Shown: positions 1 to 64,000 of the stretch, in pieces
Layout: every line of letters starts with the position of its first letter
How positions within the stretch are numbered: position 1 is the first letter of the stretch
Assembly: GCA_025454395.1 (NCBI GenBank)
Contig: JALOOM010000003.1
Coordinates: 124,001 to 188,000 of the forward strand
Source: Elainella sp. Prado103
GTDB taxonomy: Bacteria; Cyanobacteriota; Cyanobacteriia; Elainellales; Elainellaceae
Length of the DNA stretch: 64,000 nucleotides
Direction: 5' to 3'
Notes under the pieces: generated by a model
Databases searched by the model: none
What the model was told of the DNA's origin: nothing
What the model saw: only the letters and a program-made list of their open reading frames with translations
Made by a program: the position numbers and the translations under genes

Positions 1-897
1 CTTGAGAAAGCTGGAGATAAGCAAGCGTTTCCATAGGTTTCTTCTCCTCAATAAGTTGGGTAACGTTTCTATTTGGAAGCAGCCAATTCAAAAACAGAAC
101 GATCCTTGCTTCCCTGTTTCACCGACTTTCCTAACAGGTTCACTCAAATGATATTTACCCGACAGACCAATTCTGTTAGCTAAAGATCGTAACCGTGAAA
201 CATTTTCTATAGAAGGTTCAGAGACCAATCAAATGATTTTTCTCTGATCCCTTTAAATTTAGCATGATTAAATCTGAAGTAGTCAAGCAATTCTATATTT
301 ATGGTCTATTTCTTAACTAATTCTTGAAATCACACCATTAGTAGAACCCAGAAAAGGCGATCCATCACCCTTTCATAATATTTGAAAGCTCTATTTATCA
401 GAAAAACTCTCTGTTCAAGAAGAGCGAAATTGATCGGATCAAATCAACCGAAATAACCCTCAGAAGAGCGCTTTCAGTCCTTAACAATAGGCTTTTTCAG
501 CAAATCATTACGCCATTTTGGGAGAAATACGATATCCTGACCATTATTTCAATGACCACCTCCCAGCAAAATTGAAAGATCAAAACTCCAAGCCAGAAAA
601 TGCATTTTCTTCTAGTGAAATTTCAGCAAAAATAGGACGACTCTATTTCACCCAAGAGTCATCTAAATCAACTGAACAAACCCTTCAAATTGGCTCGAAG
701 CCTCGTTAGAATCAAGCCCTAAAGTTGCGATAAAAATGCTCAATAATGGCAGTTAAATGCTCACAAACGAGGTACCTACAGGTCGATCGTTCACAACCTA
801 CGTGATACTAATCAGACATGAAGATGTCCTGAACACAAGCAACTAACCAACCATCACTTCACGCGATCGCCACCTATCTGAAGTGATTCCGCTCGAA

Positions 898-953
898 CCA
901 TCGCCAAACCAATCGCTAAACCAATCGCCAAACTGTCGCCAAGCCATCGCCAA
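898..953. repeat. Degenerate 12-nt tandem repeat (CCAATCGCCAAA)
   Basis: Four to five imperfect copies of CCAATCGCCAAA follow one another, some shortened to 11 nt. The array lies in non-coding sequence just downstream of a HIP1 octamer. Confidence 0.7.
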
Positions 954-1339
954 ACTATCTAGGCGAAGCCATCGGGCAATCATGCGCTTTCCAACACGCT
1001 ATGTTAATCGGCAATCTGCTGGCTTATCTCAGCCTTGCTATTCACAACTACCTTGATAAGAGTCATCCACACAATCTGACGAATGAACCTAACGCGATCG
1101 ATATACCTAAGCTTTGGAAGAGTGCTCTCAACGAGCCTCAACATTGAATCAACTTCTCTTAAAGTTGCCTTAAAGATTCTGTCTCAGGCAGAGAATATGA
1201 ATCAATGCATTTATTCTACGAATACCATAATTTAATTTCGCGTGCAATATTTTGAGACGGATCAATCATTCGGTAGTGTATCTGCAAAGCCGCATCTACC
1301 GGCAGTCTAGCCCTATATTAAACACAAATTTGACTCTAC

Positions 1340-1491
1340 ATATAGCGGCAGAATTTCTACTTACTGAGTACGAAACGCATGATATAGCGTTACCTTTTCA
1401 ATTAAAGTTAGCTTCTTACTAATCAACCTCTTATTTGAACAATACGCTATATCTAGGAAAAAATCTTTTTCTAAACAAAAAAACGCTATAT
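1340..1491. repeat. Four inverted copies of ATATAGCG / CGCTATAT upstream of hisG
   Basis: ATATAGCG occurs at 1340-1347 and 1382-1389, and its exact reverse complement CGCTATAT at 1445-1452 and 1484-1491. The two direct copies are 42 nt apart and the two inverted copies 39 nt apart. The set ends about 205 nt before the hisG start. It could be an operator-like array or the remains of an inverted-repeat element; no function is assigned. Confidence 0.5.
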
Positions 1492-1696
1492 GTGGGGTTA
1501 CGATCGGATTGTTGGATGATGGCAGCTCAAATTCATGCCGTTCTGCCCCTTTTCAATAGGAGAGCACTAGATATAGCCATGCTAAATAATGGAGGGGGCA
1601 GCAAGGTTGGGACTTGGGGAAACACCGAATGGGTAATCGCTAACGGTATGATTGCTGATGCGCAACCATGTGGAACCGTCCTTACTACGTTGAACT

Positions 1697-2347
1697 ATGC
1701 TTACCGTTGCATTGCCCAAAGGCGGGCTTTTGTCCGATAGTATTCGTCTCCTACAATCGATCGGGTTAGACTTTAGCGCTTTTTTAGATGCCTCTAATCG
1801 TCAACTCGAAATCTGGGATACCCACCAGACTGCCAAAGCCCTCTTAGTCCGTAATAATGACGTGCCAGTTTATGTTGAGTATGGACAAGCTCAGCTCGGC
1901 ATTGTCGGCTATGACATTCTGCGGGAGAAACAACCCCGAGTCGCCCAACTGCTCGATTTACACTACGGTCAATGCCGGCTTTCGGTCGCAGTCAAAGCCA
2001 GTAGCCCCTACCGATCGGCGATCGAGTTGCCGCCCCACAGCCGGGTTGCCAGTAAATTTGTCAATTGTGCCCACACCTATTTTCAAGGTCTTGATTTACC
2101 TGTTGAAATTGTGCCGTTATACGGCTCGGTCGAATTGGGCCCGATTACCGGCATGTCTGAAGCGATCGTTGATCTGGTGGCTTCCGGTCGGACGCTGAAG
2201 GAAAACAATTTGATTGAGATCGATCCCATCTTTGAAAGTACAGCCCGCCTGATTGCCCACCCACTGAGCTATCGTCTCAACCAGGATGGTGTGCAGGATC
2301 GAATTGAGCAAATTCGGCAGGCGATCGAAACCGCACGACGAGTATAG
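1697..2347 (+). CDS. hisG: ATP phosphoribosyltransferase, short form (HisG)
   Basis: Catalyses the first step of histidine synthesis, joining ATP and PRPP to phosphoribosyl-ATP. At 216 residues it is the short form (HisG-S), which lacks the C-terminal regulatory domain and needs the HisZ subunit for activity and feedback control; no hisZ is in this window. The N-terminus [11 protein letters not shown] and the PRPP-binding stretch [16 protein letters not shown] (about 155-170) are typical. The ATG at 1697 gives the usual family N-terminus, although no clear Shine-Dalgarno sequence precedes it. It stands alone, as his genes usually do in cyanobacteria, with a convergent tRNA gene 31 nt downstream. 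Confidence 0.95.
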
Positions 2348-2378
2348 AATCTCGTGGGTGAGTTGACTTTGAGGGCTA

Positions 2379-2452
2379 CGGGACTGGCGCGATTCGAACG
2401 CGCGACCTACCGCTTAGGAGGCGGTCGCTCTATCCTGCTGAGCTACAGCCCC
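2379..2452 (-). tRNA. tRNA-Arg (anticodon CCT)
   Basis: Reading the minus strand, a 74-nt cloverleaf folds with acceptor stem GGGGCTG/CAGTCCC (one G-U pair), a D-arm containing AGCTCAGCAGGA, anticodon stem ACCGC/GCGGT around loop CTCCTAA (anticodon CCT, reading AGG), and a T-arm with GTTCGAAT. The discriminator base is G and CCA is not encoded. It is convergent with hisG. AGG is a rare arginine codon in such genomes, so this is probably a minor isoacceptor. Confidence 0.95.
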
Positions 2453-3058
2453 AAATTCACTGTGATCATAGCAGATTGATTTTAGTGAGTTGTCGATCGA
2501 GCCAGACCTCATCCTCGATTTTCAACCCTACTCATCGCCTTGCTAGCAATCTCCTTAGATTAACTAAGGTAAACAATCTGACGGGCTTTTCTCGGAGAAT
2601 TCACGGAAACCCTTTTCAGAACCTAGAGGATAGTTTGTTACAGAAATTCATAACCAGAAAGATTTCCACCCCAAGCAACATAGACTTTTGTCATGTGATG
2701 TAAACATAAGTTTGCCATCATCTCAGAACTTATCGGTTCGCTCATCGATCGGTTCAGGGTGTATCCCAATGAACCGCACCCTCCCCTAAAACTAGACAAC
2801 TTTTGTATCCCGCTTTTTGAGAGAGGATCAGGTTTGCCTTTGCCATCTTGGTTTGCCCTCAGTTCAGTTCGATCAGCCTTGCCTGGACTTTCTTCGAGAA
2901 GCGTAATAAAAAACAAACCTCAGGTGAATTTGTTCATCTTTGTCTTCAGACCAAGCGAAATGGCAAGGTTCGGTAATCTTCAGGAACTGCCGATCGGAAG
3001 AAGAGTGATAGGAATAGGTTGTTCATCCAATTCACTACATTTTAGGGAGCAGAACTGT
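2453..3058. other. Spacer between tRNA-Arg and the protoglobin gene
   Basis: About 600 nt without a supported gene. An open frame runs continuously from 2759 into the protoglobin gene, but its first 100 codons show no domain and the protoglobin start is fixed by its own ribosome binding site. The promoter of the 3.0-6.0 kb cluster probably lies here, but no clear -35/-10 pair was identified. Confidence 0.5.
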
Positions 3059-3613
3059 ATGGCTTTGAGTGCCAGCCAAATGATGGAGAAAGTAGTTCAA
3101 CGGGTCAATTTTACAACTGACGACCAACAAATCCTCAAACAGCAAGCAGATTGGGGTTTACGAGTTGCCCCTGAAATGGCGGATGCATTCTATGCCTACC
3201 TCGGAAAAGATACGGAAATGAGCACCATTTTGAATGCTTCTGAAGGCAGAATGCATCGTTTAAGAGAAACATTTGTGCAATGGTTCCATGAAATGTTTAC
3301 GGGAATTGATGATTGGGGTGAGGCTTACGCTGAACGACGCTGGAAGATTGGACTTGCCCATGTTCGGATTGGCATTTACCCAGAACATGTTGTGCCTGCA
3401 ATGGCTGCGATCGTGCAGGAAGTCGGAGTAAAACTACGAGCCGAGGGATGTTCCGATGATCTTCAAACTGCACTCAGCAAAATTTGCATGATTGATTTGG
3501 CCTTCATTGAACAAGCATACATTGAAGTTTCTTCTGCCGCTGTATTACGCGAAACTGGCTGGAGTGCAGGACTGTTTAAGCGCCTTGTGGTTACAGGTGC
3601 AAGTGCTATGTAG
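3059..3613 (+). CDS. Protoglobin-domain protein (probable haem-binding sensor)
   Basis: A 184-residue single-domain globin of the protoglobin / globin-coupled-sensor type. The stretch WKIGLAHVRIGI (95-106) carries the conserved proximal histidine of the family, His101, within the IGxxHxxxGI pattern. There is no attached kinase, cyclase or chemotaxis domain, so any signal must pass to a partner. The frame is open for 100 codons upstream, but the ATG at 3059 is preceded by AGGGAG at a good distance and begins where homology begins. It is the first gene of a same-strand cluster with a roadblock protein, a small GTPase and a DUF4388 protein, which suggests an O2/NO/CO or redox input. The ligand is inference. 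Confidence 0.85.
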   Translation: MALSASQMMEKVVQRVNFTTDDQQILKQQADWGLRVAPEMADAFYAYLGKDTEMSTILNASEGRMHRLRETFVQWFHEMFTGIDDWGEAYAERRWKIGLAHVRIGIYPEHVVPAMAAIVQEVGVKLRAEGCSDDLQTALSKICMIDLAFIEQAYIEVSSAAVLRETGWSAGLFKRLVVTGASAM

Positions 3614-3713
3614 ATGCCATTTTAAGCATCATCTGGAACATTCAAAGGAATTGAACTTATTCGTTCAAGATACCAATCTAGATCACCTCAGAAACTCAAA
3701 AAGGAACAACTCA

Positions 3714-4085
3714 ATGGCCATCAACACTGAAAAATTAGGGATCGTATTGCAAAATTTTGTCACCGCAACCAGTGATGTGCAAGGAGCAGCATTAGTTACA
3801 CCCGATGGACTCCCATTGGCAGCCAGTCTACCAGGCGGTATGGATGATGAGCGGGTCTCTGCAATGTCGGCTGCAATGTTATCCCTCGGTGAACGGATTG
3901 GCTCAGAACTGGGTAGAGGCGGAATCGATCGAATTTTCGTAGAAGGTAATCAAGGGTATGGCATCTTGACCAGTTGTGGCGAGGATGCCGTTTTCCTGGT
4001 ATTGGCCAACTCAGCCGCCAAGCAAGGCGTTTTGATGCTAGAAATTAAACGGGCAGTTTCAGAACTCAAGCTCCTGCTGGCTTAA
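3714..4085 (+). CDS. Roadblock/LC7-domain protein
   Basis: A 123-residue protein covering one roadblock/LC7 domain. It shows the family features: an early helix with an AALVTPDGLPLAAS strand pair, a central helix rich in small residues (SAMSAAMLSLGERIGSEL) and a final helix LMLEIKRAVSELKLLLA. Proteins of this family (MglB, CvnB) bind small Ras-like GTPases as dimers and can act as activating proteins. The start at 3714 follows AAAGGAAC. The frame is open upstream, overlapping the protoglobin gene, but the extension lacks homology. The gene sits 100 nt after the protoglobin gene and about 390 nt before the GTPase, its probable partner. Confidence 0.88.
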   Translation: MAINTEKLGIVLQNFVTATSDVQGAALVTPDGLPLAASLPGGMDDERVSAMSAAMLSLGERIGSELGRGGIDRIFVEGNQGYGILTSCGEDAVFLVLANSAAKQGVLMLEIKRAVSELKLLLA

Positions 4086-4254
4086 CGATCAGCTTAACCT
4101 AACAATTGGCTTACCAATTGGCTTAAAAGACTTTACTGAACGGGACGGTTCTTGCAAAACTTCTCGAATGACTTCTCGAATAGCTAAATGCTGCATTCTC
4201 GAATAGAGCTGAGTCGAGATGTCAACCTAAAGTTACCGACTGAAGAACTGTCCC

Positions 4255-4326
4255 ATCTATGCTAAATCTATGCTAAATCTATGCTGATTAGTTCATTGCT
4301 GATTAGTTCATTGCTGATTAGCTCAT
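4255..4326. repeat. Two adjacent tandem arrays (11-nt and 15-nt units)
   Basis: ATCTATGCTAA is repeated about 2.7 times (4255-4284) and runs into GCTGATTAGTTCATT repeated about 2.9 times (4283-4326). They lie in the roughly 390-nt spacer 4086-4478 between the roadblock and GTPase genes. The rest of that spacer is also repetitive (short duplications near 4094-4125 and 4158-4195) and holds no gene. Confidence 0.8.
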
Positions 4327-4478
4327 CAGAACCCTGCCCTGTCCTGTCAATCCATTCAACTAATCCATTCAACTGATCCAGTCTTATCCATCAGTCATGG
4401 CTAATCCATCAGTTAGTCTCATTGATTAGGCTAGCTCACTCATCAGACTGGGTCATCAACTATGCTGGGTAACTATTC

Positions 4479-5024
4479 ATGGAAATAATGCGTCTCGTTG
4501 TGACGGGCCCAGTTGGAGCGGGCAAGTCCACTTTTATTCGATCGGTCAGCGAAATTGAAGTCGTAGACACCGATCGACGCGCAACCGACGAAACCGCCGC
4601 CCTCAAACCACGCACTACAGTTGCATTTGATTTTGGCCGGTTGCAGTTTGGTGCCGATAGTGCGCTGCATTTATACGGTACACCTGGGCAATCACGGTTT
4701 GATTTTATGTGGGATATTTTGATCCGCAAAGCCCACGCTTATATTCTGCTGGTGGCTGCCCACCGTCCCGATGAATTCCACTACGCCCGTCGCATTCTCA
4801 CCTTTATGAAGCAGCGATCCCAGGCTCCCATGATCATCGGCTTAACTCACACCGATCAACCGGATGCTTGGAATGAAGAAACTATTACCGCTGCGCTTGG
4901 CTTTTTTCCTCCCCAAACTTGTCCACCCATCGTGATTGTCAATGCAACCCGCACGGAATCAGTAGCCCAAGCAGTGCTCACCCTCGTTCAACATCTCATG
5001 ATGAGTCAGTCCTGTCTGGTCTAA
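4479..5024 (+). CDS. Small Ras/MglA-like GTPase
   Basis: A 181-residue GTP-binding protein. The P-loop is GPVGAGKST (10-18), the G3 region is YGTPGQ (66-71, with the usual Asp replaced, as in MglA/CvnD-like proteins), the G4 motif is THTD (123-126, a variant of T/NKxD) and G5 is NAT (155-157). Thr46-Thr47 in a KPRTTVAFDFG context are likely switch I residues. This matches the bacterial GTPases that pair with roadblock proteins (COG2229, conservon CvnD type). ATG 4479 is used; ATG 4488 is possible. It lies between the roadblock gene and the DUF4388 gene, and is the likely switch of the module. Confidence 0.88.
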   Translation: MEIMRLVVTGPVGAGKSTFIRSVSEIEVVDTDRRATDETAALKPRTTVAFDFGRLQFGADSALHLYGTPGQSRFDFMWDILIRKAHAYILLVAAHRPDEFHYARRILTFMKQRSQAPMIIGLTHTDQPDAWNEETITAALGFFPPQTCPPIVIVNATRTESVAQAVLTLVQHLMMSQSCLV

Positions 5025-5095
5025 CTGAACAACTCTACTTCACTCTCACACTTGATTACCTCCAGAATCTCCAGGAACGAAAAAGGTTAGGCGTT

Positions 5096-5953
5096 ATGGC
5101 TATGAAAGGACGGCTCAGCGAGTTTTCGTTAGCAGAAATTTTTCGATTGATGGAACAAAGCCAGAAGACTGGGTTGTTGACCATCCGCGCATCTCATGAA
5201 ACTTCACAACCGCTGCAAAATTTCTATATTTGGTTTAAGCAAGGGCAGATTGTGGCCGCAGCGAACCGCTTAGATTCGCGTGGATTAGCAACTTTAATTC
5301 ATCAACGAGAATGGCTGGGTGAACAAAGTAAGCCATTATTAGTGGAAGCCTTACAAAGCGATCGTCCTTTGGGGTTGCATTTAAAGGTCAAAGGCTCCCT
5401 CACTGCCGAACAACTCAAGCTGTTGTTTTATACCCAGGTGATGCGGCAAGTATGCAGTATTTTTCGTTTCCCAGAAGGGTGGTTCAGCTTTGAAGCCCAG
5501 GTTCATCTTCCGGTGTCCGAGATGACCGGATTAACGGCTGTTCCGACTGAAGTTACCCTGGAAGGACTGCGCGCCTTACGGGACTGGAGCGCCTTAGCCC
5601 ATAAACTACCCGATCCCAATTCCATGCTGGTGAATACAACACGCGATCAATCCCAATTTCATATTAATCAGATGGAGCGACAGATCTGGGAACTGGCCAA
5701 AAGTAAAGAAACCCTGTTAACCATGGCCACCACTTTGCAGCAATCGATCGAAAAAGTTCAGCAAATTGCCTTTCGGTTGATTCTGGTTGGACTGGTTGAG
5801 GAAGTGCCACTGGTTATTGCTCTACCGAACGAACCCTTAACCGGAGATCTTAGCCATGAACTCTCTACTGCTTCATCCCAGCAGATTAGCCATTCTTTTC
5901 TACAAAACCTGATGGGTTTTCTGAGTGGTAGAACCGTTGCCCAAGCCCATTAA
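5096..5953 (+). CDS. DUF4388-domain protein (PatA N-terminal-like)
   Basis: A 285-residue protein whose first 110 residues or so match DUF4388: MAMKGRLSEFSLAEIFRLME, then TGLLTIR and a FYIWFKQGQIVAA strand pair. In cyanobacteria and myxobacteria this domain is found at the N-terminus of PatA/PixG-like regulators. The C-terminal part is helical and has no recognised domain; no receiver or DNA-binding domain is visible. An open frame extends upstream into the GTPase gene, but the ATG at 5096 gives the family N-terminus (ATG 5102 is an alternative). It starts 71 nt after the GTPase stop. By position it is the candidate output of the GTPase module. Confidence 0.82.
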   Translation: MAMKGRLSEFSLAEIFRLMEQSQKTGLLTIRASHETSQPLQNFYIWFKQGQIVAAANRLDSRGLATLIHQREWLGEQSKPLLVEALQSDRPLGLHLKVKGSLTAEQLKLLFYTQVMRQVCSIFRFPEGWFSFEAQVHLPVSEMTGLTAVPTEVTLEGLRALRDWSALAHKLPDPNSMLVNTTRDQSQFHINQMERQIWELAKSKETLLTMATTLQQSIEKVQQIAFRLILVGLVEEVPLVIALPNEPLTGDLSHELSTASSQQISHSFLQNLMGFLSGRTVAQAH

Positions 5954-6073
5954 GCAGCACTTTAAAATACTGCCATTGCTTGTGCCTGATGCTATCACAT
6001 GACTATGACCCAGATGATGACCCATGATTATGCTCCACCTTGACCATCCTCAACACCATGATGAGAACGTAAT

Positions 6074-6277
6074 ATGACTCTACTCCTGATTTTCCTGCGT
6101 CTACTGCAATTGCTCGAGTTTTTGGCTTCTCCATTGGGCATCACAACTGTGATTTGGTGCGGGTGTTACTGGCTGATGCTGAGTGGGATCGCAACCGGAA
6201 TCGGCATGGCCACCTTAGTTGCCACAGTCTGTGCAGCTTGCAGCTACTGTTATTTAGAACAGTCTTTAATGGAATGA
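6074..6277 (+). CDS. Small hydrophobic protein, two probable membrane helices
   Basis: A 67-residue protein that is almost entirely hydrophobic, with likely helices at about 3-17 and 22-58 (the latter perhaps a hairpin) and several cysteines (YCYLEQ near the end). No family was recognised. It lies 120 nt after the DUF4388 gene on the same strand and might belong to that unit. The Shine-Dalgarno sequence is weak, so the gene is plausible but not certain. Confidence 0.5.
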   Translation: MTLLLIFLRLLQLLEFLASPLGITTVIWCGCYWLMLSGIATGIGMATLVATVCAACSYCYLEQSLME

Positions 6278-6317
6278 GAGGGCATGAGATAGTCAGGATT
6301 GCAAGCGATCCCTCCCG

Positions 6318-7526
<1,209 letters not shown>

Positions 7527-7583
7527 TTAGCAGGTGATAGCGAATCAATGGAGGATGGACGGCGAGAATAGGTAGTGAGAATA

Positions 7584-7756
7584 GGCAACACCGCTGATTG
7601 ACTGACAAAACTCAAACTACCCTCACCCCAACCCCTCTCCCAGAGCGGGCGAGGGGCTTTCGAACCAGGATTTGATTGCAAGTCCCTTCACCCCTAGTGG
7701 GAGAAGGGATTTAGGGATGAGGGGAAAAGATTTGTCAGTCAATCAGGGCAACACCG
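7584..7756. mobile_element. MITE-like element with 16-bp terminal inverted repeats and 10-bp target duplication
   Basis: CTGATTGACTGACAAA (7594-7609) and its exact reverse complement (7731-7746) bound a 153-bp segment. The 10-mer GGCAACACCG stands directly outside both ends (7584-7593 and 7747-7756), as expected for a target-site duplication. The inside is an imperfect palindrome with C-rich CTCACCCCAACCCCTCTCCC on one side and GGGAGAAGGG...GATGAGGGG on the other, so the whole element can fold into one long hairpin. It encodes nothing. It lies between the methyltransferase stop (7761) and the tocopherol cyclase start. A transposase would have to be supplied in trans. Confidence 0.85.
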
Positions 7757-7760
7757 TCAA

Positions 7761-8321
7761 TCACTTCACAACGGTGCAGAAATTGTTCATGCCCCACTGA
7801 AAATAGCGATGTTGAAAATGGCGAAACTGAGCCTGTTCCACTAAAGACTGTTGGAGGCGCGATCGATCGTAGTAGCGTTTGTGATCGCGGATTTCTCTGG
7901 CATCAATCCACTTCAGCCGGTAAGCCAAAAATTCCAACACGGGCTGAGCCCAAATGGAGGGGACAGTCAACACTAACTTGCCATTCGGTTGCAGTACCCG
8001 CCGGATTTCTACCAAGATTTGTTGTTCTGATTCAAGATGTTCCAGAACGGCTAACAAGGTCACCACATCAAAACTGGCATCCGGGAACGGCAGGCGATCG
8101 GTGAGCTGCTGTTGAATGGTCTGGAGGTTACCCTGGTGCATGGGTTGCACCTTATAGTCAATGCCAACGCCTTGGTGAATACGAGGTGAAACGGCTTTTA
8201 ACAAGGTGGCTGAAAATCCACAACCCACATCCAGCAGGCGGCAACCAACCGGCAGATGGGGTAATACCTGGCGCAGTCGTAATTGTCGCAAAATAGGCTC
8301 TAACCACACTTCTCGTGTCAA
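7761..8321 (-). CDS. Class I SAM-dependent methyltransferase
   Basis: A 186-residue methyltransferase of the type 11 fold. Motif I is LLDVGCGFSATLL (29-41), followed by an acidic strand end (VGIDYK), FPDASFDVVTLLAVLEHLE (motif IV and the following helix) and a C-terminal GKLVLTVPS strand. The substrate is unknown; the final third (YDRSRLQQSLVEQAQF) resembles methyltransferases acting on lipids or sugars, but this is weak. The start is a TTG at 8321, the only start available before an upstream stop, and is preceded by AAGGAGCAGG at good spacing. The stop lies five bases from the MITE target duplication. Confidence 0.85.
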   Translation of the reverse strand: MTREVWLEPILRQLRLRQVLPHLPVGCRLLDVGCGFSATLLKAVSPRIHQGVGIDYKVQPMHQGNLQTIQQQLTDRLPFPDASFDVVTLLAVLEHLESEQQILVEIRRVLQPNGKLVLTVPSIWAQPVLEFLAYRLKWIDAREIRDHKRYYDRSRLQQSLVEQAQFRHFQHRYFQWGMNNFCTVVK

Positions 8322-8397
8322 CGTGCCTGCTCCTTAAACGAGGCAATCAGGCTAATTTTCCCATGGCAAAATTGAGTTGGGATTAAAATTCGCCCAA

Positions 8398-10806
8398 TTA
8401 GCACACTGCCTGGGATGCAGGCATACAAACATTTAGCATTAATGCCTGCCGGAGTTTAGTAACATTTGCTTGGGCTTTTTGCGCATTCGCTTTGTTGCCA
8501 CGAACCCAGAAAAATTGGGCTGCCAGTTCAAAATCGGCGATCGCTTCTGGCAGATTTTCTAGCTTTTGCCAAGTCAGTCCTCGATAGTAGTAAGCAACAG
8601 GTGAATCTGGCGCAAATCGAATTGCATCACTCAGATCTGTCAGTGCTGCCGAGTAGTTTTCTAGCTTCTGCTGAGCGATCCCGCGATAAAAATAGGCAAT
8701 GGCGTAGGCAGGATAGACTTGCAAGGCCTGAGTGTAGTCATCGATCGCCTCACGATAATCTCCTTGTTCAGCCCGAATGAACCCGCGATTGCAATAAGGT
8801 GTGGGCTGCTGAGGATTGATCTGGATGGCTTCGGCAAAGTCGGTCAGGGCACTGGTGAGATCGCCGAGATCGTAATGAGCCAATCCGCGGTGGTTATAAG
8901 CGATCGCATCATCGGGATAAAAGCGGAGGATATGGGTAAAATCTGTGATTGCGCCTGTTTTGTCACCCAAATCATACCGAGTCACAGCCCGGTTCCAATA
9001 GGAAGTCAAATCATCATCGGCCAGAGTAGAGTCGTCAAATCTCCGAATTAATCGTTGGATGACGCTGGGATCGGTGGTTTTGAGTTTGAGCTGAAGTTCC
9101 GAAAATGGAGTGGTGGTTTGCAGCGCATCGGTAATTCCCAGCACCGCAAAGCTTTGATCAGAGACGAGAAAGTTTTCGCTGGTGCCCAAAATTTTGAACT
9201 GAAATTGCTGCGGGTAACGGCGTTTGAGTTGTAAAAGTTTTTGTAAGGTCTCTTGCACTAAACTGCGCTGATTAAAGTCACTCATCCAGCCCCGTTGCAT
9301 TTTGCTTAACCAGCGTTCTTCGTTGCGATCCGACAGATAGCACCAACCAATCTCTAATTGGCGTTTCTGTTGCAGGAAGGCATCCAATTTTTGGCATAAA
9401 GATGTATCTAATCGGCAGCGATCGGCCCAAGGCCAGATCAAAATCAACCGTTGTTGGGTGATTTCAAGGGCTTGTTCCAAAACAGCGCGGCTGCCGGTTG
9501 ACCCAGAAATGGCTTCCGATTCAGTCGGGGCAAAATCAAAAATGAGCTCTGACTGGGGTATCACCGCCGAGGTTTCTACTTGAGCCTGTAACGGTGGTGA
9601 GGAATTTTGCCAAGCTGGAATCATTCCTTCGGAGCGGGGGGCTGCGGAGTGGGGGAAGCGTTGGGCCAATTCTCCCAACTGACGCTGTAAGGCGACCATA
9701 TCGAGCAGATGAAACTGCCCTACTTGATCCCGTAATTGCTGCTGTTGCTGAGTCAGATGCTCGGATAGTTCTTGAATTTGCTGTATTTGAGCCTGTAAGG
9801 TTTCAAAGTAGTGAATCGTGATTTCCTGTAACTCTGGATAGACGGTAGTACCGATCGATCCCTCTGCCAATTCTCGATCGCCAAATCCAGAGATCCGAAC
9901 AGGGGGATCTTTCACCTCCCGCAGAAAGTCTGGAGCAGCTTCTAAGGGGCGCGGCAAATCGCTGAGGCTACGCTTGAAGTTGAGAGCAGCGGTTTCAATC
10001 GCGACAATCGACTGTTTCAGTGTTTCTTGTTGCTGTCGCAATTCGCTCATGTTGCCCATGAGGCTGCTCAGATCCCGTCTGGGAACGAGATCGGCCACAA
10101 TTTTGATCAGTTCAGAGACTTCTTGTTTTAACGAGGTTAAATCGACGGGGGGCGGGAGTTTGCTGAACTGGCGATCGAGACGAGTGATATGTTCCTGCAA
10201 AATAGATAAGTTGGGCTTGGTCTGATGAGCCAGATTCTCCAGATTGGTTTGTAGAGTTGCGACACTGAGTTTCAACTGTTCGACCGTGGTTCGCACACTA
10301 TCAGTCCGGACTTGAGCCGAGAGATTACCGACATCGGCACCAAGGTGATTAACCGTCTCCATCAAGTCATTGCAACGCCCCATTAACTGCCGCACTTCTT
10401 GTCGAACTGCCCCTAACCCCTGTTGCTCGATCGCTGCTAACCGCTGATGTACACCCTGTTTAAGGGTTGAAACCTCGTGGTAAACCTTGTCGGACAGTTC
10501 CTGATTCTTGACTAAGAGATTACGGTTAATCCGATTAATACTTTCTGACGTGGGCAACGAAGCCATTTGATGGTGCAGCCGATCCAACTGGAGCGCGAGG
10601 TATTGATCGGTTTCCGAAAAGGTCGAATTTTGACGTTCATTGAGCTGCGTCAGTTTGCGGCGGTGCAAAATTCCCAGCACAACCAGTAGGGAGAGGGGAG
10701 CGGTCGTATAAAAGATTTGCTGCAAAATGATCGATGCAACTGATCCAGCCCCTAAGCCGACGAGCGACACATTTTCCAGGGCATTCAGCCAGGAATTCTT
10801 TTTCAT
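8398..10806 (-). CDS. Membrane-anchored coiled-coil protein with degenerate PLD-like domain and C-terminal TPR repeats
   Basis: An 802-residue protein. Residues about 10-45 form one or two membrane helices (VSLVGLGAGSVASIIL and LSLLVVLGI). Residues about 60-390 are long Gln/Leu-rich coiled coil. Residues about 430-580 resemble a phospholipase D-like fold (RLILIWPWADR early, TSENFLVSDQSFAVLG late), but His and Lys of the HxKxxxxD motif are missing, so catalysis is unlikely. Residues about 600-780 hold at least five TPR units (YNHRGLAHYDLGD, YCNRGFIRAEQGD, YFYRGIAQQKLEN, YYYRGLTWQKLEN). It probably serves as a scaffold; the partner is unknown. Confidence 0.8.
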   Translation of the reverse strand: MKKNSWLNALENVSLVGLGAGSVASIILQQIFYTTAPLSLLVVLGILHRRKLTQLNERQNSTFSETDQYLALQLDRLHHQMASLPTSESINRINRNLLVKNQELSDKVYHEVSTLKQGVHQRLAAIEQQGLGAVRQEVRQLMGRCNDLMETVNHLGADVGNLSAQVRTDSVRTTVEQLKLSVATLQTNLENLAHQTKPNLSILQEHITRLDRQFSKLPPPVDLTSLKQEVSELIKIVADLVPRRDLSSLMGNMSELRQQQETLKQSIVAIETAALNFKRSLSDLPRPLEAAPDFLREVKDPPVRISGFGDRELAEGSIGTTVYPELQEITIHYFETLQAQIQQIQELSEHLTQQQQQLRDQVGQFHLLDMVALQRQLGELAQRFPHSAAPRSEGMIPAWQNSSPPLQAQVETSAVIPQSELIFDFAPTESEAISGSTGSRAVLEQALEITQQRLILIWPWADRCRLDTSLCQKLDAFLQQKRQLEIGWCYLSDRNEERWLSKMQRGWMSDFNQRSLVQETLQKLLQLKRRYPQQFQFKILGTSENFLVSDQSFAVLGITDALQTTTPFSELQLKLKTTDPSVIQRLIRRFDDSTLADDDLTSYWNRAVTRYDLGDKTGAITDFTHILRFYPDDAIAYNHRGLAHYDLGDLTSALTDFAEAIQINPQQPTPYCNRGFIRAEQGDYREAIDDYTQALQVYPAYAIAYFYRGIAQQKLENYSAALTDLSDAIRFAPDSPVAYYYRGLTWQKLENLPEAIADFELAAQFFWVRGNKANAQKAQANVTKLRQALMLNVCMPASQAVC

Positions 10807-10941
10807 GTTAGATGACAGCTTGCATTCAACAGTTTCCAGAGGAGAAAGAGCGATCGATACCGATAGGACAGGGGCATATATTCTTCTTACGACCGTTCCC
10901 TAATTCGTCAGGAAATCCATTGGCAAAGCCCAGAAAGCACA

Positions 10942-10977
10942 AACGCGGAGCCATCCTCTAGCAGGACACTCCGCGTT
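10942..10977 (-). terminator. Hairpin downstream of infB
   Basis: AACGCGGAG (10942-10950) pairs perfectly with CTCCGCGTT (10969-10977), with a smaller TCCT/AGGA stem inside the loop. It lies 108 nt after the infB stop. There is no clear T-run on the minus strand, so termination is inferred from position and stem strength. Confidence 0.4.
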
Positions 10978-11084
10978 GATTGACGGTATGCAGTTGATGG
11001 GATTTAACTCAAGCAGATGGCTGATCGAAGGCGATCACAGCAGCAATCACCACCGATCGATCGGAAAGCCCAAGTCAGAGGAGC

Positions 11085-14000
11085 TTAAGCAGATAGGGTA
11101 CGGCGCTTCGAGATCAAGCGGAAGACCTCAATAATGTCTCCGGTTTCCCAATCTTTGAAACTATCCACCCCAATGCCGCATTCATACCCTGCATTGACTT
11201 CACGGGTATCTTCCTTCATCCGCTTCAGCGAGTCCAGATTACCCTCATGCAGGACAGTTCCACCTCGTAACACGCGCACCCGGCTATTCCGAATCACCTT
11301 GCCAGACAGAATATAACAGCCAGCCACTGCGCCTCGACCGATCGTGAACACAGCCCGGACTTCAGCCTGACCGAGTGGTTCTTCCACCATTTCGGGCTCT
11401 AGCAAGCCTTCCATTGCGCCTTGGATGTCCTCCAGCAACTTGTAGATGATGTTGTAATCTCGCACATCTACACCTGCTTCATCGGCTGCCTGACGAGCAC
11501 CGCTCGCAAAAGTGGTGTTAAATCCAACAATGACGGCACTGCTGGCGGCAGCCAAATCCACATCAGTTTCGGTAATTTCACCCGGAGCAGCAAGCAACAC
11601 TCGCACTTGCACTTCTTTTTGCGGCAACTGCTGCAACGATCCCAAAATGGCTTCGACTGAACCCTGGACATCGGCCTTCAAGATCAGGTTTAGCTCCTTG
11701 AGTTCACCTTCCTGAGCCTGAGCAGACAGGGTATTCAGGCTGACTCGGCGCGAAGCCATAGCTTGCTGAAGACGAGATTGGCGCTGTTGATCGCTCCGAT
11801 TAGAGGCGATCGAGCGGGCTTCTTTCTCATCTCGGTAAACTTCAAACTCGTCCCCGGCGGCTGGCACATCGCTCAGACCCAAAACCTCCACAGCGAAGGA
11901 CGGGGTAGCAACATCGACTCGCTTGCCGCGATCGTCCACCATGGCACGAACTTTACCGAATACAGAACCCGCAACCAGCACATCACCGACTCGGAGGGTG
12001 CCATTTTGCACAATCAGCGAAGCAACCGGGCCTTTAGCCTTATCGAGGTGAGCTTCAATCACCGTGCCTTTAGCAGGACGATCGGGGTTGGCATAGAGAT
12101 CTTCCACCTCAGCCACGAGCAACAACATCTCTAGGAGAGAGTCAAGATTATCTCCCTTGATCGCGCTGACGGGCACCATAATCGTGTCACCGCCCCATTC
12201 CTCCGCGACAAGCCCATATTCTGTTAGCTCCTGCTTAACCCGATCGGGCTGTGCTTCTTCTTTATCAACCTTATTGATTGCCACAACAATCGGTACACCT
12301 GCCGCTTTGGCATGGCTGATTGCTTCCACGGTTTGGGGCCGCACACCGTCATCGGCAGCAACAACCAGCACCGCGATATCCGTCACCCTTGCCCCTCTAG
12401 CCCGCATAGCAGTAAAGGCTTCGTGACCTGGGGTATCCAGAAAGACCACTTGCTGTTCCTTTCCATTGTGCTCCACATCAACGTGGTAAGCCCCAATGTG
12501 CTGGGTAATGCCCCCTGCTTCACCTTGAGCCACTTTGGTTTTGCGAATCGAATCCAGCAGAGTTGTTTTGCCGTGATCGACGTGGCCCATAATTGTCACA
12601 ACCGGTGGGCGAGGCTGGAGATTTTCCAGATCGGCAGCATCCAGCATTTCAGTGACTTTACGGGCCTCAGCTTCCACCTCAGCCGTTTCCACCAAGATGC
12701 CATATTCTTCAGCAACAATTGTGGCAGTGGGAATATCCAGGATCTGGTTGATGTTGGCGGCAATGCCTTTACTGAACAACTGGCGAATTAGCTCAGTTTC
12801 AGGAACAGCCAATTCTTCCGCCAAATCATGCACCGAAATACCTGATCGCAAAACGATCATTTCCGGTCGCTGTTTGACCTCTTCCTGCCGACGCTCACGC
12901 CGGTTAGAACGCGAGGACTCGCCCGATCGCTTCGTTTTCGGAGGAGCAGGAGAAGTCACTGGTTTGGATTGAGAGCGACTCTTTTGCTTCGGTGGACGGG
13001 CTAAAGACAGACTCACTTGCACGGGTGCATCTTCATCATCTGTCTCCTCTTCTTCTAGAACTTCGTCTAGATCAATGATGTCGATATCTTCGTCATCTTC
13101 AATCAACGGCTGTGAGCGACGTTTTGTCTTCACACCCGCTTTTGCTGCTTTTTCTTCCTCTTCCTCTTCCTCCCAGGTTTTACCCCGTTTAGGAGGACGC
13201 GGCAAGGTAGGACGGCGGAGTTCAGTATCAATCCCTCCGATCGCAGCAGTTCCAGGTTGAGTGGTTGTAGCCGTTGATTCAGAGGTGGCCTCAGCAGTTG
13301 GGCGAACGGGCTTGCGACGCAGTTCAATCACCGGCTTCGGCTTGAGAGCAGGTTCACTCGCTGCTGCCGGTTCAGCACGACGGGGCGGCTGCTTGGACAC
13401 CGGAGGCTCTGAAACTCGATCGGCACCGCGTTCCCCTTCCCGAGCCGGAGCATCTTGTTTCGCCCGCCTGAGAATTGGCCGACTCACCGAAGAGGAGGTT
13501 GGCGCAGGAGGAGGGGCAGGGGGAGCAGGAGCCACCAATGGGGCAACTGGGCGAGGAGGAGGAGCCGCCAGTTCAATGGTTTCCCGTTTGTTGCCTGTTG
13601 ACTCTGCTCCTATGGATTCTGGGGTGCTAGAGGGTACCTGATCAACAGGTGCGGTTACTTCTGTCTCAAGGGTGGCTGACTCTGCCACGAGTTCTGATTC
13701 CACTTCCGACTGAATTGGAGGGGGTAGCAGTGATTCCGTGGCGCGCTGAGGAGGAACTGCCTCGACCCCAGAAGTTATCTCTCCGCTCGGCTCGGCTGGT
13801 AGACTGCCATTCGTATCTGCTTCTGAAGTTAAGACGCGAGCCGGTGCCTCTGGTTTACTGGGTTGGGCAGCAGGTTTGATGGGTGCTGGAGTCGGAGACT
13901 TAGTTTCCGCTGTGTCAGGGCGCTTGGGCGGCTCAACTAGAGGGCGGTTTTTACGAATTTCAAGGATTTGTTGCTTTTTCACAGGCGGTTGCGAATTCGC

Positions 14001-14225
14001 TTGCTTAGAAACAGCAGGGGCATGAGATGAAACAGCCTTGGCAGGAAGACTGCTACTGACATACTTCTCGGCAGCACTACGGATACGAGATGCCTCTGCC
14101 TCTGTAATGGTACTACTATGACTTTTAACCGAAATGTTGAGCTGATCGCAAACTGCCAGAATGTCTCTGTTATCCAAATTTAATTCCTTTGACAACTCGT
14201 ATATTCTCACTTTGCCGTTGTTCAT
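11085..14225 (-). CDS. infB: Translation initiation factor IF-2
   Basis: A 1046-residue IF-2, the GTPase that delivers fMet-tRNA to the 30S subunit and promotes subunit joining. The N-terminus ([19 protein letters not shown]) is the IF2 N-domain. It is followed by about 400 residues of Pro/Ala/Glu-rich linker, typical of cyanobacteria and the cause of its length. A second IF2-N domain ([17 protein letters not shown]) precedes the GTPase domain: GHVDHGKTT at about 545, DTPGHEAF, and NKVD at about 650. Domains II-IV complete the C-terminus. It is the last gene of the rimP-nusA-ylxR-infB cluster, but a 507-nt gap separates it from ylxR, so it probably has its own promoter. Confidence 0.97.
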
Positions 14226-14732
14226 CCACTATCCCCTCTGCGTCCCGATCGATTTTACATATTGACCTACTGCTTTTTCTGAAAGTACATCTGGACTGGC
14301 ACTAAACTAGCTGATCTTAAGTTTTATGTAACTTCCCAGAATAACCACATGAGCAGAAAACTCAATTTGATGCTGTTTGATACTTCAAGACTGTTTGATA
14401 TCTCAAGATTGACTGCTTGCAGAATTTTTGCAGATTTTTTGCAGAATTGCCGGTGTTTGATCTCTACTTTCTTGCTGAAGACTTTCTTGCTGAAGCTCGT
14501 GCCGAGGCTACGGAACCTAGGGGGCATTCGACATACAGGCTGCTTCCAAACAACCTGACGATGTTGCCAATCATGCCTGACCTGGAAGCCGTGAAAGCGA
14601 CTTTTGGGTGAAAGCAACCTCTGGGGGTAATTTCAAGCCAATTTAGATACAGTGACCTTGCCTTTTCACCTCGATCTTAGCTTGCTCAATTGACCTCCTG
14701 CTGCTTTTGTCGCCGTATTCTGCATGTTTTTT
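14226..14732. other. 507-nt non-coding gap between ylxR and infB
   Basis: No gene is supported on either strand; several short frames overlap each other without ribosome binding sites. A two-copy duplication of TTTCTTGCTGAAG lies near 14467-14496. The gap presumably carries the infB promoter and leader. Confidence 0.5.
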
Positions 14733-15020
14733 CTAATTTTTGCCTCGCTGCTCGGCTGAACTGGATTGCTTTGATGGAGATAGGCGCTGACCCAGGGTTT
14801 GATAAAGCGCTGTTGGGACAGCAACCCGGAGCGATCGACCAATTCGATCCTTCTTTTGCGCTAGCTGTAGGCAATCCTGAGATGGGCACAAATACGCTGA
14901 TCGCCCCATACCCTGATCTAATTGTACTTCCTGAGACGGAAATACTCTTACTACTCGCCAAAAAGCAGACTTGTGATCCACTTTACGGCAGCTCACACAG
15001 CGACGGTAGTTAGGATGCAT
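14733..15020 (-). CDS. ylxR: YlxR family RNA-binding protein (DUF448)
   Basis: A 95-residue protein with the YlxR signature: MHPNYRRCVSCRKV at the N-terminus (for RxCxxC), then FWRVVRV, the GRSAYLCPSQDCLQLAQKK loop and a basic helix. YlxR (RnpM in Bacillus) is a small RNA-binding protein linked to RNase P. The frame is open for 23 more codons upstream, but the family begins at this Met. It lies between nusA and infB, its conserved place. The C-terminal tail (SPSKQSSSAEQRGKN) is disordered. Confidence 0.88.
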   Translation of the reverse strand: MHPNYRRCVSCRKVDHKSAFWRVVRVFPSQEVQLDQGMGRSAYLCPSQDCLQLAQKKDRIGRSLRVAVPTALYQTLGQRLSPSKQSSSAEQRGKN

Positions 15021-15258
15021 GGGTTGCTCACTAGCAAGGACAGAGACAGAACATTGAGTTTGGCACATTGAGCTGAGCAGTGCTACCAAGCCAGTCTTTT
15101 AGCGTAAAGCTTCTTGGCACAGATACTCGGAGAATCGTCAAGGAACCTGGACAAAGCTCTATAGAATTTTCGATCGGTTTGGGATTGCTTTTTTCTCGAT
15201 CGGGAGACGATAGGATCTAGGTCGCAGCTCCCTCGCTCCTTTTAGATCCTATTAAATC

Positions 15259-16836
15259 CTACGGACGTTGAACGGCCGCACTCAAGCCAGTCCCAAACCC
15301 ATCCTCTCCTGTGCCTTGGCTGCGATACGCTGCCTGAATCGCTTCCGCGTCAGCTAGCTCAGACTCAGCAGTAGCCAGTGATTCTGCTTCCAGCTCCTCT
15401 AACTCATCCAAATTCTCGTCATCTAATTCTTCTGCCTCTAGTTCCTCATCCTCCAGCTCATCTTCGAGTTCTTCGTCTTCCAGCTCTTCGTCTTCTAGCT
15501 CTTCGTCTTCGAGTTCTTCGTCTTCCAGCTCTTCGTCTTCCAGCTCTTCGTCTTCCAGCTCTGCCTCTAGCTCCTCAGCTTCCAGTTCGTCTTCGAGTTC
15601 TTCTTCCTCAAATTCCTCTTCAAACTCTTCCTCCGCTAAAGCGGCCTCACGAGCTAGGCGGCGTTCCTCAGCCAGAGCTTCCATCTTGCGAGTTTCTGCT
15701 TCGTAATCATACTTGGCAGAATCCTTAATATCGATCTTCCAACCCGTTAACCGGGCGGCCAGTCGCACATTTTGGCCTTCTTTACCGATCGCCAGGCTAA
15801 GCTGATCTTCCGGTACCAAGACATGGGCTTGCCGTTCATCGGGGTTGATCAACCGCACTTCTTGAACGCGAGCTGGGCTGAGGGCATTGGCAATATAGGT
15901 GGCTGGATCAGGAGACCAGCGAATCACATCAATTTTCTCGCCACGCAGCTCATTGACGACCACTTGAATCCGCGAACCTCTGGCCCCAATGCAGGCTCCT
16001 ACCGGATCAACATCTCGCTCTAGCGTGTCAACAGCAATTTTGGTACGGGGCCCAACCGATCGAGAAGGGGGATTGGCTTCTCGCGCTACCGCCACAATAC
16101 GCACAATTTCGTCTTCAATTTCGGGGACTTCCGTGGCAAATAAATCTACCACTAGCCCAGCATCGGCACGCGATACCAGCAGTTGGGGCCCACGGTGGGA
16201 GCCTTCCAAAACCTTTTTCAGAAAAACTTTAAATGTGGCATTGGCTCGGTAATTATCATTGGGCAGTTGGTCGCGCTTTGGCAGTTCCGCCTCGACCTCA
16301 GGTTGACCAAACCCACTGGTGATTGCCATAACCACCGACTGACGTTCAAACCGCAGGACTCTGGCTTGAAGAACAGTGCCCTCTAGTTCTTGGAATTCTT
16401 CCTGAATCAACTTGCGCTGCTGATCCCGCAGCTTTTGGGCTAAGACCTGTTTCGTTTGGATCGCAGCCATCCGCCCAAACTCGCCTTGATCCGGGGTCAC
16501 ATCCAGGACTACGGTGTCTCCCAACTGGGCTTCATCGGCTACTTCTTGCACCTCAATCAGAGAAATTTGGTGATCAGGATTACTGACGGCCTCTACGATC
16601 GTTTTAGTGGCTAAAACCCGAAACCCTTCATCTTCGACATCTAGCTCCACTTCAAAGTTACTGAAATATTCATCATCAAAATTGGCGGCATCCGGTCGAT
16701 GCGTGCGTCGATAACGCTCATAACCTTTCAACAGCGCTTCACGCAAAGCAGCTTGAACCGCATGTTTGGGGAGATTGCGTTCGCGGCTAATGTTATCGAT
16801 CATGTCCTGTAGACCAGGCAAAGTAACCATTGACAT
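15259..16836 (-). CDS. nusA: Transcription termination/antitermination factor NusA
   Basis: A 525-residue NusA: N-terminal RNA polymerase-binding domain (MSMVTLPGLQDMIDNISRER), S1 domain (about 130-200), and KH1 and KH2 domains (DPVGACIGARGSRIQVVVNELRG and LSLAIGKEGQNVRLAARLTG). After KH2 the protein continues into about 100 residues of almost pure Glu/Asp/Leu (repeats of EELED) instead of the enterobacterial AR domains. The start at 16836 is chosen because AAGGAGG lies just before it; the alternative TTG at 16854 would place that ribosome binding site inside the gene. It is the second gene after rimP. Confidence 0.95.
   Translation of the reverse strand: MSMVTLPGLQDMIDNISRERNLPKHAVQAALREALLKGYERYRRTHRPDAANFDDEYFSNFEVELDVEDEGFRVLATKTIVEAVSNPDHQISLIEVQEVADEAQLGDTVVLDVTPDQGEFGRMAAIQTKQVLAQKLRDQQRKLIQEEFQELEGTVLQARVLRFERQSVVMAITSGFGQPEVEAELPKRDQLPNDNYRANATFKVFLKKVLEGSHRGPQLLVSRADAGLVVDLFATEVPEIEDEIVRIVAVAREANPPSRSVGPRTKIAVDTLERDVDPVGACIGARGSRIQVVVNELRGEKIDVIRWSPDPATYIANALSPARVQEVRLINPDERQAHVLVPEDQLSLAIGKEGQNVRLAARLTGWKIDIKDSAKYDYEAETRKMEALAEERRLAREAALAEEEFEEEFEEEELEDELEAEELEAELEDEELEDEELEDEELEDEELEDEELEDEELEDELEDEELEAEELDDENLDELEELEAESLATAESELADAEAIQAAYRSQGTGEDGFGTGLSAAVQRP
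15412..15645. repeat. In-frame acidic repeat in nusA
   Basis: On the minus strand the unit GAAGAGCTGGAAGAC and variants encode EELED about eight times in a row, flanked by less regular Glu/Asp-rich sequence. The 15-nt unit keeps the reading frame, so copy number can vary without frameshift. Confidence 0.8.
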
Positions 16837-17039
16837 CGGAGGAGCCTCCTTCAAATTTTCAGTTTTTCGTAGAATTGGGGGTTTGCAGCGCCAATTATCC
16901 TGTCAGTCTGTTTATCCTGTCAGTCCGTCACCTGATCATCCCGTTCCAGACGAGCCATCCAACTGGCAATCAGAACCTGATCGGCGGTACCGGAGGGTTC
17001 TACAACTTAGCCTCATATCGGTTGGTTAAGGATCCAGAC

Positions 17040-17501
17040 TCAAACCCGATCGACCAATTGAACTCGGTCAATCACATGACGCGGAATCTGGATCGTTCGC
17101 CCTTTTTGGCTGAGATAGAGTGCGGTTTCATCGCGGCGAATCAGTTGTCCTGTCCAGGCCGTTTGCCCATCATGGGGCTCAGTGGTGGTTACCGTGATCG
17201 GAAAACCTTTAAACGAAATGAATTCTCGATCGGTGGACAGGGAACGAGAGATACCCGGACTAGACACTTCCAAGATATAAGCATCTGGAATCAAATCGGC
17301 AGCATCCAGGGCAGCTTCTAAAGCACGGCTCATCCGCTCACAGTCATCTAAGCCCGTATCCTGCGTTAAGTTACGAATGTCTACTCGCAACACCGGTGGA
17401 TGCTGGTTGGTATGAAATACCGCACCCACTACATTCAAGCCAAGGGCATCTGCTACGGGAGCAGCTAGCTCAATAATTGGTGGAATGAGCGGGTGAGTCA
17501 T
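17040..17501 (-). CDS. rimP: Ribosome maturation factor RimP
   Basis: A 153-residue RimP, needed for 30S subunit assembly. The N-terminal domain ([40 protein letters not shown]) and the conserved [15 protein letters not shown] and [14 protein letters not shown] segments are clear. The ATG at 17501 matches the family N-terminus; a TTG three codons upstream is possible. It is first in the rimP-nusA-ylxR-infB cluster, 203 nt ahead of nusA. Confidence 0.94.
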
Positions 17502-17600
17502 CGTTCTCAAGAGTCAGATGAAAGAATAAACAGTAAATTGTGAGATACGGTGTGCAAGCAAGCGAGTGCTCTGGTGCAGGCAGCTAAGCCGCTAAGAATT

Positions 17601-17625
17601 AAAAAAAGTGGGTATTGCCCCACTT
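17601..17625 (-). terminator. Rho-independent terminator of the 17832-19280 membrane protein gene
   Basis: On the minus strand AAGTGGG (17625-17619) pairs with CCCACTT (17612-17606) around a six-base loop and is followed directly by a T-run (the A-run 17601-17607 on the plus strand). It separates the upstream membrane protein gene from rimP. Confidence 0.8.
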
Positions 17626-17738
17626 CCAGTGAAATGATGTCATCACACCGGCAGGAGAAAGGTTACCCTCCTGCTAAGCACAAGTTTAGCGTATTCATTT
17701 CAGATTGGTGTTTCAGATTGTGGATTTGCTGGGTGCTT

Positions 17739-17792
17739 GAACCTTTAGTTAGTGAACCTTTAGTTAGTGAACCTTTAGTTAGTGAACCTTTA
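17739..17792. repeat. 15-nt tandem repeat, 3.6 copies
   Basis: Three perfect copies of GAACCTTTAGTTAGT and a partial fourth, in the spacer (17502-17831) between rimP and the membrane protein gene, 40 nt from the latter's stop codon. Confidence 0.9.
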
Positions 17793-17831
17793 TTAGATTG
17801 TCTAAATCGGCAACGGGTCGATCGGTCACTT

Positions 17832-19280
17832 TTAGCGAGGGCTGCGGCTAATCCCATAAATTCGCTGCTTTTCTGCTCGCAACTTTTCATAGTCTTCTGC
17901 TTGGAGCCGTTCGACATAGTTCACCTTAATTTCCTCCAGCAATGCCACGGAGAGCGATTCGATCTGCTCTAGGGCCTGACTTTGTTTTAATTCGCTGCTA
18001 AATGCCTCCCCTAAGCGGCTGATTAGCTGACTCATCAAGGCCGCCCCTGTTTGGTCTGCCAGAGAAGCCTGAATGACTTGATAGGTATTTTGAGTCACCT
18101 CAGAGACAAGCTGCTGCGTCAACTGATTGGAAACCAAGCTGACTCCGGGTAATCGTTGCAGTCCGCTATAGACAGGAGAACTCTGTAGAGCCTGGGTGAG
18201 GCTGTGCTGCAAGAGGGCTTCGACTTCAGGCTGCAAACGTGGCAACACCTGGTAGACAAACACTTCGATGAAATGCTTGCTGATGCCTTCGAGTTCGTTG
18301 ACCCCGTTGAGATCAATATAGTGTTTGTTTTGGAGTAGCCAGCGACTTACCTCACCTTGACGGATGAGAGCTTGCACTTGATCCAGAATGCGCAGCACGA
18401 CCATTTCAGTCAATTCCACAGCGACACTGGAGATCAGGGTATGAACCAGTCGATTGTTGATCGGATGAAAGTTGACCAGTTTGGCTTGATCGAGCCGCAC
18501 CAGAACTGGAATCACCCTTAACCAGCGCCAAAACGGCAGGAAAAGAAACAGATCATAGCCGCGCCAAATGACTGCATCTAGCCAACTGATGTATTGATAA
18601 CGACGGCTTAGATAAAAGGTACGAGCCAGAAACTCAAGGGCGAAAATGCCCATGAACCACAAATCAATCTGCCAAAATCGATCGATCGGTTGGCCAGTTT
18701 CACTGATACCGCGATAGTAGTTGAGGTCAAGGAGGGGCTGAAGTTCCTGCTCAAAAAAATCGATCGCGTTTTGCCACCCGGCCGTAGTCAGATATTCGGT
18801 GCTCCAAAAGGTTTGAAAAGCTATTTTGGCCGATTCTTCCCCGATCCGATCACGCATCCGATTTTTGATGCGTTCTAGGGTGCCGGACTGGTTTGCAACC
18901 GCAAAAGGGTTTTGATTGATCATCTCCGTACTCAGCGATTGGAGTTGAGTGAGTTGCTGAGTAACTTCTCCAGATTGCAACCCGGTCAATGCCACCTGCG
19001 CTTTGAGTTCGGCAACGGCTTGCAAATAGGCAGTTGTATCTCGATGGGGCTCAATGCCTTTGATCGCATCATAGCGCTGGGTCAGGGCTGGGAAGGAGTG
19101 GAAATAAAAATGTCGCCAGTATAGATAGCTCCAGTCAAACAGCACCAAGAGGAGATTGCTCAACGCCAGCAGTGCCATGAAGCGTTCAAACCACAAAGCT
19201 CGAAATCTGGAGCGGCGTTTGGAGCGAGATGACGGAGCATCTGGATTTGGCCATGGGTAAGCCTGAACTGGTTTGGTCAT
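17832..19280 (-). CDS. Uncharacterised membrane protein with voltage-sensor-like segment
   Basis: A 482-residue protein of no family I can name. One membrane helix lies at about 30-50 (FMALLALSNLLLVLF), then a periplasmic or lumenal helical region, then helices near 205-265 (DLWFMGIFALEFLARTFYL, IWRGYDLFLFLPFW) followed by RWLRVIPVLVRL, which has the spaced arginines seen in S4 voltage-sensor helices. The C-terminal 200 residues are soluble, helical and Glu/Gln-rich. No channel pore signature was seen. The start ATG (19278-19280) sits inside a 15-nt tandem repeat that continues upstream. A strong terminator follows. Confidence 0.75.
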   Translation of the reverse strand: MTKPVQAYPWPNPDAPSSRSKRRSRFRALWFERFMALLALSNLLLVLFDWSYLYWRHFYFHSFPALTQRYDAIKGIEPHRDTTAYLQAVAELKAQVALTGLQSGEVTQQLTQLQSLSTEMINQNPFAVANQSGTLERIKNRMRDRIGEESAKIAFQTFWSTEYLTTAGWQNAIDFFEQELQPLLDLNYYRGISETGQPIDRFWQIDLWFMGIFALEFLARTFYLSRRYQYISWLDAVIWRGYDLFLFLPFWRWLRVIPVLVRLDQAKLVNFHPINNRLVHTLISSVAVELTEMVVLRILDQVQALIRQGEVSRWLLQNKHYIDLNGVNELEGISKHFIEVFVYQVLPRLQPEVEALLQHSLTQALQSSPVYSGLQRLPGVSLVSNQLTQQLVSEVTQNTYQVIQASLADQTGAALMSQLISRLGEAFSSELKQSQALEQIESLSVALLEEIKVNYVERLQAEDYEKLRAEKQRIYGISRSPR

Positions 19281-19345
19281 GAACTGGTTTGCTCTGAACT
19301 GGTTTGCTCTGAACTGGTTTGCTCTGAACTGGTTTGCTCTGAACC
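19264..19345. repeat. 15-nt tandem repeat at the start codon of the membrane protein gene
   Basis: Four perfect copies of GAACTGGTTTGCTCT (19281-19340), a partial copy after them and a diverged copy before them that overlaps the start codon at 19280. The untranslated leader of the 17832-19280 gene is thus made of this repeat. Confidence 0.92.
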
Positions 19346-19476
19346 GGCTTTGCAGGCCAACCGATCGAAATCAAAGAATTCACTCCCTTCTATGCTGGGG
19401 GATCGGCATGGATCAATTTGCTTCGCTAAGATAGTTGACAGAACTTTACATTGAGTAACCTGTAGGTTTAGTGACC

Positions 19477-20385
19477 ATGCAAACTCCTGTGGTTGCCCCA
19501 ACTAGCACCTTTTGGCAGTGGCGCGACCAGTCCATTCATTATGTCAAAGCTGGAGCCCCTCAGCCCGATCGTCCCCCATTGCTGCTAGTGCATGGTTTTG
19601 GGGCTTCAACAGATCACTGGCGTAAAAATATCAGCGGTCTGAGTCAACACTTCGAAGTTTGGGCGATCGATCTATTGGGGTTTGGCCGGTCTGCGAAAGC
19701 GGCGATTGAGTACAGCGGCGACTTATGGCGCGACCAATTGCATGACTTCATAACTCAGGTGATTGGACAACCGGCCGTGCTAGCAGGCAATTCCCTAGGA
19801 GGCTATGCGTCACTCTGTGTGGCGGCCCAATGCCCAGAATCGGTAGCTGGACTGATCTTACTCAACCCGGCCGGCCCCTTTACGGAAACCCAAACCGTGA
19901 CCAAGCCCGATCCCATCCGCGAGGTTTTGACGAATCTCACCCGCACGGTCTTATTGTCACCTCTCCCAAGCTGGCTCTTGTTTCAGTATGTTCGACAAAA
20001 ATCCGTCATCCGCAAAACCCTCAGCAAAGTTTATCTTGATCAAACGGCGATTACTGAACAACTGGTCGAAGACATTTATCGTCCTTCCTGCGATCCGGGC
20101 GCTGCCCAAGTGTTTGCATCAGTTTTCAAATCGCCTCGGGGGGCAAAAAATGATGTCTTACTGAAGCAACTGGCTTGTCCCCTGCTGATGCTTTGGGGCG
20201 AGGGCGATCCCTGGATGAATAGTCGATCGCGGGGTGTCAGGTTTCGGGCCCATTATCCTCAGTTGACAGAGTATTATCTGCAAGCAGGGCATTGCCCCCA
20301 TGATGAGGTGCCTGATCAGGTCAATGCCCTGATTCAAGATTGGGTCATTTCAACTGTCGGGCAGCCCGCTAGCTCGATCTCGTAG
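19477..20385 (+). CDS. Alpha/beta-fold hydrolase
   Basis: A 302-residue alpha/beta hydrolase. The oxyanion-hole strand LLLVHGFGAS (about 36-45), nucleophile elbow GNSLGG (Ser106), acid residue in LWGEGDPW (Asp near 244) and HCPHDE (His near 271) form the expected triad. The overall pattern (RDQLHDFI...QPAVLAGNSLGGYASL) resembles plant pheophytinase/CLD1-type and cyanobacterial chlorophyll dephytylase-like enzymes, but haloalkane dehalogenase-like hydrolases look alike, so the substrate is open. ATG 19477 is used; a GTG two codons upstream is an alternative. Confidence 0.88.
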   Translation: MQTPVVAPTSTFWQWRDQSIHYVKAGAPQPDRPPLLLVHGFGASTDHWRKNISGLSQHFEVWAIDLLGFGRSAKAAIEYSGDLWRDQLHDFITQVIGQPAVLAGNSLGGYASLCVAAQCPESVAGLILLNPAGPFTETQTVTKPDPIREVLTNLTRTVLLSPLPSWLLFQYVRQKSVIRKTLSKVYLDQTAITEQLVEDIYRPSCDPGAAQVFASVFKSPRGAKNDVLLKQLACPLLMLWGEGDPWMNSRSRGVRFRAHYPQLTEYYLQAGHCPHDEVPDQVNALIQDWVISTVGQPASSIS

Positions 20386-20453
20386 ATTGCCAACTCATCG
20401 ATTGCCAACTCATCGATTGCCAACTCATCGGGTGCCAACTCATCGGGTGCAAA
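20385..20453. repeat. 15-nt tandem repeat between the hydrolase gene and vipp1
   Basis: Three copies of GATTGCCAACTCATC, then one GGGTGCCAACTCATC variant and a partial copy. It begins at the last base of the hydrolase stop codon and ends about 110 nt before vipp1. Confidence 0.9.
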
Positions 20454-20563
20454 GATTGCGTTGAAGAGATCTGCACAATGCAGCAGCAATTCGGTAGGCT
20501 AGGAGTTAGATTCTGCGAGCTGATTGCCGCTGACTTCGTACACCGTGGAAGGAATATAGCGTC

Positions 20564-21331
20564 ATGGGACTATTCGATCGCGTAAGCCGCTTGGTTCGGG
20601 CGAACATCAACGATACCATCAGCAAGGCTGAAGATCCAGAGAAAATTCTGGAACAAGCCATCATTGACATGCAGGAAGATCTGGTGCAGCTCCGTCAAGC
20701 CGTAGCAACGGCGATCGCGAGCCAAAAGCGCACCCAGCAGCAATATAACCAGGCGCAGTCGGAATCAGATAACTGGCAACGTCGGGCCCAACTGGCTCTG
20801 CAAAAGGGCGACGAAGGACTGGCCCGCGAAGCGTTGGGGCGTAAGAAGGTACAAGCCGAAACAGCCACCGCCCTGAAAACCCAGCTCGATCAGCAAAGTA
20901 CGACAGTGGATACACTGAAGCGTAACTTGATCGCCCTGGAAGGTAAGATTTCTGAAGCAAAAACCAAGAAAGATATGCTCAAGGCGCGGGCCAGTGCTGC
21001 CAAAGCCAACGAGCAGTTGCAGAAAACCGTGGGCAGTTTAGGCACAAGCAGCGCTATGTCTGCGTTTGAGCGGATGGAAGAGAAAGTGCTGCAAATGGAA
21101 GCTCGCTCTCAAGCGGCAGCCGAATTAGCCGGGGCGGATCTAGAAAGCCAGTTTGTGCAATTGGAGTCGGGTAGTGATGTGGATGATGAACTCGCAGCGA
21201 TGAAAGCTCAACTGCTGGGCGGTGCTGCCCCTGACCAGGCGAAATTGCCCGGAACGACTGCTAGTACGCCTACGGATGCGACGGTCGATGCTGAGCTAGA
21301 AGCACTCAAAACGCAGCTTGATCAGCTCTAG
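20564..21331 (+). CDS. vipp1: Vipp1/IM30, PspA family membrane-remodelling protein
   Basis: A 255-residue ESCRT-III-like protein that forms large rings and protects or builds thylakoid membranes. The N-terminal amphipathic helix (MGLFDRVSRLVRANIND), the long coiled coil and the conserved LAREALGRKK segment are typical. A C-terminal extension of about 35 residues after a flexible linker (PGTTASTPTDA), ending in AELEALKTQLDQL, separates Vipp1 from plain PspA. It is a single gene with a strong terminator downstream. Confidence 0.94.
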   Translation: MGLFDRVSRLVRANINDTISKAEDPEKILEQAIIDMQEDLVQLRQAVATAIASQKRTQQQYNQAQSESDNWQRRAQLALQKGDEGLAREALGRKKVQAETATALKTQLDQQSTTVDTLKRNLIALEGKISEAKTKKDMLKARASAAKANEQLQKTVGSLGTSSAMSAFERMEEKVLQMEARSQAAAELAGADLESQFVQLESGSDVDDELAAMKAQLLGGAAPDQAKLPGTTASTPTDATVDAELEALKTQLDQL

Positions 21332-21367
21332 GTTGCTCTATTTGAGTCGCTATTCACAATTAAGCGC

Positions 21368-21422
21368 CACGCTCAAGAATCACGCTCAAGAGTCATGCTC
21401 AAGAGTCACGCTCAAGAGTCAC
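21368..21422. repeat. 13-nt tandem repeat, four copies
   Basis: Unit CACGCTCAAGAGT, four copies with single-base differences, between vipp1 and its terminator. Confidence 0.9.
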
Positions 21423-21496
21423 TGAGGGTTGCCCCAGAGAATCCTTCAGAGTAAAGCTTGAGCCATTGCTGGGGAGTAGAGACTCTGGTTGATTTG

Positions 21497-21527
21497 TAGA
21501 GGTTTCGATGGAGACCTCTATTTTTTT
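21497..21527 (+). terminator. Rho-independent terminator of vipp1
   Basis: TAGAGGTTTC (21497-21506) pairs with GAGACCTCTA (21511-21520, one G-T pair) around a four-base loop and is followed by seven T residues. Confidence 0.88.
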
Positions 21528-21593
21528 GGAACAGGAGGTAGCCTGCCCAGTAAGCTAGAAAGAGGAAATCCTAAAAATTGATGATCTTTTGAT

Positions 21594-21923
21594 ATGAGTA
21601 ACGTGGTTACTATTGCCGATCCTCAGTTTTCTGAGGAGGTTCTGGATGCGGCTCAGCCCGTCCTGGTCTATTTTTGGGCTGGTTGGTGTGGCCCTTGCCG
21701 CTTAATGTCACCTGCCGTTGAAGCAGTGGCTCAGCAATATGGCGATCGGTTGAAGGTAGTCAAAATGGAAGTCGATCCGAATCCGGATGCGGTTGCCAAA
21801 TATCAAGTTGAGGGAGTGCCAGCCCTCCGACTCTTCCAGAATGGTCAGGTGATTCAGTCTACAGAAGGCGCAATGAATCAAAAGAAACTAGAAGAGTTTC
21901 TGAATCTGAGTTTACCGGCTTAG
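21594..21923 (+). CDS. Thioredoxin
   Basis: A 109-residue single-domain thioredoxin. The active site is WCGPC (Cys32, Cys35), with the conserved cis-proline in VEGVPALRLF (about 73-82). It lacks a signal peptide and so acts in the cytoplasm, reducing target disulfides. It is not the canonical m-type sequence by memory, so no subclass is named. It has its own promoter region after the vipp1 terminator. Confidence 0.92.
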   Translation: MSNVVTIADPQFSEEVLDAAQPVLVYFWAGWCGPCRLMSPAVEAVAQQYGDRLKVVKMEVDPNPDAVAKYQVEGVPALRLFQNGQVIQSTEGAMNQKKLEEFLNLSLPA

Positions 21924-21944
21924 GGTTGGCAGCTACTCCCCGTT

Positions 21945-21966
21945 GGGCAGGTTCCATCTCCTGCCC
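21945..21966 (+). terminator. Possible terminator of the thioredoxin gene
   Basis: GGGCAGG (21945-21951) pairs with CCTGCCC (21960-21966) around eight bases, 21 nt after the thioredoxin stop. No T-run follows, so it is tentative. Confidence 0.35.
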
Positions 21967-22216
21967 ATCTCCCATAAACTGGATGCGTTAGGCAGCAATC
22001 GGGATCGCAAACTCAGTGAAGGTTGCACCGAGCAAGCGCATCTTTCTGTTTTGGCGGTATGCTAGTCGATTGCTCTATTGCCCTCAGTGGGGCGATCGAA
22101 TTACTTTTCAGACTAATTTTCAGATCCAGTGCGAGCAGCTTGTCCGCGTTAGTGCCGCCGCTCCGACCGGAGAAACGGGACGCTCGCACGATTTGTTCAT
22201 TCTCTTTCTTCCTCTT

Positions 22217-23392
22217 ATGCAATTTGCCGATCGCCTCAAACCCCTCCAGGTCAATGTCTTTGCCGATATGGATCGAGCCAAAGCAACTGCAAAGGCGGCA
22301 GGTCAGCCGATTATTGATTTATCGTTAGGTTCTTCCGATTTACCGACACCGCAGCCTGTGTTGGAGGTGATGGCGGCAGCTTTGCACGATCGCAGCACCC
22401 ACGGCTATCTCCTGTTCCATGGCACCCGCAATTTTCGGCAAGCGGCGGCTCAGTGGTATACCCGTAAATTTGGGATCGCAGTGGATCCGGAAACAGAAGT
22501 ACTGCCTTTGATTGGCTCGCAGGAAGGCACAGCACATCTACCGCTGGCAATCTTAAATCCGGGTGATTTTGCCCTCTTGCTTGATCCGGGCTATCCTTCC
22601 CATGCTGGAGGAGTGTACTTAGCAGGTGGACAGGTTTATCCAATGCCATTGTTGGCAGAAAATCAGTTCTTGCCCGTGTTTGCTGATGTGCCTGCCCCTG
22701 TCTTAGCCCAAGCGCGGATGATGGTGCTCAGCTATCCTCACAATCCCACGACTGGCGTAGCCTCCCGATCCTTTTTTGAGGCAGCAGTCGCGTTTTGTCA
22801 TGCCCATGATTTGGTGCTGGTGCATGATTTTCCCTACGTGGATCTGTACTTTGAAGGGGATCCACCGCCATCTATCCTACAAGCCGATCCCACCAAGAGC
22901 CGATCGATCGAATTTTTTACGATGTCCAAGTCCTACAACATGGGCGGCTTTCGGGTTGGTTATGCGATCGGTAATGCAGAGCTGATCCGATCCCTTCGCC
23001 AAATTAAGGCCGCTGTAGATTTTAATCAGTATCTAGGCATCCTGAACGGCGCAGCAGCAGCCCTGACAGGGTCGCAAGCTCCAGTGCAACAGATGGGAGA
23101 AACCTTTCGGCAGCGACGAGATGCTTTTGTGACTGCCCTGAATCGCATTGGTTGGGAGGTACCAATCCCCACGGCCACCATGTACATTTGGGCAAAACTT
23201 CCTCAGCCTTGGGCAGAGAGTTCGGTCAATTTTGCGATCCGCTTAGTGGAACAGACAGGAGTAGCGGTTTCACCGGGGGCTGGGTTTGGCAAAACAGGGG
23301 AAGGCTATGTGCGATTTGCCTTGGTGCATGAGCCAGCGGTACTCACTGAAGCGGTACAGCGGATCGACCAATTTTTGCGCCAATCTCGATGA
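22217..23392 (+). CDS. Class I/II PLP-dependent aminotransferase (LL-diaminopimelate aminotransferase-like)
   Basis: A 391-residue fold-type I aminotransferase. The N-terminus MQFADRLKPLQVNVFADMD, the substrate loop IIDLSLGSSDLPTP, the NPTTG motif and SKSYNMGGFRVG (PLP-binding Lys near 238) place it near AlaC/DapL-like enzymes. It is a different branch from the DapL I recall for cyanobacteria, so the substrate (alanine, aspartate or diaminopimelate) is not fixed. The frame stays open 67 codons upstream, but that part has no homology. The chosen ATG has no Shine-Dalgarno sequence, leaving some doubt about the start. Confidence 0.85.
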   Translation: MQFADRLKPLQVNVFADMDRAKATAKAAGQPIIDLSLGSSDLPTPQPVLEVMAAALHDRSTHGYLLFHGTRNFRQAAAQWYTRKFGIAVDPETEVLPLIGSQEGTAHLPLAILNPGDFALLLDPGYPSHAGGVYLAGGQVYPMPLLAENQFLPVFADVPAPVLAQARMMVLSYPHNPTTGVASRSFFEAAVAFCHAHDLVLVHDFPYVDLYFEGDPPPSILQADPTKSRSIEFFTMSKSYNMGGFRVGYAIGNAELIRSLRQIKAAVDFNQYLGILNGAAAALTGSQAPVQQMGETFRQRRDAFVTALNRIGWEVPIPTATMYIWAKLPQPWAESSVNFAIRLVEQTGVAVSPGAGFGKTGEGYVRFALVHEPAVLTEAVQRIDQFLRQSR

Positions 23393-23463
23393 TTTTTCGC
23401 AAAATAGTTTTGCAGGATATTCTCATCATCGCTGGCTTTCCTGAGCCTCATTGCTCCACTCTC

Positions 23464-23560
23464 TGATTCAATTTGTGTGCTGATTCAATTTGTGTGCTGG
23501 TTCAATTTGTGTGCTGATTCAATTTGTGTGCTGATTCAATTTGTGTGCTGATTCAATATG
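23464..23560. repeat. 17-nt tandem repeat running into the dacB start codon
   Basis: Five copies of TGATTCAATTTGTGTGC (one with a single change) and a truncated sixth, TGATTCAATATG, whose last three bases are the dacB start codon. The region normally holding the ribosome binding site is therefore entirely repeat sequence. Confidence 0.92.
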
Positions 23561-25090
23561 TCAACTTGCCGTTCCTGGATGCTTGTCAGGTTGGGGGGGG
23601 TACTCCAAGCAGGGATTAGATTGAGCCTGATCGGCTGCTTCGGAGCGATGTTGACACCGACAGGTTTGGCCGCAACACCTTGTCCGGGGCTAGCGAATCA
23701 GATCGATGCTGTGATTGATCAAGCCGCCTTTCGACGATCTCGGTGGGGGGTGTTGATCCAAACGTTGGGATCCCAGCCTCAGACTCTCTACGAGCGATCG
23801 GCTGACCAATTTTTTATCCCGGCTTCCAATGTCAAACTTCTGACTACGGCCGCAGCACTGACTCAGCTCGGAGCCGATTTTCGGATTCGCACCTCGATCG
23901 ATCAGATCAGAGATGCAGCATCGGATCAGGTGCAGTTGCATCTCATGGGGCAGGGTGATCCCAGCATTGATCAACCTCAACTTGAAACCCTGGTTCAACA
24001 ACTCGTCGATCGCGACATTCGGCAGATTGACCAATTGGTCGTAGACGATCGCTACTTCCGGGGCGAAGCGGTGAACCCAAATTGGGAGTGGGAAGATGTG
24101 CAGGCAGGGTATGGGGCCCCAGTCAACAGTTTGATCTTTGCCCAAAACTGGATCGGGCTCACGTTGATCCCCCAAGCTTTACAGCAGCCTTTGCAAGTGC
24201 AGTGGGACGATCCCAGAGATGGGAGAGGCTGGCAAATCGTGAATCGATCGCAAACTGTGGCTACTCAAATGCCGGAATTTGTGGCGGTGGGGCGTGATCT
24301 GAGCCGACCCATTCTCTATGTGCAAGGGCAACTCCGGGCCGGATCCGCTTCAGAGCAGGTGGCGATTGCTGAACCGCAACCGGCACAACGATTTCTCGAC
24401 CGATTGCTACAAACGCTCGCAGCTCGTCAGATTACTGTTCATGCGATCGAGCTGATTCCAGACAGTCAAACCGTTGAGCGAATGGAGAATTCCTCTAGTC
24501 TGGAACTGCTAGCCCCAAGGGAACCGATCGCCCAGATTGAATCGGCTCCCTTGCGGGAATTGCTGACAGAAATTAATCAACACAGTAATAACTTGTATGC
24601 CGAAGCAATTTTGCGGGTGATGGGGAACCGGGCAGAACCTCGCACCGGCTCTAGCTTGGAGTCGGGTTTGTCCACCCTAAAACAGTCCCTGACCCAGTTA
24701 GAGGTAGATCCGGAGGGCTATGAATTGGTGGATGGCTCTGGGCTCGCTCGCCAAAACCTCAGTAGTCCACGAGCAATTGTGCAAACGCTACAAGCCATGA
24801 ATCAGACAACTGATGCTGCCCTCTACCGTAATTCGTTGTCTGTAGCTGGGATCAACGGATCCCTGGCTCAGCGGTTCCAAGACACGACATTGGATGGGCA
24901 ACTCCAGGGCAAAAGTGGTTTTTTAACAGGCGTTGTAGCACTTTCGGGCTATCTAGAGCAGCAGGATGGCACTGAATTGGTATTCAGCATCTTGGTCAAC
25001 CACACGACTCAACCTCTGGGCGCAACTCAGGCGGCGATCGATAGCATTTTGCTGACCGTAGCCCAGTCTGCCTGTTTCTCAGGAATGTAA
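23558..25090 (+). CDS. dacB: D-alanyl-D-alanine carboxypeptidase/endopeptidase, PBP4 family (S13)
   Basis: A 510-residue low-molecular-mass penicillin-binding protein of the S13 family that trims peptide stems and cleaves cross-links in peptidoglycan. The catalytic motifs are SNVK (Ser90, Lys93), SNN (about 342-344) and KSG (about 451-453). The first 40 residues are an export signal (AGIRLSLIGCFGAMLTPTGLAA), with mature protein from about Thr40. A large insertion between the first two motifs is typical. The start codon lies in a 17-nt tandem repeat without a Shine-Dalgarno sequence. It converges on the GHL10 gene. Confidence 0.93.
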   Translation: MSTCRSWMLVRLGGVLQAGIRLSLIGCFGAMLTPTGLAATPCPGLANQIDAVIDQAAFRRSRWGVLIQTLGSQPQTLYERSADQFFIPASNVKLLTTAAALTQLGADFRIRTSIDQIRDAASDQVQLHLMGQGDPSIDQPQLETLVQQLVDRDIRQIDQLVVDDRYFRGEAVNPNWEWEDVQAGYGAPVNSLIFAQNWIGLTLIPQALQQPLQVQWDDPRDGRGWQIVNRSQTVATQMPEFVAVGRDLSRPILYVQGQLRAGSASEQVAIAEPQPAQRFLDRLLQTLAARQITVHAIELIPDSQTVERMENSSSLELLAPREPIAQIESAPLRELLTEINQHSNNLYAEAILRVMGNRAEPRTGSSLESGLSTLKQSLTQLEVDPEGYELVDGSGLARQNLSSPRAIVQTLQAMNQTTDAALYRNSLSVAGINGSLAQRFQDTTLDGQLQGKSGFLTGVVALSGYLEQQDGTELVFSILVNHTTQPLGATQAAIDSILLTVAQSACFSGM

Positions 25091-25217
25091 ATTCGCTAGC
25101 TGGCGAAGTTCAATATTCTCACGCTCTGATGTTACTGATTCGATCAATGATTCGATCAAGGTTCGAGAAACCCCCAACTCCCCAGGGATCATCTAAACCC
25201 TAGAACTCATAAAAGCC

Positions 25218-26465
25218 CTAAGCCTGTCGATAAGCTCGAATCGTTGGTCGTTCCACCGGCCGCGGAAACAGCGCCTGAAACACCGCATCCCGCCGTCCTA
25301 AAGTCTCGTAAAAGAAAAACGACATTCCCGCAAAGCGCCGATCGCGCGTCAACCGCACCTGATCCTCAATGTCCCGCGTACTCACGCTGCGCGTACTCAA
25401 CCCCGTCAAAATGCCAATTCCTACGGGCATCCGGCTATTAATCGTCCGCAGTTCCGGCCGATCAAGTTCTCCCAAAAAGCTGCGCCGCTCCGTCCGATAC
25501 ACCTGCACAATCAGCTCATCAATATAATTCAGCCGCTGCCACGCATCCCAATCTTGCAGATACTTCTGATAAGCAAATTCCTTCGGATTTGGCGACAGCG
25601 AAATAATGCAATCTGGGTTCTTCGATCGCACGGCCGCACTGATTTCCTGCATCAGCGTATTCAGGTGATTGGCCCGCCAGCGCATCCATCCAGCATCATT
25701 TGGGTTACTAGGCGGCATTCGCCCATTATGAGTCTGTTGATAAAGCTGCACCGTGTAGTCGTCATAACCGACTTCTACCGGCATCCCCAAATGATCATCA
25801 AACTGAATCCCCTCAATGTCATACTCATCCACCACTTCGCTCACCAGCTTCACCAGAAACTGTTGCACCTCTGGATGAGCTGGATTCAGCCAAACCGATC
25901 GATCTTCCCCATGCACGTTAAACACCTTGGAGCCATCCCGCCGCGCCGTTACCCATTCCGGATGTCTCCGTACCAACTCAGACTCGGCTGGAGCCATTAA
26001 GCCAAACTCAAACCAGGGGATGACAGCTAGACCACGACTATGCCCCAGCGAGATCGCTTCCTCCAGCATGTCTCGCTCCTGTAATCCTGGCTCCGGATCC
26101 AATTCCACACCAAATGCCTGTTTCGCGACCTCACTGGGATAAAGCGTGTAGCCCCCATTCCAAACCGTTGGATAGAGGGTATTAAAATTCAGCCGATCCA
26201 AGCGTCGCACCGCTTCCCGCAGATTATCTTTCGAAAACAGGACATCACTATCTACGTTTGTCAGCCAGACCCCGCGAATCTCGGTTGCTTGAGCTGATGC
26301 GGGTTGGCTCGCCATCACCAGCCCCGGCCAACTCAGCAGAATCGCCATCAAAAAACCAAACCCCAACAGCAACCCACGCCGTTGCTTTTGCTTAAGCTGC
26401 CAGTCTCTCATCCAACCCGATCGTAGTCCTTGCAAACCTCGCGAACCCAACGTGGCACTCCTCAT
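25218..26465 (-). CDS. Secreted glycoside-hydrolase-like protein GHL10 (DUF187)
   Basis: A 415-residue member of the GHL10/DUF187 family, a TIM barrel resembling family 10 glycoside hydrolases and probably acting on an envelope or extracellular polysaccharide. The conserved start of the domain is EIRGVWLTNVDSDVLFS, followed by FNTLYPTVWNGGYTLYPS, AVIPWFEFG and GIQFDDHLGMP. A hydrophobic segment at about 33-52 (LLLGFGFLMAILLSWPGLV) and a following QPASAQ indicate export. The first 18 residues may be untranslated if the second Met is used. A tandem repeat begins 23 nt before the start. Confidence 0.88.
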   Translation of the reverse strand: MRSATLGSRGLQGLRSGWMRDWQLKQKQRRGLLLGFGFLMAILLSWPGLVMASQPASAQATEIRGVWLTNVDSDVLFSKDNLREAVRRLDRLNFNTLYPTVWNGGYTLYPSEVAKQAFGVELDPEPGLQERDMLEEAISLGHSRGLAVIPWFEFGLMAPAESELVRRHPEWVTARRDGSKVFNVHGEDRSVWLNPAHPEVQQFLVKLVSEVVDEYDIEGIQFDDHLGMPVEVGYDDYTVQLYQQTHNGRMPPSNPNDAGWMRWRANHLNTLMQEISAAVRSKNPDCIISLSPNPKEFAYQKYLQDWDAWQRLNYIDELIVQVYRTERRSFLGELDRPELRTINSRMPVGIGILTGLSTRSVSTRDIEDQVRLTRDRRFAGMSFFFYETLGRRDAVFQALFPRPVERPTIRAYRQA

Positions 26466-26487
26466 ATTCTCGATCGCGTTCCGTATT

Positions 26488-26580
26488 GCTTAACAACTCA
26501 TCATTGCCTAACAATCCATCGCCTAACAATCCATCGCCTAACAATCCATTGCCTAACAATCCATTGCCTAACAATCCATC
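26488..26580. repeat. 15-nt tandem repeat upstream of the GHL10 gene
   Basis: Five copies of GCCTAACAATCCATC (26506-26580, two ending in T) and a diverged unit before them, in the leader of the GHL10 gene. Confidence 0.92.
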
Positions 26581-27187
26581 GTGCCAAAAGCACGACTCCC
26601 CTCAATTGGTACCTGCGCTTCGTTCTATCGGTGATTTCGCGGTGATTTCTATGAGATCCTGTATCCAGATCTTGCGTCGCCTGCAAATACAACTTACTGA
26701 AACAAGGCTTCCGGCTTCTAAACCTACCGTGCATTGCCCCGCCTGACAAGAGTAAATCCTTAAAATCAGGCAAATTGCAATTGATGATCACCCTATTTTG
26801 TAAAGGATTAAGTTAGAATCGTAACGGCTTCTTTACACAAGTTTTCTATTTTTTCAAGGAAAGCAAACTCTGTAGAGAAGTATGAGTGCTGCACCAAAAA
26901 TTTTCTCTGGAGAATTGCATAAAGCATCGAATTCACTCGATCCTTTTCCAGTTCCGTTGAGCAGCTCAGATGAAGCGCCCACTTGGTCACGTTTAAGTTC
27001 ATGACATCCCGGTTCATGACATCCACGCTTACACTTCAGATTGACCTCACCCCGTTGACGGCACTTTCTGATCCCATCTCAGTTTGCCACCCCTTGCCAG
27101 CTTCACCCTTGAGTTTCTCACAGTAAAACCGCAGCAAAATCCACCGTCGCAACGCTCACAATACCAACTCACATCTGGAATTCTTGT
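26581..27187. other. Spacer between GHL10 and typA
   Basis: About 600 nt between divergent genes. No gene, terminator or clear promoter hexamers were identified; the promoters of both genes are expected here. Confidence 0.5.
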
Positions 27188-28978
27188 ATGACCCTGCCAA
27201 TTCGCAATGTTGCAATCATTGCCCACGTTGACCACGGCAAGACCACATTAGTTGATGCGCTGTTAAAGCAGTCCGGCACATTTCGCGAAGGGGAAGACGT
27301 TCCAGATTGTGTGATGGACTCCAACGATCTGGAGCGAGAGCGCGGCATCACCATCCTCTCAAAGAACACCGCTGTCCACTACAAAAGTACCCTGATCAAC
27401 ATTGTTGACACTCCCGGACACGCTGATTTTGGCGGGGAAGTTGAACGGGTGCTTGGCATGGTAGATGGCTGCATTTTGATCGTAGATGCCAACGAAGGGC
27501 CGATGCCCCAGACCCGCTTTGTGCTTAAGAAAGCCTTAGAAAAAGGTCTACGCCCGATCGTGGTCGTCAACAAAATTGACCGTCCCCAAGCCAATCCCTT
27601 CGGCGCGATCGACAAAGTGTTGGATTTATTCCTGGAACTGGGAGCCGACGACGATCAGTGCGAATTCCCTTACCTGTTTGCCTCTGGTCTGGCAGGCTAT
27701 GCCAAAGAGCAGCTTGAAGACGAGCCAGTTGACATGCAGCCTTTGTTCGAAGCGATCCTGCGTCATGTGCCACCGCCGGTAGGCGATCCTGAAAAGCAGC
27801 TTCAGCTTCAAGTGACCACTCTGGATTACTCCGAGTATCTGGGCCGCATCGTGATCGGGCGGATCCACAACGGCAAGATCCAAATGGGGCAACAGGCAGC
27901 CTTGATGAAAGAAGATGGCTCGATCGTCAAATCCAAAATCACCAAGCTGCTGGGCTTTGAAGGACTGAAGCGGATCGAGCTATCGGAAGCAACCGCAGGC
28001 AACATTGTAGCTGTAGCGGGCTTTGCCGATGCCAACATTGGCGAAACCATCACCGATCCCAACGAGCCGCAAGCTCTGCCGCTGATCAAAGTGGATGAAC
28101 CCACCCTACAAATGACCTTCTCGGTCAATGACTCTCCCTTCTCTGGTCAAGAGGGGCAATATGTCACCTCTCGCCAAGTGCGCGATCGGCTGATGCGCGA
28201 GCTAGAGACTAACGTGGCCCTGCGAGTAGAAGAAACCGATTCGCCCGACAAGTTTCTGGTTTCCGGGCGAGGTGAACTGCATCTGGGCATTTTGATCGAA
28301 ACGATGCGGCGCGAAGGCTACGAATTCCAAGTTTCTCAGCCTCAGGTAATTTACCGCGAAGTCAACGGCCAACCCTGCGAACCATTTGAACAGCTTGTTT
28401 TAGATGTCCCCGAAGAGTCGGTCGGCGGCTGTATCGAACGGCTGGGCCAGCGCAAGGGCGAAATGCAGGATATGCAGGTGGGTGGCAACGGTCGTACCCA
28501 GCTCGAATTCGTCATTCCAGCTCGTGGCTTGATCGGCTTCCGGGGCGAGTTTATGCGGCTGACCCGAGGCGACGGAATCATGAACCATAGCTTCCTGGAT
28601 TACCGCCCTCTGATCGGCGAAGTTGAGACCCGGCGCAACGGCGTGCTGATTTCATTTGAAGAAGGCACTGCCACTTTCTATGCCATGAAGAACGCTGAAG
28701 ACCGGGGCGTATTTTTCATCAAACCGGGTGTCAAAGTCTACAAAGGGATGATCGTGGGGGAACATAATCGTCCTCAGGATCTGGAACTGAACGTTTGCAA
28801 AACCAAGCAGCTTACGAACCATCGGGCTTCTAGCGGAGAAGAACTGGTGCAACTCCAAGCTCCAGTTGAAATGAGTCTGGAACGGGCCCTGGAATATATT
28901 GGGGCAGATGAATTATTAGAAGTCACCCCCGAATCGATCCGGCTGCGCAAACTCTCGAAGAAGTTAGCTAAACGCTAG
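27188..28978 (+). CDS. typA: Ribosome-associated GTPase TypA/BipA
   Basis: A 596-residue translational GTPase related to EF-G, involved in ribosome assembly and stress adaptation. The P-loop AHVDHGKT (12-19), switch [24 protein letters not shown] and the C-terminal BipA-specific domain ([25 protein letters not shown] region) are all present. The length is normal. It has an ATG start and a strong terminator about 160 nt downstream. Confidence 0.96.
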
Positions 28979-29135
28979 GGACTTGATCGAGCTAGTTGAT
29001 TGAGAAGACCTCGAAAGCTAGCTCGATCTGGCACAACAATCTGACATCGCAATCTGGCACAACAACCTGGCATAGTGCTCTGGCGTAGTAACGCAGCAGC
29101 AAGCAGCAGCAAGTTAAATTTTTCAGTCAAACACT

Positions 29136-29165
29136 AAAGGCTAAGGAGTACCCCTTAGCCTTTTT
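29136..29165 (+). terminator. Rho-independent terminator of typA
   Basis: AAAGGCTAAGG (29136-29146) pairs perfectly with CCTTAGCCTTT (29153-29163) around AGTACC and ends in five T residues. Confidence 0.9.
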
Positions 29166-29250
29166 GAGTCTAATTGCTGACTATTCACTCCCTTGAGATT
29201 GCTCAGCTTGAGTATCGGTCTTACCGCACTTGTCAGTAGCTAACCTCTTA

Positions 29251-29310
29251 CAATCGCTACCAATCGCTACCAATCGCTACCGATCACAACCAATTTCTAC
29301 CAATTTCTAC
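29251..29310. repeat. 10-nt tandem repeat, six degenerate copies
   Basis: Three copies of CAATCGCTAC, then CGATCACAAC and two CAATTTCTAC, in the spacer 28979-29361 downstream of typA. The spacer otherwise holds only the typA terminator and short duplications. Confidence 0.8.
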
Positions 29311-29361
29311 CTCTTTGCGGCGGTTCAGCGATCGGGACAGTCAATTTACCCTTTCCAGGTC

Positions 29362-29682
29362 TTACCCTTTTCGGGTCGCCACTTTGTAAACCGCGAGGTA
29401 GTGAGCTAGCAATTTTTTGGCCTCCAGCTCTGAAGACAGGCGATGGCGCGTCATAAATAGAAAGGGCTTGACCCGGACTTCATCTTTGGGGGCAGGCTCC
29501 CAGATACTGAGCAGAACACCTCCGTCGATCGCAGTAATGTTGTACTTCAATTGAGGAGGATCAGCACACTGCATCACGAGGTTAGACGGGGGGGGAGGAT
29601 AATCTCCTCGATTCGGCGAATCTCCTCCAAACGATCGAGATACAGATGCACGAAGATGGGGATCGGCTTTGATGGCAATCAT
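29362..29682 (-). CDS. Conserved hypothetical protein
   Basis: A 106-residue soluble protein with no recognised domain. The C-terminal half (ITAIDGGVLLSIWEPAPKDE, FLFMTRHRLSSELEAKKLLAHYLAVYKVA) has the regular strand-helix pattern of a real folded protein; the first 40 residues are Pro/Ser-rich. It lies alone on the minus strand, 141 nt from a 31-codon gene. The function is unknown. Confidence 0.65.
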   Translation of the reverse strand: MIAIKADPHLRASVSRSFGGDSPNRGDYPPPPSNLVMQCADPPQLKYNITAIDGGVLLSIWEPAPKDEVRVKPFLFMTRHRLSSELEAKKLLAHYLAVYKVATRKG

Positions 29683-29823
29683 GAATTGGATTCTGTCTCA
29701 CTGAAACTGCACTGGAACGATCGGTAGATGCCCCGATAGAAAGGGTGATACAGCACTGCACATTTCAATTCACTCACTCAGCACCATTGCGATCGATTGC
29801 AGTTTGACGGCTCAACGCTAGAT

Positions 29824-29919
29824 TCAGCCTCCGGCAGCAAAGAAACCCATCACTAAAATTGAAAGCAATAAGCCAGGGCTGAGCATCAAAAGTAGCGTTA
29901 AAAGCTCATTTAGCTCCAT
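29824..29919 (-). CDS. 31-residue single-helix membrane protein
   Basis: A very short gene beginning MELNELLTLLLMLSPGLLLS and ending MGFFAAGG. It is one long hydrophobic helix broken by SPG, with acidic residues only at the N-terminus. The start is supported by AAAAGGGAGAGTTT directly upstream, an excellent ribosome binding site. Size and layout match the small subunits of photosynthetic or NDH-1 complexes, but it is none of the Psa, Psb or Pet small proteins I can recall, so no name is given. Confidence 0.7.
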   Translation of the reverse strand: MELNELLTLLLMLSPGLLLSILVMGFFAAGG

Positions 29920-30149
29920 AAACTCTCCCTTTTAAGTAGAATTGCTTGGGAATTCACTAGGCGAGCAACTCCCCCCTTATTGTTAATCGGAGCGCTGATT
30001 TCTGCAAGTAAAATGCGAACAAAAGCAAACTTGACCGCTTGGAGGTAATGACTATCAGTTCAGTAGTTTCCACGAGGTTCTACTATCTTACGATTACTTC
30101 TTGATACTGAGTGTTCCCGGAAAGTTTTGTCGAAGTTGGTTAAATCATA
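29920..30149. promoter_or_regulatory. Divergent spacer before the sugar permease
   Basis: Short AT-rich spacer between the 31-codon gene (minus) and the permease (plus); it must carry the start signals of both. Only the minus-strand ribosome binding site (about 29925-29934) can be read with confidence. Confidence 0.4.
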
Positions 30150-31070
30150 ATGGTACGATTCGTCGCGTCTATGGGAAATCAGCTTGTGAAATTGCAGCAT
30201 CGCGGCAGGTTGACTCCCTACCTTTTTTTATTGCCCGCGCTTATTTTGCTCAGCCTCACGGTTTTTTATCCAGCCTTGCGGGCTTTTCTGCTTAGCTTCA
30301 CAGAGTATGGCTACGACATTACCCAACCCCCGAACTGGGTCGGCTGGGCAAACTTTCAGCGACTCCTGGGCGATCCGGTATTTTGGCGCACTTTACGAAA
30401 TACGATCGTTTATCTGATTGGTGTGGTGCCCGTACTGGTGATTTTACCCCTGGCCCTCGCCATTCTGGTGAATCAAAGGATACCTGGCATTCGCTGGTTT
30501 CGAGCGGCTTACTATACGCCCGTGGTGATCTCAATGGTGGTTGCGGGTATCGCTTGGCGCTGGCTCTATGCTGAAAATGGTCTGCTCAATCAATGGTTAC
30601 AGGGGTTACGATTGCCCCCCATTCCCTGGCTCACCAGTCCACAGTTTGCCCTTTATAGCGTCATGCTGGTGACCATTTGGAAAGGGCTAGGTTACTACAT
30701 GGTGATCTACCTGGCTGGGTTACAGTCCATCCCGGCCGATCTCTATGAAGCCGGTGCGATCGATGGGTCTGACGGCTGGCGCAAACATTGGGATATTACC
30801 GTACCGCTGATGCGGCCTTATCTGTTTCTTGTTGCGGTGATCTCAGCCATTTCTGCCACCAAAGTGTTCGAAGAAGTCTATATCATGACGCAGGGTGGGC
30901 CACGCAACAGCTCTAAAACCCTGGTCTACTATGTCTATGAGCGGGCCTTTCAAGATCTAGATATCAGTTATGCCTGCACGATCGGGCTGGTGATGTTTTT
31001 GATCATCCTGACCCTTTCCACCTTGCGACTGAGCTTGAATCGTTCCTCCGCCACCGATCTCACTTTTTAA
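30150..31070 (+). CDS. Sugar ABC transporter permease (MalF/UgpA type)
   Basis: A 306-residue inner-membrane permease with six predicted helices starting at PYLFLLPALILLSLTVFYPA. The coupling-helix EAA motif reads EAGAIDGSDGWRKHWDITVP (about 207-226), as in carbohydrate uptake (CUT1) permeases. The second permease, solute-binding protein and ATPase expected for such a system are absent here. In cyanobacteria such genes are often scattered. It probably takes up sugars, glucosylglycerol or similar; the substrate is unknown. It forms a tight pair with sfsA, 12 nt downstream. Confidence 0.9.
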   Translation: MVRFVASMGNQLVKLQHRGRLTPYLFLLPALILLSLTVFYPALRAFLLSFTEYGYDITQPPNWVGWANFQRLLGDPVFWRTLRNTIVYLIGVVPVLVILPLALAILVNQRIPGIRWFRAAYYTPVVISMVVAGIAWRWLYAENGLLNQWLQGLRLPPIPWLTSPQFALYSVMLVTIWKGLGYYMVIYLAGLQSIPADLYEAGAIDGSDGWRKHWDITVPLMRPYLFLVAVISAISATKVFEEVYIMTQGGPRNSSKTLVYYVYERAFQDLDISYACTIGLVMFLIILTLSTLRLSLNRSSATDLTF

Positions 31071-31082
31071 CCCCATAGACCT

Positions 31083-31805
31083 ATGTCCGATTGGTTTTTC
31101 CCTTATCCTCCGCTGCTTTCCGGCACCCTAATCAAACGCTACAAACGCTTTTTTGCCGAAATCTTGTTGGATTCAGGGGAAACGATCGTAGCCCACTGCC
31201 CGAATACGGGGCCTATGACCGGCGTGTATCTCCCTGGGTGCCCGGTACAGGTATCTTGCAGCCACAATCCTAATCGCAAATTGCCCTACACCTGGGAAAT
31301 GATCCAGTTGCCTACCCCGACTCCCATTTGGGTCGGCACGAACACTGCCCTACCTAACCCGGTGATCAAAGCTGCCCTGCTAGATAAACTGTTCCCGCAA
31401 CTTGGGGATTACCAGTCTGTGCGGGGCGAGGTGCCCTATGGGGCTGATCGCAAAAGCCGAATTGATTTTTTATTGACGGCGGAACCGAGATTGCCCATCT
31501 ACATTGAAGTCAAAAATACAACTTGGGCGATCGGTAATGTTGCGATGTTTCCTGATACCGTGACGACGCGAGGTCAAAAACATCTTCGAGAACTCATGCA
31601 AATTTTGCCCCAAGCGCGGGCTGTAATGCTATATTTCATCAATCGTGGCGACTGTGAAGCGTTTGCCCCCGGTGATGCGGCGGATCCGCACTATGGCGAG
31701 CTTTTGCGGCAAGCGATCGAGCAAGGACTAGAGGTGTTACCCTGTCGCTTTGAGGTCACTCCGGCAGGGATACGATACCTGGGGTTGGCTGAATTAAAGC
31801 AATAG
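31083..31805 (+). CDS. sfsA: DNA/RNA nuclease SfsA family protein
   Basis: A 240-residue SfsA. Conserved stretches include LLSGTLIKRYKRFFAEI, VAHCPNTGPMTGVYLPG, SRIDFLL (nuclease-like Asp), YIEVKNTTW (E-x-K) and FPDTVTTRGQKHLREL. First named as a sugar-fermentation stimulation protein, it has a PD-(D/E)XK-like nuclease fold with N-terminal OB fold. Only 12 nt separate it from the permease, so the two are probably co-transcribed. It ends 183 nt before psaC. Confidence 0.93.
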   Translation: MSDWFFPYPPLLSGTLIKRYKRFFAEILLDSGETIVAHCPNTGPMTGVYLPGCPVQVSCSHNPNRKLPYTWEMIQLPTPTPIWVGTNTALPNPVIKAALLDKLFPQLGDYQSVRGEVPYGADRKSRIDFLLTAEPRLPIYIEVKNTTWAIGNVAMFPDTVTTRGQKHLRELMQILPQARAVMLYFINRGDCEAFAPGDAADPHYGELLRQAIEQGLEVLPCRFEVTPAGIRYLGLAELKQ

Positions 31806-31970
31806 AAAGCCTACCTGGTCATATTACGTTGTTTAAAGTTTTTTGGGGTTTTACTCAATCGAGCAAAAGTGCTGCTGTACACTGGATTTCGATTAGAGAA
31901 ACGTCACAACCCGGTCATTTGTAGGGCTTGGTCGATCCGGCGTACTACAAAGATCGTTAATATCTCGTAG

Positions 31971-32234
<264 letters not shown>

Positions 32235-32285
32235 ATACTTCATGGGTTTTCTATTCGGTCTGAATACATCTCAATCTAGTCTCTT

Positions 32286-32307
32286 GGGGGAAGCGTCCCC
32301 CTTTTTT
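32286..32307 (+). terminator. Rho-independent terminator of psaC
   Basis: GGGGGA (32286-32291) pairs with TCCCCC (32296-32301) around AGCG and is followed by six T residues. Confidence 0.92.
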
Positions 32308-32396
32308 AGTGACTGCTATTTTAGGTGACTGCTTGTACTATGGCTGCGTTTTGTCGCGACTGCTCACTTTAGGGTTCCATTTTTCTGCTGTTCGCC

Positions 32397-33131
32397 ATGT
32401 TAGATTTCTGGACGAAAACCAGTGGCACCTGGATCAATGTGGTTACGGTTTTGATCGGGACAGGTCTGGGGCTATTGTTGCAAGGGCGGCTTCCTCCCAA
32501 AATGCAGCAGATTATCACCCAGGGGCTAGGGTTAATCACCCTATTTGTCGGACTGAGTATGGCAAACCAGATCAACCAGGTAGAAAGCCGGATCGATGGA
32601 GTAATTTTAGCTTTGTTGACGATCGCGATCGGCGGTTTGTTGGGGGAATGGGGGCAAATTGAACAACGGATCGAAGGGTTGGGCAACTGGCTGAAGCAGC
32701 GGTTTCGAGGCAAAGGCAGCTTTACAGAAGGCTTTATGGCAGCCAGTTTACTGTTTTGTGTAGGCCCGCTCACCCTCATTGGCAGTCTCAACAATGGTCT
32801 GACTGGCGACAACACCCTTCTGACCTTAAAAGCAGTGATGGATGGACTGGCTTCGATCGCCCTCACGAGCAGTTTTGGGATCGGGGTTGGCTTTTCAGCC
32901 TTAGTCATTCTGCTGTATCAAGGTGGTGTCTCCTTAGCAGCCGGACTGTTAGCCCAGGCTCTCCCGGATCCGGCCACTTCTCCTGCCGTATTATTAGTCA
33001 CTGGGGTAGGTGGGCTGATGATTTTGGGCTTAGGACTCAACCTGCTGGAAGTGGCGCGAATTCGGGTTGCATCTTTTCTGCCTGCTCTACTGTTGGCACC
33101 GTTGCTAGTCTGGATTTTGCCTGCTTCCTAG
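32397..33131 (+). CDS. DUF554 family membrane protein
   Basis: A 244-residue integral membrane protein of the DUF554 (YdfK/YqgA) family, with about seven helices. Typical features are TWINVVTVLIGTGLGLLL at the N-terminus, ITLFVGLSMA, FMAASLLFCVGPLTLIGSLN in the middle, and FGIGVGFSALVIL. The function of the family is not established; transport has been suggested. It stands alone, 105 nt before a response regulator gene. Confidence 0.9.
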   Translation: MLDFWTKTSGTWINVVTVLIGTGLGLLLQGRLPPKMQQIITQGLGLITLFVGLSMANQINQVESRIDGVILALLTIAIGGLLGEWGQIEQRIEGLGNWLKQRFRGKGSFTEGFMAASLLFCVGPLTLIGSLNNGLTGDNTLLTLKAVMDGLASIALTSSFGIGVGFSALVILLYQGGVSLAAGLLAQALPDPATSPAVLLVTGVGGLMILGLGLNLLEVARIRVASFLPALLLAPLLVWILPAS

Positions 33132-33235
33132 TCCGAATCCAGACTGACCGAGTGAGTCCTATTAGTGGGAAACGGGTACAATTTCAAAGCAATCCTCTAT
33201 GCAGCCTCAATGCCTTCAGAGCAGGAGCGACTATT

Positions 33236-33898
33236 ATGCCCTCAACCTCCACCGAAAATCAATCGATCCGAGTTTTGATTGTAGAAGATGATCCAATGAT
33301 GCAGCTTGGGCTAGAGCAATCTTTATCGAATGCTGCTGATATTACTGTGGTCGGGCAAGTTGAAGATGGCTACATGGCCGTGGAAGCGGCTCAGAAATTG
33401 AAGCCAGATGTGATTGTGATGGATATCGGTTTACCGCGTCAGGATGGTATTGCTGCAACGCAACAAATTAAAGCTGCGCAGCCGGAGGTTCGAGTCGTTA
33501 TGCTGACTTCCCACACCACAGAGAATGAGGTAATTGGCTCTCTCTCCAGCGGTGCAGATGCTTATTGCGTCAAGGGGATGAGTGTCGATCGGCTCTTGAC
33601 AGCGATTCAGGCTGCTTATGAAGGAGCTAGCTATCTTGATCCGCAAGTGGCCCGCTTGGTGATGGATCACCTCAAACCGGCCGTCAATGCAGAAGCCAAT
33701 ATTGTCGGTCAATTGTCCCAACGGGAATTGGAAGTACTCAAGCTGATGGTAGAAGGACTGAGCAATCCAGAGATCGCAGCTCAGCTCTATCTCAGCCCCA
33801 ACACAGTCAAAACCCATGTGCGTGGAATTATGAATAAACTCGCTGTGGACGATCGCGTTCAAGCCGCCGTGGTAGCGCTGCGAGCCGGGATTGTCTAA
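33236..33898 (+). CDS. NarL/FixJ family response regulator
   Basis: A 220-residue two-component regulator. The receiver domain (10-130) has the acidic pair EDD (17-19), phospho-acceptor Asp63 in VIVMDIGLP, and Lys in YCVKG near 113. The C-terminal LuxR-type helix-turn-helix reads LSQRELEVLKLMVEGLSNPE and NTVKTHVRGIMNKL. The frame is open far upstream into the DUF554 gene, but the ATG at 33236 is preceded by AGGAG and starts at the domain boundary. No kinase gene is adjacent, so the partner is unknown. Confidence 0.92.
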   Translation: MPSTSTENQSIRVLIVEDDPMMQLGLEQSLSNAADITVVGQVEDGYMAVEAAQKLKPDVIVMDIGLPRQDGIAATQQIKAAQPEVRVVMLTSHTTENEVIGSLSSGADAYCVKGMSVDRLLTAIQAAYEGASYLDPQVARLVMDHLKPAVNAEANIVGQLSQRELEVLKLMVEGLSNPEIAAQLYLSPNTVKTHVRGIMNKLAVDDRVQAAVVALRAGIV

Positions 33899-34532
33899 TC
33901 TGAGATTGACCAGCTCAGCCGATCAATCTAGCATTAAGTTTTATAAAAAGCTGTCTCGCTCTGTGGATAGCAGTTAGGTAGTGGCTTTTCTAAAAATAGA
34001 CACTATCAGTAGAGATTTTCCACTTAATCAGAGAGAAATAGAGTGAACGGGTTGGGGTTGAAATGCCCATTTTGAGGTGTTTTTCACAATATTTCAGTAG
34101 ATTTAGTTGCCGAACTAAACAGACAAATTTACCCTCATCTGACTACAATTTATTATTATCTGACAGCAATCAATCTGCTCGGGTTTCAATTTGCTCGGGT
34201 TTCGATCTAGCGCTGACGATCGGGTCAGATGCTTCCATTGTGCTGTCTTTTATTGGCAAGAATGTTTAAATCCGGTTCGCCACCCAATCAGTAAACTGAA
34301 TCCATGAGCCAGGATTTGATCCATCGTCGCAATGCCTAGAGCGCATTACAGCCATGTAACGGGAGGCCATGCAACTGGAGGCTTACAACTGCGATCGAAT
34401 CTGCAAGCAGGTAACCGTATTCGTGCTAGTAGAGGTAAAGCTAACTCGTCAGGGAGTTTTTAGTCGCGATATTGAGTGATTGATATCTGAAGACTATCAA
34501 TGTTGGGCTATTTACTGGATTAGATCAGCGAT
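33899..34532. other. Spacer before the PadR gene
   Basis: About 630 AT-rich nucleotides without a supported gene; a 68-codon open frame in it has low-complexity composition and no ribosome binding site. A two-copy 16-nt duplication (TGCTCGGGTTTC...) lies near 34178-34209. Confidence 0.5.
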
Positions 34533-34895
34533 ATGACTACTTTTGACGATATTTATCAATTCTTTCGGAATCCTCCTCCGTTCTATCTTAATAAGGAATT
34601 AGCGGTTTGCTATGTGTTGGCGGTGCTCCTGCGTAAAGATTCGTATGGCACTGAATTAATTAATTTACTGGAGCAAGAGTATCCCAACTATCGCCTGTCG
34701 GATACTGTGCTTTACAGTGCCTTGAAATTCTTAGAAGATGCCAACGCGATCACCGGCTACTGGAAAAAGGTAGAAGGGCGAGGACGACCCCGACGAATGT
34801 ATCAAATTTGCGAAGATTGGCACCAACAGGCCCAAGAGCTAGCCCACCTCTGGCAGGGTTACGTCGGCAAGCCAGTGCCAGCATCCCATTCTTAA
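34533..34895 (+). CDS. PadR family transcriptional regulator
   Basis: A 120-residue winged-helix protein. ELAVCYVLAVLLRKDSYGTELI, then SDTVLYSALKFLEDANAITGYWKK and GRGRPRRMYQ (the wing and conserved GRPRR turn), match PadR. It lacks the usual long C-terminal dimerisation helix domain, so it belongs to the short PadR-s class. The ligand and targets are unknown; the adjacent ccb1 gene, 103 nt downstream on the same strand, is a possible but unproven target. Confidence 0.88.
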   Translation: MTTFDDIYQFFRNPPPFYLNKELAVCYVLAVLLRKDSYGTELINLLEQEYPNYRLSDTVLYSALKFLEDANAITGYWKKVEGRGRPRRMYQICEDWHQQAQELAHLWQGYVGKPVPASHS

Positions 34896-34998
34896 CTCTA
34901 CTGTTCAGGCTGCTCTCTCAATCCCAACAGGCATCAGGCTAAGGATCTCTCAATTCGCGTTAGGATTAATCTTGAAGATTCTTTAACTTGCAGACTGA

Positions 34999-35535
34999 AT
35001 GCAGACTTCTGTTTTAGCTTCGACTGCCCTGCTAACTGCCTTGCTGGCAGTCGGTTTAGTGTTTTTTATCCGAGCTGCGGCAAAGGATCGAACCGAGGTA
35101 GCCAAATTATTGGCAACGCAAAAAGGCGATCCTCTCCTGGAGCAATTGCAGCAGTATTTTGCCGCTCGTTCCTATCGACTCGCTACAGTGAATGCTGCGG
35201 AAAATCAGGTGATTTACGAAGGGATGGTTCGTCCTAGCCTCTTCCTCGCTGTGTTCCTCTCTCTCCTCGCTGGGATCGGCATTCTCTGCTTGGGGTTGGT
35301 GCTTTCCTTTGTGTTGCCCAGCCTATCCCCCTGGATTCTGTTTTTGGTCTTGCTCGCCCCTGTGGCTGGACTGTTCTATTGGCGGAAAGCCGGTCGCCCA
35401 GAACAGGTTGCCCTACAAGTTGAGTTTTTACCAGAACTGGGATCGGCTCAAAGTTTATTGACGGTTAAAGCTCACCGAGATGAGTTGGCAGCCCTGCGAC
35501 AAGCCTTAGATCTAAAATTACTGGAGCAGGAGTAA
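34999..35535 (+). CDS. ccb1: Cofactor assembly of complex C subunit B (CCB1-like)
   Basis: A 178-residue protein with an N-terminal membrane helix (about 8-25) and a helix pair at about 78-130 (SLFLAVFLSLLAGIGILCLG, LSPWILFLVLLAPVAGLFYW). The layout and the stretches FFIRAAAKDRTEVAKLL and WRKAGRPEQVALQVEFLPE match the cyanobacterial CCB1 (former DUF3529) family as I recall it. In algae CCB1 helps attach haem ci to cytochrome b6. The stop lies five bases from the stop of the convergent tyrA, with no terminator between. Confidence 0.8.
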   Translation: MQTSVLASTALLTALLAVGLVFFIRAAAKDRTEVAKLLATQKGDPLLEQLQQYFAARSYRLATVNAAENQVIYEGMVRPSLFLAVFLSLLAGIGILCLGLVLSFVLPSLSPWILFLVLLAPVAGLFYWRKAGRPEQVALQVEFLPELGSAQSLLTVKAHRDELAALRQALDLKLLEQE

Positions 35536-35540
35536 TTCGT

Positions 35541-36380
35541 TCAAGCTGGCTGGACTTTCAAGCTGGCTGGCGAGCTGGCTGGTTGCTCCTCTAAAGCAGA
35601 CCAATCAGACTGTTCAATCTGTTGAATCACCTGATCAAGCTGCTGCCGATATTGATAGAGCGATTGCAACAAAGCATGCTGATTGTAGCGAGCCATCATC
35701 ACTCCTAACTCTGGATTTCCTCCACCCACCCGGCTTGTATCCCGAAATCCAGAGCTAGCAAGTTGCTGTGCCAAATCCAACACAGCCCGATCAGACTCCG
35801 TCAAACAGGCCGCAATCAGGCTAGCGCTCACCATGACGGGTAGGTGTGAAATCCAGGCTACTGCCCGATCATGGGCTTCAGGATCACAATAGAACAACCG
35901 AGATCGGAGTGATTGAGCAAGTTGAGCCACGGTTTCAGTTGCATGGGCTGGTGTGGTTCCACTGGGAGTCAGTACATAAGCCCGATCGACAAATAGATCG
36001 GCTTGCGCGACCTCCAGCCCACTTTCGGCTTTGCCTGCCATCGGATGTCCCCCCACAAAGTTTGACCATTTCGGTGTGATCGCTTCCACAACCGCGCTTT
36101 TGACAGAACCCACATCCGTCAAGATCGTCTGTTTCGATAAGTATGGCAACAGCTGATCCACGGTTGTTTCAAGGCTATGGAGCGGCGTACAAAGGAAGAT
36201 AACCTCTGCGGTTGCTAGCAGAGATAGGTCGGGGCTGGCTTGATCGACAATCCCCCGATCGATCGCTTGGCTACAGGTTGCCTGCCGCCGACTTACCCCC
36301 AGAATCCGATGTCCCTGTCGGCGTAGATCAATTGCCAATGAGCCGCCAATCAGCCCTAATCCGACAATGCCAATCTCCAT
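35541..36380 (-). CDS. tyrA: Arogenate/prephenate dehydrogenase
   Basis: A 279-residue TyrA, which oxidises arogenate or prephenate in tyrosine synthesis. The nucleotide-binding motif is GLGLIGG (7-13), followed by LGVSRR, where Arg residues favour NADP. TDVGSVK, GGHPMAGKAESG and AWISHLPVM are conserved substrate-site segments. Cyanobacterial enzymes of this size usually prefer arogenate and NADP. A short duplication (AGCTGGCTGG repeats) makes up the last codons. The gene is convergent with ccb1. Confidence 0.93.
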   Translation of the reverse strand: MEIGIVGLGLIGGSLAIDLRRQGHRILGVSRRQATCSQAIDRGIVDQASPDLSLLATAEVIFLCTPLHSLETTVDQLLPYLSKQTILTDVGSVKSAVVEAITPKWSNFVGGHPMAGKAESGLEVAQADLFVDRAYVLTPSGTTPAHATETVAQLAQSLRSRLFYCDPEAHDRAVAWISHLPVMVSASLIAACLTESDRAVLDLAQQLASSGFRDTSRVGGGNPELGVMMARYNQHALLQSLYQYRQQLDQVIQQIEQSDWSALEEQPASSPASLKVQPA

Positions 36381-36703
36381 ATGCCAATCCCAGTTTGCTA
36401 GACTTTAGACTCTGGATTTTAATCCCAGTTGGTCAGCTTCTGGTGCAAATACGGAAATAGGTCAGCGCTGGCAGTGGGATCGCAACAGCAGATCCTCGAT
36501 GGTTTTGAAGTAAAGAGGAGCGAATGGCTGAGGGTTGGGGTTGCCCTGACCCGCTCAGGCGCTTTAGTATTGCCCTTATTGCCTTTCGCCCGATCGCAGG
36601 GTGGGTCTAATTTCAAGGTGAGAATGACGCAGCCCGTCGATTCTGCCGGAGGAACCAATGGGTTTGTGTCACAATGAAGTTCATCTAGGATGCAGTAACG
36701 CTT
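36381..36703. other. Spacer between tyrA and the helicase-like gene
   Basis: About 320 nt between divergent genes. No gene, repeat or convincing promoter was recognised. Confidence 0.45.
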
Positions 36704-38251
36704 GTGATTGAGGTTGAAGTTCATCAGCAACTCCGTGCCTTTTTGCGAGAGCAGGGCGAACCCTACTGGCCCCATCATTTAACGATGGCGCGGCTAGTTG
36801 CTCGTGCTTTGCGCTTAGGTCGGAGTGCGTTAATCCAAGCTGGTGCTCCTTCGGGCTATCACGGTCGCTATCGGCTCAGCTACTTGATGCCCCTGTTGAT
36901 CTGGCAAGAGTCTGCCCTATTGGTTGCACCAGAATCCGTTCAACAACGCCTCTTAATGGTGGAGATTCCTCGGTTGCGGCAGTGGATTGCCACCGATAAA
37001 CCCATCCAAACCGGCGATCGATGGATCGATCCCAACTTTCAAGGATTACTGCTCACTACTCCACAAGCCTGGCTGAGCGATCGGCTCTATCATCAAGGGC
37101 GTTTCCCTCACCATCTCTTGACGGTAATTGATGGGGTCGATGAACTGGAAAACTGGACTCGTAGTTTGTTAACCCAGTCATTGCATCCTCAAGATTGGCA
37201 TGAATTGATGCAAGGCGATCCCCAAAATACCGATGTGATCCGCGACACGAGAGTCCAACTCACCCGATCCGTCTTTCAACATCCTGCCAATCCCTACGAT
37301 CGATACCTTCTAGAGGCTCCTGAGCAAGCCCTATTGCAAGACCTATACGACTTTCTGGAGGCGAACCCAACCGTTCGCTCCTTGCTCCCATCCAATTGGT
37401 CAGCATTTGGTCAACGGCTTTCCGATCCTGAACAATTACTCTGGACAGAAATTTCGCGTCCTCAAGGGCAATTTTCCCTACATAGTATGCCTTCGGAAGT
37501 TGCCTCAGTTCTACAGCCCATTTGGTCACAGCAGCCCGTCGTGCTCATTGGCGGCTCGCTTGATATGGAGACGGCCGCTTCCACGTTTCGTCAGCAATTG
37601 GGGCTAGAGGATTTAACTTGCGTTAAGTTTTCGCCCGATCGGCAGCATGAGTTAATTCAGCTCTATCTGCCCGATGGTTTACCCATGCCCAACACCCCCC
37701 AGTTTCAGCCGATCTTGCTGCAAGAAATTCGGGCTTTGCTCAATGCCACCAACACCGCTAATCAGGGGTTGACGGTGATTGTGATTGGCGATACGCCACT
37801 CAAGAAACAGGTGGGCTCAGCCCTGGCTGCAGAATTGGGATCGCGAGTTCAGGTCGAAAAAACTTGCTTAGATGAAAATGGCATCCTGATTACAGGCTGG
37901 GAGTTTTGGCGTTGCCATCAAGGGGTTTTACCTGCCCCCAATTTGCTAGTAATTGCCACTTTGCCCCTCCCTTCCTTAGAAGATCCCCTCGTTGCAGGAC
38001 GGGTCGCTTCCTATAAGCGGGCCCGCCAGGACTGGTTCCGGTTGTATTTACTACCAGCAGCATTGAGCGAGTTACAGCGGGCGCTCGCGCCAGTTCGAGA
38101 AGCGCAAGGGGTAGTGGCTTTGTTGGATAACCGGGTCAATCATCGCTCCTACGGTCAGCAAGTCTTGGCAGCCATGAGCCCACTGGCTCGGATTAACTAC
38201 GTAGATGCCAGCTTGTTTTCCGCTTTAGAAGGATTAAGTGCCCGAGACTAG
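36704..38251 (+). CDS. DinG/Rad3-like helicase homologue with degenerate ATPase motifs
   Basis: A 515-residue protein matching the DinG/XPD superfamily-2 layout, most clearly the C-terminal helicase domain: GWEFWRCHQGVLPAPNLLVIATLPLP, then WFRLYLLPAAL and LLDNRVNHRSYGQQVL. The catalytic residues are lost. The Walker A region is GAPSGYHGRY (47-56) with no GKT, the DEAH box is DGVDEL, and motif VI (QGxGRxxR) reads QRALAPVR. The iron-sulfur cysteines of DinG are not seen. It is probably not an active helicase; a structural or nucleic-acid-binding role is inference. GTG start. Confidence 0.8.
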   Translation: MIEVEVHQQLRAFLREQGEPYWPHHLTMARLVARALRLGRSALIQAGAPSGYHGRYRLSYLMPLLIWQESALLVAPESVQQRLLMVEIPRLRQWIATDKPIQTGDRWIDPNFQGLLLTTPQAWLSDRLYHQGRFPHHLLTVIDGVDELENWTRSLLTQSLHPQDWHELMQGDPQNTDVIRDTRVQLTRSVFQHPANPYDRYLLEAPEQALLQDLYDFLEANPTVRSLLPSNWSAFGQRLSDPEQLLWTEISRPQGQFSLHSMPSEVASVLQPIWSQQPVVLIGGSLDMETAASTFRQQLGLEDLTCVKFSPDRQHELIQLYLPDGLPMPNTPQFQPILLQEIRALLNATNTANQGLTVIVIGDTPLKKQVGSALAAELGSRVQVEKTCLDENGILITGWEFWRCHQGVLPAPNLLVIATLPLPSLEDPLVAGRVASYKRARQDWFRLYLLPAALSELQRALAPVREAQGVVALLDNRVNHRSYGQQVLAAMSPLARINYVDASLFSALEGLSARD

Positions 38252-38409
38252 CACCCGCTCCAAGCTGCTGCGACAAAATCAGTCATCCAAAACGCTATGA
38301 TCAAAATGATTAAAGCTGGAAGCCAGTGAGATTGCGTTCAGCGCAGTTTCAGGCTTCGCATCCCTGCCAATTCACTTGGCATAACTTTAAATAATATTGA
38401 GAGATCACA

Positions 38410-38622
38410 ATGGGAGACTCAAAACGTCGCAAAGAAACAATGGGGGATCAATATGGGCAAGAAGCGAACATTTATCCCTGGTTACCGCTTAAAAAAAGCC
38501 AGGCCGAGCGATTTGTGAGCATTACAACCCGATCGGCCTGGGTTGGGATCGGAGTCTTAGTTTTGTATTGGGTCACCGTTCGGTTTATTGGCCCTGCTTT
38601 TGGATGGTGGCAAGTCAATTAG
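38410..38622 (+). CDS. DUF2839 family protein
   Basis: A 70-residue protein typical of the cyanobacterial DUF2839 family. A charged N-terminus (MGDSKRRKETMGDQYGQE) and IYPWLPLKKSQAERFV are followed by one membrane helix (about 44-65) ending IGPAFGWWQVN. The function is unknown; the family is common in cyanobacteria. Confidence 0.92.
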   Translation: MGDSKRRKETMGDQYGQEANIYPWLPLKKSQAERFVSITTRSAWVGIGVLVLYWVTVRFIGPAFGWWQVN

Positions 38623-38720
38623 AATTTGGCAGAATGGGGAAGCGTTAATTCGTAGAGCGACTACAAAATTCGCCATTCGGCGGCTTGTCAAGCTTAAAGC
38701 TTCTCCCAATTTCCCTTAAC

Positions 38721-38775
38721 TTCTGGGTCAAGAGTTTCTAGGTCAAGAGTTTCTGGGTCAAGGAATCTGGTCAAG
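38721..38775. repeat. 15-nt tandem repeat, about 3.5 copies
   Basis: Copies of TTCTGGGTCAAGAGT with small changes, in the spacer 38623-39088 that otherwise holds only the promoter of the next gene. Confidence 0.85.
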
Positions 38776-39025
38776 TCCTTGAAAATAGCCTGATATCACC
38801 CCCGTTGGGATGAACAGAGAGGCAATGGGTTCTTGTTGTGATTGATACGACATCAATAGAAACCATCGGTTAATCTAGGGAAAAGCAATGCGATCGGATT
38901 GCCCCGATGGGGTAGTTTGATCCAGTGATGCGTTTAGGCCCATTCTGACCAGGTTTCTGTCAGCTCAGCCACGCTTGAGCATCTGTCTTAGGGCAGAACT
39001 TAGACCGCCAATTTTTAACGCAATG

Positions 39026-39053
39026 TTTAAGAAATCATAAAAAGACTTAGAAT
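39026..39053 (+). promoter_or_regulatory. Possible sigma-70 promoter of the 39089 gene
   Basis: TTTAAG (39026-39031) and TAGAAT (39048-39053) are separated by 16 nt, placing the transcription start about 30 nt before the ATG at 39089, which has a strong GAAAGGAGG ribosome binding site. Confidence 0.4.
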
Positions 39054-39088
39054 GGTCTGATTACGTGTGGTGAAAGGAGGTCTAACCA

Positions 39089-39433
39089 ATGTTCCTCAGA
39101 CTTGCAGAGCAGCACCGCCAATTCGTTCAAGATCTCGTGATGAATCTTCAGGCACTGGCTATCGTGCTTGAGCAGCGAGGTTATCTAGCGTCATGCTATA
39201 CCTGTGGCGGACAAATGAATAGCGCTTCCTTTATGGTGAGCTTGGGCGAAAACCATCTGATTCGGTTTCTGGTTTCCGACTATGGCATTACCTGGACAGA
39301 GATGCGAGACGATCGAGAATTGATGAAACTCGAAGGGGCTGAAGCCATCAGTCAACTTCAGGAGTTAGCGAATTTAGTGAAGTACCAAATTAAGCCTTCT
39401 GAATACCGTCCAGCGATCGCTCAGTTCTCTTAG
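39089..39433 (+). CDS. Conserved hypothetical protein
   Basis: A 114-residue soluble protein with no family name known to me. It opens with a helical LAEQHRQFVQDLVMNLQALAIVLEQRGY segment, followed by a strand-rich middle (SASFMVSLGENHLIRFLVSDYGITWTEM) and a C-terminal helix. CYTCGG near residue 34 has two close cysteines. The start is strongly supported by AAAGGAGGTCTAACC before the ATG. It stands alone with its own promoter and terminator candidates. Confidence 0.78.
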   Translation: MFLRLAEQHRQFVQDLVMNLQALAIVLEQRGYLASCYTCGGQMNSASFMVSLGENHLIRFLVSDYGITWTEMRDDRELMKLEGAEAISQLQELANLVKYQIKPSEYRPAIAQFS

Positions 39434-39500
39434 GGTTTGAACTTCTCGCAACCTGACTATCAGGTCAACCAGTAAGTCAACCAGCAACCTAGAGATTTCA

Positions 39501-39533
39501 GAAGGGGCACATAAAAATCCCTTCCAGTTTTTT
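39501..39533 (+). terminator. Probable terminator of the 39089 gene
   Basis: GAAGGG (39501-39506) pairs with CCCTTC (39519-39524) around a 12-nt loop; CAG and a six-T run follow. Confidence 0.5.
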
Positions 39534-40208
39534 ATTGACTGTTTTCAAATAACAACAGCGCGCCGCAAACGAGTGCAGCCACGGCTTGTATTGGCGATGG
39601 AACCCGTACTAGCAGTGGAACCAATATTAGCGGTAGAACAGGTTAGCTAGACTCTCCAGTTAGCGCACCCCCATTTTGTTGCGTGATCAGGCGCGATGTG
39701 GCGATTGCAATTGGTAGGAAGCGTAGATCGTTGATTGATAAGTTTTTTGTTGATTGGTAAGTTTTTACCGTACATCAATCATCTGAGTAATTTATTGCCT
39801 TGTCAAGGTGAGTGGGATCAATTTTAAACGAATTCGGATAATTACGGAGTGAGGCTTGATCCCCCCTAGAAATAACTGGAAATAAGGAGAATATCCGCCC
39901 CCTGAAGCAACTTTAGGATGATTGGCAATGATTCTCCCATGGGAAATGGGTCTCTCCGGTCTCATCTCTCCAGTCTCAATAGCGGTGGAATGGTTATTGT
40001 GTAGGCTGGGATCTTGTTTTTTGAGATTGCTTGCCATTGAGAAAAATCGATTGGGATCGGGCAGGAGATTTTTATTCATTCTTGGAAAATTAAGCTATAG
40101 ATTGAGGTAGATTTGCGCTAAATCGGGTGGCCGGTAGGGGCGATCAGATCGGGTGTGGATCATTGTGGTCTTCGGTCTTTTGCGTAATTTTTGGGATCGG
40201 TTTCTCCT
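39534..40208. other. Spacer before the FAD oxidoreductase
   Basis: About 670 nt. Overlapping short open frames on both strands near 39790-40110 have no ribosome binding sites or recognisable protein and are not called. A two-copy TTGATTGATAAGTTTTT-type duplication lies near 39731-39765. Confidence 0.5.
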
Positions 40209-42161
40209 GTGAGTGAATCTTCGTCTAAGGATCAGCTAACGCATTTGGTGGCTTTGAGTTTGCTGCTGCCGGTGAGTGGGATCGGGCTGTTGGGGGCTTT
40301 GCAGTATTACTCTTGGGGTGGAGCGGCAACGCCAATGTCGCCAACGTTGCTCAGCGAGGGAGCAAAGACGCTGAATATGCAAGCGATCGATCAGTTGGTG
40401 AACCGGATGAGTGGGCGGCCGCAGTTGTCGCCACTGCCGGAGCCGCAGCAGGTTTGGGACTGTGAAGTGGCAGTAATTGGGGGCACCTTGGGCGGGGTGT
40501 CGGCCGCCACGCAGGCGATGCGATCGGGGGCGCAAACTTGCATGATCGAACTGGCTCCCTGGTTTGGAGGGCAAATTAGCTCGCAGGGGGTGTCGGCGAT
40601 CGATGAGTCTCCGTCGATGCAGGCGCGGCAAAATTTCGGCGAGAGTTGGCTGGAATTGAAGCAGATGATCCAGTCACAGGCAGTGGATTTACCACCTTGG
40701 TCAAACCTAGCTTCGCCACAACGGGTGGCAGATTTGAATAGCTGCTGGGTCGGATCTTTATGCTTTTTACCGAAAGCTGGGGCGAATGCGGTAGAGCAAT
40801 TGTTACAGGTGTATCACCAGTTTGCGCCCAACAGTCGCTGGCAGCATTCGACGGCGTTTAAGGGGGCGGAGTTTGACCCAACGGGGCGGCAGATTACGGC
40901 GGTCTATGGGGTGCAGCGCATCCCGAAGCAATCCGATTATGTGCCCTTAGGGCGGCCGTCTCAGGAGTTTCCAAGCTGGTATTCTTGGTCTCCGGATGAG
41001 CAGTTTGATAAAGTGCCGATCAAGCTACAAGCCCCACCGGGTAAACAAATGATCGTGATTGATGCGACGGATACGGGTGAGTTGATCGGTTGGGCCGGGA
41101 TTCCCTATCGGTTGGGATCGGAGGCGCGCACCACCACCAGTGAATCTCTGGCTTCAAAACAGGACAACCCGGACTGTACGCAGGCGTTTACTTATCCGTT
41201 TACATTGGCGCTCTTGGACGATCGAGGCGCAAGTTTGGCGCAAGTGGCGCAGGTGGAGCCGGTTTATCCGCGCCATGAGCATCGTCAGGATTATGATTTG
41301 CAGGGCTTCCCGATGTTTGAGGGGGGCAGTTTGTTCAATTATCGCCGCATTGTCAGCACGCAATCGAATGATCCCAAGGGCAAACCGGCTCCAGGGGATA
41401 TCTCAATGATCAACTGGAACCGCGGCAATGACTGGACTCTGATGGATCCGCCGCTGGTGCTGAATGAGCAGAAAATTACCGAGACGGGGCAGCATGAAAA
41501 CTGGATGGGGGGGCTATCGCTGACGGCTCTGAAACATGCGGAGAATCATGCGCTGCTGTTTGCAGAATGGCTGATGGAAACTCAGGCGAATCCCAGCTAT
41601 CCGCTCACCTTTTTATCAGGTAAAGATGCACCAATGTCCACAGTGTCAGGGCTGAGTATGTTGCCTTATATCCGGGAAGGTAGACGGATTTTGGGGCGAT
41701 CGGCCTATGGTCAGTATGACTTCATGATGCGGGAGGCGGATCTGCGGGTGGATATGCGGGGGAGTCGCGATCTCTCGCCCACAGCGGTAGCATTAACCCA
41801 CTATGCGATCGATATTCATGGTTGTCGTTATCGCAATTGGAAGGAGTCTTGGGAGGCAAGCAGTGCCCCGTTGCAGGATGACAGTAAGATCAAACCGATC
41901 TATATTCCGCTAGAGGCGTTAGTGCCGCAAGGAGTCGATAATTTGATAATCGGAGGAAAGAGTATTGCGGCTAGTCATATTGTGAATGGGGCGACGCGGG
42001 TTCACTATGGTGAATGGGTCGTGGGTGGGGCAGCCGGAGCCACAGCAGGATGGTTGGTAACGAAACAGCCCGATCGCTTGCCACCCGATATCACGCAGCT
42101 TCAGCTTACAGGATCCCTCCAGGCTCACTTACGTCAACAGGGCTTGCGAATTGATTGGTGA
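40209..42161 (+). CDS. FAD-dependent oxidoreductase with N-terminal membrane anchor
   Basis: A protein of about 650 residues of the FAD-dependent oxidoreductase family (PF12831-like). A hydrophobic stretch (LVALSLLLPVSGIGLLGALQ) near the N-terminus suggests a signal or anchor. The dinucleotide site is VAVIGGTLGGVSAATQAMRSG, a variant GxxxGG form, with Glu after the second strand (TCMIE). GGQISSQGVSAID and the C-terminal LIIGGKSIAASHI and GEWVVGGAAG complete the FAD fold. The substrate is unknown. GTG 40209 is chosen; TTG 40191 is equally open, and neither has a strong ribosome binding site. Confidence 0.85.
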   Translation: MSESSSKDQLTHLVALSLLLPVSGIGLLGALQYYSWGGAATPMSPTLLSEGAKTLNMQAIDQLVNRMSGRPQLSPLPEPQQVWDCEVAVIGGTLGGVSAATQAMRSGAQTCMIELAPWFGGQISSQGVSAIDESPSMQARQNFGESWLELKQMIQSQAVDLPPWSNLASPQRVADLNSCWVGSLCFLPKAGANAVEQLLQVYHQFAPNSRWQHSTAFKGAEFDPTGRQITAVYGVQRIPKQSDYVPLGRPSQEFPSWYSWSPDEQFDKVPIKLQAPPGKQMIVIDATDTGELIGWAGIPYRLGSEARTTTSESLASKQDNPDCTQAFTYPFTLALLDDRGASLAQVAQVEPVYPRHEHRQDYDLQGFPMFEGGSLFNYRRIVSTQSNDPKGKPAPGDISMINWNRGNDWTLMDPPLVLNEQKITETGQHENWMGGLSLTALKHAENHALLFAEWLMETQANPSYPLTFLSGKDAPMSTVSGLSMLPYIREGRRILGRSAYGQYDFMMREADLRVDMRGSRDLSPTAVALTHYAIDIHGCRYRNWKESWEASSAPLQDDSKIKPIYIPLEALVPQGVDNLIIGGKSIAASHIVNGATRVHYGEWVVGGAAGATAGWLVTKQPDRLPPDITQLQLTGSLQAHLRQQGLRIDW

Positions 42162-42279
42162 TTTAAGTGGCAGGCTCAAGTGGATAGGGGACTCAAATCA
42201 GTTGATGACTGATGATGGAGGTAACCATGCAGTTCTACAGGGCTGGGGATTTGATGCAGAGTTTGCGACTACTGCCCTA

Positions 42280-42348
42280 CTGGTGACTGCTTAGTGAACT
42301 GGTGACGCTTAGTGAACTGGTGACGCTTAGTGAACTGGTGACTGCTAA
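42280..42348. repeat. 17-20-nt tandem repeat, about 3.5 copies
   Basis: Copies of CTGGTGACGCTTAGTGAA, some with an inserted TG, in the spacer 42162-42725. Shorter duplications (CAAAGACAAAT) occur near 42596-42620. No gene is seen in this spacer. Confidence 0.85.
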
Positions 42349-42725
42349 GTTACAGTGATTTGAATCTCTAATAAAACTTGTAACAAATCTACTGCTTTTG
42401 GTATACAGTCTGGCAGGATTTAAACCATTAATCTATTAATCAGAACAAAATTATCAGCAACATTAGAACAATCAACATTTGAGGATAAATTTAAGGGTGA
42501 GGTATATGTAGAGATTACGTTCAGTACTCAAATACAGGGCACTGGAGTCTTACAAAGTTGCACACCTCGGTGGATGACTGGGCTTGAAAATGACCTCAAA
42601 GACAAATCAAAGACAAATCAGAAGCGATGAGTCATTGATAACAAGATTCACGTCCTCGTCAGGGCGCGACCATAAGATTCACGACAAGAATTACACCAAA
42701 ACCTAGCATGGCAAGGAGCTTAACG

Positions 42726-43241
42726 ATGTTTTTTAATCGTCGGTTTATTGCAGGCGCGGCCACAATGCTGCTGGCAAGTGTTTCGATCGCTCAACCTGGC
42801 TTTAGCTACCCCGATCAGATGGGATCGCTCCTCAGCCAAGCCAATGTGCCTCCAGAAGAAGGAATTCCTCAGCTTTCCGATGAAGAAGTGGAAGGTAGAA
42901 TTACGAAGATTGATGGCGATCGCGTCGAGTTGCGTTTATCGAATGGTGAGTTACGCACCTACACTATCTCTGAGGCAGACCAAACCCGCAATCGTTTAAC
43001 CGTGGGCTCTGAGGTGGTCTTGAGTGTACGAGGTGATACCGTGCTCGCGATTAGCCCGGCCGGATCCACCCCTGAAACGACAGGAACAGCTCGATCGGGT
43101 GAGTCTTCTTCAAGTTCTTCGAGTTCTTCCTCAACCGTGATTCGTCGTGAGACGACAGTGCAACAAACACGTCCAGCTCCAGCAGCTCAACCCGCTCCTC
43201 AACCCGCTCCGGAGCCTCAACCCGTTCGAGGTTTGTGGTAG
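42726..43241 (+). CDS. Exported hypothetical protein with small beta domain and Pro/Ser-rich tail
   Basis: A 171-residue protein with a signal peptide (FIAGAATMLLASVSIAQPGFSYP), then a compact domain of about 65 residues (VEGRITKIDGDRVELRLSNGELRTYTI) that looks like a small OB/SH3-like barrel, and a disordered tail containing ten serines in a row and Pro/Ala/Gln repeats. The start is moved to 42726 because AAGGAG lies between this ATG and the one at 42708. It is probably periplasmic or wall-associated; the function is unknown. Confidence 0.78.
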   Translation: MFFNRRFIAGAATMLLASVSIAQPGFSYPDQMGSLLSQANVPPEEGIPQLSDEEVEGRITKIDGDRVELRLSNGELRTYTISEADQTRNRLTVGSEVVLSVRGDTVLAISPAGSTPETTGTARSGESSSSSSSSSSTVIRRETTVQQTRPAPAAQPAPQPAPEPQPVRGLW

Positions 43242-43515
43242 TACTGGGATGAACTGTCAGGAAAGGAACGCATAGGATATCAGCCAGAAAGGATAAACCG
43301 GCTCACTCTAACTCTACACTCAACGGTTAGGGCAGAGTTAGTGCAGGTTGATAGCTACCGTCGTTGCTGGATTACCGATGAGTCGATCGATCGAGCTTGA
43401 AGCTGGGTCGATCGATTTGTGATTGATCTTGCATCAATCTTGCAATTAATCCAGTCGCTAAAGAGCCTCAAGCGGCTGAAGAAACAAGAATTGATTCAAA
43501 TTGCTGCCGAGATTA

Positions 43516-43776
43516 TTATAGATCGGCGCGAATTGTGAACGAATAATCTCCACCGGGTTCCAGTTGATAGTCACATTGCTCCAGAAACCGGGTGAGCGGC
43601 TCTTTAATTAAAGCGCGGCCTAGCGATGGTTCGACAGAGAGTTGACCTTGCCGAAAACACCATTCGAATTGCCATTCAAATTCGCTGGCTCGCACCTCTC
43701 CTTCAATTCTGCCTTGATGCCAGGATTGATGGGTAATCCGAACATAGGCAGTCGTCTGAGGTAAATGCTTACTCAT
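43516..43776 (-). CDS. DUF3146 family protein
   Basis: An 86-residue protein matching the cyanobacterial DUF3146 family (MSKHLPQTTAYVRITHQSW, VRASEFEWQF, PSLGRALIKEPL, YQLEPGGDYSFTIRA). It is mostly beta-strand and of unknown function. The start is set at the Met where the family begins; a TTG five codons upstream is possible. Confidence 0.88.
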   Translation of the reverse strand: MSKHLPQTTAYVRITHQSWHQGRIEGEVRASEFEWQFEWCFRQGQLSVEPSLGRALIKEPLTRFLEQCDYQLEPGGDYSFTIRADL

Positions 43777-43898
43777 GGCAAATTCGGTCAACCCTCATTG
43801 TCAATCGGAGCTGCGATAGGAATAGGCTCCGTTCTTCGGTTTTAGGTGAGTCACCTTTTAGCTGCAAACCGCCAAATTGCGGAAGTAGAGATTACGGA

Positions 43899-44219
43899 TT
43901 ACAGTTTGAGAGTTTGCTGAGAGGTCTTTTGAGCCGGGCGAGCATCCGGTTCGAGTACCCAGAGTACCAGTCCTTTGGGAATCCGGGTCAGCAGAACGGT
44001 GTTGCCGCGCTGGGCCATCAAGTCTGCTTTCTGCCGGGCAATCTCGATCGAGGGGAAAAATTTGACATAGGCATAATATTGCCCTTCGTAGTGGATGGCA
44101 CTGGTAGGTGTAGTTGACCCTGGTAGCAAAACATGGCAGCGATCGACTAATTTTTGGGAAAAAATAGGAGTTGGTTCCATCTGGAGGGTGTTGGTTGGCA
44201 GCACAGGACGACTTAACAT
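43899..44219 (-). CDS. Conserved hypothetical protein (cyanobacterial)
   Basis: A 106-residue soluble protein. The core YEGQYYAYVKFFPSIEIARQKADLMAQRGNTVLLTRIPKGLVLWVLEPDA has the alternating strand-helix pattern of a small alpha/beta domain. I recall similar proteins in many cyanobacteria but no domain name. The frame stays open upstream across the divergent DUF2358 gene, but that part is rejected as shadow. It faces DUF2358 head to head with about 120 nt between. Confidence 0.75.
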   Translation of the reverse strand: MLSRPVLPTNTLQMEPTPIFSQKLVDRCHVLLPGSTTPTSAIHYEGQYYAYVKFFPSIEIARQKADLMAQRGNTVLLTRIPKGLVLWVLEPDARPAQKTSQQTLKL

Positions 44220-44342
44220 AGCAGGTTGCTCGTGGCAGCGGTAGAATGAAAAAGATTTATGAATCGAATGTAACGAAAGTTTGCGATTCCGCCAAGGGTT
44301 AAACGGGGGATTTTCTCTACCGCTCATCCAATGAGGTGAATC

Positions 44343-44741
44343 ATGGCGATGGATATTCTTGCTATCTTGACCGCTGACTATCAAAACTTCCCACATAATC
44401 AGACTTATCGCATTTATGCCCAGGATGTCTACTTTAAAGACCCACTGAATGAATTTCGGGGGCGCGATCGTTATGAGCAGATGATTGGCTTGATTGCCCA
44501 GTGGTTTCGCCAACCTCAGCTTGATCTGCATCAGATTCAGCGGCAAGGCAATCAAATCCGCACCGATTGGACATTAAGCTGGACAACTCCCCTGCCTTGG
44601 CAACCGCGGATTCACATCTCAGGCTGGAGTGAATTGCAGCTTGATGAGGCTGAGCAAATTATTTCCCATGTTGATTACTGGCATTGCTCCCGCTGGGATG
44701 TGCTGAAGCAGCATGTTTGGAGTAAGGCAGGATCACAGTGA
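44343..44741 (+). CDS. DUF2358 family protein (SnoaL-like fold)
   Basis: A 132-residue protein of the DUF2358 family, found in cyanobacteria and plastids and resembling SnoaL/NTF2 folds. The stretches VYFKDPLNEFRGRDRYEQMI and HVDYWHCSRWDVLKQH are typical. GAGGTG precedes the ATG. Its last 83 bp overlap the 3' end of the convergent sensor kinase gene. The function is unknown. Confidence 0.88.
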   Translation: MAMDILAILTADYQNFPHNQTYRIYAQDVYFKDPLNEFRGRDRYEQMIGLIAQWFRQPQLDLHQIQRQGNQIRTDWTLSWTTPLPWQPRIHISGWSELQLDEAEQIISHVDYWHCSRWDVLKQHVWSKAGSQ

Positions 44742-46158
44742 AGGTCGTGCCTTGATGGGGAATACTGCTGACGTGAATCTGCCCTTGATGATTCTCGGTA
44801 ATGACTTTAGCGATCGCCAGTCCCAAGCCTGAGCCAGCCGATCGATCAGACTGCTTCGGTTGGCCGAGGGAGGTACGAGCCGGATCAACTCGATAAAATC
44901 GATCGAATAGGTGAGGCAGCGCTTCAGCCGGAATACCAATCCCAGTGTCTTGAATTTGCACCTGAAGCACGGGGCTATTGGGGGAACGAGTCCGTTGCAA
45001 CCTGACCGTAATGCTACCGGCGGGGGTATATTGCACCGCATTGCTGATTAAATTGGTGAACAGCCGAGTCAACTGATCCGGATCGCCTAAAATTCCATAG
45101 ACCGGCAGGGGGGGCACCTGCTTGTCTGGCTCAGATTCTGAACCCACTGAATTACCGACAATTTCTAGCTTCAAATCCAGATCTTTCTCGATCGCAATGG
45201 CTTGCTGTTCCTCGATCACTTCTTGTAATAGTCGATCGAGCTTCACTAGGGTCAGTTGACGACCGGCGATTCCACTATCTTGCCGCGCCAGAAACAGTAG
45301 ATCATCCACCAATCGACCGAGTCGCCGCGTCAGCCGCTCCACCAGACGCAATTGATCTTGCTGCAGGGTCGGGTCGGGATCAGCCAGAGCCACCTGCACA
45401 TTGGTTTGGATAACGGCGATCGGATTGCGCAACTCATGGGAAGCATCGGCCGTAAACTGTTTCAACCGTTGGTAAGAATCGCGTACTGGGGCAATGGCCA
45501 GCCCAGATAACAACCAGCCGATCGCCCCGACCGCACTCAGGATTAACACTCCACCCAAGCTGAGGTCACGAATCAACTGCCGACTGGGTTTAGTAACCTC
45601 GAACCAGGGATGACTGACTCGCAGATAACCAACAACTTGACCATTCACTTCAACGCGCTGTGTAATCTGCCGTAAGCCATGATTGGTGGGGTAATCGTTG
45701 GTGGTGTAATTACTCGATCGATCGGATTCTTCTCGCGATCGAATATTGGTGTAAACCGTTTCACCAGCACTATTGGGATGGAGTGGAATCTCTAATGGTT
45801 CTGAAAAGGTAGACCAGAGGAATTCCCCCGTTGGGCTAAACCATTCCAGGTCAATATGATCGTCTTCAACAGCAGCCACCTGCCCAGGAAAGCTGGCATC
45901 AATGTTAATGTGGGGTGAGGGGGCAGGCTCTGACTGTAAGAAGGTTCGATCGATCGCCCCAGCAGGCTGAGATTCAGTGACGAGAGAACGCTCGACAATT
46001 TCCACAACATGACTCAAGGTGTCATCGATCCGTTCGACTAGAGTATTGCGAACATAGAGATAAAATCCGGTGGCAAAGAGGAGCAATAAAACCGCTGTTA
46101 CGCCCATATACCAGAGCGCTAACCGCCGTCTTGTTGCTTGAAACATGCCGGATTGCAT
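44659..46158 (-). CDS. Sensor histidine kinase (RppB/NrsS-like)
   Basis: A 499-residue membrane kinase. Helix 1 lies at about 15-33 and helix 2 at about 197-217, enclosing a periplasmic sensor region of about 165 residues. The H-box is FTADASHELRNPIAVIQTN (His near 241), N-box LISNAVQYTP, G1 DTGIGIP and G2 GSGLGLAI. No HAMP is obvious. The N-terminus resembles the RppB/NrsS group, which in Synechocystis senses redox or nickel. No response regulator is adjacent. The last 20 residues after VILP lie antisense to the DUF2358 gene. A tandem repeat begins 20 nt before the start. Confidence 0.92.
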   Translation of the reverse strand: MQSGMFQATRRRLALWYMGVTAVLLLLFATGFYLYVRNTLVERIDDTLSHVVEIVERSLVTESQPAGAIDRTFLQSEPAPSPHINIDASFPGQVAAVEDDHIDLEWFSPTGEFLWSTFSEPLEIPLHPNSAGETVYTNIRSREESDRSSNYTTNDYPTNHGLRQITQRVEVNGQVVGYLRVSHPWFEVTKPSRQLIRDLSLGGVLILSAVGAIGWLLSGLAIAPVRDSYQRLKQFTADASHELRNPIAVIQTNVQVALADPDPTLQQDQLRLVERLTRRLGRLVDDLLFLARQDSGIAGRQLTLVKLDRLLQEVIEEQQAIAIEKDLDLKLEIVGNSVGSESEPDKQVPPLPVYGILGDPDQLTRLFTNLISNAVQYTPAGSITVRLQRTRSPNSPVLQVQIQDTGIGIPAEALPHLFDRFYRVDPARTSLGQPKQSDRSAGSGLGLAIAKVITENHQGQIHVSSIPHQGTTFTVILPYSKHAASAHPSGSNASNQHGK

Positions 46159-46177
46159 AGAACTGGGTTCACTTGAT

Positions 46178-46240
46178 CTGAACGGTCTGAACGGTCTGAA
46201 AGGGTCTGAAAGGTCTGGACGGTCTGAACGGGTCTGAACG
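46178..46240. repeat. 9-10-nt tandem repeat upstream of the kinase gene
   Basis: Six to seven degenerate copies of GGTCTGAAC(G), in the leader of the sensor kinase gene. Confidence 0.85.
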
Positions 46241-46409
46241 AGATCGATCGCTCATCCCATCAGGAAGTCGATCGGTTACAGGGATCCAAGATTCAGTCTA
46301 ATGCATTCGAATGCGCCAGGAGAGGCAGGAACAGAGAAGTCAAATACTTGTTGGTATAGCCTCTTCAGTAGGAGCAGTAAAATCCTTACACTGTTGTCGA
46401 TCGGTTAGA

Positions 46410-46443
46410 TCAGTTAAAGCAGTTAAAGCAGTTAAGCAGTTAG
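46410..46443. repeat. 9-nt tandem repeat, about four copies
   Basis: Copies of CAGTTAAAG, the last ones shortened, in the spacer 46159-46656 between the kinase and csbD genes. That spacer also holds the csbD terminator but no gene. Confidence 0.8.
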
Positions 46444-46524
46444 CTACATTGATGGGTCAGTTCATTATAGATATCTACCCAGGTATCCACTATGCCCTGA
46501 AAACAGGCTGCAAAAAAAGGCTGC

Positions 46525-46546
46525 AAAAAAAGGGGGTTGCCCCCCT
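46525..46546 (-). terminator. Rho-independent terminator of csbD
   Basis: On the minus strand a run of G residues pairs with CCCCC around a short loop and is followed by a T-run (the A-run 46525-46531 on the plus strand). It lies 110 nt downstream of the csbD stop. Confidence 0.75.
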
Positions 46547-46656
46547 AACTACTGTGCTTCGGAAAATTGATGGGTGAAATCGATCGCTGATGGCAATTCT
46601 GTGTTCAACCTAATCCAATTCCATGTGAACTTCTATATGAACTTCTGCAATTCAGC

Positions 46657-46839
46657 TTAATCGATCGCCTTTTTGATTTCATCTTTAACGTTCTCAACAG
46701 ATTGCCGAACTTCTGCTTCTGCTTGCTTAGCTTGACCTTCCGCTTTCATTTTGGGATCGCCTGTCACTTCACCGGCTGCTTCCTGCAATTTACCCTCAAT
46801 ATTCTTTAGAGTTGCTTCAACTCGATTTTTAGTGCTCAT
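46657..46839 (-). CDS. CsbD family stress protein
   Basis: A 60-residue hydrophilic, helical protein of the CsbD family: MSTKNRVEATLKNIEGKLQE, AAGEVTGDPKMKAEGQAKQA and a terminal VKDEIKKA helix. These are abundant general-stress proteins of unknown mechanism. GGAG precedes the ATG at good spacing. Confidence 0.93.
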   Translation of the reverse strand: MSTKNRVEATLKNIEGKLQEAAGEVTGDPKMKAEGQAKQAEAEVRQSVENVKDEIKKAID

Positions 46840-47030
46840 CTTAGTTCTCCAGAGTGTATCTTTTCAGCAAACAAATACCATTCAATAGTTTTCAGTTCAC
46901 GCTGACTGGATGCTTGTTGCGTTAGCTGAATAGTTTGCTGCATGTACATTCAATGTAAAGAATCTACGGTGAATCTACCTCTATCAGCAGAGAGATAAAT
47001 TATGGGGATTACTCTATTTTTTGATCGCAA

Positions 47031-47070
47031 TTTCTTGCTCACTCTTTCTTGCTCACTCTTTCTTGCTCAC
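47031..47070. repeat. 14-nt tandem repeat, about 2.9 copies
   Basis: Copies of TTTCTTGCTCACTC in the roughly 400-nt spacer between csbD and the TIGR04376 gene. No gene was seen in that spacer. Confidence 0.85.
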
Positions 47071-47246
47071 AATTATTTAAAGATTGTGGCGTGCTGAATA
47101 ATGAGCAATGCAGTCGCTGCGACTCAGAAATTCCGAATCGATCCCAATCGATCGCGAAATAGTCGATAAGATCAAGAGGGGCAATCTGGCCTCCGTCCAA
47201 CTGGGATGATAGACGATTTTCTTGCAAGGCAATGGAGTGAATGGTG

Positions 47247-47825
47247 ATGGGTTTGTTTGAAGACCTCAGCAGTTTTCTGGAGATGCGGCTAGAAGAATTT
47301 TTGCGTAATAATCCCCATCTAGAGCTGCAAGCCCTGGAAGAGAATTTGCGTGAACAGGAAGAAGAAACCGTTAAGCTGCTAGGTGATCTGCGGTTACGAG
47401 AAACCAAGTTACAAGCGGAAATTTTGGCAACCGCGCAGGAAATTCAGCGCTGGCATGTACGAATTGAGAAAGCTAAAAACGCACAACGGTTCGATCTAGT
47501 CAAGCCAGCCGAGGAACGAGAGGCAGCTCTACTGCGCCAAGGCAATCAACTCTGGGGACAAATGGAGGTCGTCAAGCAGCGCATTCAAGACACGCTTCGT
47601 CTCCAACAAGAAATTCAGGTGCGCAAAAAAGAGGTTAGCGCCAAAGTGGCAGCCGCACGAACCGCTCAATCTACCTATCGCCCTCCCGAAACCGAACAGC
47701 AATGGCAAACTAAGGGCTGGAATCAGAGCTTTCGCAGCACCAGTGGCGATCCATTAGAGCAACAATTTCGCCAATGGGAAACGGACGAGGAATTAGCTGA
47801 ACTCAAGCGACAGATGAACCGTTGA
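47247..47825 (+). CDS. TIGR04376 family coiled-coil protein
   Basis: A 192-residue cyanobacterial protein matching TIGR04376 as I recall it. The N-terminus MGLFEDLSSFLEMRLEEFLRNNPHLELQALEE is followed by about 110 residues of charged coiled coil, then a short disordered linker, and ends DPLEQQFRQWETDEELAELKRQM. The ATG at 47247 is used because GGAG is better spaced for it than for the ATG two codons upstream. It has some resemblance in layout to PspA-like proteins, but homology is not claimed. The function is unknown. Confidence 0.82.
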   Translation: MGLFEDLSSFLEMRLEEFLRNNPHLELQALEENLREQEEETVKLLGDLRLRETKLQAEILATAQEIQRWHVRIEKAKNAQRFDLVKPAEEREAALLRQGNQLWGQMEVVKQRIQDTLRLQQEIQVRKKEVSAKVAAARTAQSTYRPPETEQQWQTKGWNQSFRSTSGDPLEQQFRQWETDEELAELKRQMNR

Positions 47826-48031
47826 CCCACTTTGCCGGTCAGTTACTATGCTCATACCCTGCTCACCGAGCGACACATCAAACCCCTAAAACTTGCTTGC
47901 AACTTGGAGCAGGTTAAGTTAGGATTTGGGGCGACTAAATAATCAGAATATTTCAACGGTTGCTTGAGAGGCTATTTGAGACAAAGTCCAACCAGGTTTT
48001 AGGCTGGCAGACTTTGTTGATCCCAATTGTT

Positions 48032-48147
48032 TTATCCCCAGGTTTTAGCGATTATCCACAGCTTTTCCCCGAGTTTTCCACAGGGTAGAGGGGGTTTTCC
48101 CCAAATTTTCTGGAAGTTTTCCACAGGCTAGCTCCCTTTGGGGAAAA
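48032..48147. other. Cluster of DnaA boxes, possible replication origin (oriC)
   Basis: Seven DnaA-box-like 9-mers lie in 116 bp. Exact TTWTCCACA boxes are at 48052-48060 (TTATCCACA), 48074-48082 and 48117-48125 (both TTTTCCACA). Near matches are TTATCCCCA (48032-48040), TTTTCCCCG (48063-48071), TTTTCCCCA (48095-48103) and, on the minus strand, TTTTCCCCA (48147-48139). TTTTCCACA is the form known for cyanobacterial DnaA. They fill most of the 389-nt spacer between two convergent genes (47826-48214). dnaA and dnaN are not nearby, so this may be oriC or another DnaA-controlled site. Confidence 0.65.
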
Positions 48148-48214
48148 GATCGAGAACGGAGGTTGACTGTTTTTTGCACTCGATCGTTTTATTTCTACAC
48201 ACTATTCCTGCATA

Positions 48215-49822
48215 CTACTCCCACTCGATCGTACCAGGTGGCTTAGAAGTGATATCGTAAACGACGCGGTTGACTCCCCTCACTTCATTGACAATGCGAT
48301 TGGAGATCGTTTCCAGGAGATCATAGGGAACTCTGGCCCAATCAGCAGTCATACCATCTTCACTGGTAACAAACCGGAGCACGATCGGATAGGCATAGGT
48401 GCGCTGATCACCCATCACTCCCACACTACGGACAGGTAGCAATACTGCAAACGCTTGCCACAGTTCGTGGTAATAGCCACAGCGGTTAATTTCTTGCCGC
48501 ACAATCAAATCAGCATCCCGCAAGATATCCAGTCGTTCGTCTGTAATTTCGCCAATGATGCGAATTGCTAGCCCTGGCCCTGGGAAAGGATGGCGCTGGA
48601 CAATTTCTTCCGGTAGCCCGATCGATCGCCCAACCTTACGCACTTCATCTTTGAACAGCTTACGCAGGGGTTCCACCAACTTAAACTGGAGATCTTTTGG
48701 CAGCCCTCCCACATTATGATGGCTCTTAATTTTGACCGCCACCCGCTCACCCGTTTGTGGATCGACATTGGTGTCTGCCGATTCAATCACATCTGGATAC
48801 AGGGTGCCTTGAGCCAGATAGTCAAAGGGACCAAGCCGCTTTGATTCCTGCTCAAACACCCGAATAAACTCATGTCCAATTCGCTTGCGTTTCTCCTCTG
48901 GATCGGTCACACCAGTCAGTTGGGAAATAAATCGCTCGCGAGCATTGACATACTCAACCGGAATATGAAACTGCTCCTGAAACAACTTGATCAAACGTTC
49001 GGGCTCACCTTTGCGCATGAAGCCTTGATCGATAAACATACAGGTGAGTTGATTACCGATCGCCTTATGGAGCAGAAAAGCTAAGGTCGAGGAATCAACT
49101 CCTCCGGAGAGGGCCAACAACACACGTCGATCGCCGACTTTAGCCCGAATTTCTCGTACCGTTTCTTCCACAAACGCGGCTGTCGTCCAGGTCGGCTCAC
49201 AAGCACAGATGTGATAGACAAAGTTGCGAATTAAAGCCTGTCCACCTAAGGAATGCACTACTTCTGGATGAAACTGGACTCCATACAACTTACGATCGTG
49301 ATCGGCAATGGCAGCACAGGGTGTATTGTCGGTATGGGCAAGCAGTTCGAAGCCAACCGGCAATGCAGTAACAGAATCCCCATGGCTCATCCACATCGTG
49401 GTGCCATCTTCAACATTGGTGAGCAGATCGGTAGGATCATCAATGTGTAGCGAGGCCTTCCCATATTCTCCTCGCTCAGCCTGCTCGACCCCACCCCCTA
49501 ACTGCTGCACCATTAGTTGCATCCCATAGCAAACCCCTAAAATCGGAATTCCCAAATTCCAAATTTCCGGATCGCAGTGAGGAGCGCCCCGGTCATAAAC
49601 TGAATTCGGGCCACCAGACAAAATGATGCCCTTGGGGTCGAGTTGACGCAGTTGTTCAACCGTAGTGCGATAAGACAAAACTTCCGAATAGACTTGGGTT
49701 TCGCGAATGCGACGAGCAATCAGCTCAGAGTATTGAGAGCCAAAATCCAGGATGACAATCATCTGGCGATCAAGCCGACTAGCAGACGAAAGCGCTGGGG
49801 ATTGTTCAGTTTGAAGAGTCAC
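48215..49822 (-). CDS. guaA: GMP synthase, glutamine-hydrolysing
   Basis: A 535-residue bifunctional enzyme that converts XMP to GMP with ammonia from glutamine. The N-terminal class I amidotransferase has Cys98 in GVCYGMQLM and His in QFHPEVVHS. The ATP-pyrophosphatase domain has the PP-loop LSGGVDSS (about 239-246), and the C-terminal dimer domain ends [10 protein letters not shown], as is universal. The start is GTG 49822, with AGGACG upstream. It ends 68 nt from the DnaA-box cluster. Confidence 0.97.
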
Positions 49823-50354
49823 TGGTGCGTCCTGCGGTGAATTCTGGAAAAGACACTAAAATAGCTTGAACCCAAAACTTTGAATCCAGAGAAATTAAAC
49901 CACTCAATTAAAGTTAACAACGATGTCTAAATATTTTAACTAGAGTAACAAACCTAACCCAAAAGAGGATAGCGAACCTGAGGTTTTCTGCAAGAAGTTT
50001 TCTGCAAGAAGTTTTCTGCAAATTGATCGTCCTGTTTATCAGCCCATCGACCCATCAGCCCATCGATCGCCATCACTATTTTACTACTAGGATAGGTCAG
50101 CCTACTGAAATGGGTCAGTCGTGAGCGCTGGATGGTTCTGCGCTTGACTGCACTTCATTATTTTTCGACCAACAGAAAGAATGTTAATAGCAGACTGGCT
50201 GACGAGTTTCACCTGTCTGTTCGAAAATTAGCGAACTGATCTAAATCAGGCTATGTCTAGCATCAAAAATTTCTTGGACGGAAATACTCAGGATTTTTGC
50301 AACCATTCGTTAAGATCAGGGCATCCCTTAGTCGCGAAATTTAAATAACGCCCT
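49823..50354. other. Spacer between guaA and moaA
   Basis: About 530 AT-rich nucleotides between divergent genes with a tandem repeat at 49983-50022 and short CAGCCCATCGA duplications just after it. No gene or known riboswitch was recognised. Confidence 0.5.
49983..50022. repeat. 14-nt tandem repeat, about 2.9 copies
   Basis: Copies of GTTTTCTGCAAGAA in the guaA-moaA spacer. Confidence 0.88.
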
Positions 50355-51344
50355 GTGAATCCAGTTGTTGACTATCTTCGGATCAGCCTGATCGATCGCT
50401 GCAACTTTCGCTGTCAGTACTGTATGCCTGAAGGGGAAGAACTGGAATACCTACAGCAACAGGATCGTCTGACTAATACTGAGCTACTTACTCTACTGCA
50501 TCAAGTACTGATCCCCTGTGGGTTCACTCGTTTCCGCTTAACAGGAGGTGAACCGTTGTTGCGATCGGGGGTTGTCGATCTGGTGCGATCCATTGCCGCT
50601 TTTCCAGAAACCCAAGACCTCTCCATGACCACGAACGGGTTTCGCCTCGCCGAACTAGCACAGGATCTCTATGATGCGGGGTTACAGCGCATCAACATCA
50701 GCTTAGATTCTTTAGAACCAGAAACCTTTGATCGCATCATCGGCAATCGAGGTCGATCGCGCTGGGAACAGGTTTGGCAAGGCATTCAAACAGCCCATCA
50801 AGTTGGATTCAGCCCCCTCAAGCTCAACGTAGTGGTGATCCCTGGAGTCAATGATCATGAAGTCCTGAATCTTGCCAGCTTGAGTATCGATCGAGAATGG
50901 CATGTGCGGTTTATCGAATTTATGCCGATCGGCAACGCTGAGTTGTTTGATCGCAAAGGTTGGGTGGAATCAGCCACGATCCGGCAGCAAATTCGCGAGC
51001 GATGGGGGCTCACAGAAGGGCAAATTCGCGGCAACGGCCCAGCCGATGTCTTTCGAATTCCAGATGCCAAAGGCACGGTTGGCTTTATTAGTCAGATGTC
51101 AGAATGTTTTTGTGATCGCTGCAATCGGATGCGACTTTCGGCGGACGGGTGGCTACGCCCCTGTCTACTCAACGAAACGGGTCAAATTGATTTGAAGACG
51201 GCGCTTCGTTCAGGAGTCTCGATATCTAATTTGCGCTATCAAGTGCAATCATTGTTGCAAGCAAAACCAGAGATCAATTTCAAAATGCGTGAGTCTGGCA
51301 CAACGGGCGGATATGGACGCACGATGTCGCAGATCGGTGGCTAG
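50355..51344 (+). CDS. moaA: GTP 3',8-cyclase MoaA
   Basis: A 329-residue radical SAM enzyme that starts molybdenum cofactor synthesis from GTP. The N-terminal cluster motif is CNFRCQYC (Cys16, 20, 23). The second cluster is bound by CFCDRC and the Cys in WLRPC near 250-270. The GTGG-type tail is present ([16 protein letters not shown]). The start is GTG 50355 without an obvious ribosome binding site. No other moa or moe gene is nearby. It converges on rpsD. Confidence 0.95.
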
Positions 51345-51421
51345 ATCGGGGATTGTGCTGCTGGAGTATCCATTTATCCACCGTTGTCTCTGAATTTATT
51401 GCATAACAGCGAATTGCACAG

Positions 51422-51452
51422 AAGCCCTCTGACTGACGGAATCAGAGGGCTT
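51422..51452 (-). terminator. Terminator between moaA and rpsD
   Basis: AAGCCCTCTGA (51422-51432) pairs perfectly with TCAGAGGGCTT (51442-51452) around nine bases. It lies about 120 nt after the rpsD stop and 78 nt after the moaA stop, and could serve both strands. The T-run is short. Confidence 0.7.
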
Positions 51453-51570
51453 GAATTGAAAACTAGACGGCGCACCGCAGCCGCGCAGATGCGACGAAGA
51501 GAGATAAAAATGATGGAATGGAGGCTTGAAGCCAGACTCGAAGCCTAAGTTTTTAAGCTTGACATGTTTT

Positions 51571-52179
51571 TTAAGCTTGGCGTGAGTAGTACTCAACCAC
51601 GAGCAGTTCATTGACATCAAGTGCGACCCATTCGCGCTCCACAAGCCCATTCACTTTCGCTTGAAGCTTGTTTTTATCAAACTCCAGATGGCTCGGCACA
51701 TAAGACAAGCCTGGAGATTGGAGATTGGACTCCACGAGCTTCCGGGAACGATCGGTATCCCGCACCCCAATCACATCACCTGCTTTGCATTGATAGCTAG
51801 GGATGTCTACCACTCGACCATTAACGGTGACATGACCATGGTTAACCAACTGACGTGCGCCTGGAATGGTAGGAGCCATACCGAGACGGAACACCGTGTT
51901 ATCTAACCGCATTTCCAGAAGTTGCAGCAACACTTGGCCAGTTGAACCCGCGGCGCGACGCGCCTTACGGACATAGCGCAGCATTTGCCGTTCTGAAACA
52001 CCATAGTTAAAGCGGAGTTTCTGCTTTTCTTCCAGACGGATCGCATACTCCGAACGCTTTTTCCGGGCTTGACCATGCTGTCCAGGGGGATATTGCCGTT
52101 TAGCACTTTTCCGCGTCAACCCTGGCAGTTCACCGAGGCGGCGCGTCACCCTCAGGCGGGGACCTCGATATCGCGACAT
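51571..52179 (-). CDS. rpsD: 30S ribosomal protein S4
   Basis: A 202-residue S4, a primary 16S rRNA-binding protein. The N-terminal part ([25 protein letters not shown]) and the RNA-binding S4 domain ([38 protein letters not shown], roughly 92-130) are clear. It ends [14 protein letters not shown]. As is common in cyanobacteria, it stands apart from the main ribosomal protein cluster. Confidence 0.97.
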
Positions 52180-52475
52180 CTAGCTTCCTCTCTTGAATTA
52201 ATACGTACCCAAAGGGTCTATTATAGCGGCAAGCCCCTAGGTCAAGTCAAGACGTAATTGCAGACAATGGTTGTCCTTGTCCATATTTGCTAGACTGTAT
52301 TGAGAGTCCTAATCACTTAAGGCTCAACTGATTAACAGATGTCATTGAAAATGGAAGAAATCCACTTCATGAAGGGTCAAAAATCGGTTGTGCTAACATA
52401 AGATATTGAGGATATGCTCATACGATCGTTGATTTAGTCGATCAGCTTCATGTTGGCTAAGACAACAGGATATGA

Positions 52476-52754
52476 GTGACTAAAGCCAAGTCAGCATTTA
52501 CACAACCCAACGCTTTGTCTATGACAGAAGGTGTTATGAACCCACCGGTTGCTCACCCGATGGAGAAATTTCAGCGTCAAGTCCGTTCACTCGTTCAGTC
52601 TAAAGCCGTCAAGCCCACTGATAGCCTTTGGAAAATTGCTTTACTCTATGGCGAGGAATGGGCTTATTGGAAACGCGAGCTCCAAGATTTTGACTTTTCT
52701 ATGCAAGATCCGATTAGCGCTCTGCTAGCGGTTGAAACATGGGAAGAAGATTGA
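52476..52754 (+). CDS. DUF4327-like small protein
   Basis: A 92-residue protein. Its C-terminal 65 residues (EKFQRQVRSLVQSKAVKP, LWKIALLYGEEWAYWKREL, DPISALLAVETWEED) follow the pattern of the cyanobacterial DUF4327 family: a helix, a Val-x-x-x-Ser/Lys turn, a central aromatic helix and a final E-x-W-E-x-D. The first 25 residues are extra. The start is GTG 52476 with AGGA upstream. The function is unknown. Confidence 0.75.
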   Translation: MTKAKSAFTQPNALSMTEGVMNPPVAHPMEKFQRQVRSLVQSKAVKPTDSLWKIALLYGEEWAYWKRELQDFDFSMQDPISALLAVETWEED

Positions 52755-52942
52755 GATTTGCTTGCTCAATATTGAATGAATACCAGCTCTTGACCGAGTT
52801 TTCTGCTCAGGCCATTTCGCTCATCCAACGCTTGCCTGATGCAGGTTGGTTTGCCATCTCAGCCGATAGGACTCTCGGTTAGGCTTCTGGGTCAACTCCA
52901 TAGATCAACTTTGATCAGCCATCCAGCCTGCATTTCCTGCTT

Positions 52943-53998
52943 CTAGAGGGCTGATTCAACAGACTCCGGCTGTGCCGGTTGATTTTGAGATAGGGATTGG
53001 GATTCCACATCAATCCACTGCCAGATTTGCTGAAGCATTGGTTCTAAGCCAACTTTGGCGACTGCCGAAACCATGAAGAGCGGGGCATCTGTCTCTTGTT
53101 TTATTTGTGCTGCAACTTCTGAAGGCACAGGGCTATCATTCGGTAACGCATCTAATTTATTGAGGGCAATCACTTGAGGACGATCGATCAATCCTCGGCC
53201 ATAAGCTTGCAACTCAGCTTGAATCGTTCGAAAGGCTTCGATCGGCGATTCTTGCGTAAGATCAATTAAGTGAAGTAACACCCGCGTACGTTCAATGTGA
53301 CGCAAGAACTCATGCCCTAATCCTGTGCCAAGGTGCGCTCCTGCAATTAACCCAGGAATATCGGCAAAAACAGTTCCATCACCCGTCGGTTTACGGACTA
53401 CACCTAAATTAGGAATCAGGGTTGTAAATGGGTAATTGGCAATTTTGGGACGCGCCGCTGATAACGCTGAAATCAACGTAGATTTACCAGCATTCGGCAA
53501 CCCAATAATCCCAACTTCAGCGAGTAATTTCAGTTCTAGCCGAACTGTTTTTATTTCTCCTGGCAACCCTGGCAGGGCTCGTTCTGGTGCCCGGTTATGA
53601 TTGCTGAGAAAATGGCGATTACCGAGACCACCTTTACCACCCTTAGCAATACAAATTTCCTGTCCGGGCGTGATCAAATCACCAATCACTGCTTCGGTTT
53701 CCACATCATAAATTACCGTGCCACAAGGCACTTCGATGCGTAAATCTTGACCGGAAGCCCCAGTCATATTTTTAGATCCACCTTTTTTGCCAGCTTCCGC
53801 TTTGAAATGGCGGGCATATCGAAAATCGAGCAGGGTCTGTAAGTGTTCCACTGCCACAAAAATCACCGATCCACCCTGTCCTCCGTTTCCACCTGAGGGT
53901 CCACCCGCCGGGACATATTTTTCGCGACGAAAGGCGACCATGCCATCGCCACCATCACCTGCCTGAACCTCTACCTGTGCTTGATCGATAAATTGCAT
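52943..53998 (-). CDS. obgE: GTPase Obg/CgtA
   Basis: A 351-residue ribosome-assembly and stress GTPase. The glycine-rich Obg fold covers 1-158 (MQFIDQAQVEVQAGDGGDG, GGNGGQGGSVIFVA). The GTPase domain has GLPNAGKST near 165-173, DIPGLI and NKLD. The C-terminal tail is short and lacks a TGS-like domain, as is usual for cyanobacteria. It stands as a single gene. Confidence 0.96.
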   Translation of the reverse strand: MQFIDQAQVEVQAGDGGDGMVAFRREKYVPAGGPSGGNGGQGGSVIFVAVEHLQTLLDFRYARHFKAEAGKKGGSKNMTGASGQDLRIEVPCGTVIYDVETEAVIGDLITPGQEICIAKGGKGGLGNRHFLSNHNRAPERALPGLPGEIKTVRLELKLLAEVGIIGLPNAGKSTLISALSAARPKIANYPFTTLIPNLGVVRKPTGDGTVFADIPGLIAGAHLGTGLGHEFLRHIERTRVLLHLIDLTQESPIEAFRTIQAELQAYGRGLIDRPQVIALNKLDALPNDSPVPSEVAAQIKQETDAPLFMVSAVAKVGLEPMLQQIWQWIDVESQSLSQNQPAQPESVESAL

Positions 53999-54756
53999 AT
54001 ACTACCCTCCCCTTCTAGATGGTAGATGATTCATGGCATTCACGACTGCTCTTTCCCCACCTGAATTCAGTTTCCGCTAGGGGGAATAGCCTAGAGCCAA
54101 GGTAGATCATGAGACTCAGCTATCCTGCAACTGCCCAGTTGAGAAGCAAAATTGAGCCTATCCTCAAAATCTATACAGAATCTTTACTGCTTTACCCAGC
54201 GATTCCAGACATTGGATCACACCATTGGGTCACTTCATCTGATAGTTTGGGGAGGCAATGGCTTGAGCAGCATCGCTGAGGCAGAAATGCTCAAAAGACC
54301 AGACACTCTCTAGGAGTCCCAGTGGTGAGATGTTCGGTAGTTCACGTCTAGAGTTGCTTGCTTCCTAATTTATGGGCACTCTATCAATTGAGGGGCTGAG
54401 GCTGACCTCAAACTCCTAACTGAGCCAGATATTGAACCAATTCAGTTCCATCAGGCATTCAATCGTGCCTCCATCCAATGCAGCCGAATCACATGTTGCA
54501 GAACTGAATCCTCAACCTGGAGCAGCAATTGGGTGAACCCAGTCAGCGAGTCAGATGAGTCAGATGAGTCAATAGTCAGATGAGTACATTGGCTTAGCCA
54601 GCCCGTTGCGTCAATCGGCTGGATCAGTTTGGTCAATGCATTTGGATCAGTGAGTTTGGTTAGTGAGTCAGGTGAACGGAGCCGTCCACAGTTCATCGGT
54701 TCCAGCGTCAGAACAACGCTTTGTTATGCAGGTGATTCATAAAGGACTTTGAAGGA
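53999..54756. other. Spacer between obgE and gmd
   Basis: About 760 nt between divergent genes, no gene supported. A 9-nt repeat array (CAGATGAGT and variants) lies at 54550-54585, with looser TTGGTCAATGCA/TTGGTTAGTGAGT duplications after it. Confidence 0.5.
54550..54585. repeat. 9-nt tandem repeat (CAGATGAGT)
   Basis: Three copies of CAGATGAGT interrupted once by CAATAGT, in the obgE-gmd spacer. Confidence 0.75.
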
Positions 54757-55833
54757 ATGACACAACGGAAATGTGCGCTCATTACAGGGATTACGGGTCA
54801 GGATGGTTCCTATCTCAGCGAATTGCTGCTGGAGAAAGGCTATGAAGTCCATGGCATTATCCGTCGGACTTCTACCTTCAACACCGATCGCATCGACCAT
54901 ATCTATGAAGATCCACATGAGGAGCGGCCGCAGCTCTTTCTCCATTACGGCGATCTAACCGACGGCACAACACTGCGCCGCATTCTGGAAGAAGTTCAAC
55001 CGATCGAAATCTATAACTTAGGGGCTCAGTCGCATGTGCGAGTCAGTTTTGATTCGCCTGAGTATACCGTCGATGCAGTTGGGATGGGCACCCTGCGCCT
55101 TTTAGAAGCCATTCGCGATTATCAACAGCGCACAGGTAACGAAGTCCGCTTTTATCAAGCGGGTTCTTCCGAAATGTTCGGTAAAGTGATGGAAGTGCCC
55201 CAAAAAGAAACCACACCTTTCTATCCTCGTAGCCCTTACGCCTGTGCGAAGGTCTATGCCCACTGGCAAACGGTCAATTATCGGGAATCCTACAGTCTGT
55301 TTGCCTGTAACGGCATTCTGTTCAACCACGAATCGCCTCGTCGAGGTGAAACCTTTGTCACCCGCAAGATTACTCGTGCAGTCGCTCGCATTGTCGCAGG
55401 TCAGCAGAAGAAGCTTTATATGGGTAATCTTGATGCTAAACGCGATTGGGGCTATGCGAAAGATTATGTACGCGCCATGTGGTTGATGCTACAACAAGAA
55501 CAGCCTGATGACTATGTAGTAGCAACCGGGGAAACTCATGAAATCCGTGAATTTCTTGATTTAGCCTTTGGTTATGTCAACCTGAATTGGCAAGATTATG
55601 TTGAGTTTGATGCTCGTTATCTGCGGCCAGCAGAGGTTGATTTACTGATCGGTGATCCTGCTAAGGCCAAGCAAAAACTCGGTTGGGAACCTTCAGTGAC
55701 CTTTGAACAGCTCGTTCAGCTCATGGTTGAGGCTGATCTAAAAGCACTGGGTCTCGTCCCCTTAAACGGTCATATACTTCAACCCGTATCTGACCATGCC
55801 ACAGTACGTCAGGTTGCGGGAGTAATCAGCTAG
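54757..55833 (+). CDS. gmd: GDP-mannose 4,6-dehydratase
   Basis: A 358-residue short-chain dehydrogenase-type enzyme that turns GDP-D-mannose into GDP-4-keto-6-deoxymannose, the precursor of GDP-fucose and rhamnose for surface polysaccharides. The NADP site is [10 protein letters not shown] (11-20), with [12 protein letters not shown] after it. The catalytic Tyr-x-x-x-Lys lies in [12 protein letters not shown], and the Ser/Glu pair in GSSEMFGKV. The partner gene for GDP-fucose synthase (fcl), often adjacent, is not present here. Confidence 0.95.
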
Positions 55834-55880
55834 TTTCAGTTTTGTAGGATTTAGCAAATTTCCATAGCACTCTATCCCTG

Positions 55881-55912
55881 AGGCTGATCGAATTGGTCGA
55901 TCAGCCTATTTT
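55881..55912. terminator. Bidirectional terminator between gmd and the ycf23-like gene
   Basis: AGGCTGATCGA (55881-55891) pairs perfectly with TCGATCAGCCT (55897-55907) around five bases, followed by ATTTTG on the plus strand. It lies between two convergent genes. Confidence 0.8.
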
Positions 55913-55934
55913 GTGAAGGTTGGCTATGGCATGA

Positions 55935-56681
55935 CTATGGCAAAATTGACACAGATTGTCGCTCGAGCGCTTCTACTAAACTGCGGACAACGGCGATCAT
56001 GGCTACTTCATTGTTCAAGCGATTAATCGCAGAGCCAACCCCAATGCCAGCCGCTCCTGCTGCGATCGCCATCGGTGCAGTCACATCAGATAGGCCAGAG
56101 GCACACAGCACCGGAACCGTTACCGCTCGCGAAATCGCATGGGCTGCTGCTAGCGTCGGGGCTGCTTTTTCAATTAATCCCAACGTTCCTGCGTGGTTTG
56201 GCTGACTACTTGTGCCACCTTCAGTCTGAATTAAATTAGCACCCGCTTGTACCAGCTCTTCAGCAAGCTGCACCTGTTGATCCAGTTCTAAAATATGAGG
56301 AACAGTTACCGAGAGAGTAGTTTCAGGAAGCAGTGCTCGCGTTTGACCAGTCAATTCCAGCACTTCTGCGGCTTCAAATCGCCGTCCTTGGGCATAAAAA
56401 GCATCAAAGTTACCAATTTCAACCAGATCAGCCCCTGCTACAACTGCGGCAGCTAACTGATTGGGATCAACTGCGGAAACACAGATCGGTAAATTCGTCA
56501 GTTGCTTGCTCAGGCGAACCAAATTGGGATCGGCTGCAATATCTACAAAAGTGGCACCACCCCGTTCGGCTGCTCTCACCACCGCTGCAACTCGATCGGC
56601 ATCAAAATTCATTAAACCGCTGATCACCTTCAGCGCCCGTTTCTGTGCAAACGCCCGTTGTAGAGAGGGATGCATTGTCAT
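55935..56681 (-). CDS. ycf23: Ycf23/DUF561 family protein
   Basis: A 248-residue TIM-barrel-like protein of the Ycf23/DUF561 family, found in cyanobacteria and red-algal plastids. Conserved stretches are ALKVISGLMNFD, GATFVDIAADP, LPICVSAVDP, GADLVEIGNFDAFY, LIQTEGGTSS and VPVLCASGLSDVTAPMAIAAGAAGIGVGSAIN, where the glycine-rich end resembles a phosphate-binding barrel terminus as in HisA/HisF-like enzymes. The reaction is unknown. AGGACTATC precedes the ATG at 56681. Confidence 0.9.
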   Translation of the reverse strand: MTMHPSLQRAFAQKRALKVISGLMNFDADRVAAVVRAAERGGATFVDIAADPNLVRLSKQLTNLPICVSAVDPNQLAAAVVAGADLVEIGNFDAFYAQGRRFEAAEVLELTGQTRALLPETTLSVTVPHILELDQQVQLAEELVQAGANLIQTEGGTSSQPNHAGTLGLIEKAAPTLAAAHAISRAVTVPVLCASGLSDVTAPMAIAAGAAGIGVGSAINRLNNEVAMIAVVRSLVEALERQSVSILP

Positions 56682-56830
56682 GATAGTCCTGTGTTTAACG
56701 ACTCAATTGGAACCATCATACCTGACAGCCGTCTACCGTTGCTCTGCCCTTGAGCTCCGACTCTTCCACCATGAAACTAGATGAAACTGCACTCTACTGT
56801 TTTCACCGAGCCAGCTTAAACTGGGCCAGC

Positions 56831-57898
56831 TTAAACAGTAGTTGCTAAACTCGCCGAGTTGCGAATATGTTCCAGGGTGAGTTCCCCGATCGGAGACCCA
56901 TGATCTACCACCGTGAGCTTTGCCGCGCCAGTTTTCAAAATGAGTGACAGCGCATGTCGCAGGCTATCAGAGCGATCGACTGTTGGGATTCCATTGAGCA
57001 TGACAGGGTTTCCCTGATCGGCAGGATTGCGCAGGTGAATCATGGCCATTTCGACCCGCAGGAGGCTGAGCTGTCGCACCATATCATCTGCCCCGACCAA
57101 ACTGGAGACAAATTTATTTGCCGGTTTCGTCAAAACATTGAAGGGCGTATCATACTGCACGATTTGTCCCTGTTGCATAATTAGCAGGTAATCAGCCAAC
57201 CGTAGCGCCTCTTCAACATCATGAGACACAAATAGGATCGTTTTTCGTAGCTGATGTTGTAGCCGTAAGATCTCATCCTGTAGGCTGGCACGGGTAATTG
57301 CATCGATCGCCCCAAAGGGTTCATCCATTAACATCACCTGAGGATCGCCTGCCAAAGCCCGCGCCAAGCCAATTCGTTGTTGTTGTCCACCCGATAACTG
57401 TGCCGGATATCGATGACGATATTCTTGAGGTGGCAGTTCAACGAGACGAAGCAATTCATCAATCCGGGCTTGGATTCGCGATCGATCCCATCCCAACAGT
57501 TTAGGGACTACTGCAATATTTTGGGCCACCGTCATATGGGGAAAGAGCCCAGATTGCTGAATCACATAGCCGATTCGCTGCCGGAGAACCGTGGCCTTGA
57601 GCTGCCGAACATTTTTTCCATCCACGTAGATGGTACCGGCAGTCGGCTCATAGAGGCGATTCACCATCTTCAACAAGGTGGTTTTCCCGCAACCAGAAGG
57701 GCCAAGAATGACAACCAGTTTCCCTGCTGCAATCTCACAGCTACACCGATCCACCGAAGGGCGAGCCGTGCCGGGAAATTGCAGCGACACTTGATCAAAA
57801 CAAATCGCACTCACAGGCTCTCTTGGCTCCCCAATATTTTTCGCTTGCCCAGCCTCCAGCTTGGTCTGCCTTAAACTCGCTGCCATCCGCAACGGCAT
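56831..57898 (-). CDS. Osmolyte ABC transporter ATP-binding protein (OpuCA/ProV-like)
   Basis: A 355-residue ATPase of the quaternary amine/betaine uptake family. Walker A is GPSGCGKT (66-73), the Q-loop is in YVIQQSGLFPHM, the signature is LSGGQQQR (about 168), Walker B is VMLMDEPFGAID (about 184-195), and the switch His is in FVSHDVEEAL. The C-terminal part resembles the CBS regulatory region of OpuCA (NGIPTVDRSDSLRHALSLI) but only about one CBS repeat is present. It follows the substrate-binding gene by 20 nt in the same unit; the permease is missing. Confidence 0.9.
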   Translation of the reverse strand: MPLRMAASLRQTKLEAGQAKNIGEPREPVSAICFDQVSLQFPGTARPSVDRCSCEIAAGKLVVILGPSGCGKTTLLKMVNRLYEPTAGTIYVDGKNVRQLKATVLRQRIGYVIQQSGLFPHMTVAQNIAVVPKLLGWDRSRIQARIDELLRLVELPPQEYRHRYPAQLSGGQQQRIGLARALAGDPQVMLMDEPFGAIDAITRASLQDEILRLQHQLRKTILFVSHDVEEALRLADYLLIMQQGQIVQYDTPFNVLTKPANKFVSSLVGADDMVRQLSLLRVEMAMIHLRNPADQGNPVMLNGIPTVDRSDSLRHALSLILKTGAAKLTVVDHGSPIGELTLEHIRNSASLATTV

Positions 57899-57918
57899 CT
57901 AGCAGCCATCCAGCCAAG

Positions 57919-58830
57919 CTAGAGCAACCCAGCTTGTGTCATGAATTCTTTCGCGACCTCAGCAGGCTCTCTTTGCTTCCCACTCACCTCATAGTTGAGT
58001 TTCTGCATGGTGGCATCATCGAGTTTAGGGGCGATCGCATTAAGGGCATCAGCCAATCCAGGATTAGCATCCAGGGTTTCTTGGCGAACGACCGGGGCCA
58101 CTTGATAGGGTGGAAACAGTTGCTTGTCATCTTGCAAGACCACGAGGTTAAAAGCAGCGATCTCACCATCGGTGCCAAATGCAACCGTCACATCAGCCTC
58201 CCCATCCGTCAAGGCTTTGTAGCGCAGCCCTGGATCAACCGCCTTATATTCCTTTAATTCAAAATTGCCGTATTTGGCCTTGATTCCTGGCAATCCATCT
58301 TCCCGCACCTCAAACTCTGGTGGCCCCACCATGATCAGTTGATTCGCCTTAGCCGCCAGATCAGAAATGGTTTTAATTCCTAGTTCTGCGGCTCTTGCTT
58401 CTGTCATCGCGAGCGCTTGGGTATTATTCATGGGAGCCGGATCGAGCCAAACGAGATCATATTTCTCTTTATAGCCGGATGCCACTTTATCAAACACCTG
58501 TTGTGGATCAGCCATAGCTGGCTCTTTCAAAATCGTCAGCAAACCCGTGCCCGTATATTCTGGATAGAGATCGATCTCACCACTTTGCAAAGCCGCTTGA
58601 GCAACCGGAGTTCCCCCCAGATTGAGCTTTCGCTCTACCTGAAAGCCAGCCTTCTCTAGAGACAGGGCATACATTTCACCGATAATAAATGCCTCTGTAA
58701 AATCCTTTGATCCCACTTTAATGGTTGTATTGGCAGCATTTTCACCCCCCCCGCTCGCGCAGGCAATCACAAGGGTTGCAGACAACAGAAACAAGAGTGA
58801 ACTGATCAAGAGGCGGCGGAATCTTCTCAT
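57919..58830 (-). CDS. Glycine betaine/choline-type ABC substrate-binding lipoprotein
   Basis: A 303-residue lipoprotein of the OpuAC/OsmF type. The lipobox VIAC places the lipidated Cys at about 24, after a hydrophobic signal. The mature protein starts with the family segment TIKVGSKDFTEAFIIGEMYAL and contains LNLGGTPVAQAALQSGEIDLYPEYTGTGL, the typical ligand-domain hinge region. The likely ligand is betaine, choline or proline betaine. ATG 58830 is used; a TTG four codons upstream is possible. A tandem repeat abuts the start. It heads a two-gene unit with the ATPase. Confidence 0.9.
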   Translation of the reverse strand: MRRFRRLLISSLLFLLSATLVIACASGGGENAANTTIKVGSKDFTEAFIIGEMYALSLEKAGFQVERKLNLGGTPVAQAALQSGEIDLYPEYTGTGLLTILKEPAMADPQQVFDKVASGYKEKYDLVWLDPAPMNNTQALAMTEARAAELGIKTISDLAAKANQLIMVGPPEFEVREDGLPGIKAKYGNFELKEYKAVDPGLRYKALTDGEADVTVAFGTDGEIAAFNLVVLQDDKQLFPPYQVAPVVRQETLDANPGLADALNAIAPKLDDATMQKLNYEVSGKQREPAEVAKEFMTQAGLL

Positions 58831-58831
58831 G

Positions 58832-58889
58832 GTTAAACTCAATCTAAATTAAACTCAATCTAATTAAACTCAATCCAGTTAAACTCAAC
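58832..58889. repeat. About 15-nt tandem repeat abutting the binding-protein start
   Basis: Four degenerate copies of TTAAACTCAATCTAA, beginning two bases from the start codon at 58830, so the leader and ribosome binding site region of the substrate-binding gene consist of repeats. Confidence 0.85.
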
Positions 58890-59040
58890 AAAACGGAGGC
58901 GAAGACTAAGAGAATTTAAAACGGCTAAAACGCAGCCAGAATACACCATTCACTTATCCTGATTATCATAGCGGACTCTGTTGTGCAGCCAAAGGTTACC
59001 CAGCCCAAGACAAGACGGCATCCAGTTTGCTGATCTCACC

Positions 59041-60573
59041 CTAGGGAAGCCAGCGAGGCCGCAAGCCAGCGAGTTCCAGAGGCTGAGGATCGGCGGCAAT
59101 CACTTCACTTTCCTCATCCTGAAAGAGGGGTAAAAACCACAGTTGGCTATTGGTGATCGCTTTACCATCACTACTCCGGATGGCAGTTTGCCCATTGTCT
59201 AACTGATTGGCAACCACTTGATCGAACAATAGCCCTAATCCATCAGGAGCCAAACTAATCTGAATATCTCGTTGGATCGGCAGACGCATCAAATCGGTAA
59301 TTTTCCCAGTTTTGAGGTTGATTGCCGCGAAGTAGGGTTGTTCTTCGTATAGATCACCGGGCAAGCGTTCGGTATAGAGACAGTAAAGCGTCTGTTGAGA
59401 TGGAGCAAATGCAGCTTCCACAATGGAACCATCGGTTTTGAGTAACTCTTGTTCCGTTCCCTGATTGGTCACCAGAAAGAGGGATCGCGTCGGGTTTGTG
59501 GGGCTGACATTAAACTTCACCATGGCAGCCGCCGATCCATCTTTCGCGAAACTGAGCACCATGCCAAATTTAGGTAAAAAATCTAAGGTTTCGGCATCTG
59601 AAGCCAGTGGCAAAATAGCCATTCCCTGTCCCTGCGCCATGGCTAAAGACTGACTATCGGGTGCGATCAAGAAATTACCGCCAGAGTCAGTGTTGATCTT
59701 CTGGGGCGATTTACCAGGCTGAATCATCCATAATCCGTAATTGCCAGGATCATTTCGTTTCACCCGCTGCACTGCAATCACCTGCCCATTCGGAGCCAGA
59801 TCAAACTTGAGGTTTTGATACTCCTGGCTATCGAGAAGCAATTTCACGGTACCGATCGGCTGAGTTTTTCGAGACGGAGCAAAGGGTTTTAACTTGTCAA
59901 AAATAGAGTGAGCCGCTGATTCGATCTGAATTCCGGTTGAAACCGTATAGAGCTGTTGATCTAACATTCCTTGGGATTGAGCCGATCGCTCGGTCGCCGC
60001 AAATAGGATCCGATCGCCTTCTGGATAGGGTTTAAAATCCATGACCACCAGATTGGGAGGCGTGAGAATCTGTTGTTGCTGTTGCGTTAAGTTAGCCAAA
60101 ACAAGCCGACCAGCTTCTTCACCCGTTACTCCTAAATACACAAAGGCCCGATCGCGGGTGTGAAATTCACTCACAAAAGGACGCAACTGGGTTCGATCAT
60201 CAGCAGGATCACTAAACCGATCGCGAGCCTTTTCCAGGCTTATCTTAAAGCTTTCACCATAGGGAGCAGGACTATCCAGGGTATAAGCCATGCGACGACC
60301 CGCCCAGCTAAATTTTCCCGGCAGCGGTGGCTCAATTTTCAGGTTGTCCTCTACGCTCTGGTGATCCATGGGGCGGCTAAAAGCCAGAATAAAAGCATTA
60401 TCTTCGGCACCCACTTGGCGGCCTTGCCAGGTAAAATCCCGCACCTTGGCTGCTGTGCGATCCCCCTTTAAAAGCAATCCGCCAATTATTAAGCTCAGCA
60501 CCACGATCAAGATAATCGCCGTGCGATCGATCGGCTGAGAAAACCGGCGCAGGTGAGCAGCAGGATGGGTCAT
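59041..60573 (-). CDS. Membrane-anchored protein with Ig-like and beta-propeller-like regions
   Basis: A 510-residue protein with one N-terminal membrane helix (AIILIVVLSLIIGGLLL, about 19-35) and the rest outside the cytoplasm. Residues about 55-145 look like an SbsA/Ig-like domain (AFILAFSRPMDHQSVEDNLKI). The remaining 350 residues are strand-rich repeats such as LVVMDFKPYPEGDRILFAA and QISLAPDGLGLLFD, as in TolB/WD40-like propellers. I recall similar cyanobacterial proteins without known function. It stands upstream of, and in line with, the osmolyte transporter pair but 210 nt away. Confidence 0.78.
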   Translation of the reverse strand: MTHPAAHLRRFSQPIDRTAIILIVVLSLIIGGLLLKGDRTAAKVRDFTWQGRQVGAEDNAFILAFSRPMDHQSVEDNLKIEPPLPGKFSWAGRRMAYTLDSPAPYGESFKISLEKARDRFSDPADDRTQLRPFVSEFHTRDRAFVYLGVTGEEAGRLVLANLTQQQQQILTPPNLVVMDFKPYPEGDRILFAATERSAQSQGMLDQQLYTVSTGIQIESAAHSIFDKLKPFAPSRKTQPIGTVKLLLDSQEYQNLKFDLAPNGQVIAVQRVKRNDPGNYGLWMIQPGKSPQKINTDSGGNFLIAPDSQSLAMAQGQGMAILPLASDAETLDFLPKFGMVLSFAKDGSAAAMVKFNVSPTNPTRSLFLVTNQGTEQELLKTDGSIVEAAFAPSQQTLYCLYTERLPGDLYEEQPYFAAINLKTGKITDLMRLPIQRDIQISLAPDGLGLLFDQVVANQLDNGQTAIRSSDGKAITNSQLWFLPLFQDEESEVIAADPQPLELAGLRPRWLP

Positions 60574-60707
60574 AGCAGCAAGCCGTAGAACAAGTTGGGA
60601 AAGGAGAAACTGTTGCGGTCAACAAACGGTAGATTGTAAAGCCTCTATGGGTTCTAAGTGGTGACAAAACCATGGCAATTGTATGTCAATCAGGGATCGG
60701 GCGGAAA

Positions 60708-60830
60708 TCAAGCAGGAATCGAACAGGAATCAAGCAGGAATCGAAATTGATAATGTAAGTCATCCTGGCGGGGGTCAGGAATGGGTTCGGCATTTCTTCT
60801 GCACTTTATCTGCACTTTATCTGCACTCTA
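60708..60830. repeat. Two tandem arrays (CAAGCAGGAATCGAA and TCTGCACTTTA)
   Basis: About 2.5 degenerate copies of a 15-nt unit (60708-60745) and about three copies of an 11-nt unit (60798-60830). A looser 10-nt array (CACTCACCTG) follows to about 60885. All lie in the spacer 60574-60896, which holds no gene. Confidence 0.8.
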
Positions 60831-60896
60831 ATTGATCCGCTCCCGCACTCACCTGGACTCGCCTGTGCTCACCTGCGCTCAAAAGAACTGGCTGCC

Positions 60897-62552
60897 TCAA
60901 GATTTCGATCGGGGAATTGCTTCAAAGGCGGGACAGTATCCTTCAGGAGTCACCCGAAACCCAAACAGCGGGGAAGCCTGATTCCAGCAGCGTTGGCCGC
61001 GGCAGTGGAGACAGTTATGGCAACATTCCACCTCTAACGTCGGCAATGAATCGGAGCTTTGATTGATGAGTTCCCGTTGAGTCACGCCTCGGAGCACCAC
61101 TTCTTCTCCCTGCCAGCGGGCTTCAAACAGTCCAGTATCAGCAAACTCACTCCAACGTGGATCGGTGGTGATGGCATCCGGCAAACTGAAGAGCACCGCT
61201 GATTCAATTTCCGTAATTTCGCCTTCATAGCGGGCTTCGGGAGCAGCAGGCTGCAAAAAGGTTTCACCGATCGGCAATGCCACACGGGTTCCGGCGGCAG
61301 GTGTATGCAAATGATAGCGATTTTGCAATTCCTCTAGACTGGTTAGATCACTCAGATAGGCGGGTGAGCCATGCACAAACACCACATGTTGAGGACGCAA
61401 ATTGTGGATGAGTTGGGTCGTACCGGAGCCATCACAATGATCACTCAGTAAATAATTCTCAACCGTCAAGAGTCCGGACTGCATCCGCGCTTGTAAAACA
61501 GGCGATCGTTCCAGGGTTTGAATCACCGTAGTTTCCACTTCGCCCGATCGACCGGGCTGCTGCGCTAACAACAGGTGCCAAGACAGTTGCTCCGACTGGC
61601 AATACTGGCTCAAATCACTGTCATAACTGGTGATCACAATACAGGGATGCTGCAACACAGTTTCTAAATCACTGCGATCGATGTGATCGAGCCGTCGCAC
61701 GCGCGGGCGAATACGCTCATCCCAAAATAAGGGTTGGTGGCGAGCAAAATTCTGTACCGTACTGGGAAAATACGACAACATTTCCAAATAGCGATCACAA
61801 CCCAACGCCACACTGCCATCGACCCAGATATCGAGATCACGCCCCGTAAAATGATGATGGCTACGCAACAGCATCAGCAATTCTTGCCCTATGCCGAGGG
61901 TTGGAGTAGGCAACAACACGGAATGACCCTCGGACAAGGCCCGATACAGGTGCTCTGCGAGTTGATTTTCTTGCTGTCGCCGGTGCGCAAACCGAGCAGT
62001 GCCGTAACTTCCTTCTACGATCAACACATCTGGCTTCAGCCCCCGTAAATCTTCCAGCGGTAGCCCATCGACCAGACGAGAATTGGAGAGCAAAAAGTCG
62101 CCAGTATAAAATACCGTATAGGAACGGGAGGCAGTGGCATAGCTAATTAAAAAGGCAGCCGCTCCTGGCAAGTGCCCCGCAGGAATCAGTTCGGCACTTA
62201 ACCCCTCTCGAAACTCAACCGGTGATCGCCAAGGAATCGCTTGGCAAAAGCGTGGCACCTTTGGCTCATCTAGCCAATTTAGAGGCAGCAGTTCGGTAGT
62301 CACTTCACTGGCGTAAATCGGCAGCTTGGGAAAAGCGCGATGTAAAGCCAAGAGCCCTTGAGCGTGATCGGGGTGAGCATGACTACAGAGCACCAGATCG
62401 GCAGGCAGGCCATTCGAGTGCTCCAGCAAGAGGGGAGCAAGACTGGTTAAACCACAATCTAGCAAGATACGATGGGGCCCCATGCGCAGCAACAGGCTAA
62501 TTCCCTCTTCTGCGTGACCCACACCGTAGGGCAAACACTCAAGTTCAACCAT
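60897..62552 (-). CDS. MBL-fold beta-CASP nuclease-like protein with C-terminal Cys cluster
   Basis: A 551-residue metallo-beta-lactamase-fold hydrolase of the beta-CASP RNA/DNA-processing group. Metal motif 2 is HAHPDH (58-63), followed by AGHLPGAAAFLI, FYTGDF and, in the beta-CASP part, SYGTARFAHRR, PTLGIGQELLMLL and VFVHGSP. The final 100 residues are unusual: a segment with CCHNCLHCRGQRCW provides up to five close cysteines, a likely zinc or FeS site absent from ordinary RNase J or CPSF73-like enzymes. RNA cleavage is the likely activity but is inferred. Confidence 0.85.
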   Translation of the reverse strand: MVELECLPYGVGHAEEGISLLLRMGPHRILLDCGLTSLAPLLLEHSNGLPADLVLCSHAHPDHAQGLLALHRAFPKLPIYASEVTTELLPLNWLDEPKVPRFCQAIPWRSPVEFREGLSAELIPAGHLPGAAAFLISYATASRSYTVFYTGDFLLSNSRLVDGLPLEDLRGLKPDVLIVEGSYGTARFAHRRQQENQLAEHLYRALSEGHSVLLPTPTLGIGQELLMLLRSHHHFTGRDLDIWVDGSVALGCDRYLEMLSYFPSTVQNFARHQPLFWDERIRPRVRRLDHIDRSDLETVLQHPCIVITSYDSDLSQYCQSEQLSWHLLLAQQPGRSGEVETTVIQTLERSPVLQARMQSGLLTVENYLLSDHCDGSGTTQLIHNLRPQHVVFVHGSPAYLSDLTSLEELQNRYHLHTPAAGTRVALPIGETFLQPAAPEARYEGEITEIESAVLFSLPDAITTDPRWSEFADTGLFEARWQGEEVVLRGVTQRELINQSSDSLPTLEVECCHNCLHCRGQRCWNQASPLFGFRVTPEGYCPAFEAIPRSKS

Positions 62553-62575
62553 GCAGACCCATTAAGCTGGCAAGT

Positions 62576-62698
62576 TCAATGGGCTGATCCATTGCCATGG
62601 TAGTTGTCGGTATCGTAAAAGCCGTTACGTGTGCCAAAGAATAGACAAGCCAGAATGAAAATTGGGGTCAATGCCAACAAAATTGTTTTTACATCCAT
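62576..62698 (-). CDS. 40-residue single-helix membrane protein
   Basis: A short gene beginning MDVKTILLALTPIFILACLF and ending NGFYDTDNYHGNGSAH. One membrane helix (about 5-22) is followed by a polar tail with an acidic/aromatic motif. Calculated mass is about 4.4 kDa. It has the size and layout of a small subunit of photosystem or NDH-1 complexes, but I cannot match it to a named one. There is no strong Shine-Dalgarno sequence. It lies 23 nt upstream of the beta-CASP gene on the same strand, so the two may be co-transcribed. Confidence 0.68.
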   Translation of the reverse strand: MDVKTILLALTPIFILACLFFGTRNGFYDTDNYHGNGSAH

Positions 62699-63021
62699 GG
62701 TTCTAAAATCATGAGTTCTAAGAATTGATCAAAAACAGCAACCACACTCAACCTGGATTGAGAATAATTACCACATGATTACTGCATAATCATCATAATC
62801 ACCTCTACCCAGCCTAATCGCTGAAATCGACACTTAACTCTAAATTGTGAATCCAGAAAGCAAGAAATGGGACTTCTACACCAATATTCTTCAGAATTCA
62901 GGACTGATTTGCAACTAGACTTGAGCAAAATTGAACTTTGGGTCGATCGATCCTTCCTGGATCCAGCAGATTTTTCAGCTCGATTCGGATGAGTCTCAGC
63001 GAAGCATTACAGTCAGCATTT
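62699..63021. other. Spacer between rre1 and the 40-residue protein gene
   Basis: About 320 AT-rich nucleotides without a gene. A GAGTTCTAAGAA-type short duplication of TTCTAA lies just upstream of the small gene. No terminator or clear promoter was recognised. Confidence 0.45.
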
Positions 63022-63063
63022 AAGTCAAAAGTCAAAAGTCAAAAGTCAAAATTTAAGTCAAAA
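63022..63063. repeat. 8-nt tandem repeat at the 3' end of rre1
   Basis: Five copies of AAGTCAAA, one separated by ATTT, running over the rre1 stop codon at 63053. Confidence 0.88.
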
Positions 63064-63718
63064 GCTGATGTTCGATCGTAAAGCGAACCAGCTCAGCGCG
63101 ATTATTGGTATCGGTTTTACGCAACAAGCTACTCACATATTTTTCGACCGTGCGAGAACTGAGATGTAGCCGATCGCCAATTTGACTATTGGATAAACCT
63201 TCAACCAGGAAAAATAACACATCGCGCTCACGCCCAGTCAGCCCTAGCAGTTGAGTCTCTTGTTGAACAGGGGGAGGGGCTACCCCGATCGCCGTCTGCA
63301 CCGTTTCTCCATTGTGAAGACGACCCCGCCATTCTGTTTCCACAATCTGAGCCCTATCTAGCAAATTTCGCACCACTGCTCCCAGCTCAGCCAGTTCAAA
63401 AGGTTTCGGTAGATAGGCATCACAGCCGACTTGATAGCCGCGAATTCGATCGGCAGTGTTGGTGCGTTCAGTCAAAAAGATCACCGGCAACAATCGAAAC
63501 GCAGGCTGACGGCGAACTTGGCGAATCAGTTCATAACCGTCAACAGAGGGCATGGTTATGTCCGTGATGATTAAATGAGGCTGGAACTGGTTCACTAGTA
63601 CCAGTGCCTGTTGTCCATTCTCAGCAGCCACAGTTTCATAGCCCGAAATCGTCAGATAGTCGCTGACTGCTAATCGGGTGCCAAGGTCGTCATCAGCGAT
63701 CAAAATCGTGAGAGGCAT
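63053..63718 (-). CDS. rre1: NarL family response regulator Rre1/Ycf29
   Basis: A 221-residue regulator matching the Rre1/Ycf29 group conserved in cyanobacteria and some plastids. The receiver has ADDD (8-11), phospho-acceptor Asp53 in LIITDITMP and Lys in YLPKPFE near 104. The C-terminal LuxR-type domain reads LTGRERDVLFFLVEGLSNSQ and the strongly conserved SSRTVEKYVSSLLRKTDTNNRAELVRF. In Synechocystis the kinases Hik34 and Hik2 act on Rre1 in salt, heat and osmotic stress. ATG start, single gene; an 8-nt repeat covers its stop codon. Confidence 0.9.
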   Translation of the reverse strand: MPLTILIADDDLGTRLAVSDYLTISGYETVAAENGQQALVLVNQFQPHLIITDITMPSVDGYELIRQVRRQPAFRLLPVIFLTERTNTADRIRGYQVGCDAYLPKPFELAELGAVVRNLLDRAQIVETEWRGRLHNGETVQTAIGVAPPPVQQETQLLGLTGRERDVLFFLVEGLSNSQIGDRLHLSSRTVEKYVSSLLRKTDTNNRAELVRFTIEHQLLT

Positions 63719-64000
63719 GGTGAAGGTTCGATCCGAATATCTCTATTCTTGCTCAACTTCCTGACTTTGTATCTGAGTCTATATCCAGGATTCCGGTTTT
63801 GATGTATTTCAGATCAGGAATCACCCCGTTGTCAGGTCTGATTACTTTACTTCGTCTTTCGTTTTGTAGCGTCTTTTGGGCAAATTTTAATTTTCTTAAC
63901 AATCGTTACAAGCTGGACTGCTCGCTGCATTCGTAGCAAGATGCCATCTTGAGCGATCACTTACGCCCTGACTGCACCCCCTGTTTGCCTCACCCATGCA
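63719..64000. other. Right-hand end of the window
   Basis: About 280 nt upstream of rre1 with no recognised gene; it presumably contains the rre1 promoter. Confidence 0.4.

Follow-up and report, generated by a model that had tools for sequence, protein, structure and literature searches.

Four adjacent genes in the genome of the cyanobacterium Elainella sp. Prado103 belong to a widespread cyanobacterial cassette whose linkage, ligand-site residues and GTPase motifs are conserved. The genes lie within a 64,000-nucleotide stretch of contig JALOOM010000003.1, hereafter the window. We propose that they constitute a gas- or redox-gated small-GTPase switch with output to the type IV pilus motor, a reading to which we assign a probability of roughly 55%.

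Results

As originally predicted, four intact genes occupy positions 3059-5953 of the window, and their coordinates, forward strand and Pfam matches all agree. The first encodes a single-domain protoglobin of 184 aa (3059-3613, + strand; Protoglobin PF11563, 74.7 bits, Pfam cut-off 25), the proposed O2, NO or redox input. It is followed by a Roadblock/LC7 protein of 123 aa (3714-4085, +; Robl_LC7 PF03259, 63.8 bits, cut-off 23), which is an MglB/CvnB-like candidate GAP/GEF, and by an MglA-type small Ras-like GTPase of 181 aa (4479-5024, +), identified by its motifs, a family alignment and Pfam (ATP_bind_1 PF03029, 51.9 bits, cut-off 27; Ras PF00071, 22.6 bits, cut-off 21.6). The last gene encodes the proposed effector, a DUF4388 protein of 284 aa (5099-5953, +; PF14332, 96.3 bits, cut-off 25), for which we use the synonymous domain name PATAN. 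All four start codons are ATG (3059, 3714, 4479 and 5099), and longer open reading frame versions of these genes represent N-terminal read-back.

The intergenic gaps, in gene order from 5′ to 3′, are 100, 393 and 74 nt. The 393-nt spacer (4086-4478) consists of five short tandem repeats with periods of 11-15 nt. In some relatives, a V4R-like gene that the window lacks occupies the equivalent gap between the roadblock and GTPase genes, as in locus L113 (order globin-roadblock-V4R-GTPase-PATAN). A decayed or hidden V4R gene in the spacer was considered and rejected, because no such frame was detected and no V4R-like gene was found anywhere in the window's genome. A promoter and terminator scan yielded no signal exceeding that of shuffled sequence; therefore, operon status is assigned from spacing and conservation only.

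The original prediction had named a lack of conservation of the neighbourhood as an outcome that would refute it. When this comparison was run, the four-gene association proved to be strongly conserved, and the neighbourhood was found again in more than 100 loci from across cyanobacterial genera. Neighbour surveys seeded with the globin are biased towards globin-bearing modules; a class survey of 146 genomes (57 GTPase-positive and 89 GTPase-negative), which was not globin-seeded, is free of that bias. In this survey, the globin occurred in 37 of the 57 GTPase-positive genomes versus none of the 89 GTPase-negative genomes (Fisher p = 2e-20, ignoring kinship), and the GTPase lay within about 2.5 kb of 35 of the 40 globin genes. 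A roadblock gene was located near the globin in 98 of 107 deduplicated globin loci. Many modules have no globin, and in 9 of the 107 loci the globin occurs by itself, so the switch does not depend on it. Modules are single-stranded in 116 of 117 cases, with 45 forms distinguished by gene content and order. The recurring loci and the co-occurrence of GTPase and globin rule out a chance neighbourhood. Mere inheritance of gene order was also rejected, given that the strand is kept through the 45 forms and that locus L200 carries a non-orthologous globin in the same cassette. Such linkage points to a functional association and says nothing about the direction of signalling.

In the globin, B10 Tyr45 (codon 3191-3193, +), distal Thr71 (3269-3271, +) and proximal His101 (3359-3361, +) align with Tyr70, Thr95 and His123 of HemAT-Bs, the residues with which HemAT binds and senses O2 (PMC13401364); the proximal role originally assigned to His101 is thus borne out by its alignment with the F8 histidine. 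Among 112 globin homologues, Tyr45 and His101 are each present in 112 and Thr71 in 111. A profile search of solved structures identified 8h17_A, the globin Tlr1989, as the closest match (256.9 bits), with further matches to 5ohe, 2w31 and 1or4. A window-type operon also occurs in the presumed Thermosynechococcus elongatus BP-1, where the globin is the crystallised Tlr1989 itself (PDB 8H17), a direct orthologue of the window globin. The T. elongatus globin was already catalogued as a protoglobin (PMC1457004), and our literature search on Tlr1989 returned no match and no role for it. With the protoglobin fold, the F8 histidine and the HemAT distal pair all present, the window protein is a predicted sensor globin that would bind haem and O2. 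The distal Tyr/Thr pair favours O2 as the probable ligand, and protoglobins are described as binding O2, CO and NO (PMC3680402). The globin of L200 (order globin-roadblock-PATAN-GTPase) is a divergent protoglobin with 30% identity and a Met at the position of Thr71; this apparently independent, non-orthologous recruitment would argue for a sensor role.

The GTPase contains the P-loop GPVGAGKS (4506-4529, +), the G3 motif GTPGQ (4677-4691, +) and the G4 motif THTD (4845-4856, +). The P-loop GxxxxGK[ST], the G2 Thr and GTPGQ are present in 136-137 of 137 homologues, which places the protein in the MglA family, and THxD occupies G4 in 134 of 137. The Asp31-Gly32 pair of the roadblock protein is invariant in 140 of 140 homologues, as in the MglBs of MglA groups 2-5; these groups and their MglBs are characterised by the G2 Thr/GTPGQ and the Asp-Gly pair, respectively (PMC4316618). 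The roadblock protein also matched solved roadblock structures in a profile search, including CvnB5 (3leq), and it is likely to be the GAP/GEF candidate for the GTPase. The Ras-like GTPase originally predicted to be of the type that pairs with roadblock proteins shares its G2 Thr and GTPGQ with groups 2-5, but with THxD at G4 it does not simply match a published MglA group. The GTPase has Thr46-Thr47 and GTPGQ instead of the intrinsic Arg beside the G2 Thr and the TVPGQ of group 1, and THxD instead of the NxFD of group 2 (conservon CvnD). It shares GTPGQ with group 5 but not the G4 motif [NT]KxD, according to a comparison of motifs only. The G5 motif DAR is absent from the GTPase family alignment, and the conserved module core contains no histidine kinase.

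A V4R/TRAPPC3-fold protein or a hemerythrin is added in most modules. Because globin-less modules nearly always contain one of the two, the inputs look interchangeable. In the 20 GTPase-positive genomes without a globin-family match, a V4R gene lay beside the core in 12, a hemerythrin in 6 (one a fragment), a divergent globin in 1 and no partner in 1. The module first described as self-contained is therefore better regarded as a linked set with a roadblock-GTPase core, usually accompanied by PATAN, for which the globin, the V4R/TRAPPC3-fold protein and the hemerythrin are three exchangeable partners. The V4R-like family model (pLDDT 87) has the V4R/Bet3-TRAPPC3 fold, resembling MopR (Z 16.1, 138 aligned, 2.8 Å) and Thor TRAPPC3 (Z 14.3, 145 aligned, 2.9 Å), and Pfam V4R matches these proteins at sub-threshold scores only. 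Hemerythrins, with a domain match of 49 bits, adjoin the module in 22 of 117 cases, and their presence would fit a redox/O2 theme and so favour a gas/redox switch. The canonical diiron motif is H-HxxxE-HxxxH-HxxxxD (PMC9388753); the full-length module hemerythrins have NxxxH in place of HxxxH, and with one canonical diiron His missing, their O2 binding is unsure. V4R and hemerythrin occur together in 0 of 117 modules (p = 1e-6, ignoring kinship). A functional either/or was rejected because a comparison of independent pairs from the GTPase tree did not support it, and the exclusivity may therefore reflect clade history.

The PATAN protein (AlphaFold model, pLDDT 76.9) consists of a PATAN domain (residues 3-164; 5105-5590, +), a winged-helix-like domain (residues about 185-235; 5651-5803, +) and a conserved C-terminal helix (residues about 265-281; 5891-5941, +). 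PF14332 matched 35 of 35 PATAN members of modules. Pfam detected no receiver domain in the window protein, and three PatA-like paralogues in the same genome combine DUF4388 with a receiver domain. In fold comparison, residues 185-235 or so resemble structures of the winged-helix type and related HTH folds, DosR scoring best (Z 7.2), and several family members have weak matches to Pfam wHTH families (best E 1.3e-4). A whole-length fold search with the model gave no confident match, and sequence searches of solved structures gave no useful match for the V4R-like or PATAN families. A weak resemblance (Z 6.8, 24% identity) between residues 55-118 and the N-domain of MshE, a pilus-type ATPase, was dismissed as background without Pfam support. 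Type IV pilus-type ATPases are encoded in the window's genome.

Discussion

Protoglobins are dimers. We propose that the haem globin, probably as a dimer, would bind O2 or another diatomic ligand at its HemAT-like site and change conformation, thereby acting on the roadblock homodimer. As a GAP and/or GEF, the homodimer would determine which nucleotide the MglA-like GTPase carries, and in one of its states the GTPase would engage the PATAN-winged-helix protein. Because the latter lacks the receiver domain of its PatA/PixG relatives, its signal may come from the GTPase and not from phosphate. PixG and PixE, which are PATAN regulators, bind PilB1/PilC (PMC12288463; PMC7690835). If the window protein likewise acts on PilB/PilC, the module would tune surface motility or its polarity to the oxygen or redox state; in relatives, the V4R/TRAPPC3-fold protein or hemerythrin would be a further or alternative input. 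The original suggestions that a globin replaces the kinase as input and that DUF4388 is the output thus appear to be the best-supported readings from conservation, residues and homologues.

The winged-helix-like region makes a DNA-binding output possible, in which the PATAN protein would be a GTPase-gated regulator that couples O2 or redox state to gene expression and not to the pilus. MglA group 3 is indeed predicted to use receiver-wHTH partners (PMC4316618). However, this is a short stretch whose Z does not exceed the background for small helical domains, the receiver-bearing PatA-like paralogues align across it too, and PilB1/PilC are the targets of those cyanobacterial PATAN regulators that have been studied. 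We therefore consider this output unlikely. Less likely still is a role of the GTPase in cell polarity or filament patterning, with the haem reading NO, CO or redox. MglA/MglB set polarity in Myxococcus, PatA acts in heterocyst patterning (PMC4316618), and ligands other than O2 are among those listed for protoglobins (PMC3680402); but the module is also found in lineages that are unicellular and form no heterocysts, Thermosynechococcus among them, and the distal pair favours O2. Least probable is a co-expressed globin that detoxifies or stores NO, peroxynitrite or O2 without contacting the switch: enzymes are common among single-domain globins, and a Methanosarcina protoglobin reduces nitrite and isomerises peroxynitrite (PMC4020757), but the near-perfect co-occurrence with a signalling GTPase, the occupation of the globin's position by other sensor-like proteins, the second recruited globin and the retained HemAT sensing residues all argue against it.

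To our knowledge, the input of most prokaryotic MglA-type GTPases is unknown; a gas- or redox-gated switch would provide a bacterial small-GTPase pathway with a defined sensory ligand, and a function for a globin with a solved orthologue structure in Thermosynechococcus, a motile cyanobacterium used in the laboratory. On this reading, many cyanobacteria would adjust their surface motility to oxygen or a related gas, with a GTPase and not a kinase relaying the signal. A review of cyanobacterial pili (PMC12288463) does not mention aerotaxis. More tentatively, and at less than even odds, the globin may signal directly through the GTPase and roadblock protein to the pilus in an aerotaxis-like response that needs neither a kinase nor a methyl-accepting protein, with a modular input in which V4R/TRAPPC3-fold proteins are alternative regulators, a bacterial counterpart of TRAPP-roadblock-Rab.

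Comparison with known systems

The original prediction knew of no described system with this gene order. This holds as far as a roadblock-GTPase-PATAN switch linked to a globin, a V4R protein or a hemerythrin is concerned, of which our literature search found no description, but not for every part: beyond the catalogued and crystallised globin, PATAN genes near MglA/MglB of groups 1 and 5 were noted in outline by Wuichet and Sogaard-Andersen (2014), citing Makarova (2006) (PMC4316618). Cyanobacteria are among the group 5 holders in that report and the association is the same; however, it is described there as occasional and includes no sensor, and the words globin, V4R and hemerythrin are absent from the 2014 text.

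The MglA-MglB system of Myxococcus xanthus and Thermus (group 1) likewise pairs a small Ras-like GTPase with a roadblock protein, and controls type IV pilus or gliding polarity. Unlike it, the window GTPase lacks the intrinsic G2 arginine finger and has THxD at G4, and the input there is Frz chemosensory, whereas globin, V4R, hemerythrin and PATAN genes accompany the cyanobacterial pair. The actinobacterial conservon CvnA-D (group 2) similarly unites a sensor, a roadblock protein resembling that of the window and a GTPase in one operon, and the window G4 also lacks the usual Lys. In contrast, the cyanobacterial core has no histidine kinase, no DUF742 gene was seen in it, its input is a haem globin, V4R or hemerythrin, and PATAN is present. 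HemAT and other globin-coupled sensors share the sensor-type globin, but theirs is fused to an MCP, kinase or cyclase, whereas the would-be partner of the single-domain window globin is a separate roadblock/GTPase pair. PixG, PixE, LsiR and PatA share the cyanobacterial PATAN domain and are controlled through phosphorylation or a photoreceptor by way of the receiver domain that the window protein lacks.

Finally, Asgard archaea encode TRAPP/Ragulator-like regulators (TRAPPC3, roadblock and Rab); in the single archaeon studied, their genes generally do not occur together in an operon (PMC10933270). The cyanobacterial set is bacterial and lies in one operon, its V4R protein is absent from the window and has a putative GEF role, and the nearest fold of that protein is the ligand-binding V4R domain of MopR/PoxR. 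Nevertheless, many of the window's relatives have a TRAPPC3/V4R-fold protein encoded beside the roadblock and GTPase genes, and this recurring bacterial partnership bears on the origin of TRAPP/Ragulator-type GTPase control.

Results

The four genes that the original prediction placed at 3059-5953 on one strand are all found there on the forward strand, each with a Pfam match above the cut-off: globin (3059-3613), roadblock (3714-4085), GTPase (4479-5024) and DUF4388, or PATAN (5099-5953). The window (C32:124001-188000, C32 being the contig) belongs to a genome of 5.84 Mb whose relatives are Leptolyngbya-kind cyanobacteria. The set is bounded upstream by tRNA-Arg(CCT) (2378-2453, opposite strand) and hisG (1697-2347); downstream come a small ORF and a gene for tocopherol cyclase on the opposite strand. 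The roadblock-GTPase spacer (4086-4478) consists of five adjoining short tandem repeats of 11-15 nt.

The neighbours of cyanobacterial globins are indeed conserved. In a first survey of 40 relatives, the GTPase occurred in 19 and the protoglobin in 14, mostly side by side. A globin profile search of named prokaryote genomes matched 143 coding stretches, and the best 80 of the 143 were all cyanobacterial (including Leptolyngbya, Nodosilinea, Phormidium, Nostoc, Calothrix, Fischerella, Scytonema, Coleofasciculus and Moorena); a roadblock gene was present in 74/80 and a GTPase gene in 66/80 of these loci, every copy on the same strand. As an unbiased test, both profiles were run on the same 146 class-level genomes, and the GTPase was detected in 57 and the globin in 37, all of them GTPase-positive (Fisher p = 2e-20, kinship ignored; by genus, 19 vs 29 of 87). 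A GTPase gene lay within approximately 2.5 kb of 35 of the 40 globin genes, and the remaining five were on contigs without one. Deduplication left 117 modules containing both roadblock and GTPase for comparison; of these, 116 were wholly single-stranded and 45 forms of gene content and order were present, GLB-RBL-GTP-PAT (globin, roadblock, GTPase, PATAN) being the most frequent. Conservation of strand while order is shuffled is expected under functional linkage, and the four genes very probably form one functional unit. Globins of the same family stand without a nearby module gene at L065, L067, L085, L094, L105, L115, L165 and L217, and in some of these genomes the module is present at another place.

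The P-loop, the G2 Thr pair and GTPGQ are intact in 136-137 of 137 GTPase sequences, and G4 reads THxD in place of [NT]KxD in 134/137. According to the motif scheme of PMC4316618, the group 1 arginine is absent, and the predicted mechanism fits the type of MglA groups 2-5, with a motif set that fits no single group. The roadblock Asp-Gly pair, a mark of the MglB partners of groups 2-5 (PMC4316618), is present in 140/140 sequences. Modules L123, L142, L150 and L170 (Leptolyngbyaceae, Symploca) have two GTPase genes in tandem and lack a PATAN gene, which hints at GTPase pairs. An orphan GTPase with a broken G3 (YGIPES vs YGTPGQ; L062:6212-6742, reverse strand) is likely a pseudo-GTPase. Two roadblock genes of one module, encoding identical proteins on either side of a V4R-like gene (L073:6752-7123 and 7862-8233, forward strand), are a recent duplication.

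The PDB entry nearest to the window globin is 8h17_A ("Tlr1989 protein"), whose sequence is encoded at locus L201 in the order GLB-RBL-GTP-PAT-hemerythrin. We take the L201 genome to be that of Thermosynechococcus elongatus BP-1. A T. elongatus globin, NP_682779, was catalogued as a protoglobin in 2006 (PMC1457004) and is presumably Tlr1989; no paper on Tlr1989 function was found. In the alignment with Bacillus HemAT (1or4), Y45, T71 and H101 correspond to Tyr70, Thr95 and His123, residues described as the pocket that reads O2 and the proximal ligand (PMC13401364). Among 112 globins, Y45 is kept in 112, T71 in 111 and H101, correctly named as the proximal His, in 112. Retention of these residues argues for a putative haem sensor that is likely to bind O2; as the ligand, O2 is slightly favored over NO, CO or redox state. 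The globin probably feeds the roadblock/GTPase switch. At L200:4466-5017 (forward strand), another protoglobin, 30% identical and closest in the PDB to 2w31, fills the globin slot of a GLB-RBL-PAT-GTP cassette, an apparent independent recruitment.

Clustering of module neighbors identified two further families. A V4R-like protein of approximately 155 residues, thinly covered by Pfam, occurs in 49/117 modules and on the module strand in 36/36 copies at named loci (e.g., L119:9219-9704, forward strand), next to the roadblock and GTPase genes. The model of this protein (pLDDT 87) matches the V4R domain of the phenol sensors MopR/PoxR (Z 16.1) as well as TRAPPC3/Bet3 (Z 14.3 and 13.6). A hemerythrin adjoins 22/117 modules (e.g., L201:8544-8954 and L155:10163-10594, both forward strand), with Asn replacing one canonical His of the diiron motif (H-HxxxE-NxxxH-HxxxxD) and a conserved Cys pair in most. 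The two families co-occur in 0/117 modules, which may reflect clade history. Twenty of the surveyed genomes have the GTPase but gave no match with the globin family; there, the core lies beside a V4R-like gene in 12, a hemerythrin in 6 (a fragment only in G009), the L200 protoglobin in 1 and none of these partners in 1. Because globin-less modules nearly always carry such a partner, the inputs seem to be interchangeable. No V4R-like gene is present in the genome of the window, and its module has no hemerythrin.

Discussion

In the window PATAN protein, the DUF4388 domain is accompanied by a region resembling a winged helix and by a C-terminal helix that is conserved; a receiver domain was sought in it and is absent, and three paralogues in the same genome combine DUF4388 with a receiver. 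The Synechocystis PATAN regulators PixG and PixE contact PilB1/PilC (PMC12288463, PMC7690835), and T2SSE/PilB-type ATPases are encoded in the window's genome. In the simplest reading, GTPase binding would take the place of phosphorylation as the switch on a PATAN pilus-motor regulator; we give even odds to the type IV pilus motor as the output. L061 and six further loci have an NB-ARC/TPR (STAND-type) gene after the module (in L061 at 4665-6542, reverse strand); it shares the module strand in 8/8 cases, at a median gap of 55 nt.

We assign a probability of roughly 55% to the whole explanation, in which a globin input acts through the roadblock/GTPase switch and PATAN on the type IV pilus, with partial correctness allowed for. 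The original prediction knew of no described system with this gene order. That view must be narrowed for PATAN genes, which were already reported near MglB/MglA genes (PMC4316618, citing Makarova 2006), and it stands for the other partners: globin, V4R and hemerythrin are not mentioned in that paper's text, and a search confined to open-access literature found nothing joining these parts. Therefore, we class the system as a variant on a known kind of switch, the MglA/MglB type, here with a haem globin as its proposed input and PATAN as its proposed output.
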